IMG/VR virus record: IMGVR_UViG_3300009093_000822
Coordinates: 1-31,985 of that record
DNA from: a virus
DNA: 31,985 nucleotides
Strand: one strand, 5' to 3'
The position numbers were made by a program, and so were the translations under genes. Numbering within the stretch: position 1 is the stretch's first letter; each line of letters begins with the position of its first letter. The notes under the pieces were generated by a model that saw only the letters and a program-made list of their open reading frames with translations, made no database searches and was not told the DNA's origin. Shown here piece by piece: positions 1-31,985 of this stretch.

Positions 1-3000
1 GGTCTTCACGACGGAGAATCTGAAGAAGTTGCTCGTCGTACTCGCCAACAGCTTCTTCAATCTCACTTCCCTCGCCTTCGAATCAAGGGCACCGCAGATA
101 GTTTCGAGCAACTCGGCCGAGTTTTAGGATTCGACCAGGTGGCTATGACACCACTGTGGTCCAGACTCGTTCCAAGATTGCCAAATGATCCGGGCAATAT
201 CGTAGATGACCCGGATTTTAACTCGCATCCTGAGCAAACTCCGTCGGCCCAGTTACCGGATCAACGGTACGATCCTCGTGATTTTAAGGATGGAGAATTT
301 TATACCTGGAACTCAGGTCCATTGTCGGAAGATCCAAACTCAGCTGATTTCTGGACTGTAGCTGTCAACAAGCGCAATCCTTTCATCAGTTTGGTTCAAC
401 TCGGGGTTGTTTCCCGCCCGACAATTGGACGCTACGTTCTGTCGGGCGGTCAATCGAACGTAGTTCCATCTGTCCTGTTGGATTCCGGCACAAACGTTTC
501 TAACTTGCGAGCTGACGCTCTTGCTGCTGGTACTTCCTTCAACGGTCTCAAGTTGAACGTCGTCAATTTCTCCGGCACAGCAGTCGGAATGGAAATCACA
601 GCGAAGCTTTCAGCGATCAAGTACCGTTCAAGCTACTTCGACATGAAGGCGACAATCCTTTCTGTCGGAACCGAGTCGATTCAGTCATCTCAAGATCTTG
701 AAGCGGATCCTTCTCTAAATCCTGATGGTACAGCGGTCGTTCCATTTCGACCTTGGGTAGGAGGCTCAAACGTTCAGTCGGTCGACGTCTATCCAATCGT
801 CTCGGTTGGAACTACGACTCCGGTTCTTCCTCGTTCCCAAGCGTTGGGTAACCAAGTCCAGTTGAGTCGCAGTGATTTCGACGACGCTTTACGAATCTCG
901 ACCAGTCTCGACTCGATGAAGGTAGCGACTCGACGCATTCGTACGAGAGGCGTTGGCCTTTCGATTCGAGATGACGCTCATTTTGCTGCTTATCCGTCCG
1001 AAGCACTACTTTTTGTTGCGAACGCAACCGGCACTTACTCCGGTTTCGCAACCGGAAAAGCCCCATCCTCACCCAAAGAGGTGGAATTCCAAGCTTATGT
1101 CGGAGACTTCAAAGCCACAACATTCGTGGATGAAACAAGTCCTGGCATTCTTACGATCACCGGCGGTGACTTCTATGGCACGTACCGACTGACGGACGAT
1201 TTCTACAGCATCGCAGTTTTCCCCGGTCCTTTCTCAGGTGGCGGTCGCATGGTTGCCACGTTCATTGCCGAACAAGGCACTGTCATCCGTTCAGAACCAA
1301 CTCACCAACAGAAAGCCGACGGCACGATTGCTTACACCGCAAATCCTGAAGATCAAATCAATCAAAGCGGAAGCAACGTCCACTTCTGGGACGAGATGCC
1401 ATGGCGCCGTGATCAACTGATTGCTGGCGCAAATGTTGATGACGATTTCTACATTCCGACGGTTCCGGATGTGGACTACAAGCTTGCCGTGGTTCCTTAT
1501 CGGGTCTTGGCTTTGTCCGGTCGGCAGTATGAAGTTGCTGTGTTGGACGCCGTCCAACGGTACCAGCCATTTCGATTCAAGATCATTCAAAATGAAGAGA
1601 TCGATCCAATTACTGGCGAGCCAACCGCTACGACTTACGACCGCTTGCTTCTCGCAGAAGATGACAGCAGAAACCAATATCACGCCCTGTTGATCGACGA
1701 CGTGATCGTCTCGTCTCAGTACTGGTCTCCAGCAAAAAGATCCGATATCGCTCAATGGGTTCCATTCAACGAACATCCACTGGACGACGTCGAACCGTAC
1801 GCTCGTTATGCCACATCGGTAGACGCAGAGGTCAACCATAACAATCGGCTGTGGGATGCTGGCCGTGGATGGCACCTCAAGCTTGACGTTGGAAATACGG
1901 TCAACATCAACAGTGCGACAGGACTTGGCACCCTGTTTTCTTTCGCTTTCTGGATCAATCCGACGCAGAACGTTGGGCTCGGTGCTGCATTTACCAAGAT
2001 CTTGGACATCGGTGGATTCATGGCCGTCGAAGTTAAAGACAACGGCCAAAACATTCAGTTCAAAGCTCTTCAATCCGGAGTTTCGGTTGTCATCGGATCG
2101 TTCGCTCTTTCTCTCGGATGGCAAATGGTTGCAGTCCGCCGAGACGGCACATCAATTTCTTTCGGTCTCGGTAGCTTGGTCGCTCCAGTTTCATGGCTGA
2201 ACTTCACGCTGGATAACCTCGATGAAGTTACCAGCAACGACATTGCTGTCTCCTGTGGACCAATGTCCTATGGAATCCACGATCTAACTGCATGGGCGGT
2301 TAGAAAAACAGATGCAGAATTTGAAATCATCAGAGATCCGGTCGCCACAAAAACGTCGGTGGCATATCCGTCTACGTGGGTTGAATCGTTGTCGAGAGAT
2401 AATCGGTACATTTTCAAATTGGTCGAATCTGGGTTTGCTTATCCAGCAAAAGCCGACATCGCTCAAGCAAGAGACGTGCCGGCTTATGCCCAACGGTACA
2501 ACGGATTCGCTCTCTATGAAGGTGATCCAAGGTTCAAGAATGTCGGTCTTGGCGACGGCTTTCCAGTTCAACCTGTATATCCTCTTGGCTTCCGTGGGCC
2601 ATACGTCGAAGGATACGGAAAAACTCTGATCTCCGGATCATTCACCCCTCTTCCAGGGTATACCGAACAATGGGGCACGATTCCTGGTCGAATTGTGCGT
2701 GTAGCTCCTCCATACAATTCGAACGGGGGCGTTTCAACGACGCCAACGACAGTCGCTTCGCCGTGGCCGAGCACAACCCTGACCAACCCAGCTCAAGACC
2801 GAGCTTACATCAAGGGTGACGATGGCTTCGTCTACAAGATCTATGCCGACGACTTGGGATCAGGAGTGACCCTTTTGGCTGAACGCGTGCTTCGAGCTCG
2901 AGAGGACGATTCGAACACTCCGACTTACGTCGACCAACCAACAGACGCTCACTCAGTTTTGGGAGCAATTGGCAAACGTCTTTCAGTTTCTGTCAGCGGA

Positions 3001-5949
3001 ACCAACTACACCGTTTACGAAGCGAACGATGCTGGCCAAACGTGGATCACGCCTCCGCTGTACTTGTACCGCCAGACGCAGGTCTATATCGACGCTCTCG
3101 CTTCTGCACTTTCACGGTGGTCGAATCCAAATTCGTTCGGTCAAGGATTGGGAATTCCTGCTCTCGAGCAGAACGGTCGTTTGGAATTCACTAACCCAGA
3201 ATCTCTCGCTCTTGGCACGTTCCAAATCACCGTTGATGTTGGAAATATCGGTACGGTCGACGATGCCTTTGCAGGATTTTCAACGATTGTCAGTCTTACT
3301 AGTGGATCCGGTTCGGTGGTTGCGCAAGAGAATCAAGTCTTGCTGGTTGATGGCAAGGGAACAAATCCACGAGGAAAAATCTCGTTCAACGTGGACTTGG
3401 ACTCGGCCCTTACCGGCCCTTGGCTGCTGACCATCGAATGGAATAACGCGCTGTCGATTCCACGGAAAGGTCAGAAACGCCAAATCGCTATTTACGGCTA
3501 CGAGTTCCGACTAGTAGCTCCAGCGCTCTACGCTGTCACGCTCAATCCTTTGACGATGACGGCGGTTAATATGTCGGCTCCTCTCACGGTTCGAGCCGGT
3601 GGATTGGTCGGAAACGTTAACAGTTATGGCACGATTGCAACGATCGACCACGAAGCTCTCATCTTCCCAGAAGGATCTGACTGGCCTCTTTCCAACTTGT
3701 TGACGACTTCGTCGTGGCAACGTCGCCAAACGCTCCGGGTTTCAAATCCAAAGGTTGAACCGGATCCATCTAATCCAACATTACCGACGGTTATTTCAAT
3801 GTCGGTGGTCGATAAGCTTGCCGGCACAAACAAGTCCTACTACAACCTTGGCGACACAGTTGTAGTTGCAGGTACCGTCTCTAACGGAAGCAACGCACAG
3901 TCATACACCTGGCGCTTCTGGGATTCTTCGGTTGAAACGACCAAGTCTCCTATCATCGAAAAGATCGTCACTCCTGGAGTCGGTCTCTCATACGGCGGCA
4001 CTGTTGCGATGACAGTGGTTGACAACATCGGAAATTCTTCTTCCCGTCAAACTGTAATTCCAATCAATCATCCGCCAACGGTGTCGTTGGCCGTCGACCA
4101 GAACGTCGGCATCTTCCCTTATTTTGGATCGATCGTAGCGACAGTCTCAGATCCAGACGGAGATTCAGTTTCGATGAAATGGATCGAAAACGGTAGCCAA
4201 ATTGCTACCGGACTGAATCTGAATTACAAGGCGATCGCCCAAACAACGCTGACTGCTCGAGCGACCGATTCTCGAGGAGGCATTACAGACCGACTGATTT
4301 CATTCTCTGGCAATCCTCGTCAAGCTCCAGTTGTTTCTCCAATCATTCGTAAGGACATTGGTCGTATCTCGACCACGAATGAATTGGACTTTGCAGTTTA
4401 CGCACTCAATCCAAACACAGGTGGATTGCTGACATTCAAGTGGACTTTCTGGAACAACAACGTCCCTCGCTTGTTTAAGACCGGAGTAAAGGACAATGGC
4501 CAAGCTCTCGGAGACAATGTTGTTGATTTTCACTTTGCTATCGAAGACAACAGCGTCAATCCGGTATACAACGGAAATGCGATTACTCTTTCAGGTTCTC
4601 CTGGAGTTATCGTAAGTCCAAGCCCCGGCATCGACGGCCTGAGTCCTAACCGTCCTCTCGGTTACTACGACTTTGAGATGCCGTTTGCTCTTCCAGACGG
4701 CACCGACCTTGGCACCGTTTCGGTGCTTATTACCGGCACAGCTTCAGCTTATGCTGACATCTATGTCAATGGGTTGTTTGTGCTGTCTCATGGATTTGAC
4801 TTTGGCCAAACCAAGAGTTTCACGTTGGACCCGACTAACAGTGTTTTCAATCTCGGCGAAAACGTGGTAAGATTCCGAGTCGTCAACCCAACTGCTGGCG
4901 CTCCAACTTATCTGTCCATTTCGGCGATTGTCGGTACGATGGCAACTATCGGCGTCACGACTCATGTCGCCAACAGCAATGTCTATTTCAATCAAGCTCA
5001 CAAGTCTCTTGCTGGAAGCTCTCCAGGAGAACGCTCTGTACAGCTCGTGGTTACCGATTTGGACGGTTATTCGACTACACTACAAACGTCGGTCACGCTA
5101 ATTAACAACACTCCTCCGACGATCACGTCGGTCACAACTCCTTCTTCGGGAGCTCTCGCCGGCACCAAAGTCTCGTTCGCTGCCACGGTCAGCGACATCG
5201 ATCAAGATTCTTCCTCTTACACCTGGGTTTTCACGTCTCCTCGTCCTCTCACGCTTCTTGGTGGCAACGTGAAATACGAAACTCTGGATTCCGAAGTCGG
5301 AATGACCATCGAAGGAACTTTGATCGTGAACGACGGCAACGGCGGAATCGCCACCGCTGCGATCCCGTCTGTCGTCATCGCAGATTCCTTCTTGAAACCT
5401 CTTCAGATGTCGGTCGGTCCTGGATTTTACCAGAGCGGATTCGTTCAAGAGATCACAAGCATCGACACGGCGATCACGATTCGCTACTCTCTCGATGGCA
5501 CAGACATTTTCAAAGACACAGACGGCTTGGAGTACTTCGGCCCGTTCTTGATCTCACCTCCAGAAGGCGGAGTTGGTCCTGTCGTGTTGAAAGTTCGAGC
5601 GTTCAAGGCGAACTACGCGCCTACGGAATTGGTTACATCGACGTTCCAATTCTACGATCCGAATTCGCTGTCTAGTTCTGATCCGTCGGTCGGCACGGGA
5701 TCGTCGCAGACAAACGTGGCAGTGGTCACTGTTCAAGCTTCGGGTGATTCGGTGATTTCCACGGCGACCGGAGCTTCAATTCCAGGAGATTCTGGAACGA
5801 CATCGGCAAATCCTCAAACAGACGTTCCTGAAGTGAGCCTGTTGGACGAAGCTTCGCAGCCTTTCGCTCCACTTCCTCCGCCAGGATCGATCGTGGCTCC
5901 GACATTTGTGCCCACGTTCCCATTTGTAAAATTGAAGAGTCCAATTTAA
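1..5949 (+). CDS. Giant tail/baseplate-associated protein, 5' end outside the window
   Basis: The frame is open from base 1, so the GTG at 139 is probably not the true start; about 1982 residues are visible. The first 60 residues (RIKGTADSFEQLGRVLGF, then TPLWSRL) resemble the N-terminal attachment segment of phage tail protein I/gp53-like proteins. Around 1855-2330 there is a LamG/concanavalin-like beta sandwich (FSFAFWINP). PKD-like modules follow at about 3780-4060 (SYTWRFWD), 4069-4310 (DPDGDSVSMKW) and 5110-5390 (SSYTWVF). A further PKD-like module near 4318-5103 seems split by an inserted galactose-binding-like jelly roll (about 4660-4945). A chitobiase/hexosaminidase C-terminal-like module (RYSLDGTD ... 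KVRAFKANYAPTELV) lies at about 5395-5670, before a Ser/Pro-rich tail. This suits a carbohydrate-contacting tail fibre or baseplate spike. Family and fold are inferred from motifs; receptor specificity cannot be read. Confidence 0.75.
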   Translation, partial: GLHDGESEEVARRTRQQLLQSHFPRLRIKGTADSFEQLGRVLGFDQVAMTPLWSRLVPRLPNDPGNIVDDPDFNSHPEQTPSAQLPDQRYDPRDFKDGEFYTWNSGPLSEDPNSADFWTVAVNKRNPFISLVQLGVVSRPTIGRYVLSGGQSNVVPSVLLDSGTNVSNLRADALAAGTSFNGLKLNVVNFSGTAVGMEITAKLSAIKYRSSYFDMKATILSVGTESIQSSQDLEADPSLNPDGTAVVPFRPWVGGSNVQSVDVYPIVSVGTTTPVLPRSQALGNQVQLSRSDFDDALRISTSLDSMKVATRRIRTRGVGLSIRDDAHFAAYPSEALLFVANATGTYSGFATGKAPSSPKEVEFQAYVGDFKATTFVDETSPGILTITGGDFYGTYRLTDDFYSIAVFPGPFSGGGRMVATFIAEQGTVIRSEPTHQQKADGTIAYTANPEDQINQSGSNVHFWDEMPWRRDQLIAGANVDDDFYIPTVPDVDYKLAVVPYRVLALSGRQYEVAVLDAVQRYQPFRFKIIQNEEIDPITGEPTATTYDRLLLAEDDSRNQYHALLIDDVIVSSQYWSPAKRSDIAQWVPFNEHPLDDVEPYARYATSVDAEVNHNNRLWDAGRGWHLKLDVGNTVNINSATGLGTLFSFAFWINPTQNVGLGAAFTKILDIGGFMAVEVKDNGQNIQFKALQSGVSVVIGSFALSLGWQMVAVRRDGTSISFGLGSLVAPVSWLNFTLDNLDEVTSNDIAVSCGPMSYGIHDLTAWAVRKTDAEFEIIRDPVATKTSVAYPSTWVESLSRDNRYIFKLVESGFAYPAKADIAQARDVPAYAQRYNGFALYEGDPRFKNVGLGDGFPVQPVYPLGFRGPYVEGYGKTLISGSFTPLPGYTEQWGTIPGRIVRVAPPYNSNGGVSTTPTTVASPWPSTTLTNPAQDRAYIKGDDGFVYKIYADDLGSGVTLLAERVLRAREDDSNTPTYVDQPTDAHSVLGAIGKRLSVSVSGTNYTVYEANDAGQTWITPPLYLYRQTQVYIDALASALSRWSNPNSFGQGLGIPALEQNGRLEFTNPESLALGTFQITVDVGNIGTVDDAFAGFSTIVSLTSGSGSVVAQENQVLLVDGKGTNPRGKISFNVDLDSALTGPWLLTIEWNNALSIPRKGQKRQIAIYGYEFRLVAPALYAVTLNPLTMTAVNMSAPLTVRAGGLVGNVNSYGTIATIDHEALIFPEGSDWPLSNLLTTSSWQRRQTLRVSNPKVEPDPSNPTLPTVISMSVVDKLAGTNKSYYNLGDTVVVAGTVSNGSNAQSYTWRFWDSSVETTKSPIIEKIVTPGVGLSYGGTVAMTVVDNIGNSSSRQTVIPINHPPTVSLAVDQNVGIFPYFGSIVATVSDPDGDSVSMKWIENGSQIATGLNLNYKAIAQTTLTARATDSRGGITDRLISFSGNPRQAPVVSPIIRKDIGRISTTNELDFAVYALNPNTGGLLTFKWTFWNNNVPRLFKTGVKDNGQALGDNVVDFHFAIEDNSVNPVYNGNAITLSGSPGVIVSPSPGIDGLSPNRPLGYYDFEMPFALPDGTDLGTVSVLITGTASAYADIYVNGLFVLSHGFDFGQTKSFTLDPTNSVFNLGENVVRFRVVNPTAGAPTYLSISAIVGTMATIGVTTHVANSNVYFNQAHKSLAGSSPGERSVQLVVTDLDGYSTTLQTSVTLINNTPPTITSVTTPSSGALAGTKVSFAATVSDIDQDSSSYTWVFTSPRPLTLLGGNVKYETLDSEVGMTIEGTLIVNDGNGGIATAAIPSVVIADSFLKPLQMSVGPGFYQSGFVQEITSIDTAITIRYSLDGTDIFKDTDGLEYFGPFLISPPEGGVGPVVLKVRAFKANYAPTELVTSTFQFYDPNSLSSSDPSVGTGSSQTNVAVVTVQASGDSVISTATGASIPGDSGTTSANPQTDVPEVSLLDEASQPFAPLPPPGSIVAPTFVPTFPFVKLKSPI

Positions 5950-5950
5950 A

Positions 5951-5968
5951 TTCTTTTTTGTTTACATT
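5951..5968 (+). promoter_or_regulatory. 18-bp upstream element, copy 1 (putative promoter)
   Basis: The sequence TTCTTTTTTGTTTACATT lies in the 45-bp gap after the tail gene and starts 44 bp before the ATG of the ligase-like gene. The identical 18 bp recurs at 6592-6609 with almost the same spacing to its gene, and CAACT(G/C)AC follows in both. A TTTACA -35-like box is visible but no convincing -10. A phage-specific promoter is the simplest reading; a processing site is possible. Confidence 0.5.
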
Positions 5969-5994
5969 TTCCCAACTGACCTTAGGTTGGATGA

Positions 5995-6573
5995 ATGTCT
6001 GAAGTTCAGCACATTCAAATTTCGAGCCGATTCCGCCTTCCACTCTTTCCGATGCGTCCCCGAACGGGACAAGTCATCTCCCGACTAGAGGACCTTGACC
6101 ATCTCGATCCGGATTACCACTGGTCTCTTAAGCTAAACGGAGATAGAGCTTTAATGGGCATCAAAGATGGGGTTGCTCATTTTGCCAACCGTCACGGATC
6201 ATGGTTTAAGTTCAATGTGGCTAATACAGAAGTCTTTACAAAGAGATTGAAAGGAACTTGGTTGCTGGACGGTGAAGTCTTCAAGAAGAATTTCTATCCG
6301 TTTGAACTGGTCGAATCTCCGGACGGTTCTCTTACAAATGCATGTCCTTCTGAACGAGCAGCAAAGGCAATGCAGATTTGTAAAATTTTGAAGGTTGACT
6401 GGATGTATGGGACGAAGGAAACATTGAAACAGGAAGCTCAAAACTGCGTTCTCGAACTTCGTTCAACTCCATATGAAGGAGTGGTCGGTAAACTGCTAGG
6501 ATCCAAGTACATCCCACTCGGATCCGCCTCCCGAGATTCAAGTTCTTGGGTAAAGCGGAAATGGGTGCCTTAA
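5995..6573 (+). CDS. Minimal ATP-dependent polynucleotide ligase-like protein (adenylation domain only)
   Basis: This 192-aa protein shows the covalent nucleotidyltransferase motifs in order: motif I K46-LNGDR, with Lys46 as the predicted adenylated residue; motif III LLDGE at 90-94; motif IV EGVVGK at 161-166; and motif V VKRK at 186-189. It should seal nicks in DNA or RNA using ATP. It is much shorter than usual phage ligases. It ends right after motif V, so the C-terminal OB-fold that normally helps adenylate transfer is absent. An OB domain or partner may be supplied elsewhere. The ATG at 5995 is chosen because it fits the upstream-element spacing; an ATG at 5991 is out of frame and stops at once. 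The gene has its own upstream 18-bp element and no clear Shine-Dalgarno. Confidence 0.78.
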   Translation: MSEVQHIQISSRFRLPLFPMRPRTGQVISRLEDLDHLDPDYHWSLKLNGDRALMGIKDGVAHFANRHGSWFKFNVANTEVFTKRLKGTWLLDGEVFKKNFYPFELVESPDGSLTNACPSERAAKAMQICKILKVDWMYGTKETLKQEAQNCVLELRSTPYEGVVGKLLGSKYIPLGSASRDSSSWVKRKWVP

Positions 6574-6591
6574 AATAGTTACTTATTTCAG

Positions 6592-6609
6592 TTCTTTTTT
6601 GTTTACATT
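6592..6609 (+). promoter_or_regulatory. 18-bp upstream element, copy 2 (putative promoter)
   Basis: This is an exact copy of the 18-bp element at 5951-5968, in the 63-bp gap after the ligase-like gene. It starts 45 bp before the next ATG (6637). The sequence after it (CAACTCACTTG) resembles the sequence after copy 1 (CAACTGACCTT). Conserved position and sequence support a shared regulatory role. Confidence 0.5.
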
Positions 6610-6636
6610 ATTCAACTCACTTGCAACTGTACTCAC

Positions 6637-7377
6637 ATGGCACTAAAACGTTTATCCTCTGTCGCAGAAACCGCTCCTAAAGCATCGAAAGACGAAGCAG
6701 CTCTGGTTAAAATTCCAGGCCGGATCGTTGCTCGATTCAACGCCGCAACGGCTGCATTTAAGGATGCCGAAGCCGATCAAAAAGAACAGCGCGCAAAGCT
6801 GCTCGCTCTCGGTTTGAAGGCTTTGTTCGAGTACAACGTCGCTCACCCGACCGCTCCTGCAACCACGGTTAAACTTCTTCAGGAAAATCCAAAGCCAGAA
6901 GACGCGGATGCCGATTACAAGCCGGTCGACGGCGACGGCGAAGTTGCCCGCCTCACCTTCCAAAATCGGTATTCGGCTTGCGATGCTGATACTGCCGACC
7001 ATCTTTTCGAAGATCTGCTCAAAGACGTAAACGCTGACCGCAAGAAAGATGATCGTCTGTCGATCAACAATTTCATGCAGGAAACAGTCACGGCAACTTT
7101 CGACAGCAAAGTGTTCCTGACCGGCGAAAACGGCGAATTCACCCAGAAAATTTTCGACACCTACCTCGCTGCTATCCAGAAAGCTACCGACGACTTGATC
7201 AAGAAGAAGCTCTTGCCAGAAGGCACGAAGGTTCCTCTCTCGACATCGAAGAAAGTGCTCCCTCTCGAAAATTTCCACACGGAGCGCTGGTCGCAGTTCG
7301 GCAGCGCTGAACAGCAGCAGGAACTGTTCGAGGTTGTCTCGAACACGGTTACCATCACGCCAGTAAAGAGTGCATGA
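6637..7377 (+). CDS. Unknown phage protein, 246 aa
   Basis: I do not recognise a family. The protein is soluble and rich in charged residues and alanine, with a predicted helical segment at about 30-70 (AAFKDAEADQKEQRAKLLAL). No signal peptide, membrane segment or catalytic motif is evident. Codon use looks like its neighbours and the whole frame is clean, so it is a real gene. It has its own upstream 18-bp element and may be expressed strongly or at a distinct time. It overlaps the next gene by 4 bp (ATGA), which suggests translational coupling to the lysozyme-like protein. A structural or DNA-associated role is possible but not shown. Confidence 0.7.
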   Translation: MALKRLSSVAETAPKASKDEAALVKIPGRIVARFNAATAAFKDAEADQKEQRAKLLALGLKALFEYNVAHPTAPATTVKLLQENPKPEDADADYKPVDGDGEVARLTFQNRYSACDADTADHLFEDLLKDVNADRKKDDRLSINNFMQETVTATFDSKVFLTGENGEFTQKIFDTYLAAIQKATDDLIKKKLLPEGTKVPLSTSKKVLPLENFHTERWSQFGSAEQQQELFEVVSNTVTITPVKSA

Positions 7378-7769
7378 GGAGGATCATTTTCGCTCTCATA
7401 CTTCTTCACTCCGCAGCTTTCGCAGACATCGACTCGACCAAAATGGTCGAGTCGATTCGTGTGGTAGAAAACTCGACAAGGGTCGGTCGAGCCGGAGAAA
7501 GAGGACCGTGGCAGATTCTGCCTTCTGTTTGGAAACAGTATTCAAAAACTTCCCAACAGTCTGCTTCGATCGCTGAACAGAAAAGGGTGGTTCTTGCTCA
7601 TATCAAGTGGATTCGTGAGCAACTCAAAACCATCAATTTGCCAGACACGCCTCGGAGCATTGCCCTGGTTTGGGGAGCTGGATTCGAAAATGTTCGACGA
7701 GAATCGATCAATCCAGCAAAACTTGACTACGCCGACAGAGCTCAAAACATTTACGAGTCGCTGCGTTAG
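7374..7769 (+). CDS. Secreted lysozyme/transglycosylase-like protein
   Basis: The 131-aa protein begins with a Sec-type signal peptide (MRRIIFALILLHSAAFA, probable cleavage after Ala17). The mature part starts with a helix containing Glu26 and Glu32 (VESIRVVENS), then GRAGERGPWQI. The order Glu, GERG, WQ resembles lysozyme-like transglycosylase folds, where the first Glu is catalytic; Glu32 is the best candidate. A role in peptidoglycan cleavage during lysis or DNA entry is likely. Export by the host Sec system would remove the need for a classical holin for this enzyme. The start codon overlaps the previous stop (ATGA). The domain is short and the match is by motif only, so the exact glycosidase family is uncertain. 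Confidence 0.6.
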   Translation: MRRIIFALILLHSAAFADIDSTKMVESIRVVENSTRVGRAGERGPWQILPSVWKQYSKTSQQSASIAEQKRVVLAHIKWIREQLKTINLPDTPRSIALVWGAGFENVRRESINPAKLDYADRAQNIYESLR

Positions 7770-7777
7770 TTAAGCCA

Positions 7778-7996
7778 ATGAGCGTCGCTGCCCCTGTCTC
7801 GATTGGTACGGGTTTCAAATCGTTTCTATTTGCCGTTGGAGATTTAGGAATGCTCCACGTAGAAATTCTGGCAGATTCTCAGCAAGACGCATTTCGCTAC
7901 ATCAGATCCGGCAGATGCATTCAAGATTTTCCTGCTCAAATCCGAGAAGAGATTAAGGGACAGACGTTTGTCCTTATCGAGAAAAAAGAGGATTGA
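7778..7996 (+). CDS. Unknown small protein, 72 aa
   Basis: This is a small, clean frame between the lysozyme-like and DksA-like genes. Residues 14-33 alternate hydrophobic and polar (FKSFLFAVGDLGMLHVEILA), which suggests beta structure; the end is basic and acidic (IEKKED). No signal peptide, zinc site or known motif was seen. The ATG is preceded within 2 nt by TTAAGC, the pre-start sequence seen before other genes here, and there is no Shine-Dalgarno. It lies 8 bp after the previous stop, in the same run of short genes. Confidence 0.6.
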   Translation: MSVAAPVSIGTGFKSFLFAVGDLGMLHVEILADSQQDAFRYIRSGRCIQDFPAQIREEIKGQTFVLIEKKED

Positions 7997-8009
7997 GCGT
8001 ACTTAGGGC

Positions 8010-8387
8010 GTGTATTCGCCTTTCACCCCTGAGTTTATCGAAAAACAGAGGCAAGTTCTCGTGGCTCGGATGTTGGAACTCCGAGAATCCATGGAGACAA
8101 AACCCGAGGATGTCGAGGAAGTTCCCGGAGACATCGCTGATCAGGCAACTATTCTCACGGAACTAGCATGCCGGTCATCTTTAAACGCGAAAGTGTTTAC
8201 TGAACTAGCAGACATAGACGCGGCACTCACGCGCATCCGGCGTGGAATGTACGGCATCTGTGAACTAACCAATCAGCCGATCCAGATAGAAAGACTCGAG
8301 GCATTTCCGACTGCGAGATTTTCTGTTCAGACTCAGCAAAAAGTCGAAAAGAAGCAACGCCACATCAGACTTGGCGAATCTTATTGA
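8010..8387 (+). CDS. DksA/TraR-like protein lacking the zinc-binding cysteines
   Basis: The 125-aa protein matches the DksA/TraR layout: an N-terminal helix (PEFIEKQRQVLVARMLEL), an acidic loop with a D/E-rich segment, then a C-terminal knuckle with IRRGMYGICELTNQPI and RLEAFPTARF. The family usually has C-x2-C-x17-C-x2-C. Here the spacing is exact, but the residues are Cys84, Thr87, Ser105 and Thr108, so zinc binding is lost while the fold signature stays. Such proteins bind the RNA polymerase secondary channel and change promoter response. A phage copy could redirect host transcription. GTG at 8010 is the start used; TTAGG sits 2 nt before it. The 3' end overlaps the convergent gene by 23 bp. 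Confidence 0.75.
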   Translation: MYSPFTPEFIEKQRQVLVARMLELRESMETKPEDVEEVPGDIADQATILTELACRSSLNAKVFTELADIDAALTRIRRGMYGICELTNQPIQIERLEAFPTARFSVQTQQKVEKKQRHIRLGESY

Positions 8388-8835
8388 TCAGGTGAGAAGT
8401 GCCGTGGTTTTTCTGGTCACCGATGATGACCAACTTGCCACCTAATTCATGAACCAGGTCGAATTCAGCTGGAGGAGTGTCCCGATAATCCGGACCTTTG
8501 TAGTGGTAATCAGGTTTGACAATTCGAACGACCGAATGGCACGTCGGCTCGTTAAAGAGAATCACAGCTGAAACACAAGAAAGAGCGGCGACCATTTCTG
8601 CTCTCTCATTCTCAGGGACAATGGGTCGGCCTTCGCCCTTCGAAGCCTTGACACTTGAATCAGAATTGATCGCTACAACCAGAAAATCGCAAGTGCGCCG
8701 TGCTTCTTGAAGATACCGAACATGGCCGACATGCAATAGGTCAAACGCTCCGTTGGCAAGGCCGATCACAACATTGCGGCTGCTTCGTGTGACGTAAATG
8801 AACTTCCCAAGTTCAAGGGCACCATAAATCGACAT
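8365..8835 (-). CDS. HldE/RfaE2-like nucleotidyltransferase (heptose-1-phosphate adenylyltransferase type)
   Basis: The protein (156 aa from the ATG at 8835) is a cytidylyltransferase-fold enzyme with GAFDLLHVGH at 29-38, which contains the HxGH nucleotide-binding motif. It is followed by NSDSSVKASKGEGRPIVPE, typical of the adenylyltransferase domain of HldE, which makes ADP-heptose from D-glycero-beta-D-manno-heptose 1-phosphate and ATP. The related glycerol-3-phosphate cytidylyltransferases are the main alternative. The kinase domain of HldE is absent. A GTG at 8874 would lengthen the protein by 13 residues but overlap the upstream gene, so 8835 is preferred. A GT9 heptosyltransferase-like gene at 14500-15756 could use the product. 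Confidence 0.75.
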   Translation of the reverse strand: MSIYGALELGKFIYVTRSSRNVVIGLANGAFDLLHVGHVRYLQEARRTCDFLVVAINSDSSVKASKGEGRPIVPENERAEMVAALSCVSAVILFNEPTCHSVVRIVKPDYHYKGPDYRDTPPAEFDLVHELGGKLVIIGDQKNHGTSHLINKIRQV

Positions 8836-8846
8836 ATAGCTAAGAA

Positions 8847-9194
8847 TCACCAATTGGGTGGAAACGGTCCCCACACGTTTGGCCTGTTCACGTTTCCCCA
8901 GAGTTCGATGTAAGCAGCCTTTAAGTCTTCGACATTTCCGGCATAAACTTGTTGAAAATCTTCGATCAAGTCACCATAATCCAGAAGAGTTCGAATCTTT
9001 GGGAATTTCGTATACGCTAAAAGGATCTCATCCAAAACGTCGACGCCTTCTCCAGCAATGTCCCAGTCGTTTCCTTCGAAACCTTCATAACCAGAAGTGT
9101 CCATTGTATTGACCTGGAACACGAACCAAGCTCTCGCTGCAAGCGTCTTGGTCATCTCCGGCGTGATGGCTTCGTTTCTCGGTAGGACTGGCAT
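8847..9194 (-). CDS. Unknown protein, 115 aa
   Basis: I do not recognise a family. The protein is acidic and mostly helical in appearance, with aromatic residues throughout (AARAWFVFQVNTMD, AAYIELWGNVNR) and a Pro/Trp-rich C-terminus. No signal peptide or transmembrane segment is present. It starts 21 bp from the divergent 2H phosphoesterase gene and lies 11 bp upstream of the adenylyltransferase gene on the same strand, so the two probably share a transcript. The ATG is preceded by TTAGTCA rather than a Shine-Dalgarno. Confidence 0.6.
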   Translation of the reverse strand: MPVLPRNEAITPEMTKTLAARAWFVFQVNTMDTSGYEGFEGNDWDIAGEGVDVLDEILLAYTKFPKIRTLLDYGDLIEDFQQVYAGNVEDLKAAYIELWGNVNRPNVWGPFPPNW

Positions 9195-9215
9195 TGACTA
9201 ACTAGTAGGTAAGCT

Positions 9216-9749
9216 ATGCTACTGCTGGAATCTCCAAAATTCGGATGTCTGATGCTTATGCTGAGTGCAACTCCCTCGGAGGAGATCGCCCAGTTCGGTC
9301 AGCAAAAAATTGATGTCAAAGACCTTGGCGAAGATGGTTACGAGAAGGAGCCTCACGTCACAGTCCTCTATGGATTTCACGACGACGTCACACCGACCGA
9401 GATCGAGGCGATCACAAAGGACTTCGGTCCTGTAACCATCGAGCTCGGAGCCATCACTCGTTTTGAAAGCGAAGAGTACGACGTGATCAAGATTGACATC
9501 GAAGGAGGAACGATCTACGAACTGAACGCAAAACTCGTGGAAGCTTTTGCCGGACGCGTGACCAACAAGTTTCCAGAGTATCATCCTCACATGACTCTGG
9601 CTTACGTCAAGAAAGGAGCGTGCGAAGAACTGAACGACGATCCTGAATTTTTCGGTCGTGAATTTTCGTTTGACATCGCAGTCTACTCTACCGCAGCTGC
9701 CACTACGCGCTATCTGATCTCTCTCGATTCTATTCAACATGGCGTTTGA
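9216..9749 (+). CDS. 2H phosphoesterase family protein (LigT/Acb1-like fold)
   Basis: Two HxT motifs typical of 2H phosphoesterases are visible: PHVTVLYG with His47 and PHMTLAYV with His125, about 78 residues apart in a 177-aa protein. The paired histidines form the active site in this superfamily, which cleaves or forms 2'-5' or cyclic phosphodiester bonds in RNA ends, cyclic nucleotides or ADP-ribose phosphates. In phages the known roles include RNA end repair, NAD-related metabolism and, in the Acb1 family, destruction of cyclic-nucleotide signals of CBASS immunity. The substrate cannot be told from sequence. The gene is divergent from 8847-9194, with a 21-bp spacer, and overlaps the following PKD gene by 11 bp. 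Confidence 0.75.
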   Translation: MLLLESPKFGCLMLMLSATPSEEIAQFGQQKIDVKDLGEDGYEKEPHVTVLYGFHDDVTPTEIEAITKDFGPVTIELGAITRFESEEYDVIKIDIEGGTIYELNAKLVEAFAGRVTNKFPEYHPHMTLAYVKKGACEELNDDPEFFGREFSFDIAVYSTAAATTRYLISLDSIQHGV

Positions 9750-10620
9750 TTTCGATATTGATGGGCTGAAGGTGAAATTTTTCGATCGGTCCACGTTTGT
9801 GGCATCGACTTGGTCATGGGACTTCGGAGATTCTCACACGTCTTTTCTCCGAGAACCAAGCCACACTTATTCGTTGGCCGGAGATTACGAAGTCGTTTTG
9901 ACGGTTACCTGCGGTGCCAGAACTAGCGAAGTCAAAAAGACAGTCAACGTCACAAATGTTCCCGCAGGAGATTCTCTCGCCGTCTCGTTGAGCACGCCAT
10001 GGCTGTTTGGAACTGAACACGGATCATCTTACGCAGTCGATGTCGTAACGGAAAGTCCAGTTGCAGCGATTGTCTCAGGTGGAAAAGGTCCGTACACATA
10101 TCTTTGGCTTGCTGACACTGGATTTGATTTCGCAACTGAAGGCATTTGGCCTAGTAGTCCGACAGGAGCATCGACAGCATTCTCAGCTCAACTGGAATCG
10201 CCGTCGACAGGATTTTCAAATTGGCTCAGAGCCATCTGCCGAGTCACAGATTCTGAGGGTACGGTTGTTAACTCGTCTCCTGTTTCGGTCTTTTTAACGG
10301 CGTCTTTCGACACTTTTGAAATCGACCTTAGCACTCAATGGCTGATGGCTATTGGAGACACGACACTAGTCACATCTGATCCTGTGACCGCAACTGTGAC
10401 TGGTGGTAGCGGAAACTTTACCTACCAATGGAACGTCGAGACTGATGACGTTCGAATTTCTGCAGACACACCGACCGCTGCCGACACCACAATTTCAGCC
10501 ACAGGGCTTTCGTTGAACGAGTCCGTGCTAGTCGGCGTGAACCTTACTGTGACTGACACGGATACAGGAAACATCGTGTTTTCAGACTGGGTTCAGGTGA
10601 TCCTCACGGCAAATTCTTGA
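9739..10620 (+). CDS. PKD and tandem Ig-like domain protein, probable virion surface protein
   Basis: Residues 1-75 form a canonical PKD domain (STWSWDFGDSHTS, then HTYSLAGDYEVVLTV). Two homologous modules of about 105 residues follow, starting near 9985 (SLSTPWL) and 10320 (LSTQWL). Each has a P-V-x-A-x-V-(S/T)-GG segment, a Y-T/Q-Y-x-W-type core strand and an end like VSVFLTAS or VQVILTANS, so they look like a tandem duplication. There is no signal peptide, which fits a protein assembled into the virion rather than secreted. It lies between the phosphoesterase and the baseplate genes. Phage Ig-like and PKD domains usually bind weakly to carbohydrates on cell surfaces; that role is inferred here. 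Confidence 0.65.
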   Translation: MAFDFDIDGLKVKFFDRSTFVASTWSWDFGDSHTSFLREPSHTYSLAGDYEVVLTVTCGARTSEVKKTVNVTNVPAGDSLAVSLSTPWLFGTEHGSSYAVDVVTESPVAAIVSGGKGPYTYLWLADTGFDFATEGIWPSSPTGASTAFSAQLESPSTGFSNWLRAICRVTDSEGTVVNSSPVSVFLTASFDTFEIDLSTQWLMAIGDTTLVTSDPVTATVTGGSGNFTYQWNVETDDVRISADTPTAADTTISATGLSLNESVLVGVNLTVTDTDTGNIVFSDWVQVILTANS

Positions 10621-10636
10621 CAGTTGTTCTTAGCCC

Positions 10637-10675
10637 GATCGGAATTATCCGATCACTAAAAGTCCACCTCGGTGG
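10637..10675 (+). other. Two inverted repeats in the leader of the His-rich gene
   Basis: The 65-bp gap before the ATG at 10686 contains GATCGG-AATTAT-CCGATC (10637-10654) and CCACCTCGGTGG (10664-10675). Both are perfect inverted repeats. There is no T-run after either, so a rho-independent terminator is unlikely. A 5' leader hairpin or protein-binding site is possible. Confidence 0.35.
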
Positions 10676-10685
10676 CGAAACAACT

Positions 10686-11648
10686 ATGAATCAGAATGGA
10701 ATCGAGCTCCAGGTGCTCGTGGAAGGTAAACCTGTTCGTGAGTTCGGCTGCGAAGGTCGAACCATCGTGGAAGGCCGCAAAGGCTTTCCTTTTTCGGTTA
10801 AGGTTAAAAATAACCATCCGATCCGGGTACATGCGATTGTTCTTGTTGATGGCGTAAGCGTTGTCTCTGGAACTGGAAAAATCGATCGAGGATACATCCT
10901 CGAACCTTACAGCTCGTACGAGATCAAAGGATGGCGCAAATCCTTGGATGACGTGGCGTCGTTCGTGTTTGAAACCACAGACAAATCCTACACCAAAGCA
11001 GTCAAAGGGACATCGGCTCAGTGCGGTGTGATTTCTGTGGTTGCATACTCGGAAAAGGAACGCGTGATCAAGAAAGTGGTTGAAGTGGAGAAGCATATTC
11101 ACCATGATCACTATCATGAGCCGTACTACTGGGGAGATCCGTGGTACTATCCCCGTCCGTACCGCCGTCCGATCGTTATGTTTTCGTCCGCGGATGGCTG
11201 TCTTGGATCTAACGGTCCACAAGGATGCAATGGAGTCAACGCTGGATCGGCTTCAGCTGGATTGAACCAGGTGTATTCGGCCCATTCAGTGAATCTGGAG
11301 AAAGAAGTAGACATGAGCAGCGTTTTCCACATGAACGCGTCTACAGGAGAAACTCAGAAGCCTGAAACGTTTACGTCTTCAAGCATGAACCTGGGAACGT
11401 CTTGGGGTGCGAGTCAGGCAGATTCAGTTCGAGAAACTCACTTTGAGAATGGAAACGTGGTGGCAACCATGGAGCTCTACTACACCGATTCAAAGGGCTT
11501 GAAAAAGCTCGGTATCGACGTGTCTAAAGCTCCAACTTTGGCTAAAACGTCTGGGTTTCCAACCGGTTTGACCGGCTTCTGTCAGCCTCCGTCGTTCGAG
11601 TACGCCAACGAGCCGGAAGTTGTTGGCAAGTCCAAAAAGAGGCGCTAA
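10686..11648 (+). CDS. Conserved phage/bacterial protein with GYILEP-type domain and His-rich segment
   Basis: The N-terminal half (about 1-125) matches, by memory of its pattern, a widespread uncharacterised beta-rich domain: VEGRKGFPFSVKVKNNHP, VHAIVLVDGVSVVSG, GYILEPYSSYEIKGWRK and a V-A-S-F-V-F strand. A His/Tyr/Pro-rich stretch (HIHHDHYHEPYYW and onward to PRPYRRP) could bind metal. The C-terminal half has low-complexity Ser/Gly/Asn segments and ends in a basic tail (KSKKRR). The ATG at 10686 is chosen because the domain begins there; an in-frame TTG at 10617 would add residues from the leader hairpins. Its place between PKD and baseplate genes suggests a virion role. Function is unknown. 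Confidence 0.6.
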   Translation: MNQNGIELQVLVEGKPVREFGCEGRTIVEGRKGFPFSVKVKNNHPIRVHAIVLVDGVSVVSGTGKIDRGYILEPYSSYEIKGWRKSLDDVASFVFETTDKSYTKAVKGTSAQCGVISVVAYSEKERVIKKVVEVEKHIHHDHYHEPYYWGDPWYYPRPYRRPIVMFSSADGCLGSNGPQGCNGVNAGSASAGLNQVYSAHSVNLEKEVDMSSVFHMNASTGETQKPETFTSSSMNLGTSWGASQADSVRETHFENGNVVATMELYYTDSKGLKKLGIDVSKAPTLAKTSGFPTGLTGFCQPPSFEYANEPEVVGKSKKRR

Positions 11649-11686
11649 GGACTCGGTGTCGTCGGCTGTAGGTATGGAAGACGCCC

Positions 11687-13996
11687 ATGGCCACATCCGA
11701 CGACACACTTCGCTACGTTAAGTTCGACTACGATAGCCATTTGGACGCTATCATCCAGCGTACCCGGTCTCGTTATCCGGGTATTTGGAATGATTTTCAA
11801 ACTGGAAGTTTCGGACGTCTTCTCCTGGACGTCATTGCCTTCTCAACGTCCTCCACAGCCTTCCTTTTGAATAGAGCTGCGGCCGAGAATTTTATCTCGA
11901 CCATGACTTTGAGGGAATCTGCTGTGCGTGTAGGTTCGTTGGTCGGATATAAGCTGAGAGGACCTGCTCCTGCGACTGTTGCTTGCGACACTTCACTTTT
12001 CTCTGCCGCTGCTGCTGACGTTTTGATTTCGAAAGGAACGCCCGTTCGCACAGCGGACAACCTTCTGTCTTTCGAGGTCGACAAGGATTACACTATCTCA
12101 GTTGGCAACATCACTCCTCTTCGAACAGTTGTCCAGTTTAATCCCAACCAAACTGGAACGAGCATTCTTCAAACTCTGGTTCAGGTTTATGCCGGAAAGA
12201 ATTACGCTGATCTTCTTGACACGACGATCAATGTGAACGATTACGCCGAGGTCGGCCAGTTGTTCAGACAGACCAATCCTACTGGAACTGAATATCAAAT
12301 TTCCGATTTCGGTATCGGACCAAACGCCCCTGCCAAAAACCGAATTCTCTTTGCTCAAGTTTGGGCTGGAGCTGACGCGATCATCACAGCCGAAATTATC
12401 GACCGATCCATCAACTTAGTCCAAGGTCAAACGATCGTCGAACAATTTGTCACCTCAGCTTCCACTGTCAAGAATTTCACGATCAAACTTGGCCGCACTC
12501 CAGTAATCGACAACTCAGTCGAAATCAAAGTTAATGGTGAAGATTGGTCCCAAGTGGATTCTCTCTACACTACAGAATCGTCAGACAGCGTTTACGAAGT
12601 CACGACACTACCGTCTGGTTCGACTATCGTGGAATTCGGCGACGATACGTTTGGCCGAACGATTCCAACCGATGCCACACTGGTTGTCACATATCGCGTC
12701 GGTGGAGGAACGTCCGGAAACGTCCCATCTGGCGCGATTAATACGACCTTGGTCGGTTTGATTCCGTCTCTATCGAATCCAATCAACGTCAACGTCTCGA
12801 ACAGCCGACCAGGATTTGGCGGCCTTGACGCCGAAACCCTTGAAGAAGCCAGAGCAAACATTCCTGCTTTTACCCGAGCTGGTGGACGAGCTGTAACTCT
12901 CGACGATTATCAAGCGTTGGCGAGTGGTTTTTCTGATCCAAAGTTCGGTCAGATTCGGTACGCGTTGGCATTCACCCGGGCTGAAAATGACTTTCTCGAA
13001 CGGAATATCGTGGTTGTGACAGCTTGGACCAGCGGAGTCAATGGATCTCTCACCCCGGTTCGTGGATCTCTCAAAGCAGCTTTGCTCGCTTACCTTCAGG
13101 CGAAAGCAGTAGGAACCGACTACGTGATCCTGTCCGACGGCACAACCCGGCCATTACCGGTTTCAATCCGGTTCAAGGTACTTCCTGGGGTTGATGTCAA
13201 TGATGCCACTGACAGTCTTCTCGCTCAGATGCAAACCATCGTTGCCCAGCTTCGTCCTGGCAATGGACTGATCTTTTCTGATTTCGTTCGGTCATTGGAC
13301 GAGGTTCCTGGCATCGATTCTCTCAATATCGCCACGCCGATCAGCGACCTATATCCGTCTACTCAAGACGAGCTGTTCACCGCACCTGATCCTGAGTTCG
13401 TCTACAGTTTGGCTCTACAGTCGTCAAACACGACAGACAACTCGTACACGGCTTCCTTCCCTGTTTCTCCGCTGACTCCGTGGGCATTCCAATTGTTTCT
13501 TGGCGGATCAAAACTCGAAGTTCTGCCGGACGCCGTCCCGGGATTTGCCTTAGTTTCAGGCGGAAACCTGTCTACGACAGTTCAGTCTAAGGTCAATTTG
13601 CTCGCCGGCAGTGGCACGTTCTCGGTCGATGGTGTACCAGGGACTCTGACGATGAAACTGAATCCAGCAATCGGTTACGCTCGAGAACGCACGATTTCGA
13701 TCTACATTGGCTATCGAGCTGATGGGGATTCTCAACAGAAACGTCGTGAAATCCGTGCAGCTCTTCGTTCGTGGATTTCTGGATTCCCTCCTGGAGCTTC
13801 AATCTTTGCAGAATCTCAAGCGAATGTTGCCGCGTCTAACTCCAACGTTACTGACGTCGTGCTTAATGTGACCGGCGTGGTTGAGGTAACTCGCGTCTCG
13901 TTCGAAACTGCTTCCAATCCGTCTCCAAGAATTGATCTCGATCAGTTTGAACTGGCTCGATTCGACAACATCTACTTAAACAACATTTCGGATTGA
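11687..13996 (+). CDS. Baseplate J/gp6-like wedge protein
   Basis: The 769-aa protein has the pattern of the baseplate J/gp6 family of contractile-tail phages. The N-terminus contains DFQTGSFGRLLLDVIAF and LNRAAAENFISTMTLRESA, which resembles the helical region that contacts the tail tube hub. The core near residues 317-345 contains EFGDDTFGRTIP and YRVGGGTSGNVPSGAI, a family hallmark, followed at about 373-412 by GGLDAETLEEARANIPAF and RAVTLDDYQALA. The C-terminal 250 residues contain more beta-rich sequence and look phage-specific. The protein should form part of the baseplate wedge and shows that the phage has a contractile tail. An upstream GGAAG, 8 nt before the ATG, is one of the few Shine-Dalgarno-like sites here. 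The 3' end overlaps the convergent gene by 21 bp. Confidence 0.88.
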   Translation: MATSDDTLRYVKFDYDSHLDAIIQRTRSRYPGIWNDFQTGSFGRLLLDVIAFSTSSTAFLLNRAAAENFISTMTLRESAVRVGSLVGYKLRGPAPATVACDTSLFSAAAADVLISKGTPVRTADNLLSFEVDKDYTISVGNITPLRTVVQFNPNQTGTSILQTLVQVYAGKNYADLLDTTINVNDYAEVGQLFRQTNPTGTEYQISDFGIGPNAPAKNRILFAQVWAGADAIITAEIIDRSINLVQGQTIVEQFVTSASTVKNFTIKLGRTPVIDNSVEIKVNGEDWSQVDSLYTTESSDSVYEVTTLPSGSTIVEFGDDTFGRTIPTDATLVVTYRVGGGTSGNVPSGAINTTLVGLIPSLSNPINVNVSNSRPGFGGLDAETLEEARANIPAFTRAGGRAVTLDDYQALASGFSDPKFGQIRYALAFTRAENDFLERNIVVVTAWTSGVNGSLTPVRGSLKAALLAYLQAKAVGTDYVILSDGTTRPLPVSIRFKVLPGVDVNDATDSLLAQMQTIVAQLRPGNGLIFSDFVRSLDEVPGIDSLNIATPISDLYPSTQDELFTAPDPEFVYSLALQSSNTTDNSYTASFPVSPLTPWAFQLFLGGSKLEVLPDAVPGFALVSGGNLSTTVQSKVNLLAGSGTFSVDGVPGTLTMKLNPAIGYARERTISIYIGYRADGDSQQKRREIRAALRSWISGFPPGASIFAESQANVAASNSNVTDVVLNVTGVVEVTRVSFETASNPSPRIDLDQFELARFDNIYLNNISD

Positions 13997-14503
13997 TCGG
14001 CGGTACGATTTGACCACTTTTTTCATGAAGTTCGCATGAGCTCTCATGACTGGACTAAATGGAGATTTTCGTTGAGCAAGTAGTCCAGGGATGCGAAGAA
14101 ATCCATTCTTGACAAGGCTTTTGGGCGCCGACTTTTTGGGATAATGATAAGGAGTCTCATCCCGCATGGAATGATAATCTTGCCAGCGTCTTTTCCATGC
14201 TTTTTCGATAGCAGCTTGCTCTCTGAGATAGTCAAATCCGTTGCACCAGCAGTTGGTACCAGCGAATCCTGCCCATCCGTCGTTTCCTCCTGTTGAATAG
14301 GTGTTGGAAAGCGATATGGTTATCGTCGATGTATCTTGACTAGATGGTATTCCCATTCCTCCTATCATCGGTATGGGTCTGTCAAAGTCATCGACATGGC
14401 GCGTGTGAAGAAGCTGTTCGACCACTAACGATTTGTGGTAAGACTGGAGAAGAAGCTCGGTTAATAGGCTTCTTCGATCATCGAGGGTAACGATACTGAT
14501 CAC
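13976..14503 (-). CDS. Unknown protein, 175 aa
   Basis: The family is not recognised. The N-terminal half is Ser/Thr/Gly-rich with GGMGIPSSQDTSTITISL and NDGWAGFAGTNCWCNGF. The C-terminal half is basic (AWKRRWQDYHSMRDETPYHY ... KSYRRSIRNVV), which could bind nucleic acid or a capsid partner. It starts with GTG overlapping the TGA of the upstream glycosyltransferase gene (GTGA), so it is translationally coupled to that gene. The last 21 bp overlap the end of the baseplate gene on the other strand. No signal peptide or membrane segment is seen. Confidence 0.55.
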   Translation of the reverse strand: MISIVTLDDRRSLLTELLLQSYHKSLVVEQLLHTRHVDDFDRPIPMIGGMGIPSSQDTSTITISLSNTYSTGGNDGWAGFAGTNCWCNGFDYLREQAAIEKAWKRRWQDYHSMRDETPYHYPKKSAPKSLVKNGFLRIPGLLAQRKSPFSPVMRAHANFMKKVVKSYRRSIRNVV

Positions 14504-15756
14504 TTCAAAGCTGGAGCCGCTGGTTTTGTTTTTGCTGCGTTGTACGCATCCTCAACTTTTTTCATCTTCTCGACAACCTGTTCAGGAGTCACGGTAAGTA
14601 TCGGCTCGCACACGACTTGAGCAGATCCTCGTGGACATTTATGCCGAGGAAAGTCGTTGAACGCCTGACAAGCGGAGAATCTGCACGATTCTTTGTTCCA
14701 AATGGCAAGATCCATGTACTCCTTGTCGTACCCGAGTCGGTGCCACGGAGACACAGGACCCCAGATAGAAATCGCTGGAACTCGAAAAGCTTGGGCAACA
14801 TAGAGCATGCCTGAATCAAGAGTCACGGCAGCGACTGCCCGAGAGATCAATCCAGCAGCAACTCGAATTGGAGTTGCTCCTGTTAGATTGACCACGTTCG
14901 AACCGAGACCGTCGAGATGCTGCATGAACGTTCCATAAGACATGTCGGTTGCCGGTGCACGAGAACTGTTGGCTTGCCCGAGTACAACCACAGGGCGAGC
15001 TTTGGCAAGATTGGAAATGATATTCAACCATGTTTTGTACATGCCACTGCGAAGACTGGAATTGCTGGTCGGACACACGACGTAATAACCATTCCGACGA
15101 AGATCAATTTTCTTTTGAAGATAGATGAAATAGTACAGGGAATCCAAATCCTTGTAGTCCTGATTGGACAGTGCCATGCTTGGACGCTTGAATCGTGGAT
15201 CAACTGACTGAGGCTCAACTCCAATTTGCTTGTAGAGAGCATCATAACAGTTCATCTGATCCGGTTCGGAATCGTATTCCGTTACCGAGTCGATGAACCA
15301 GTGGTAGTGGTAAAGATGAAGAGCATCGTAGTCGATCGGACCCGCCAATGGCGTTGCATGCCTCAATGTAGGATGATGATCCAGGAGTTGACCACGATCG
15401 CACAGCGCGTAGATGTCGATGTTGCAACTATTACCAGAGATGTGCTTGAGATAGGACATCGGACCGGTCAAAAACATGTAGTCACCGAAACCACGATCTC
15501 GATGGCGCTCGATCAATATCGAGGCATTGGCCAAGTTTCGATTGGCCAGTAGAGGGTTGTGTAACCGGCTGTTTTTCAGTTCCGAAATCGTGTCGATCTT
15601 TTCGGCGACACTTTCAACTTGTCCCTTGTTGATGATGTACCGTCGATTCGGATTGAACATCCACGTCTCGGTTTCAGACCGATCCCAAAGGACTGGCTCT
15701 TTGAATGAAACAACAACCCACTCGGGTTGAGACGCTTTAGTTGGAAATGGTGGCAT
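14500..15756 (-). CDS. GT9/heptosyltransferase-like glycosyltransferase
   Basis: The C-terminal half of this 418-aa protein shows the GT-B donor-binding pattern of the GT9 family: VVNLTGATPIRVAAGLISRA, then AAVTLDSGMLYVAQAFRVPA and ISIWGPVSPWHRLGY. GT9 enzymes include ADP-heptose:LPS heptosyltransferases. The N-terminal half is less like classical members, and RHRDRGFGDYMFLTGP may correspond to the usual glycine-rich loop. A Cys cluster near the end (ESCRFSACQAF ... HKCPRG) resembles the one in related bacterial GT9 proteins. With the adenylyltransferase at 8365-8835 it suggests a heptose-type sugar, but the acceptor could be LPS, a virion protein or modified DNA. A 4-bp overlap couples it to the next gene downstream, and 2 bp separate it from the gene upstream. 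Confidence 0.72.
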   Translation of the reverse strand: MPPFPTKASQPEWVVVSFKEPVLWDRSETETWMFNPNRRYIINKGQVESVAEKIDTISELKNSRLHNPLLANRNLANASILIERHRDRGFGDYMFLTGPMSYLKHISGNSCNIDIYALCDRGQLLDHHPTLRHATPLAGPIDYDALHLYHYHWFIDSVTEYDSEPDQMNCYDALYKQIGVEPQSVDPRFKRPSMALSNQDYKDLDSLYYFIYLQKKIDLRRNGYYVVCPTSNSSLRSGMYKTWLNIISNLAKARPVVVLGQANSSRAPATDMSYGTFMQHLDGLGSNVVNLTGATPIRVAAGLISRAVAAVTLDSGMLYVAQAFRVPAISIWGPVSPWHRLGYDKEYMDLAIWNKESCRFSACQAFNDFPRHKCPRGSAQVVCEPILTVTPEQVVEKMKKVEDAYNAAKTKPAAPALK

Positions 15757-15758
15757 TG

Positions 15759-16469
15759 TTAAGGTTGTCCGATACCGCGGTTGCAGATGTGAGAATTAAA
15801 TTGCTGACGGTCATTCCAGTAGGAAAGTACCCCGTATGGAATTTTGGCAATGCCGTGCTTGTGAGCCAGGTAGCTGATTACGCTTTGATCGTGGCGATGC
15901 CCTCGAAATTCTGGGCGAGATGACCGAGACAACCCTTGAAAGGAAACGCCATCTTTGGAAATTTCCAGCCATTCGTTGAAAACTTCAACGGCTTTCTTGT
16001 TTTTGAAATCGAATCCCATGGCACAAGCCATCGTCTGGGTGATCGTTGCAGCTTCTTCGATGGAGCATCCAATCTTGGCTAAGCAATCATCGCTCGTCCA
16101 GACGTTTTCAGGACAACCAGGGTTTTCGAATAACAAAACTCCTCGGTCAGCTTTCTCCCAGAGTTCTTCCGGGTTTTTCACGAAGAAAATCGTTGAGTCG
16201 CACCACAAGACTTTCTTGTAGCCGGAGTCATGGGAGATCTCCATGATTCTCGGTTTGAAGCCGTAAGGAACCGTGTCGTGAGATGGCAAGTCCAAGATCG
16301 GACTGTTCAAGACGTTGTCATAGATCTCCACAGCCGGAAGTTCCGGCGCACACATGACAAAGTCCCCTTTAAACCCTGCTTTGATCGCACTGTCGATCAA
16401 GCGTGGAAGGGCACTTGGATAGTTTTCTCGACCTCGTTTGGCGAAACTGGCAATGGCGAAATCTCTCAT
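15759..16469 (-). CDS. GT-A type glycosyltransferase-like protein
   Basis: The 236-aa protein resembles small nucleotide-sugar transferases. An N-terminal strand-helix region ends in KPRIMEISHDSGYKKVLWCDST, where Asp91 lies in a DxT/DxD-like metal and sugar-nucleotide site. A typical C-terminal HDQSVISYLAHKHG follows. The length fits a single GT-A domain without a membrane anchor. It is the first gene of a three-gene minus-strand group (15759-16469, 14500-15756, 13976-14503) that starts 40 bp from the divergent kinase gene. Donor and acceptor are unknown. LPS, tail glycans and hydroxymethylated DNA are all possible acceptors. Confidence 0.62.
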   Translation of the reverse strand: MRDFAIASFAKRGRENYPSALPRLIDSAIKAGFKGDFVMCAPELPAVEIYDNVLNSPILDLPSHDTVPYGFKPRIMEISHDSGYKKVLWCDSTIFFVKNPEELWEKADRGVLLFENPGCPENVWTSDDCLAKIGCSIEEAATITQTMACAMGFDFKNKKAVEVFNEWLEISKDGVSFQGLSRSSRPEFRGHRHDQSVISYLAHKHGIAKIPYGVLSYWNDRQQFNSHICNRGIGQP

Positions 16470-16509
16470 TCGTCAAGACAGAACAGAGTCTATTCTTTGG
16501 AATGACCGC

Positions 16510-17580
16510 ATGACTCAACTCACTGGCATAGTCTGTATCGATGGAGCAAACGCGACCGGTAAGACCACTCTGGCAGAGGAACTGAGAAAAAGGCATGGAG
16601 CCATCATTCTTCATCAGACATACCGGTTCAGAAACAACATTTTCAACTACCATACGGCCGCTCTCCGGCTGGCTATTCGATTGGCTCAAAACAGGCTGGT
16701 AGTTCTTGACCGGCTCTGGATGTCTGAAGTTGTTTACGCTTCTGTGTACCGAGGAGGGACACCTTGGCCTCATCAAGGAAGGATGGTAGATCGAGTCCTT
16801 CAAAAGGCTTGTGCTGTGCAAGTGGTATGCATTGAGAGAAACAGAGAGCTCCTTCTTGAACGGTATCATCAAACTCGATCTCATCGAACCGACGCAGATG
16901 CTGAAAATAACGCTCGGGTTAATGACATGTATCAGAGAGTTGTCCCTCGCCAAATTCTTGACGCTAGAATCTGCGGGCCGAGAGCAAACTATCTGGATGA
17001 CATGGCCGAGTTGGCGGCGATCAAAAACCGAAAAGACGTTATAGCCCACGGGGTTTGGGATGGATCCACTGAATCGACTTGCGACTTAATTGAAAAGAAA
17101 TTGCTGGAGCTGCAGTCAACTCAGTTGAGAGACGCGTTGACGGTAGACAACTTTCTTGGCCACGTGTCTTCAGACACAAAATTTCTGATTGTTGGCGATA
17201 AACCAAACTTCAAACACAAATGGGCTTGGCCTTTTCACGAGTATGCTAACTCGTCTTTGTGGCTAACTCAGCAATTGCACCAGATTTTCTTCGACGAAAC
17301 TACAGCTCTATGGGTTAACGTAAACGAAGGAATGGGATGCGCAATCTGGAAACTGATAGACGAGTTTCCAAAGCTCATGAGCAGCATCAAAATAATTTCT
17401 CTTGGAAATCTCGCAGAGAAAACGCTGAGAGAGGAGTTCGATCTTCTATCGACTCACATTCCTCACCCGCAATACGGGCGCAGATTTATGACTGATGGGG
17501 TAGAGTATCGTGAACGGCTGCGAACCGCATTGGCTTTTGACCATCCTTCTTTTCTAGCACCTGATTCACACAATCCTTGA
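16510..17580 (+). CDS. P-loop nucleotide kinase fused to a uracil-DNA-glycosylase-like domain
   Basis: Residues 1-205 form a thymidylate/deoxynucleotide kinase-like domain: Walker A GANATGKTT at 12-20, a DRLW motif at 67-70 and VYASVYRGG. Residues 220-345 resemble the uracil-DNA glycosylase superfamily: FLIVGDKPN (active-site loop, 226-233), WPF, IISLGNLAEKTL near 296-306 and PHPQYG at 318-323, where a His-Pro motif is usual. The fusion suggests phosphorylation of a nucleotide or DNA base plus recognition or removal of an altered base. The ATG at 16510 is chosen over 16438, which would read through the divergent gene. It lies 799 bp before the hydroxymethylase gene; a hydroxymethyl-dCMP kinase role is one option. 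The last 95 bp overlap a convergent gene. The kinase half is secure and the second domain is a motif-level inference. Confidence 0.65.
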   Translation: MTQLTGIVCIDGANATGKTTLAEELRKRHGAIILHQTYRFRNNIFNYHTAALRLAIRLAQNRLVVLDRLWMSEVVYASVYRGGTPWPHQGRMVDRVLQKACAVQVVCIERNRELLLERYHQTRSHRTDADAENNARVNDMYQRVVPRQILDARICGPRANYLDDMAELAAIKNRKDVIAHGVWDGSTESTCDLIEKKLLELQSTQLRDALTVDNFLGHVSSDTKFLIVGDKPNFKHKWAWPFHEYANSSLWLTQQLHQIFFDETTALWVNVNEGMGCAIWKLIDEFPKLMSSIKIISLGNLAEKTLREEFDLLSTHIPHPQYGRRFMTDGVEYRERLRTALAFDHPSFLAPDSHNP

Positions 17581-17731
17581 GGCTTTCTCCGATGAAGGTC
17601 TCACCTTCGTAGGTTAATGCAACGCCGCTGCAGTTAACCGGAGCTATGGTGATTTCCCTGGCATTCACGTTGAGCCAGGAAAATCGAATGGTATCTTGAA
17701 CGAAGCGAAGATTTTCCGCGTCTTGTGTCAT
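17486..17731 (-). CDS. Unknown small protein, 81 aa
   Basis: The family is not recognised. The central segment (NAREITIAPVNCSGVALTYEG) looks like beta strands, followed by a helix (ESLKDCVNQVLEKKDG). The reading frame is clean and starts 6 bp after the upstream methyltransferase stop, so the two are probably cotranscribed. It overlaps the kinase-fusion gene by 95 bp at the 3' ends. If the last 30 codons were not translated the overlap would vanish, but I see no reason to move the stop. Coding status is probable, not certain. Confidence 0.5.
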   Translation of the reverse strand: MTQDAENLRFVQDTIRFSWLNVNAREITIAPVNCSGVALTYEGETFIGESLKDCVNQVLEKKDGQKPMRFAAVHDTLPHQS

Positions 17732-17737
17732 GCAAGG

Positions 17738-18337
17738 TTACCTACGCTTCGCGAAAATGTAGTTTTCGGAAGTCTCGTGTTCCAGACTGAACCCGAGTTG
17801 ACGTTGGAAAATATCACACAATTCCTTCTTGATGACGTTGGTGCCAACGGAATGTTCGACACAGGCGACCTTGCACTGGCTGAATGCTCCGAGCATATTT
17901 TGAACTAGATCGAGTGTGCCATCTTCGACGTCAAGCGTGATGAAGTCGAATGTCTCTCCATAGACGAGTTCACCTGGATGAACTGGAGGAAACCACACCG
18001 GTTGAAACTTAACTCCGATCGACTCCCACATCGGCGTGTAGCTCGCATTGGTTGTGGAAACAGCATCGCTGCACGTATACATTTTCGTGAGTCCTGCCTT
18101 CGGAGAAACAAGAGCTCCGACAATCTTGACCTTTGGATTTTGGCCGTGCAACTTAATCAAAGCAACCAGAGATTCAGGATTCGGCTCGACGACGATTCCT
18201 GACCATCCTTTTTCAAATAGGGCAAGGCTGTTTGAGAAGGTCTTCCCGTCGAAGGCACCGATGTCGAGCAGGCGTCCGACAGGTTGATCTTTGAGCAGGT
18301 CGAGGATAATCTTTTCTTCGTCGTTTTGGCTGTACAT
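17738..18337 (-). CDS. FkbM-family S-adenosylmethionine methyltransferase
   Basis: The N-terminus (SQNDEEKIILDLL), the SAM-binding motif I GRLLDIGAFDGKTFSN and the acidic loop GIVVEPNPESL match the FkbM methyltransferase family, which O-methylates sugars and other hydroxyls. ITLDVEDGTLDLV fits the conserved D-x-E strand. Length is 199 aa from the ATG at 18337; the GTG/ATG-type extension to 18397 would cross the divergent hydroxymethylase promoter region and is not favoured. It is 41 bp from the divergent hydroxymethylase gene and 6 bp before 17486-17731. Substrate candidates are glycans made by the neighbouring transferases or a sugar added to DNA. Confidence 0.75.
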   Translation of the reverse strand: MYSQNDEEKIILDLLKDQPVGRLLDIGAFDGKTFSNSLALFEKGWSGIVVEPNPESLVALIKLHGQNPKVKIVGALVSPKAGLTKMYTCSDAVSTTNASYTPMWESIGVKFQPVWFPPVHPGELVYGETFDFITLDVEDGTLDLVQNMLGAFSQCKVACVEHSVGTNVIKKELCDIFQRQLGFSLEHETSENYIFAKRR

Positions 18338-18378
18338 GGTTTTCGGTGAGTAAGTTCTTCTGCGGTAAGTAGAACACG

Positions 18379-19149
18379 ATGCGAATCTTCCCCACACCTA
18401 GTTCAGCATACCTGGGAGTCCTAACTGAGATCTTGAACTCGTCGGATTTCAAGGTCTCTCCGAGAGACAAAGCGATCAGGGAAAAGATCGCTTACCAGTT
18501 TACAGTGGAGAATCCAGATCCGAACCCAATCGTGACCAAGAGCGCTGCTCGGAACGAGATAATTGTCAAGTATCTTCAAAGTGAATTTGCTTTGTACGCC
18601 AGAGGGGAAACGATGGTTGAGGAATTCGCAAAAGCGAGTTCATTTTGGAACAGACTTTCAAATCCCGACGGATCGATCAATTCAGCCTATGGCCATCTGA
18701 TTTTCTACGACCGGTCGTGCGGAAATCCGCCGTTTGAGCTGGGAGACTCTGCAAAAAATGAAGATCCCACTGGCATGCGATCTCCGTGGGAATGGGCTCG
18801 CTTAGCTTTGCTCAGCGACAAAGACACTCGCCAAGCAATCATCAAGTTTCACAAAAGGTCTCACCTGTGGGTCGGCAATCGAGACCAAACATGCACGGTC
18901 TACGGGAATTTCTTAATTCGAGAAGATAAGCTGCATTTGATCATGCACATGAGATCGAATGATGCAGTTAAGGGTTTGGTCTACGACATGCCGTGGTTTT
19001 GTTATCTGCTCAAGAGGATGACTCTTGAGTTATTGGATAATGGATACAGAAATCTTCAAGTTGGAACGTACACCCACATTGCCGATTCCATGCACATCTA
19101 TGAAACCGACGTTCCAAAAGCTTGGGATATGATCGGAAAGTCAGAATAA
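18379..19149 (+). CDS. Thymidylate-synthase-family enzyme, predicted dCMP hydroxymethylase
   Basis: The 256-aa protein has FWNRLSNPDGSINSAYGHLI, then DQTCTVYGNFLIREDKL with the catalytic Cys172, and HMRSNDAVKGLVYDMPWF. This last segment aligns without gaps to E. coli ThyA QRSCDVFLGLPFNIASYAL. The Asn that thymidylate synthases use to recognise dUMP (ThyA Asn177) is Asp203 here, the substitution known from T4 dCMP hydroxymethylase. YTHIADSMHIYE ends the fold. The predicted product is 5-hydroxymethyl-dCMP, or 5-methyl-dCMP if it acts as a methylase. It would act in the cytoplasm with methylenetetrahydrofolate. It lies 1 bp before a tandem glycosyltransferase gene and near a kinase and dCMP deaminase, which fits a DNA modification pathway. 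A divergent ThyA remains the alternative. Confidence 0.8.
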   Translation: MRIFPTPSSAYLGVLTEILNSSDFKVSPRDKAIREKIAYQFTVENPDPNPIVTKSAARNEIIVKYLQSEFALYARGETMVEEFAKASSFWNRLSNPDGSINSAYGHLIFYDRSCGNPPFELGDSAKNEDPTGMRSPWEWARLALLSDKDTRQAIIKFHKRSHLWVGNRDQTCTVYGNFLIREDKLHLIMHMRSNDAVKGLVYDMPWFCYLLKRMTLELLDNGYRNLQVGTYTHIADSMHIYETDVPKAWDMIGKSE

Positions 19150-19150
19150 C

Positions 19151-20704
19151 ATGCTTCCAAAATTTACACTCTGCTACACGACAATCCGAGCGACTTCGGT
19201 CAAATCGGTCGTGTCAAAATGGATGTCGAAGGCGGTAAAACCAAACAACATTAGTTGGTCTTTTACCACGGATGACAACCAGCTCGCAACGAAAGAAGCG
19301 ATCAAACTAGTTTGCGGCGATCTTTCTGCAGGAGGAATCGACGTTGCGGCTGAAGTCGTAACTAACCTTCCTGGAACTTGTGTTAAGGGATGGAATCTCG
19401 CTGTGGAGGCTGCGAGAAGGGCCGCCATCATCGGAGACATCATCATCGGCGTCGCCGACGACTTTGATCCTCCAGTTGGATGGGATGAAGTCTTGATCGG
19501 CGTTGCGGAAGACGAGTGGTGGAAGAAAGATCGAGTCGTCCACGTGGGCGATGGCTACAACCCAGACATCTTTACGCTGGCAATTATCACAGCAAAACGT
19601 CTTAACCGCTATGGCTATCTCTTCTATCCCGGGTACGAGTCTATGTTTTGCGACACCGAATTCACGGTCGTTGCTCACAAAGACGGGGCTGTCATCGAAG
19701 CGACTTATGCTACGTTCGAACATCTGCATCCAGACTGTGGCAAGAGGCCACGAGATGCTGCCGATCTCGTTCATTCGTCCTCGGCAAGATACAAGGTCGG
19801 AGAAATGTTATTCAACTACCGACGATCAATCGGATTCCCTATCGATGATGGCCCTGCTTTTGACGACACCAAGGTAACTTCAAAGGATCTTGCCGTCCAT
19901 ATTCAGGCCACGAAAAACGACTTTTGTCTGCTTGAAGTTTGTCTGCGATTGTACGAGGAAGGAATTCGAGCTTTCTTTTTTTACGTCCCTAACCAGTACT
20001 GGTCCGGTCGGATAGTTCCTCGAGAGGAATACGCTGAAGTCCTTGAGGTTGCCCAATCGTTAAAGGCAACGTATCCTGACATTGTCGTGCACGAAAATCA
20101 GTTTGACATTCAACCTCATCGGATCGCCGGTCGTTCACGTATCCAAGTTGAAACTGCCGCTCGTAACGAGGCAATGACTTGGATCAAGTCTCATGGTTTC
20201 AAACACATCGTCATCGCTGATGGCGACGAACTGTGGCGTCGAGGATTATTGGCGGAACTTCTCGACGTGATTAACGATTTCAAGCCGATTTGTGTCTACA
20301 CCGGCATGGTACCAGTTGTAGGATTGCCTGGTTATCCAATCGAAGGAGCCGTCGACAAGGCATCCATTTACGTCAGCAAGGACGCAGAGTTTCAAGAATG
20401 TCGAGGAACTTTCGGCATGAAGTACGAGCTTCAAGGCCACAAGATCTTTCACTTCACGGCCACGCGTCGGACTATGGAAGAGATAATCAAAAAGAACCGG
20501 GAATCAGGCCATTACGATGACCCGAACTACGACTTTGAAGGTTGGATCAAAAACACGCTGCCTAACATTCGCCCTGGCTTAAAAAACGTGCATATGTACA
20601 TTCCCTATAACCCATGGAAAGAGGTTCGGGAATGGTCGATCGATGAAGCAAAAGAAATCCCTCCATCGCTGTACCAATATCTCGCTGTTCCAGCACTTGC
20701 ATGA
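19151..20704 (+). CDS. Tandem two-domain GT-A glycosyltransferase-like protein
   Basis: The 517-aa protein appears to have two GT2-like domains. The first (about 1-230) starts FTLCYTTIRATSV and carries ADDFDPP at 102-108. The second (about 255-480) has a diphosphate-sugar site ADGDELWRR with D357-G-D359. The C-terminal region KIFHFTATRRTMEEIIKKN fits a transferase helix. Each DxD-like site would hold a metal and sugar nucleotide, so two sugars could be added in sequence. The start codon is 1 bp after the hydroxymethylase stop and the end overlaps the next gene by 4 bp, so expression is tightly linked to that enzyme. Glycosylation of hydroxymethylcytosine in DNA is an attractive but unproven role; LPS or virion glycosylation is the alternative. 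Confidence 0.68.
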   Translation: MLPKFTLCYTTIRATSVKSVVSKWMSKAVKPNNISWSFTTDDNQLATKEAIKLVCGDLSAGGIDVAAEVVTNLPGTCVKGWNLAVEAARRAAIIGDIIIGVADDFDPPVGWDEVLIGVAEDEWWKKDRVVHVGDGYNPDIFTLAIITAKRLNRYGYLFYPGYESMFCDTEFTVVAHKDGAVIEATYATFEHLHPDCGKRPRDAADLVHSSSARYKVGEMLFNYRRSIGFPIDDGPAFDDTKVTSKDLAVHIQATKNDFCLLEVCLRLYEEGIRAFFFYVPNQYWSGRIVPREEYAEVLEVAQSLKATYPDIVVHENQFDIQPHRIAGRSRIQVETAARNEAMTWIKSHGFKHIVIADGDELWRRGLLAELLDVINDFKPICVYTGMVPVVGLPGYPIEGAVDKASIYVSKDAEFQECRGTFGMKYELQGHKIFHFTATRRTMEEIIKKNRESGHYDDPNYDFEGWIKNTLPNIRPGLKNVHMYIPYNPWKEVREWSIDEAKEIPPSLYQYLAVPALA

Positions 20705-21072
20705 AACCAAGCCATTTTGAAAAGTTAGTCAAAGGTTCGAAACCGAAACCGTCTGGAAAAGACGTCAAGAGGATTCGAAGAATGCTGAGAGAAGGATTGC
20801 CGCCTACTGGAATCCCTTTTGACTCCGTTGCGATCGATAAAATCTACGGAAAGCTTCCTCTTCAGGATAAACAGAAAATCATGAAGAAAGTGGTGGAGCA
20901 AAAAATCGAAATGGACGACGTGACCGACGAGCAGGCAGACAAGGTTATTGACGCCGTTGTCTTAACTCAGGCCAAGAGAGTTCTCGGAATTGACGAACAT
21001 TATCGCCCAAGCCACGACATTACTCAGAGATTTCATCGTCCTCAATCGCTCAACGATTTCGTTAAGAAATGA
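20701..21072 (+). CDS. Unknown basic protein, 123 aa
   Basis: A Lys/Arg-rich N-terminal part (FEKLVKGSKPKPSGKDVKR) precedes an alpha-helical stretch (KQKIMKKVVEQKIEMDDVTD), and the C-terminus is again basic. No recognised motif, signal peptide or membrane segment was seen. The ATG overlaps the glycosyltransferase stop by 4 bp and the stop overlaps the next gene by 4 bp, so it belongs to the 18379-21933 operon. A DNA- or protein-binding accessory function is plausible because of its charge, but this is only a guess. Confidence 0.6.
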   Translation: MKPSHFEKLVKGSKPKPSGKDVKRIRRMLREGLPPTGIPFDSVAIDKIYGKLPLQDKQKIMKKVVEQKIEMDDVTDEQADKVIDAVVLTQAKRVLGIDEHYRPSHDITQRFHRPQSLNDFVKK

Positions 21073-21530
21073 AATTAAAGAGAAGAAAAAAGGTTAACCT
21101 CGGTATCATTGGCATTGGAACCATCAGGGCCAGCATGCCTCTTGCAAATGAGGTGGACCTTGGGAAAGGTTTAAACCCATGGGGATTTCAACGAAAACTG
21201 AAACCTCAAGACACGGTCGGCATGGTAAACGAAGAAATAGCCATGCTCAAGTATGTCGAACAGCATCAACCAGTGAAACTCTGGGTCGTTTTGAATTACC
21301 TGGGAAGGTTTGCTGGAAAACACAAGTACCAGACACGTTCTCAACGGCAGAGACTGATGCCTCTGTCCACTCGTCTTTGCAGAGAAGGCAAGCTAAAGAG
21401 GAACCGGTCTCCGAACACTCTTTCTCTTGGACCAAACTACAGACCCTCAAGACCTGACCTTGCCGAATCACAACCGGATTTCGGTGGAGGTGTATGCGAT
21501 GTGTCTGGCATGGGTCGCATCGTTGCGTAG
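21069..21530 (+). CDS. Unknown basic protein with a possible winged-helix segment
   Basis: This 153-aa protein begins MKLKRRKKVNL. Its middle (LKYVEQHQPVKLWVVLNYLG ... STRLCREGKLKRN) resembles a winged-helix DNA-binding fold, in which a recognition helix is followed by REGKLKR. The ATG overlaps the previous stop by 4 bp. The last 104 bp overlap the dCMP deaminase in another frame. Either this C-terminus is real or the true deaminase start lies at 21484 or 21496. No other motif is recognised. Confidence 0.5.
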   Translation: MKLKRRKKVNLGIIGIGTIRASMPLANEVDLGKGLNPWGFQRKLKPQDTVGMVNEEIAMLKYVEQHQPVKLWVVLNYLGRFAGKHKYQTRSQRQRLMPLSTRLCREGKLKRNRSPNTLSLGPNYRPSRPDLAESQPDFGGGVCDVSGMGRIVA

Positions 21531-21933
21531 TGAAGATCCTTTTCACAAGGTCGGGTGCGCCGCTCTGAATTCCTCAAACAGGGTTATCGCGACCGGATAC
21601 AACGGACTCAAACCGGGACAGAAGCTTTCCGATGCCGAATGGATGGACCGAGAAGGGAGACTCAAGCATGTCATTCATGCCGAAAGAAACGCTCTCAGTC
21701 TTTGCCAACCAGGCGAAATCAAAACTCTGGCCGTGACGACTCTTCCGTGCTCTCAATGCGCTCAAGCCATTATCGCAGCCGGCGTAAAGATTATCCTTTA
21801 TGGCAAACCCTATCACAGAGACTCCTCGTCGATCGAAATCTTCGCGCAGCACGGCATCGAAACAAAACTCATTGCCCTTGACGACGCCAAACGAACCGTT
21901 CTCGATACCGTTAACCGAGAACTCGGGAATTAG
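21427..21933 (+). CDS. Deoxycytidylate (dCMP) deaminase
   Basis: The zinc-binding motifs of the cytidine/deoxycytidylate deaminase superfamily are present: HAERNA (His84, with catalytic Glu86) and TLPCSQCAQAI (Cys108, Cys111). The segment RISVEVYAMCLAWVASLRS followed by DPFHKVGCAAL is the standard N-terminal part of dCMP deaminases. The enzyme makes dUMP from dCMP for dTTP synthesis and balances dCTP pools. In a phage that also makes hydroxymethyl-dCMP it would drain unmodified dCMP. TTG at 21427 is used because conserved residues start right after it; GTG 21484 and ATG 21496 would cut part of the conserved N-terminus. It overlaps the upstream gene by 104 bp. Confidence 0.85.
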   Translation: MDQTTDPQDLTLPNHNRISVEVYAMCLAWVASLRSEDPFHKVGCAALNSSNRVIATGYNGLKPGQKLSDAEWMDREGRLKHVIHAERNALSLCQPGEIKTLAVTTLPCSQCAQAIIAAGVKIILYGKPYHRDSSSIEIFAQHGIETKLIALDDAKRTVLDTVNRELGN

Positions 21934-21943
21934 TAATTCGAGC

Positions 21944-22075
21944 TTGATCGCTTGGGTTAATCAGACGGCCTCAGACGCAGCTCTGTTTGCTCAACACAAC
22001 CGAATTGTTCAGGACCAGCAGGCCTTGATCCGTGAACTGGCTAAGAAGATAATTAACCCAAATGAACGTGGTTGA
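21944..22075 (+). CDS. Possible small protein, 43 aa (TTG start)
   Basis: After the deaminase stop, frame 2 is open to a TGA at 22073-22075. It encodes a helical peptide (ASDAALFAQHNRIVQDQQAL, then IRELAKKI) with a coiled-coil-like pattern. The only start after 21933 is TTG at 21944; an ATG at 21800 would overlap the deaminase by 134 bp with Ser/Thr-rich sequence that looks like a shadow of it. The end overlaps the next gene by 14 bp. Its reality is uncertain. Confidence 0.35.
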   Translation: MIAWVNQTASDAALFAQHNRIVQDQQALIRELAKKIINPNERG

Positions 22076-22325
22076 GACAGCACTTGACGAGTTTCGGACT
22101 TCTCACGGGGGTGGCAAACCGATTAAAATCGTGGTCACTCCTCATGCCGCATTGGCTCTCGGCTCAGATCCTGAATTTAAAATTTCTTCGTTCGGAGAGA
22201 TTGAAGTTCAGGTCACCCCTTTCGACGGCGAAGAGGCTGTGGAGCCTGGAAAAGGAACCAGAATCGGAATTTTCGTTCGTGACACTGGCATTCAACAGCA
22301 TGTGGCTGCCGTTGACTTAAGATAG
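22062..22325 (+). CDS. Unknown protein, 87 aa
   Basis: The short protein alternates beta-like segments (IKIVVTPHAALAL, FGEIEVQVTPFDG, GIFVRDTGIQQHVAAVDL) and is compact, with no signal peptide. No family is recognised. TTAACCCAA precedes the ATG. The gene ends in a 9-bp overlap with the convergent RuvC-like gene. It is the last gene in the plus-strand operon that starts with the hydroxymethylase. Confidence 0.55.
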   Translation: MNVVETALDEFRTSHGGGKPIKIVVTPHAALALGSDPEFKISSFGEIEVQVTPFDGEEAVEPGKGTRIGIFVRDTGIQQHVAAVDLR

Positions 22326-22961
22326 CGTTGCAGATTCGAGAACGAGCTTCATCTTTTCTTCGACGGTAAGCTTTTTGAATTTACCTTGGGTGAAGCCGGA
22401 ATGCTTGAGAGCCGTAGCAAGCAAAACTTCCTGTTGAGCTGTGCTGTAATCGACTAGCGTCGTCCATCCTTTCAGGAATCGGATAACGGCAATGCCAAGT
22501 CTTGCATGCATGAAAGCATCCGCTTGGTTATCGTCGGCAAATCGCTCATTGACCGCATCAAAAACTCGTAGCATGTAGTTCGAATCTTTTGAGACATTCC
22601 CTTGACCGAAATTGAATTTCTTCATTTGGGACTGGTTTTGAACTCGCACTGGAAATTGGCGTTTCCAAAGGGAAAATTTGATCACGGCAAAGAGCTCGGT
22701 GAGAGGTATGATGCTGGCCGATGTAGCCATTCTGGTAACGTCTTCCATGCAGATCAAAATCGGTTTGACCTCTTCAACAGTGATGACGATTTCGTTCACA
22801 ATTTCGTCTAGTCTTTTCATCCCTGTAGACTTACTCCCGATCGTCGCCATGTGAATTGGTTTAATGGACGTAGGCGTGGCTTCCACTACCGCAACTCCAG
22901 TTCCGGACAAGGATTGGTCAATTCCCATAATGAAAAAGGTGGGGTCGGACGGAAGTAGCAT
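22317..22961 (-). CDS. RuvC/RNase H-fold Holliday junction resolvase-like endonuclease
   Basis: The 214-aa protein (start 22961) opens with TFFIMGIDQSLSGTGVAVVE, the beta1-beta2 hairpin of RuvC-like nucleases with Asp15 in the catalytic site. ILICMEDV (Glu73) supplies the second acidic residue and DDNQADAFMHARLG (Asp144/Asp148) the C-terminal pair. These residues should bind two Mg ions and cleave branched DNA, as phage resolvases do during recombination or before packaging. KKFNFGQGNVSKD fits the basic segment between them. The ATG at 22928 would leave only MGIDQ before the catalytic Asp; 23009 overlaps the divergent gene. The true start is therefore 22961 or 22928. Confidence 0.78.
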   Translation of the reverse strand: MLLPSDPTFFIMGIDQSLSGTGVAVVEATPTSIKPIHMATIGSKSTGMKRLDEIVNEIVITVEEVKPILICMEDVTRMATSASIIPLTELFAVIKFSLWKRQFPVRVQNQSQMKKFNFGQGNVSKDSNYMLRVFDAVNERFADDNQADAFMHARLGIAVIRFLKGWTTLVDYSTAQQEVLLATALKHSGFTQGKFKKLTVEEKMKLVLESATLS

Positions 22962-22999
22962 ATGCCAGTAGAGAATGTGTTCTTTTTCCGCATACGCAC

Positions 23000-23977
23000 A
23001 TGAGTTCATCTACTAAGACCGTTGGTTACTTCAATCCGAACCGTTGGCCTGTCATCGTTAACATCTCAGCTGTGAACGTAAACATAACCGTTCCGCCGAA
23101 AGGTTATGTGACTGACAGAGACACGGGTAAGAAAGTAAACGATCCCTTGCTTGAAAAGTTTGTCGGTGCGGACATGTTGGCGAGGGAGACATCGAAGACC
23201 GAAGTTCCGGCTGTTTTATTTCATCGGCCTGTTGCCCCTGTTAACGATTCTCATCATCGAGTCGTTGGTTCGTCATCCAACGTGGTCAAGGATAGCCGAG
23301 GCATCGTCAAAGATTCAAGTTTCGACGGAGCGATCGCGATGAATACGGGACTTCCTGACACGACGACGCCGACTCACTCGGTCAAAACCTATACGCCTGA
23401 ACAAGCGGTAGCAAAAGGAATTTTCAGGCCGATCATCATTCCGGACGACTCGAAAGCTCCCCAGGAAACCAATGGTCAACCGTCTCGAGGCGACAATCTT
23501 CCTCCCTTGCTCCATGCTCGGGATGCTTCTCCAGGTGAAGCCAAAAGACTCGCCGCTCAAGGAGTCGTTCGTGTGGAAGTTCCCGTCGAGGTTGCTCAGA
23601 AAACGGCTCCAACCAATCCTGTCGGAGAGGAAGAAGAGCATGAATCAGACATTCCTGGCGCGGACTCAACAGGGAACCTTGACCTTGCTGAACACCTGAA
23701 CAAACTCAAAGCCCAGATGGCAGAAACCGCAGCCCCTGCGGCGCCGACGCCGCCTCCTGTTCCTACGGCTGCGCCGATTCCTCCAAAACCCGTTGCCCCG
23801 GCCAAACCGGCAACTCCAGCCACCCCCGTCAAACCGGATCCCTATGTCTGTGCGGCAGATGGCAAGTCGTTCAAGAGAAAAGGTTATCTTTTGAACTACG
23901 TCAAAAAGCATTTCCCAGACCGAGAGAAAGAGCTCATGGCTCCTTACGCCGAAGCTCCCGATGATCCGGCAACCTGA
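23000..23977 (+). CDS. Unknown protein with Pro/Ala-rich linker and degenerate zinc-finger-like C-terminus
   Basis: The 325-aa protein has a beta-rich N-terminus (TVGYFNPNRWPVIVNISAVN), a variable middle, an acidic stretch (GEEEEHESDIPGADSTG) and a long Pro/Ala-rich linker at about 235-280 (APTPPPVPTAAPIPPKP). The last 40 residues (YVCAADGKSFKRKGYLLNYV, then KKHFP) resemble a single C2H2-like finger that lacks the second Cys and clear His pair. It may be a structural protein with a flexible linker. It lies divergent from the RuvC-like gene and 23 bp before the neck-like gene. Confidence 0.6.
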   Translation: MSSSTKTVGYFNPNRWPVIVNISAVNVNITVPPKGYVTDRDTGKKVNDPLLEKFVGADMLARETSKTEVPAVLFHRPVAPVNDSHHRVVGSSSNVVKDSRGIVKDSSFDGAIAMNTGLPDTTTPTHSVKTYTPEQAVAKGIFRPIIIPDDSKAPQETNGQPSRGDNLPPLLHARDASPGEAKRLAAQGVVRVEVPVEVAQKTAPTNPVGEEEEHESDIPGADSTGNLDLAEHLNKLKAQMAETAAPAAPTPPPVPTAAPIPPKPVAPAKPATPATPVKPDPYVCAADGKSFKRKGYLLNYVKKHFPDREKELMAPYAEAPDDPAT

Positions 23978-24000
23978 CCCGGTCGCGAAGTAATTAGCTC

Positions 24001-24762
24001 ATGGCACTGCCAGCGACTACTTCGGCAAGATCTCCTGACACACTTCCACTGGTCGGCTACACGCACGACCAGTTGGCGGCTTATATTTTTCGCCAATTAG
24101 GCGGCCCAGTTTGGGACATTGAGCTGACGCAGCAGCACGTTCTTGACGCGATTCAAGACGCGAACGCGATGTATTCGCAATGGCGTCCAAACCTGAAGTA
24201 TCAAGCCCTCAAGCTGATCAACAGCCAACACATTTATTTGAAAGGAATTGACCTGGGTTTTGGCGGCTATCCAGGTCTTGGCGTGGTCCAATGCACGTTC
24301 GTTGAACCAAATCCAGTACCAACTGAAATTTTCTACGGCAACTTGATCGATCCAGCTCCTCTCTTCAGAACCGGTGTGGACGAGTACGACACATTCCTCC
24401 GTTGGAGAAAGACGTGGGCTCGAGTCACATCAGTCCAACCTGATTGGTTGTGGGACGAGATGAACCAGCAGCTTCTGATTCACAATCCAGTTGCTCGATA
24501 CCATTGCGGCGTGTTGATCTACACAATGTGGCCTCTTGAACGCCTCAACGTTTACGGAGCCGAATGGGTGAAAAAGTACTCTTTGGCAAGAGCCAAGCTG
24601 ACATACGGCGAAATTTTGGCGAAATTTAGTGGAGCTCTTCCTGGTCCGGTCAAGGACCTTCAACTCGATACACAAAAAAGAGAAAAAGCTGAAGCTGAGA
24701 TCGAAAAATTGGAAGCTACTCTGAAGGCTGCTCAGGAAACGACCCCTCTTTCGATCGATTAA
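24001..24762 (+). CDS. T4 gp13-like neck/virion structural protein
   Basis: This 253-aa protein resembles the gp13-type neck proteins of large myoviruses. Near the N-terminus it has YIFRQLGGPVWDIELTQQHV followed by DAIQDANAMYSQW, similar to the family pattern 'RLGAPVIxIELxDxQIxxAI'. The C-terminal part (WVKKYSLARAKLTYGEILAK, then FSGALPGPVKDL) followed by EKAEAEIEKLEATLKAAQ fits the shared WVKKY and final helix of those proteins. It should sit at the portal-tail junction. TTAGC lies 2 nt before the ATG. The assignment is from memory of the family pattern, so other head-tail connector proteins are possible. Confidence 0.62.
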   Translation: MALPATTSARSPDTLPLVGYTHDQLAAYIFRQLGGPVWDIELTQQHVLDAIQDANAMYSQWRPNLKYQALKLINSQHIYLKGIDLGFGGYPGLGVVQCTFVEPNPVPTEIFYGNLIDPAPLFRTGVDEYDTFLRWRKTWARVTSVQPDWLWDEMNQQLLIHNPVARYHCGVLIYTMWPLERLNVYGAEWVKKYSLARAKLTYGEILAKFSGALPGPVKDLQLDTQKREKAEAEIEKLEATLKAAQETTPLSID

Positions 24763-24778
24763 TCCATGTATCTTAAGC

Positions 24779-25141
24779 ATGAACCTGCTTAAGAAATTCG
24801 TTTTCTGTGTATTCCTCCTCACGGCTTTCGTGGCTCTCGAAGCTCAAGCCGCTGCTCCTGACGTTACTGCGTCAGTTCAGGTCGGCAAAAAGGTCACGTT
24901 CAGCTTCGTTTCTGCTGATGGCACTGCACCATTCACCTATCAATGGCTGAAAAACGGTGCTAACATTAGCGGTGCGACTCAAGCAACTTTCGTGATCAGT
25001 GCGATCAGCTTGAACGACGTTGGTTCGTACACCCTCAAAGTGACCAACGCCGCCGGAAGTGCCGTGTCAAACAACGCGGTTATTACCGTGACTCAGCTCG
25101 TACCTGGAAACGTGATAATCAGCGTTTCCCCTGCGCCTTAA
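24779..25141 (+). CDS. Secreted single immunoglobulin-like domain protein
   Basis: A clear Sec signal peptide (MNLLKKFVFCVFLLTAFVAL, cleavage near AQA-AAP, about residue 24) precedes one Ig-like domain. Its core is TVxFSFVSADGTAPFTYQWL, then KNGANISGATQATFVI and VGSYTLKVTNAAGSAVSN, with the conserved Trp and YxL strands. It closely resembles Ig domains common in Verrucomicrobiota secreted proteins, which I recall but cannot search. As a secreted phage protein it might coat the host surface, block superinfection or bind glycans. CTTAAGC directly precedes the ATG. The 3' end overlaps the convergent gene by 23 bp, and a terminator-like hairpin starts 5 bp after its stop. Confidence 0.68.
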   Translation: MNLLKKFVFCVFLLTAFVALEAQAAAPDVTASVQVGKKVTFSFVSADGTAPFTYQWLKNGANISGATQATFVISAISLNDVGSYTLKVTNAAGSAVSNNAVITVTQLVPGNVIISVSPAP

Positions 25142-25403
25142 CGTCAGCCGGTTTGTCGGCCGGTTTTTCAACTGGTTTCTCGGCTACCGGAGGTTTTTCA
25201 GGCGTGACTGGAGGCTTAGCAACAGGAGGTTCCACTGGGACCTCCTTTTTTTGTTCCTTAACCTTGGGCGCGAAGAACTTTACGCCAGTTACTGACACAC
25301 CTTCGTTTTGACCGGGCCATGCAATAGCTCTTCCAACGAAGATTCCTTTGACGCCGTTCGATAGTTCGATGACGACTTCCTGGGTGGCTTTGTTGCGGGC
25401 CAT
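25119..25403 (-). CDS. Small protein with Pro/Lys-rich tail, 94 aa
   Basis: From the ATG at 25403 the N-terminal 40 residues are beta-like (EVVIELSNGVKGIFVGRAIA). The rest is a P/K/E/V-rich, repeat-like tail (VEPPVAKPPVTPEKPPVAE, then KPVEKPADKPAD). No function is recognised. The start TAATG overlaps the stop of the preceding gene, and the end overlaps the Ig-like gene by 23 bp. It belongs to the minus-strand helicase operon. Confidence 0.55.
   Translation of the reverse strand: MARNKATQEVVIELSNGVKGIFVGRAIAWPGQNEGVSVTGVKFFAPKVKEQKKEVPVEPPVAKPPVTPEKPPVAEKPVEKPADKPADVKAQGKR
25146..25168 (+). terminator. Possible rho-independent terminator
   Basis: AGCCGG (25146-25151) pairs with CCGGTT (25160-25165), with one G-T wobble and an 8-base loop, followed by TTT. 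It lies just after the Ig-like gene's TAA. It also sits inside the 3' coding part of the minus-strand gene 25119-25403, so it may be coincidental. The stem is short. Confidence 0.3.
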
Positions 25404-25693
25404 TATTCGAAATTGACGACGCTGACTTTGCTGACTAAGTGGGACACGGGATGACCAACGTCCGGCTGAAGAAATGGCCACACGTTTGATGCAGCAGTCT
25501 TCCCTTGTCGGTTCACTTCAAAAAGGATTTTGCGTGGGCCGAGGAAATGAAGAACGATCGGCTGACCTTGAACCATCTCGGCAAGTGACTTGTAGTTGTC
25601 GCTCTTGAACAAACGCTCAAGATCGCTGAGATTGACGGTGACTTTGATTCGATCTTTTTCCGAGGCTTTTCTGAACGGTATACGAAGGCTCAT
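25403..25693 (-). CDS. Unknown protein, 96 aa
   Basis: This is a clean frame between two overlapping neighbours (ATGA-type overlap at 25690-25693, TAATG at 25401-25405). The protein starts MSLRIPFRKASEKDRIKVTV and contains SLAEMVQGQPIVLHFLGPRK. It looks like a small alpha/beta domain. I see no known motif. Tight overlaps imply coupled translation within the helicase operon. Confidence 0.55.
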   Translation of the reverse strand: MSLRIPFRKASEKDRIKVTVNLSDLERLFKSDNYKSLAEMVQGQPIVLHFLGPRKILFEVNRQGKTAASNVWPFLQPDVGHPVSHLVSKVSVVNFE

Positions 25694-25983
25694 GTTTCAG
25701 GGGTTGACTCATCGTCTTCTTCCTCTTCCTCTTCGGCGTCATCGTCGACAGGAACTTTGGGCTCATCGTCCTCCTCAGGAATCGGACCGTCGTCGTCAGG
25801 AAGAACTTCCGAACTGCCATCATACTCATCGTCGGTTAAAAAGACATGAACCTCTTGAAACGCTTCAACTCGAGCGTTCAGAGCTTTGTACTCATCCGAC
25901 TGCTCGTCAATCATGGCCTTCTGAGCGGCCCAGCAACTTTCAATGCACTCCTGGACAAATTTGGTGGGATTTCGTTTAGCCAT
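25690..25983 (-). CDS. Acidic-tail unknown protein, 97 aa
   Basis: From the ATG at 25983 the first 50 residues are helical (NPTKFVQECIESCWAAQKAM). The last 45 residues are extremely acidic (DDEYDGSSEVLPDDDGPIPE, then a run including DAEEEEEEDDES). The low-complexity C-terminus may mimic DNA or bind basic partners, but this is speculation. A TTG at 25998 would add five residues; GGGGTG precedes the ATG at 25983, which favours that start. It lies 18 bp downstream of the helicase stop. Confidence 0.55.
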   Translation of the reverse strand: MAKRNPTKFVQECIESCWAAQKAMIDEQSDEYKALNARVEAFQEVHVFLTDDEYDGSSEVLPDDDGPIPEEDDEPKVPVDDDAEEEEEEDDESTPET

Positions 25984-26001
25984 ACACCCCAAATACAACG
26001 C

Positions 26002-27612
26002 TCATTTCTTGTTTCTCGCGTCGGACACTGCATCGAGAAACCATTTCGGAAACATGTGCTCTGCTTTTCTCATCAGAAACCAGAAATCATCATCTAAAAT
26101 GTAGGTCATGCCGTAGTCCTTGACATTACGACAGATACGACCACATGTTTGGATCACGGCCTTGACAGTTTCGCAGCTGTACCAATCAGGATCGAGGTCG
26201 GCTTTTGCCTTCACTTGCCGATCCCCTAACGAAGGCCAAGGAATTTTCGGCATGATTTGCCATCTTGCCAGATCGTCTTTAAAGTCAAAACCCTCCGTCA
26301 TCGAAGGAGTGATCAAAATCGATCCTTCGAAGTCTCCATGGCGGTTGAAAGCCTCTTCTCGTTGATCTGCTTTCTTTGGGAAAACCAACCGAGAAGCGTT
26401 GGGACCTTTCATCAAATGGTCGTAGATTTTTTGGCAAATGTCGTAGCTGTGCCCATGGATAATTCCACGTTCTGTGGCATGTTTGTTTACGATTTTGTCT
26501 ACAGCTTTGAGGACGAGAGGCATGGTTTGCTCTTGGAATTTCTTGCCCATTGGACCGACTCCAAAGACTACCACTCGACGGTTTTCTGGAGCAAAATCGC
26601 TCTTCAGTTTGCACATCGGAGTTTGATTGTGGTCCAAACCGAGAGCTCGACAGAAGATGATCTTTTCTCCTGGGTAGGCGGAGGTGTAGATTCTCAGCGT
26701 CGCTCCTTTGTTTACCATTTCGTCCATGAATGGAGCAGCGTGCAAAGGTCGAGCGATAAATTCCGACTTATTGTCAGCGTCTTTTTCAGTCCAAAAAATC
26801 CATTGTTTAGGATTTTCCTTCGCGTCCTTGATCGCTCGGTTGGTTTTGCAGATGTGTTGATCCAGTTCAAAAACGTCCTTCGAGAACTGTTCGTCTCTTG
26901 AATCTTCCGCTAAGTCCTTAAGAGCCTCGAGCCTTGAGATGGCCTCTCGAAGGTAAACTCCACTCACCCAGTTTAGCAGCTCCTCGAGATTGTTAATGAC
27001 CGGCATGGAACCAACGATGGTCGGCGCAAACTTCTCCAGCTGCGCTTCAGAAATCTTGAGATCGACGAATCGTATTACCTGTCTCTCAACATTGTGGCAC
27101 TCGTCTAATGCAAGAACCTGCCTCTTCTCCAACATTCCGGCGTATCGACGCTCTGCAAAGAAGTAGGCGTAGTTCGTTACTGCAGTGGTCGAAGACAGAA
27201 ATCTTCCCTTGGCTGCTTTGTAGGGGCATTCGAGCCCTTGGCATGGACATTTCTCCTTGGCTCTGGCACCAAAGCCACAATTAGAATACACATTGCACGG
27301 ATATTCGACTGCCGATTTGATCGAGCAAAGACTGTTCAACCCTGGAAGTAGGATGGGTTGATCGTTTTCCAGCTGGGTTTGAAGCAGCTTTTGTGCTGTC
27401 AAATAGTAACCGCCTTTGATCCCTGGAATATCCTCTCGACTTTTGGCCCAGTTGCAAATTGCTATCAGGATTGCGCTTTTGCCCGATCCTGTCGGAGCTT
27501 GGATGATAATGTCTCGAAAACCATCATTAACCGAGCGTTCAACGAACTGCAGGCTTTTCTCCTGGCTTGATCGAATGCGGTCCAGGGGAAAGTAGTCCAG
27601 GATATTACTCAT
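26002..27612 (-). CDS. DinG/XPD-like SF2 DNA helicase with Fe-S cluster cysteines
   Basis: The 536-aa protein has Walker A APTGSGKS (39-46), the Walker B/DExH box DECH (170-173) and motif VI QTCGRICRN near the C-terminus. Between motifs I and II there are cysteines at 96, 106, 112, 122, 124 and 129 (C-SIKSAVEYPC, then NCGFGARAKEKCPCQGLEC). This is the position and density expected for the Fe-S cluster of DinG/XPD/Rad3 family helicases, which unwind DNA from a 5' single-stranded end. VAVTNYAYF-type sequence after the cluster (TTAVTNYAYFF) also fits. It is the first gene of a minus-strand group with 25119-25983. Its promoter is probably in the 94-bp divergent region 27613-27706. Confidence 0.88.
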   Translation of the reverse strand: MSNILDYFPLDRIRSSQEKSLQFVERSVNDGFRDIIIQAPTGSGKSAILIAICNWAKSREDIPGIKGGYYLTAQKLLQTQLENDQPILLPGLNSLCSIKSAVEYPCNVYSNCGFGARAKEKCPCQGLECPYKAAKGRFLSSTTAVTNYAYFFAERRYAGMLEKRQVLALDECHNVERQVIRFVDLKISEAQLEKFAPTIVGSMPVINNLEELLNWVSGVYLREAISRLEALKDLAEDSRDEQFSKDVFELDQHICKTNRAIKDAKENPKQWIFWTEKDADNKSEFIARPLHAAPFMDEMVNKGATLRIYTSAYPGEKIIFCRALGLDHNQTPMCKLKSDFAPENRRVVVFGVGPMGKKFQEQTMPLVLKAVDKIVNKHATERGIIHGHSYDICQKIYDHLMKGPNASRLVFPKKADQREEAFNRHGDFEGSILITPSMTEGFDFKDDLARWQIMPKIPWPSLGDRQVKAKADLDPDWYSCETVKAVIQTCGRICRNVKDYGMTYILDDDFWFLMRKAEHMFPKWFLDAVSDARNKK

Positions 27613-27706
27613 TTATTAATGTTTACAGAACACAGAAGGAGTGGCAAGATCGAATTCTTAGGTTTACAGGTTCACCAACAAGAACCGCATAGTTAAGCCA
27701 AACGCC
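27613..27706. promoter_or_regulatory. Divergent intergenic regulatory region
   Basis: This 94-bp spacer separates the minus-strand helicase gene and the plus-strand gene at 27707. It contains TTTACA at 27622-27627 and 27663-27668 on the plus strand. The second lies in TTCTTAGGTTTACA (27655-27668) followed by CCAAC, which resembles the 18-bp elements at 5951 and 6592. GGTTC-ACCAACAA-GAACC makes a small perfect hairpin just after it. TTAAGC lies at 27693-27698. Assignment as a promoter region is inferred from position and similarity. Confidence 0.45.
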
Positions 27707-28465
27707 ATGTCAAAAGACCTTCTCAAATTCCTATTCGCAGAGTCATTCAAGCCGGAAGTGGACGAGGTCATCGAGGGTGTCTTCGAACAGATGGGCATGA
27801 TCGAAGATTTGGAGGTTAAGAAGAAACCTCTGGAAAAAGCTCTTAAGGATCTTGGATTTGATGTCAAGGTGGAGGTTGACGAGAACGGTGCTTTTGCCCG
27901 TCTGGAAGACGGATGCAAGTACGGAGAGCTTGTTTCGAAATTGAAGCAAGCTGAAAGCATCGTGACGCTCGCCGAACTCGGCTGGGTTCCTGCCTTTGCC
28001 AACGACACAAATTCCAACGCAGATCCAGCCTGCTTCGTTATCAATTTCATCGACATCTCTGAAGTCGAGCCGTCCAATTCCGACACTGTTCCTGATTTGG
28101 AAAAGTTGGTCAAAGGAATGGTTGATGACCAGGACGAAGGTCACCCTGAAGGCATCGGTGCCGATCTCAAGGCACCGAAGACCGACGACAAAGGTGTAAA
28201 AGTGCCTGCGGCTCCGAAGGTCAAATCTGCTATCAAGGATGCTCTCGAAGAGACATCGACGTTCGAACAATCGTTCGACAACGTAATGGCGGAATTCAAA
28301 AATTTAAGTCCTGAACTTCGCGGCCTCATCGAAAAAGCGGCTGTCAACACGCTTACCGAAAGCGGTTTTGAAGACATCGGCGAATCTGACATCAACCACT
28401 CTGTTGTCCGTCTCTTCCGAGAGTACGGCAACTGGAACGAGATCGCGGAGTCAGCCGCCGTCTAA
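27707..28465 (+). CDS. Unknown acidic protein, 252 aa
   Basis: The protein starts MSKDLLKFLFAESFKPEVDE and is acidic and mainly helical. A small alpha/beta segment occurs near 45-110 (VEVDENGAFARLEDG, ITLAEL-like VTLAELGWVPAFA). A charged, Lys/Asp-rich linker (DLKAPKTDDKGVKVPAAPK) leads into a C-terminal helical part (ELRGLIEKAAVNTLTESGF). No family is recognised. It is the first gene after the divergent promoter region and lies 1 bp before the next gene, so the two form an operon. Confidence 0.65.
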   Translation: MSKDLLKFLFAESFKPEVDEVIEGVFEQMGMIEDLEVKKKPLEKALKDLGFDVKVEVDENGAFARLEDGCKYGELVSKLKQAESIVTLAELGWVPAFANDTNSNADPACFVINFIDISEVEPSNSDTVPDLEKLVKGMVDDQDEGHPEGIGADLKAPKTDDKGVKVPAAPKVKSAIKDALEETSTFEQSFDNVMAEFKNLSPELRGLIEKAAVNTLTESGFEDIGESDINHSVVRLFREYGNWNEIAESAAV

Positions 28466-28466
28466 T

Positions 28467-28991
28467 ATGGATTTTCAAGGATACGAAGATTGGGGCCAAT
28501 TTGAGCACCCATACGACTGCGAACTTCTTGAGGCATACTCAGGAGTTTCCGCGGTTTCCTGGTATGGCAGCATCGAACGCCAGCTCGTCGGAATGGAGTC
28601 GACCTACAAGTCTGCTCGCAACGACAACTATGCAACCAAGATCCACCAGTTTCTTCAGACGTGGAGAGACAACGAGATCACTGGTTCAATCAACCGAGAG
28701 ACAATTGAAGTCCTGAAGTCGGCTACGGAACAACTGGCAGTTGATCCTTGGAGACTCGCCAACTATTTTTCCAATCTGCGAGACCAACTGCGCAAGCTTC
28801 TTGCTTCCATGGAAGAGCTTCCTCTCGGAGACATGGTTCAAGATGGTCCTCGCAAGCGTAAGTCCGCTCCTCCGAACTCGTTTGGTGCTCGAGGTGCGCC
28901 TCCTGCTCCCGGTCAACCGGCGGCCGATGGAGCCGCACCAGAAGGCGGCGCTGAAGGCGCACCTGCACCAGCTGCTCCTCCGGCACAATGA
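28467..28991 (+). CDS. Unknown protein with Gly/Ala/Pro-rich C-terminus, 174 aa
   Basis: From the ATG at 28467 the first 130 residues are charged and helical (EHPYDCELLEAYSGVSAVSW; TIEVLKSATEQLAVDPWRLA). After a basic patch (GPRKRKSAPP) the C-terminus is low-complexity Gly/Ala/Pro (GAEGAPAPAAPPAQ). The start is 1 bp after the previous stop. The last 79 bp overlap a convergent gene, whose own C-terminus is also Gly/Ala/Pro-rich because it reads the complement. A virion or scaffolding role is possible but not shown. Confidence 0.6.
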   Translation: MDFQGYEDWGQFEHPYDCELLEAYSGVSAVSWYGSIERQLVGMESTYKSARNDNYATKIHQFLQTWRDNEITGSINRETIEVLKSATEQLAVDPWRLANYFSNLRDQLRKLLASMEELPLGDMVQDGPRKRKSAPPNSFGARGAPPAPGQPAADGAAPEGGAEGAPAPAAPPAQ

Positions 28992-29293
28992 ATTTGAGCA
29001 TCGGCTCGTTCTAGCCGATCGTATTCAGAAGCTAGCATCCCGCCAGCTTTTCGGATGTTCGTCATGTAGTTTCCAGATGGTTTGAAACCCTCTGGTTCGA
29101 AAGGCCAAAGTGGAAGAATGATTGCTGTAGCCTCTTCGATGGTGTGTTTCTTTTGAAGTAAAACGTTCACCATGACATAGCAGTTCGCACCTTCGGCGAT
29201 TTCGCCATGAACGTGCAGATCGTCATGACCAGGAGTCCAGCCATGTTCAATTTGACGTTTCTGTTCCTGTTCGAAAATTTGGATGCCGCTCAT
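28913..29293 (-). CDS. Conserved phage protein of unknown function, 126 aa
   Basis: The pattern QKRQIEHGWTPGHDDLHVHG, PLWPFEPEGFKPSG and IRKAGGMLASEYDRLERAD matches, from memory, a family frequent in phage genomes with a conserved GWTxxHDD and a final AGxxLxxExxR helix. The function is unknown. The last 27 residues (GGAAGAGAPSAPPSGAAPSA) are low-complexity and antisense to the end of the plus-strand gene. It lies 22 bp after the PLP-enzyme gene on the same strand and is probably cotranscribed with it. Confidence 0.65.
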   Translation of the reverse strand: MSGIQIFEQEQKRQIEHGWTPGHDDLHVHGEIAEGANCYVMVNVLLQKKHTIEEATAIILPLWPFEPEGFKPSGNYMTNIRKAGGMLASEYDRLERADAQIHCAGGAAGAGAPSAPPSGAAPSAAG

Positions 29294-29315
29294 GGCATCA
29301 AAGAATGCCCAAAAC

Positions 29316-30233
29316 TCAGCCTAGTCTCTGGGCTGCAGGTTTCAATGGAGAAAGATCGGATTTATCTGTCCAGTCTCTTGCCGACTTCGTGAGACGAATG
29401 AGCTCCGCGGTATGAGTTCCTTTAATTTCGCCTGCAACGTTCCAGAACCAAGCTCCTTCTGAGGCGCCGTGCGTGTGCATAAATTCCCAGGCTTTTGCGT
29501 CGTAAGACCGAATGCAAGGAAATGTCGGCTCAATGTCGCTCGGGTCGGTGAAAGCTTTTGGATGACTGAGAACCGTCGCTCGACCAGATTCTCCGGCTTT
29601 CATGTTCCTCGCAACAGCAACGCCGAAAAACTTGGCGTTCGGCCAACCGACTTGGAGACCTCGACTCAGCACTCCAGTTGATAGCGCAGACCAAACCTCT
29701 TTTGGTTCTCCGTGAGTCTTAGTGATCCGATCGCAGACATTGACAATCGCCGCTGTGACCAAAGGATGTTTGAGTCCGAGTGGAATGAACATGCCACCGG
29801 TCTCAACTGCAAACTGTTTGGCGTAGCCGTTCAACACTGGCATGGCCGCTATTCGAACGAATCTTAGCTGAGCTCCGAGTTCAAGAGCGAGAGCCTGATG
29901 CTCAGATATTTCTTTTGAAGCAGGAGCAAAGAGAGTCAATTTCTTGCCGTACTTTTTGCAGATGCGAGCCAAAGAAATTCCAGCGTACCCGACTCGAGGA
30001 GCGACGTAGACGAAGTGGTCTGCCGATTGTTTTTGAACGAACAAGTCGGCAAATCGGCCTTTACTTCCGACCTCGATCAAATCATCTCGAACGACGTTGA
30101 ATCCATTGCACTTCTGAATCGTGGGTTCTCCAAACGGATCAACCCATCCTTCAGCGAGAAGGAGATAGTCTTCTCGTGTTGTCCCTTGAAGATCTTTGTT
30201 GATTCCGTCGATAACGTGTGTGTCGTGACTCAT
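29316..30233 (-). CDS. Fold-type-II PLP-dependent enzyme-like protein
   Basis: The 305-aa protein has GFNVVRDDLIEVGSKGR with a candidate Schiff-base Lys58, followed by a Rossmann-like region (YVAPRVGYAGISLARICKKY, then GKKLTLFAPA). STGVLSRGLQ looks like the glycine-rich loop that binds the PLP phosphate. YDAKAWEF and GAWFWNVAG follow in the C-terminal part. This suits the tryptophan-synthase-beta/threonine-dehydratase superfamily, in a form I recall from several phages. It overlaps the upstream pyrophosphorylase-like gene by 4 bp (ATGA), so they form one operon. In phages, PLP enzymes have been implicated in attaching or trimming amino-acid-derived groups on DNA bases. Here that is inference. 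Confidence 0.68.
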   Translation of the reverse strand: MSHDTHVIDGINKDLQGTTREDYLLLAEGWVDPFGEPTIQKCNGFNVVRDDLIEVGSKGRFADLFVQKQSADHFVYVAPRVGYAGISLARICKKYGKKLTLFAPASKEISEHQALALELGAQLRFVRIAAMPVLNGYAKQFAVETGGMFIPLGLKHPLVTAAIVNVCDRITKTHGEPKEVWSALSTGVLSRGLQVGWPNAKFFGVAVARNMKAGESGRATVLSHPKAFTDPSDIEPTFPCIRSYDAKAWEFMHTHGASEGAWFWNVAGEIKGTHTAELIRLTKSARDWTDKSDLSPLKPAAQRLG

Positions 30234-31985
30234 GCTGGTTGACCTTCAAGAATCCACTTCTGGCGACCTTTTGGATGATTTTTCACAAGACTGTTGTGGA
30301 AGACCTTTCTCGGATCGAGATGACGATAGCTTCCCAGCTTGTTGTCGGGAATGTGGTTTTCGATGTATCGAATGTAGTCGCATGCGACGTCTTCCACGTC
30401 GTATGGCCGAGCAGTTTGGCTTGACAGAATGCCTTGTACGTTTCGGCATACTCGAGGAAGAATGTCAGGGGTTGGTTGACCGAGAGCTTTTCGATCTTCC
30501 ACGAATTGAAGCATGAAGGGTTCCACGTCCGCACACATCGATTCCATGATAAGGTCGTATCCTACTTCCCTTTTGCCGTCAATTTCTCCGACTAACTCAA
30601 GACACTCTTGACAGTTTTTGCCATAATAGCAATGAGACGCTGGGTTGATCAAATAAGGAAAATACTCAGCCGTATCCATTACAAAGGCGGTAAGCACGAA
30701 CGCATACCTCTTCAATCCCATCGAACTTTGAAGATCCAAAACGTAGTCAACTCCATCTCGAATTCCTAGGTGATGACCAGGAGGAGCGTTTTCTAGGTAT
30801 TTAGCGTACGAGATGGCGATCTTGTCTGCGTGTTCGCAGAGATATTCGATGCCGCCTCGGGTGTAGGGAGGATTCGGTTTGTTAAACGGAGGAATTTGGT
30901 TACCGATCGAAGTGAAGATGGCTTTATTTTCTCGGTCCCACTTGCGAACGACTTCCTTAGCTAAGTCGAACCCTCCGAGTTCGAGAGCGTCTGCGAGTTC
31001 GAAGACGATGGTGTTTCGGTAACCATGGTCTTTCTCAAACGAAGCGCCTGAGCCAGTAATTCGATGAACCAGGTGTATGAATTGCCACTGGGCGTGGTCA
31101 AAGCTGTAGGCTTTCTTTGTTCGAGCTTCTCGGTATTTGATCGGTTCGGGTCCATAGTGAAGGTCTTCCAGTACTTTGGAGAAACCAGCATACCGACGAT
31201 TGACCGTGTCGTAGATCGTCACGGCGTTCATCAGGTCATCATCGATCGGTTCAAACGAAAGACCGAGATTTCGGCGCTGAAGCTGGATAGCTTTTTTGTA
31301 GTACTCGATAAAATCGGCGTAGTACTGAGTTTTTCCAAAAACAGTCTGCGAAGGAGCCCGAACGACTTTCGGTTTCGGCACTTTCGGCACCTCATCCCCT
31401 TCAGGTTCTTCGTCTTCTGCATCAGGCACGTTGACTCGAACCGGTCTCACTTCCGGATAGAAATTGATCAAAGTCGTGTCGAGATTGTATCGGTACCACT
31501 CAGGAGAAAGATGAACTGACTTTGGACGTTCCATGACGTCGAAGCTGAGCTTCCCGTTGTCTAACAGGCAGTCAGGCCACGTCCAGACGCTAATTCCAGC
31601 CTCGCCATCGAGTTGTTTGAGTCCTGCATTGAAGAGTGTTCGAATCTTTTCTCGTTCGGCCCAGGTGCCATAAAACGGCTGTCCCTTGTAGTACCCAGTT
31701 TTGGGTAGTTTCCGACTTTCATCTTCGATTGGAAGCAGAGAAATAATTTCAACCTTGATTCCAAGATCTCTTAAATCTTTCGCTTGGCGGATGTACCGAG
31801 CAACCAACTGGTCGGTCGACTCCATTGGATTAATTTGGCGATGAAGGTGGAAGCGAAGATCGATGTTACCGAAGTAAATCGTGATGATCTTGTAGTCCTG
31901 AGGATTGACGATAAATTCTTTCAATCCTGTGTTCAGCACACCGAAGAGAGTTTTGCCGTCATGACGGCGAATTTCAGCGTCGGGA
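30230..31985 (-). CDS. SGNH-like domain fused to an alpha-glutamyl/putrescinyl thymine pyrophosphorylase-like domain (5' end outside window)
   Basis: The frame is open to the window edge, so the GTG at 31939 is probably internal; about 584 residues are visible. The N-terminal part has IYFGNIDLRFHLHRQ, PKTGYYKGQPF and MERPKSVHLSPEWY. This fits an SGNH/GDSL-like hydrolase in which GN(I)D and the later D/H motif form the active site. After a charged Pro-rich linker (EPEGDEVPKVPKPKVV), the C-terminal 370 residues contain VNRRYAGFSKVL, HRITGSGASFEKDHGYRN and DVEDVACDYIRYIENHIP. These resemble the DNA-glycosylase-derived pyrophosphorylases that act on phosphorylated hydroxymethyl bases in phage DNA. 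The assignment is from remembered motifs and should be tested. It overlaps the PLP-enzyme gene by 4 bp. Confidence 0.5.
   Translation of the reverse strand, partial: PDAEIRRHDGKTLFGVLNTGLKEFIVNPQDYKIITIYFGNIDLRFHLHRQINPMESTDQLVARYIRQAKDLRDLGIKVEIISLLPIEDESRKLPKTGYYKGQPFYGTWAEREKIRTLFNAGLKQLDGEAGISVWTWPDCLLDNGKLSFDVMERPKSVHLSPEWYRYNLDTTLINFYPEVRPVRVNVPDAEDEEPEGDEVPKVPKPKVVRAPSQTVFGKTQYYADFIEYYKKAIQLQRRNLGLSFEPIDDDLMNAVTIYDTVNRRYAGFSKVLEDLHYGPEPIKYREARTKKAYSFDHAQWQFIHLVHRITGSGASFEKDHGYRNTIVFELADALELGGFDLAKEVVRKWDRENKAIFTSIGNQIPPFNKPNPPYTRGGIEYLCEHADKIAISYAKYLENAPPGHHLGIRDGVDYVLDLQSSMGLKRYAFVLTAFVMDTAEYFPYLINPASHCYYGKNCQECLELVGEIDGKREVGYDLIMESMCADVEPFMLQFVEDRKALGQPTPDILPRVCRNVQGILSSQTARPYDVEDVACDYIRYIENHIPDNKLGSYRHLDPRKVFHNSLVKNHPKGRQKWILEGQPA

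Follow-up and report, generated by a model that had tools for sequence, protein, structure and literature searches.

The right end of a virus record from IMG/VR, analysed over its whole length of 31,985 bases (the window), carries two leftward genes: one for a protein with an SGNH-like domain fused to a second domain, and one for a PLP enzyme that follows it directly. A preliminary description proposed that the two enzymes carry out a step of DNA base hypermodification in which an amino-acid-derived group is added. The locus thus raises the question of what these two proteins do, and on which base they act. The features that bear on this question are collected in Table 1.

Table 1. Features of the window that belong to, or are homologous to members of, the putative hypermodification gene set.
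Feature	Coordinates	Strand	Basis or remark
dTMP-kinase-like P-loop kinase	16438..17580	+	homologue of the kinase between the PLP and hydroxymethylase genes in related cassettes; start codon uncertain
Thymidylate-synthase-family hydroxymethylase, dCMP type	18379..19149	+	PF00303; best PDB matches CMP 5-hydroxymethylase and T4 dCMP hydroxymethylase
Asp203 codon, equivalent of the T4 gp42 / E. coli ThyA-177 base-selecting position	18985..18987	+	comparison with relatives
dCMP deaminase, frequent cassette neighbour	21427..21933	+	PF00383, E=2.9e-17
PALP (fold-type II) PLP enzyme, 305 aa	29316..30233	-	PF00291 and phrog_7093; ATGA overlap with SGNH-CT
Lys58 codon, candidate PLP Schiff-base lysine	30060..30062	-	at least 95% conserved, common to SN1
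SGNH-CT fusion gene, 3' 584 codons	30230..31985	-	open frame; first 186 codons outside the window, present in contig L002
CT domain (region modelled), amino acid:DNA transferase / 5-hmdU-kinase-helical-like	30233..31384	-	alignments A1/A4, AF2 pLDDT 80, BFVD fold matches
CT motif EDVxCD	30377..30394	-	E, D, C and D invariant in 48 homologues
CT motif HR[IVL]TGS	31049..31066	-	H, R, G and S invariant in 48 homologues
SGNH/GDSL-fold domain, C-terminal part	31475..31985	-	GNID-x-R-x-H and SVHLSPEWY blocks; GDSH block in L002
Invariant His codon, SGNH triad (His344, L002 numbering)	31511..31513	-	alignments

The frame of the fusion gene is open throughout its 584 codons, and both motifs quoted in the preliminary description lie inside it. 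The gene is not bounded at position 31985, as had been given, but runs off the window. Its start is supplied by contig L002, which overlaps the window end with 705 identical nt and adds 186 N-terminal residues (MAKSERAI...), the GDSH serine motif included. The full protein of ~770 aa consists of an SGNH/GDSL-fold esterase-like domain and a helical domain, here termed CT, that comprises the C-terminal 370 residues. The 4-bp overlap with the PLP gene (ATGA) is exact. In contig L003 (225 kb), a relative with 68% identity repeats the SGNH-CT architecture in one 786-aa protein; the PLP homologue of that genome is located elsewhere. The fusion was seen only in these two phages; in contigs fetched via the PLP enzyme the SGNH protein comes first and CT second, as distinct genes.

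The SGNH fold was borne out by an AlphaFold model of this part of the protein (AF2, pLDDT 80) and a fold search of the PDB. Fold matches are GDSL-like lipases, acetyl-xylan esterases and related SGNH enzymes, with TM by target up to ~0.67, and they also include the O-acetyltransferase PatB. Alignment of the SGNH half with 27 phage proteins (alignments A2/A3, 28/26 proteins) displays invariant GDSH, GxIDxRxHxxR and S-x-H blocks. In the whole protein these motifs are GDSH, GNID and SVH; the window holds the last two, and the serine block is in L002. The SGNH part matches phrog_13881 with E=6.7e-39, and Pfam Lipase_GDSL only with E=0.008-0.18, below the cut-off. By its GDS serine, block III, Ser-x-His block V and fold, the domain is a member of the SGNH/GDSL hydrolase superfamily.

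The C-terminal domain had been likened to the alpha-glutamyl/putrescinyl thymine pyrophosphorylases. This likeness is found at the level of predicted fold, but neither by Pfam nor by profile alignment. The outcome named beforehand as refuting the proposal, C-terminal 370 residues without any structural likeness to such enzymes, did not occur. When the AlphaFold model of CT was compared with viral predicted structures (BFVD), ranks 1-10 were unnamed homologues, amino acid:DNA transferases (ADDT) or 5-hmdU DNA kinase/helical proteins, the last from SP10, phiRSL1 and phiW-14; from rank 11 on the probability is <0.1 and matches are noise. Two BFVD entries named ADDT are matched with E=2e-14 (29% identity) and 5e-5 (10% identity, TM 0.48/0.55), predicted models standing on both sides of the comparison. 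The EDVxCD motif of CT also resembles, by eye, the VETxLC[DK][FW] motif of annotated amino acid:DNA transferases.

Sequence searches were made for PF18724, the ADDT family (“aGPT-PPlase2”), and PF18723, the helical domain of 5-hmdU DNA kinase (HMUDK_hel, “aGPT-PPlase1”). Pfam returned chance matches only, both for the window CT at E<=10 and for 48 CT members at E<=1, with neither of the two families among them, and PF18724 was found in none of 16 related genomes. A CT profile matched nothing among PDB sequences, and the CT fold search of the PDB gave nothing significant. In hhalign, CT (also with the 48 sequences) against ADDT and HMUDK_hel alignments built here reached a non-significant E=0.03-0.5, and a reversed-column control was equally bad; this test has little power, since the two known families of the superfamily reach only E=0.008-0.018 against each other. 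It is likely, from the predicted structures, that CT belongs to the transferase/kinase-helical fold. Two sub-families come into question within that fold, the amino acid:DNA transferases and the helical partners of DNA kinases. In the comparison of predicted models, CT shares the fold of ADDT. A HMUDK_hel domain would have a PF18723 match and a linked P-loop DNA kinase; CT lacks the match, and the kinase linked to it, in 28 of 103 contigs, is dTMP-kinase-like.

The PLP enzyme is of fold-type II, as proposed. It matches PF00291 with E=2.6e-8 (34.0 bits vs a cut-off of 35) and phrog_7093 with E=8.8e-42; the same PHROG contains the PLP enzyme of SN1, whose M6-like family aligns with the window enzyme in hhalign with E=2.7e-18 over 224 columns. 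A Ser185-Thr186-Gly187 loop is conserved. The PALP profile, the Schiff-base Lys and a phosphate loop of the S-x-G-T type place the enzyme among the fold-type II PALP proteins, in the phrog_7093 sub-family. It should be noted that the SN1 cassette is the M6 cassette (PMC9476957). Because the enzyme is of the same family as the SN1/M6-like PLP enzyme, its pairing with the fusion protein, which the preliminary description considered unusual, is what is expected of a hypermodification cassette.

The arrangement is also a recurrent one. An alignment scan of IMG/VR with CT found at least 574 encoding stretches. Gene neighbourhoods were compared across 103 contigs with CT, of which many are fragments, and the SGNH-CT-PLP set is conserved: within ~7 kb of CT are found SGNH (77 contigs), PLP (75), a dCMP-type hydroxymethylase (51), a second conserved gene, X (46), a dCMP deaminase (35) and a dTMP-kinase-like gene (28). 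Where CT is flanked by 4 kb or more on each side (44 contigs), SGNH is present in 40 and PLP in 36. The PLP gene is on the CT strand in 74 of its 75 copies. A common order is deaminase, SGNH, CT, PLP, kinase, hydroxymethylase, and many contigs have the hydroxymethylase next to the kinase and PLP genes. Gene X is related to CT (hhalign E=4e-5); it was never found on one contig with the kinase (46 contigs with X, 28 with the kinase), an exclusion that may reflect two phage lineages only. A tblastn search of 50,697 phage isolate records with three CT queries gave no match, and in the genome collection CT was found only in seven metagenome-bin contigs. The two flagged genes are part of a widespread set that occurs almost only in uncultivated phages.

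The nature of the base is indicated by the hydroxymethylase. The window enzyme has the thymidylate-synthase fold and an Asp at the base-selecting position, and it is a member of the dCMP/CMP hydroxymethylases. This residue is Asp in every SGNH/CT-linked hydroxymethylase scored, including 40 of 40 further copies, vs Asn in all M6-like copies. With the sequences collapsed at 70% identity the split is 25 vs 11 clusters (Fisher p=1.7e-9, the clusters not being fully independent). Homologues of thymidylate synthase with Asp-177 were associated, in an independent metagenome study in eLife, with contigs that resist cytosine deamination and have modified cytosine (PMC8670742). Since the linked hydroxymethylase is dCMP-type in every case scored, the base acted on is very probably 5-hydroxymethylcytosine (hmC).

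The window kinase matches the cassette kinase of contig L207 with E=3e-19. It was considered as a clear 5-hmdU-type DNA kinase, and this was rejected, as it scores dTMP-kinase-like. The cassette kinase resembles a nucleotide kinase, and we take it to be a probable hm-dCMP kinase; in T4 this task falls to gp1. In the window the PLP and SGNH-CT genes are on the opposite strand from the hydroxymethylase and kinase genes and ~10 kb apart from them. A weakly glycosyltransferase-like gene adjoins the hydroxymethylase. Since the window kinase is a homologue of the cassette kinase and a deaminase is also present, the window phage carries the full gene set in dispersed form.

Taken as a whole, the cassette is best read as an amino-acid-type hypermodification system that acts on hmC, with the SGNH-CT protein and the PLP enzyme as decorators (probability about 0.55). 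The predicted fold, the M6-like PLP family and the neighbourhood make this the best-supported reading, so that the function first proposed for the pair is kept. The dCMP hydroxymethylase of the phage would make hm-dCMP, which the dTMP-kinase-like enzyme would probably phosphorylate, and polymerisation would place hmC in the phage DNA. Once replicated, this DNA would be acted on by SGNH-CT together with the PLP enzyme, and its hmC turned into a hypermodified cytosine. CT, in the manner of an amino acid:DNA transferase, may flip the base, and an amino acid may then replace or extend the hydroxymethyl group; the PLP enzyme could subsequently tailor the added amino acid, e.g., by decarboxylation. 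The SGNH domain would probably serve in acyl or ester transfer or hydrolysis on the side chain, or in activation of the hydroxymethyl group. Several observations speak against this reading: no 5-hmdU-type DNA kinase was found by the PF18723 scan or in the CT contig neighbourhoods, so that base activation as in the thymine pathway has no recognised counterpart; CT gave neither a Pfam nor a significant hhalign or PDB match; and the two gene pairs of the window are ~10 kb apart on opposite strands.

A different division of labour should also be considered, in which the SGNH domain itself modifies hmC, e.g., by O-acylation of the hydroxymethyl or of a later group, with CT only a DNA-reading, base-flipping partner and the PLP enzyme supplying or trimming substrate. 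The helical domain of 5-hmdU DNA kinase is thought to be such a partner of the P-loop part. Fusions of SGNH are found in two settings, with CT in the window and L003 and with a kinase-helical-like domain in ORF233c of Aeromonas phage 44RR; SGNH also occurs in gene-42 phages of the 44RR and phage 25 types without a CT or PLP match. Its catalytic motifs are kept, and esterases and PatB are among its fold matches. However, CT is almost always accompanied by an M6-like PLP enzyme (75 of 103 contigs), which points to amino-acid chemistry, and CT has invariant polar residues, as expected of a catalytic domain. We consider SGNH as the sole modifier rather unlikely.

Formation of a sugar or polyol on hmC, with SGNH trimming or acylating the sugar and the PLP enzyme making an amino sugar, appears improbable. 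Genes of this kind are found in places: a UDP-galactopyranose mutase and a glycosyltransferase are downstream of PLP in contig L056, Aeromonas phage 25 has a UDP-galactopyranose mutase before SGNH, in contigs of the L017 type (a second SGNH clade) SGNH is accompanied by a helical-like protein and an inositol-phosphate synthase, and the window has its weakly glycosyltransferase-like gene. Yet most CT contigs have no recurrent sugar gene among their conserved neighbours, and PALP enzymes do not have the usual fold of sugar aminotransferases. Least probable of all is membership in the known thymine (5-hmdU) hypermodification pathway, with the dCMP hydroxymethylase serving a separate function: the PLP family and the CT fold do resemble those of the M6-like cassette, but each hydroxymethylase scored in the vicinity of CT or SGNH is of the dCMP type rather than the Asn-type dUMP enzyme of that pathway, many contigs have its gene next to those of the kinase and the PLP enzyme, PF18724 gave no match, and PF18723 gave none in the CT/PLP genomes searched, many of whose records are fragments.

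Among known systems, the cassette takes the place of a predicted cytosine counterpart of thymidine hypermodification. The thymidine cassette of M6 (Pseudomonas) and SN1 (Sphaerotilus) has a hydroxymethylase, a 5-hmdU DNA kinase, an amino acid:DNA transferase, a radical SAM protein and a PLP enzyme. Shared with it are the thymidylate-synthase-family hydroxymethylase, a PLP enzyme of the same PHROG and a glycosylase-derived helical domain of the transferase/kinase-helical fold. The present cassette differs in its dCMP-type (not dUMP-type) hydroxymethylase, its dTMP-kinase-type kinase and the lack of a PF18723 or PF18724 match; no radical SAM protein was seen in it, and its SGNH domain is not annotated in the SN1 cassette. 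As in T4 (gp42 and glucosyltransferases) and in the RB69-type formation of arabinosyl-hmC, hm-dCMP would be made at the nucleotide level by a dCMP hydroxymethylase. In contrast to those phages, the cassette yielded no glucosyl or arabinosyl transferase of the T4 type, and the decorators would be SGNH-CT and the PLP enzyme. The hmC carbamoyltransferase system found by MetaGPA in phage metagenomes likewise combines a dCMP-type hydroxymethylase, located close to a deaminase and a pyrophosphohydrolase, with a dedicated hmC-decorating enzyme; that enzyme is a different one, and amino-acid rather than carbamoyl chemistry is predicted here (PMC8670742).

Among isolates, SGNH is present in 38 Aeromonas records, two of Stenotrophomonas phage IME13 and three Tenacibaculum phage records. 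At genome scale, a close gene-42 homologue occurs in just these 38 Aeromonas records, and the nine other records with close gene-42 homologues are 5-7-kb pieces; SGNH marks exactly those Aeromonas phages, of the 44RR/31/25 type, that have gene 42. ORF233c of 44RR2.8t is of the same SGNH family as the window protein (42.5% identity over 167 residues), but is fused to another helical domain, 5-hmdU-kinase-helical-like (PF18723 E=7e-4). Since SGNH occurs in more contexts than CT, its step may be common to several hmC modifications. Tentatively, and at rather long odds, we envisage a family of phage systems that activate and hypermodify hmC by means of SGNH paired with glycosylase-derived base-flipping domains, SGNH standing in place of the P-loop DNA kinase of the thymine pathway. 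Modular partners would then give rise to several new cytosine bases: CT and PLP would serve for amino acids, and sets with inositol-phosphate synthase or UDP-galactopyranose mutase for polyols and sugars.

According to a review, the fate of hm-dCMP in Aeromonas phages 44RR, 31 and 25, which have gene 42, is not known, since glucosyltransferases are absent from them (PMC2993671). The cassette offers a concrete candidate for what these phages do to hmC, and because they are isolates that have the SGNH component, the idea is partly testable directly. The wider meaning concerns the range of the chemistry. To our knowledge, amino-acid-type hypermodification is established only on thymine. If the proposed reading is true, this chemistry would extend to a second base, cytosine, in a group in which at least 574 IMG/VR stretches carry CT, and it would be of relevance to type IV restriction and to cytosine-based epigenetic enzymology.

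Sugar-related genes flank the hydroxymethylase gene of the window. The P-loop kinase gene has a C-terminal extension (codons about 190-380) which, by eye, may recall uracil-DNA-glycosylase-like sequences. A small protein (28913-29293) resembles the C-terminal portion of numerous long PHROGs that have no assigned function, and a homologue also adjoins the SGNH-CT fusion (esterase-like plus helical domain) in L003, a relative on a 225-kb contig.

Gene X, about 350 aa, is found in L056 and in 46 CT contigs. It is a CT paralogue by profile comparison (E=4e-5), with an EDxxC motif similar to that of CT. Among the CT contigs, none was found where gene X and a dTMP-kinase-like gene share one contig.

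In L062 and L063, a DNA methyltransferase whose N-terminus is ParB-like contains or adjoins a homologue of the window PLP enzyme (fold-type II). In Erythrobacter phage ZS04 the PLP domain has parts of the methylase on both sides. Microcystis phage Mae-JY30 is a second phage with a homologue in or next to such a methyltransferase.

Features of the window and of compared contigs and phage records
Feature	Location	Pfam match
Region flanking hydroxymethylase	window 13976-20704	
GT9-like gene	window 14500-15756	
P-loop kinase	window 16438-17580	
FkbM methyltransferase	window 17738-18397	
Weakly glycosyltransferase-like gene	window 19151-20704	
Small protein	window 28913-29293	
Gene X	L056:8948-10000	
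PLP homologue, methyltransferase	L062:2326-4764	
PLP homologue, methyltransferase	L063:6378-8696	
Three-gene run, Aeromonas phage 25	L158:1776-5047	
SGNH neighbourhood	L017:3729-11682	
dCMP hydroxymethylase	same neighbourhood	
dCMP-deaminase-like gene	same	
myo-Inositol-1-phosphate synthase	same	PF01658, E=8e-9
HAD-like gene	same	
5-hmdU-kinase-helical-like protein	same	PF18723, E=1e-12
SGNH	same	
C5-cytosine methylase	same	PF00145, E=1.5e-15

In Aeromonas phage 25, three successive genes encode a UDP-galactopyranose mutase (PF03275, E=5e-54), a 358-aa protein of unknown kind and SGNH, whereas Aeromonas phage 44RR has a sodium:solute symporter and an SGNH-helical fusion at that position. T4-like contigs display a second kind of SGNH neighbourhood, found in L017 and likewise in L013, L020, L028 and L040, where neither CT nor PLP was seen. 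This neighbourhood possibly represents an inositol-type modification of 5-hydroxymethylcytosine.
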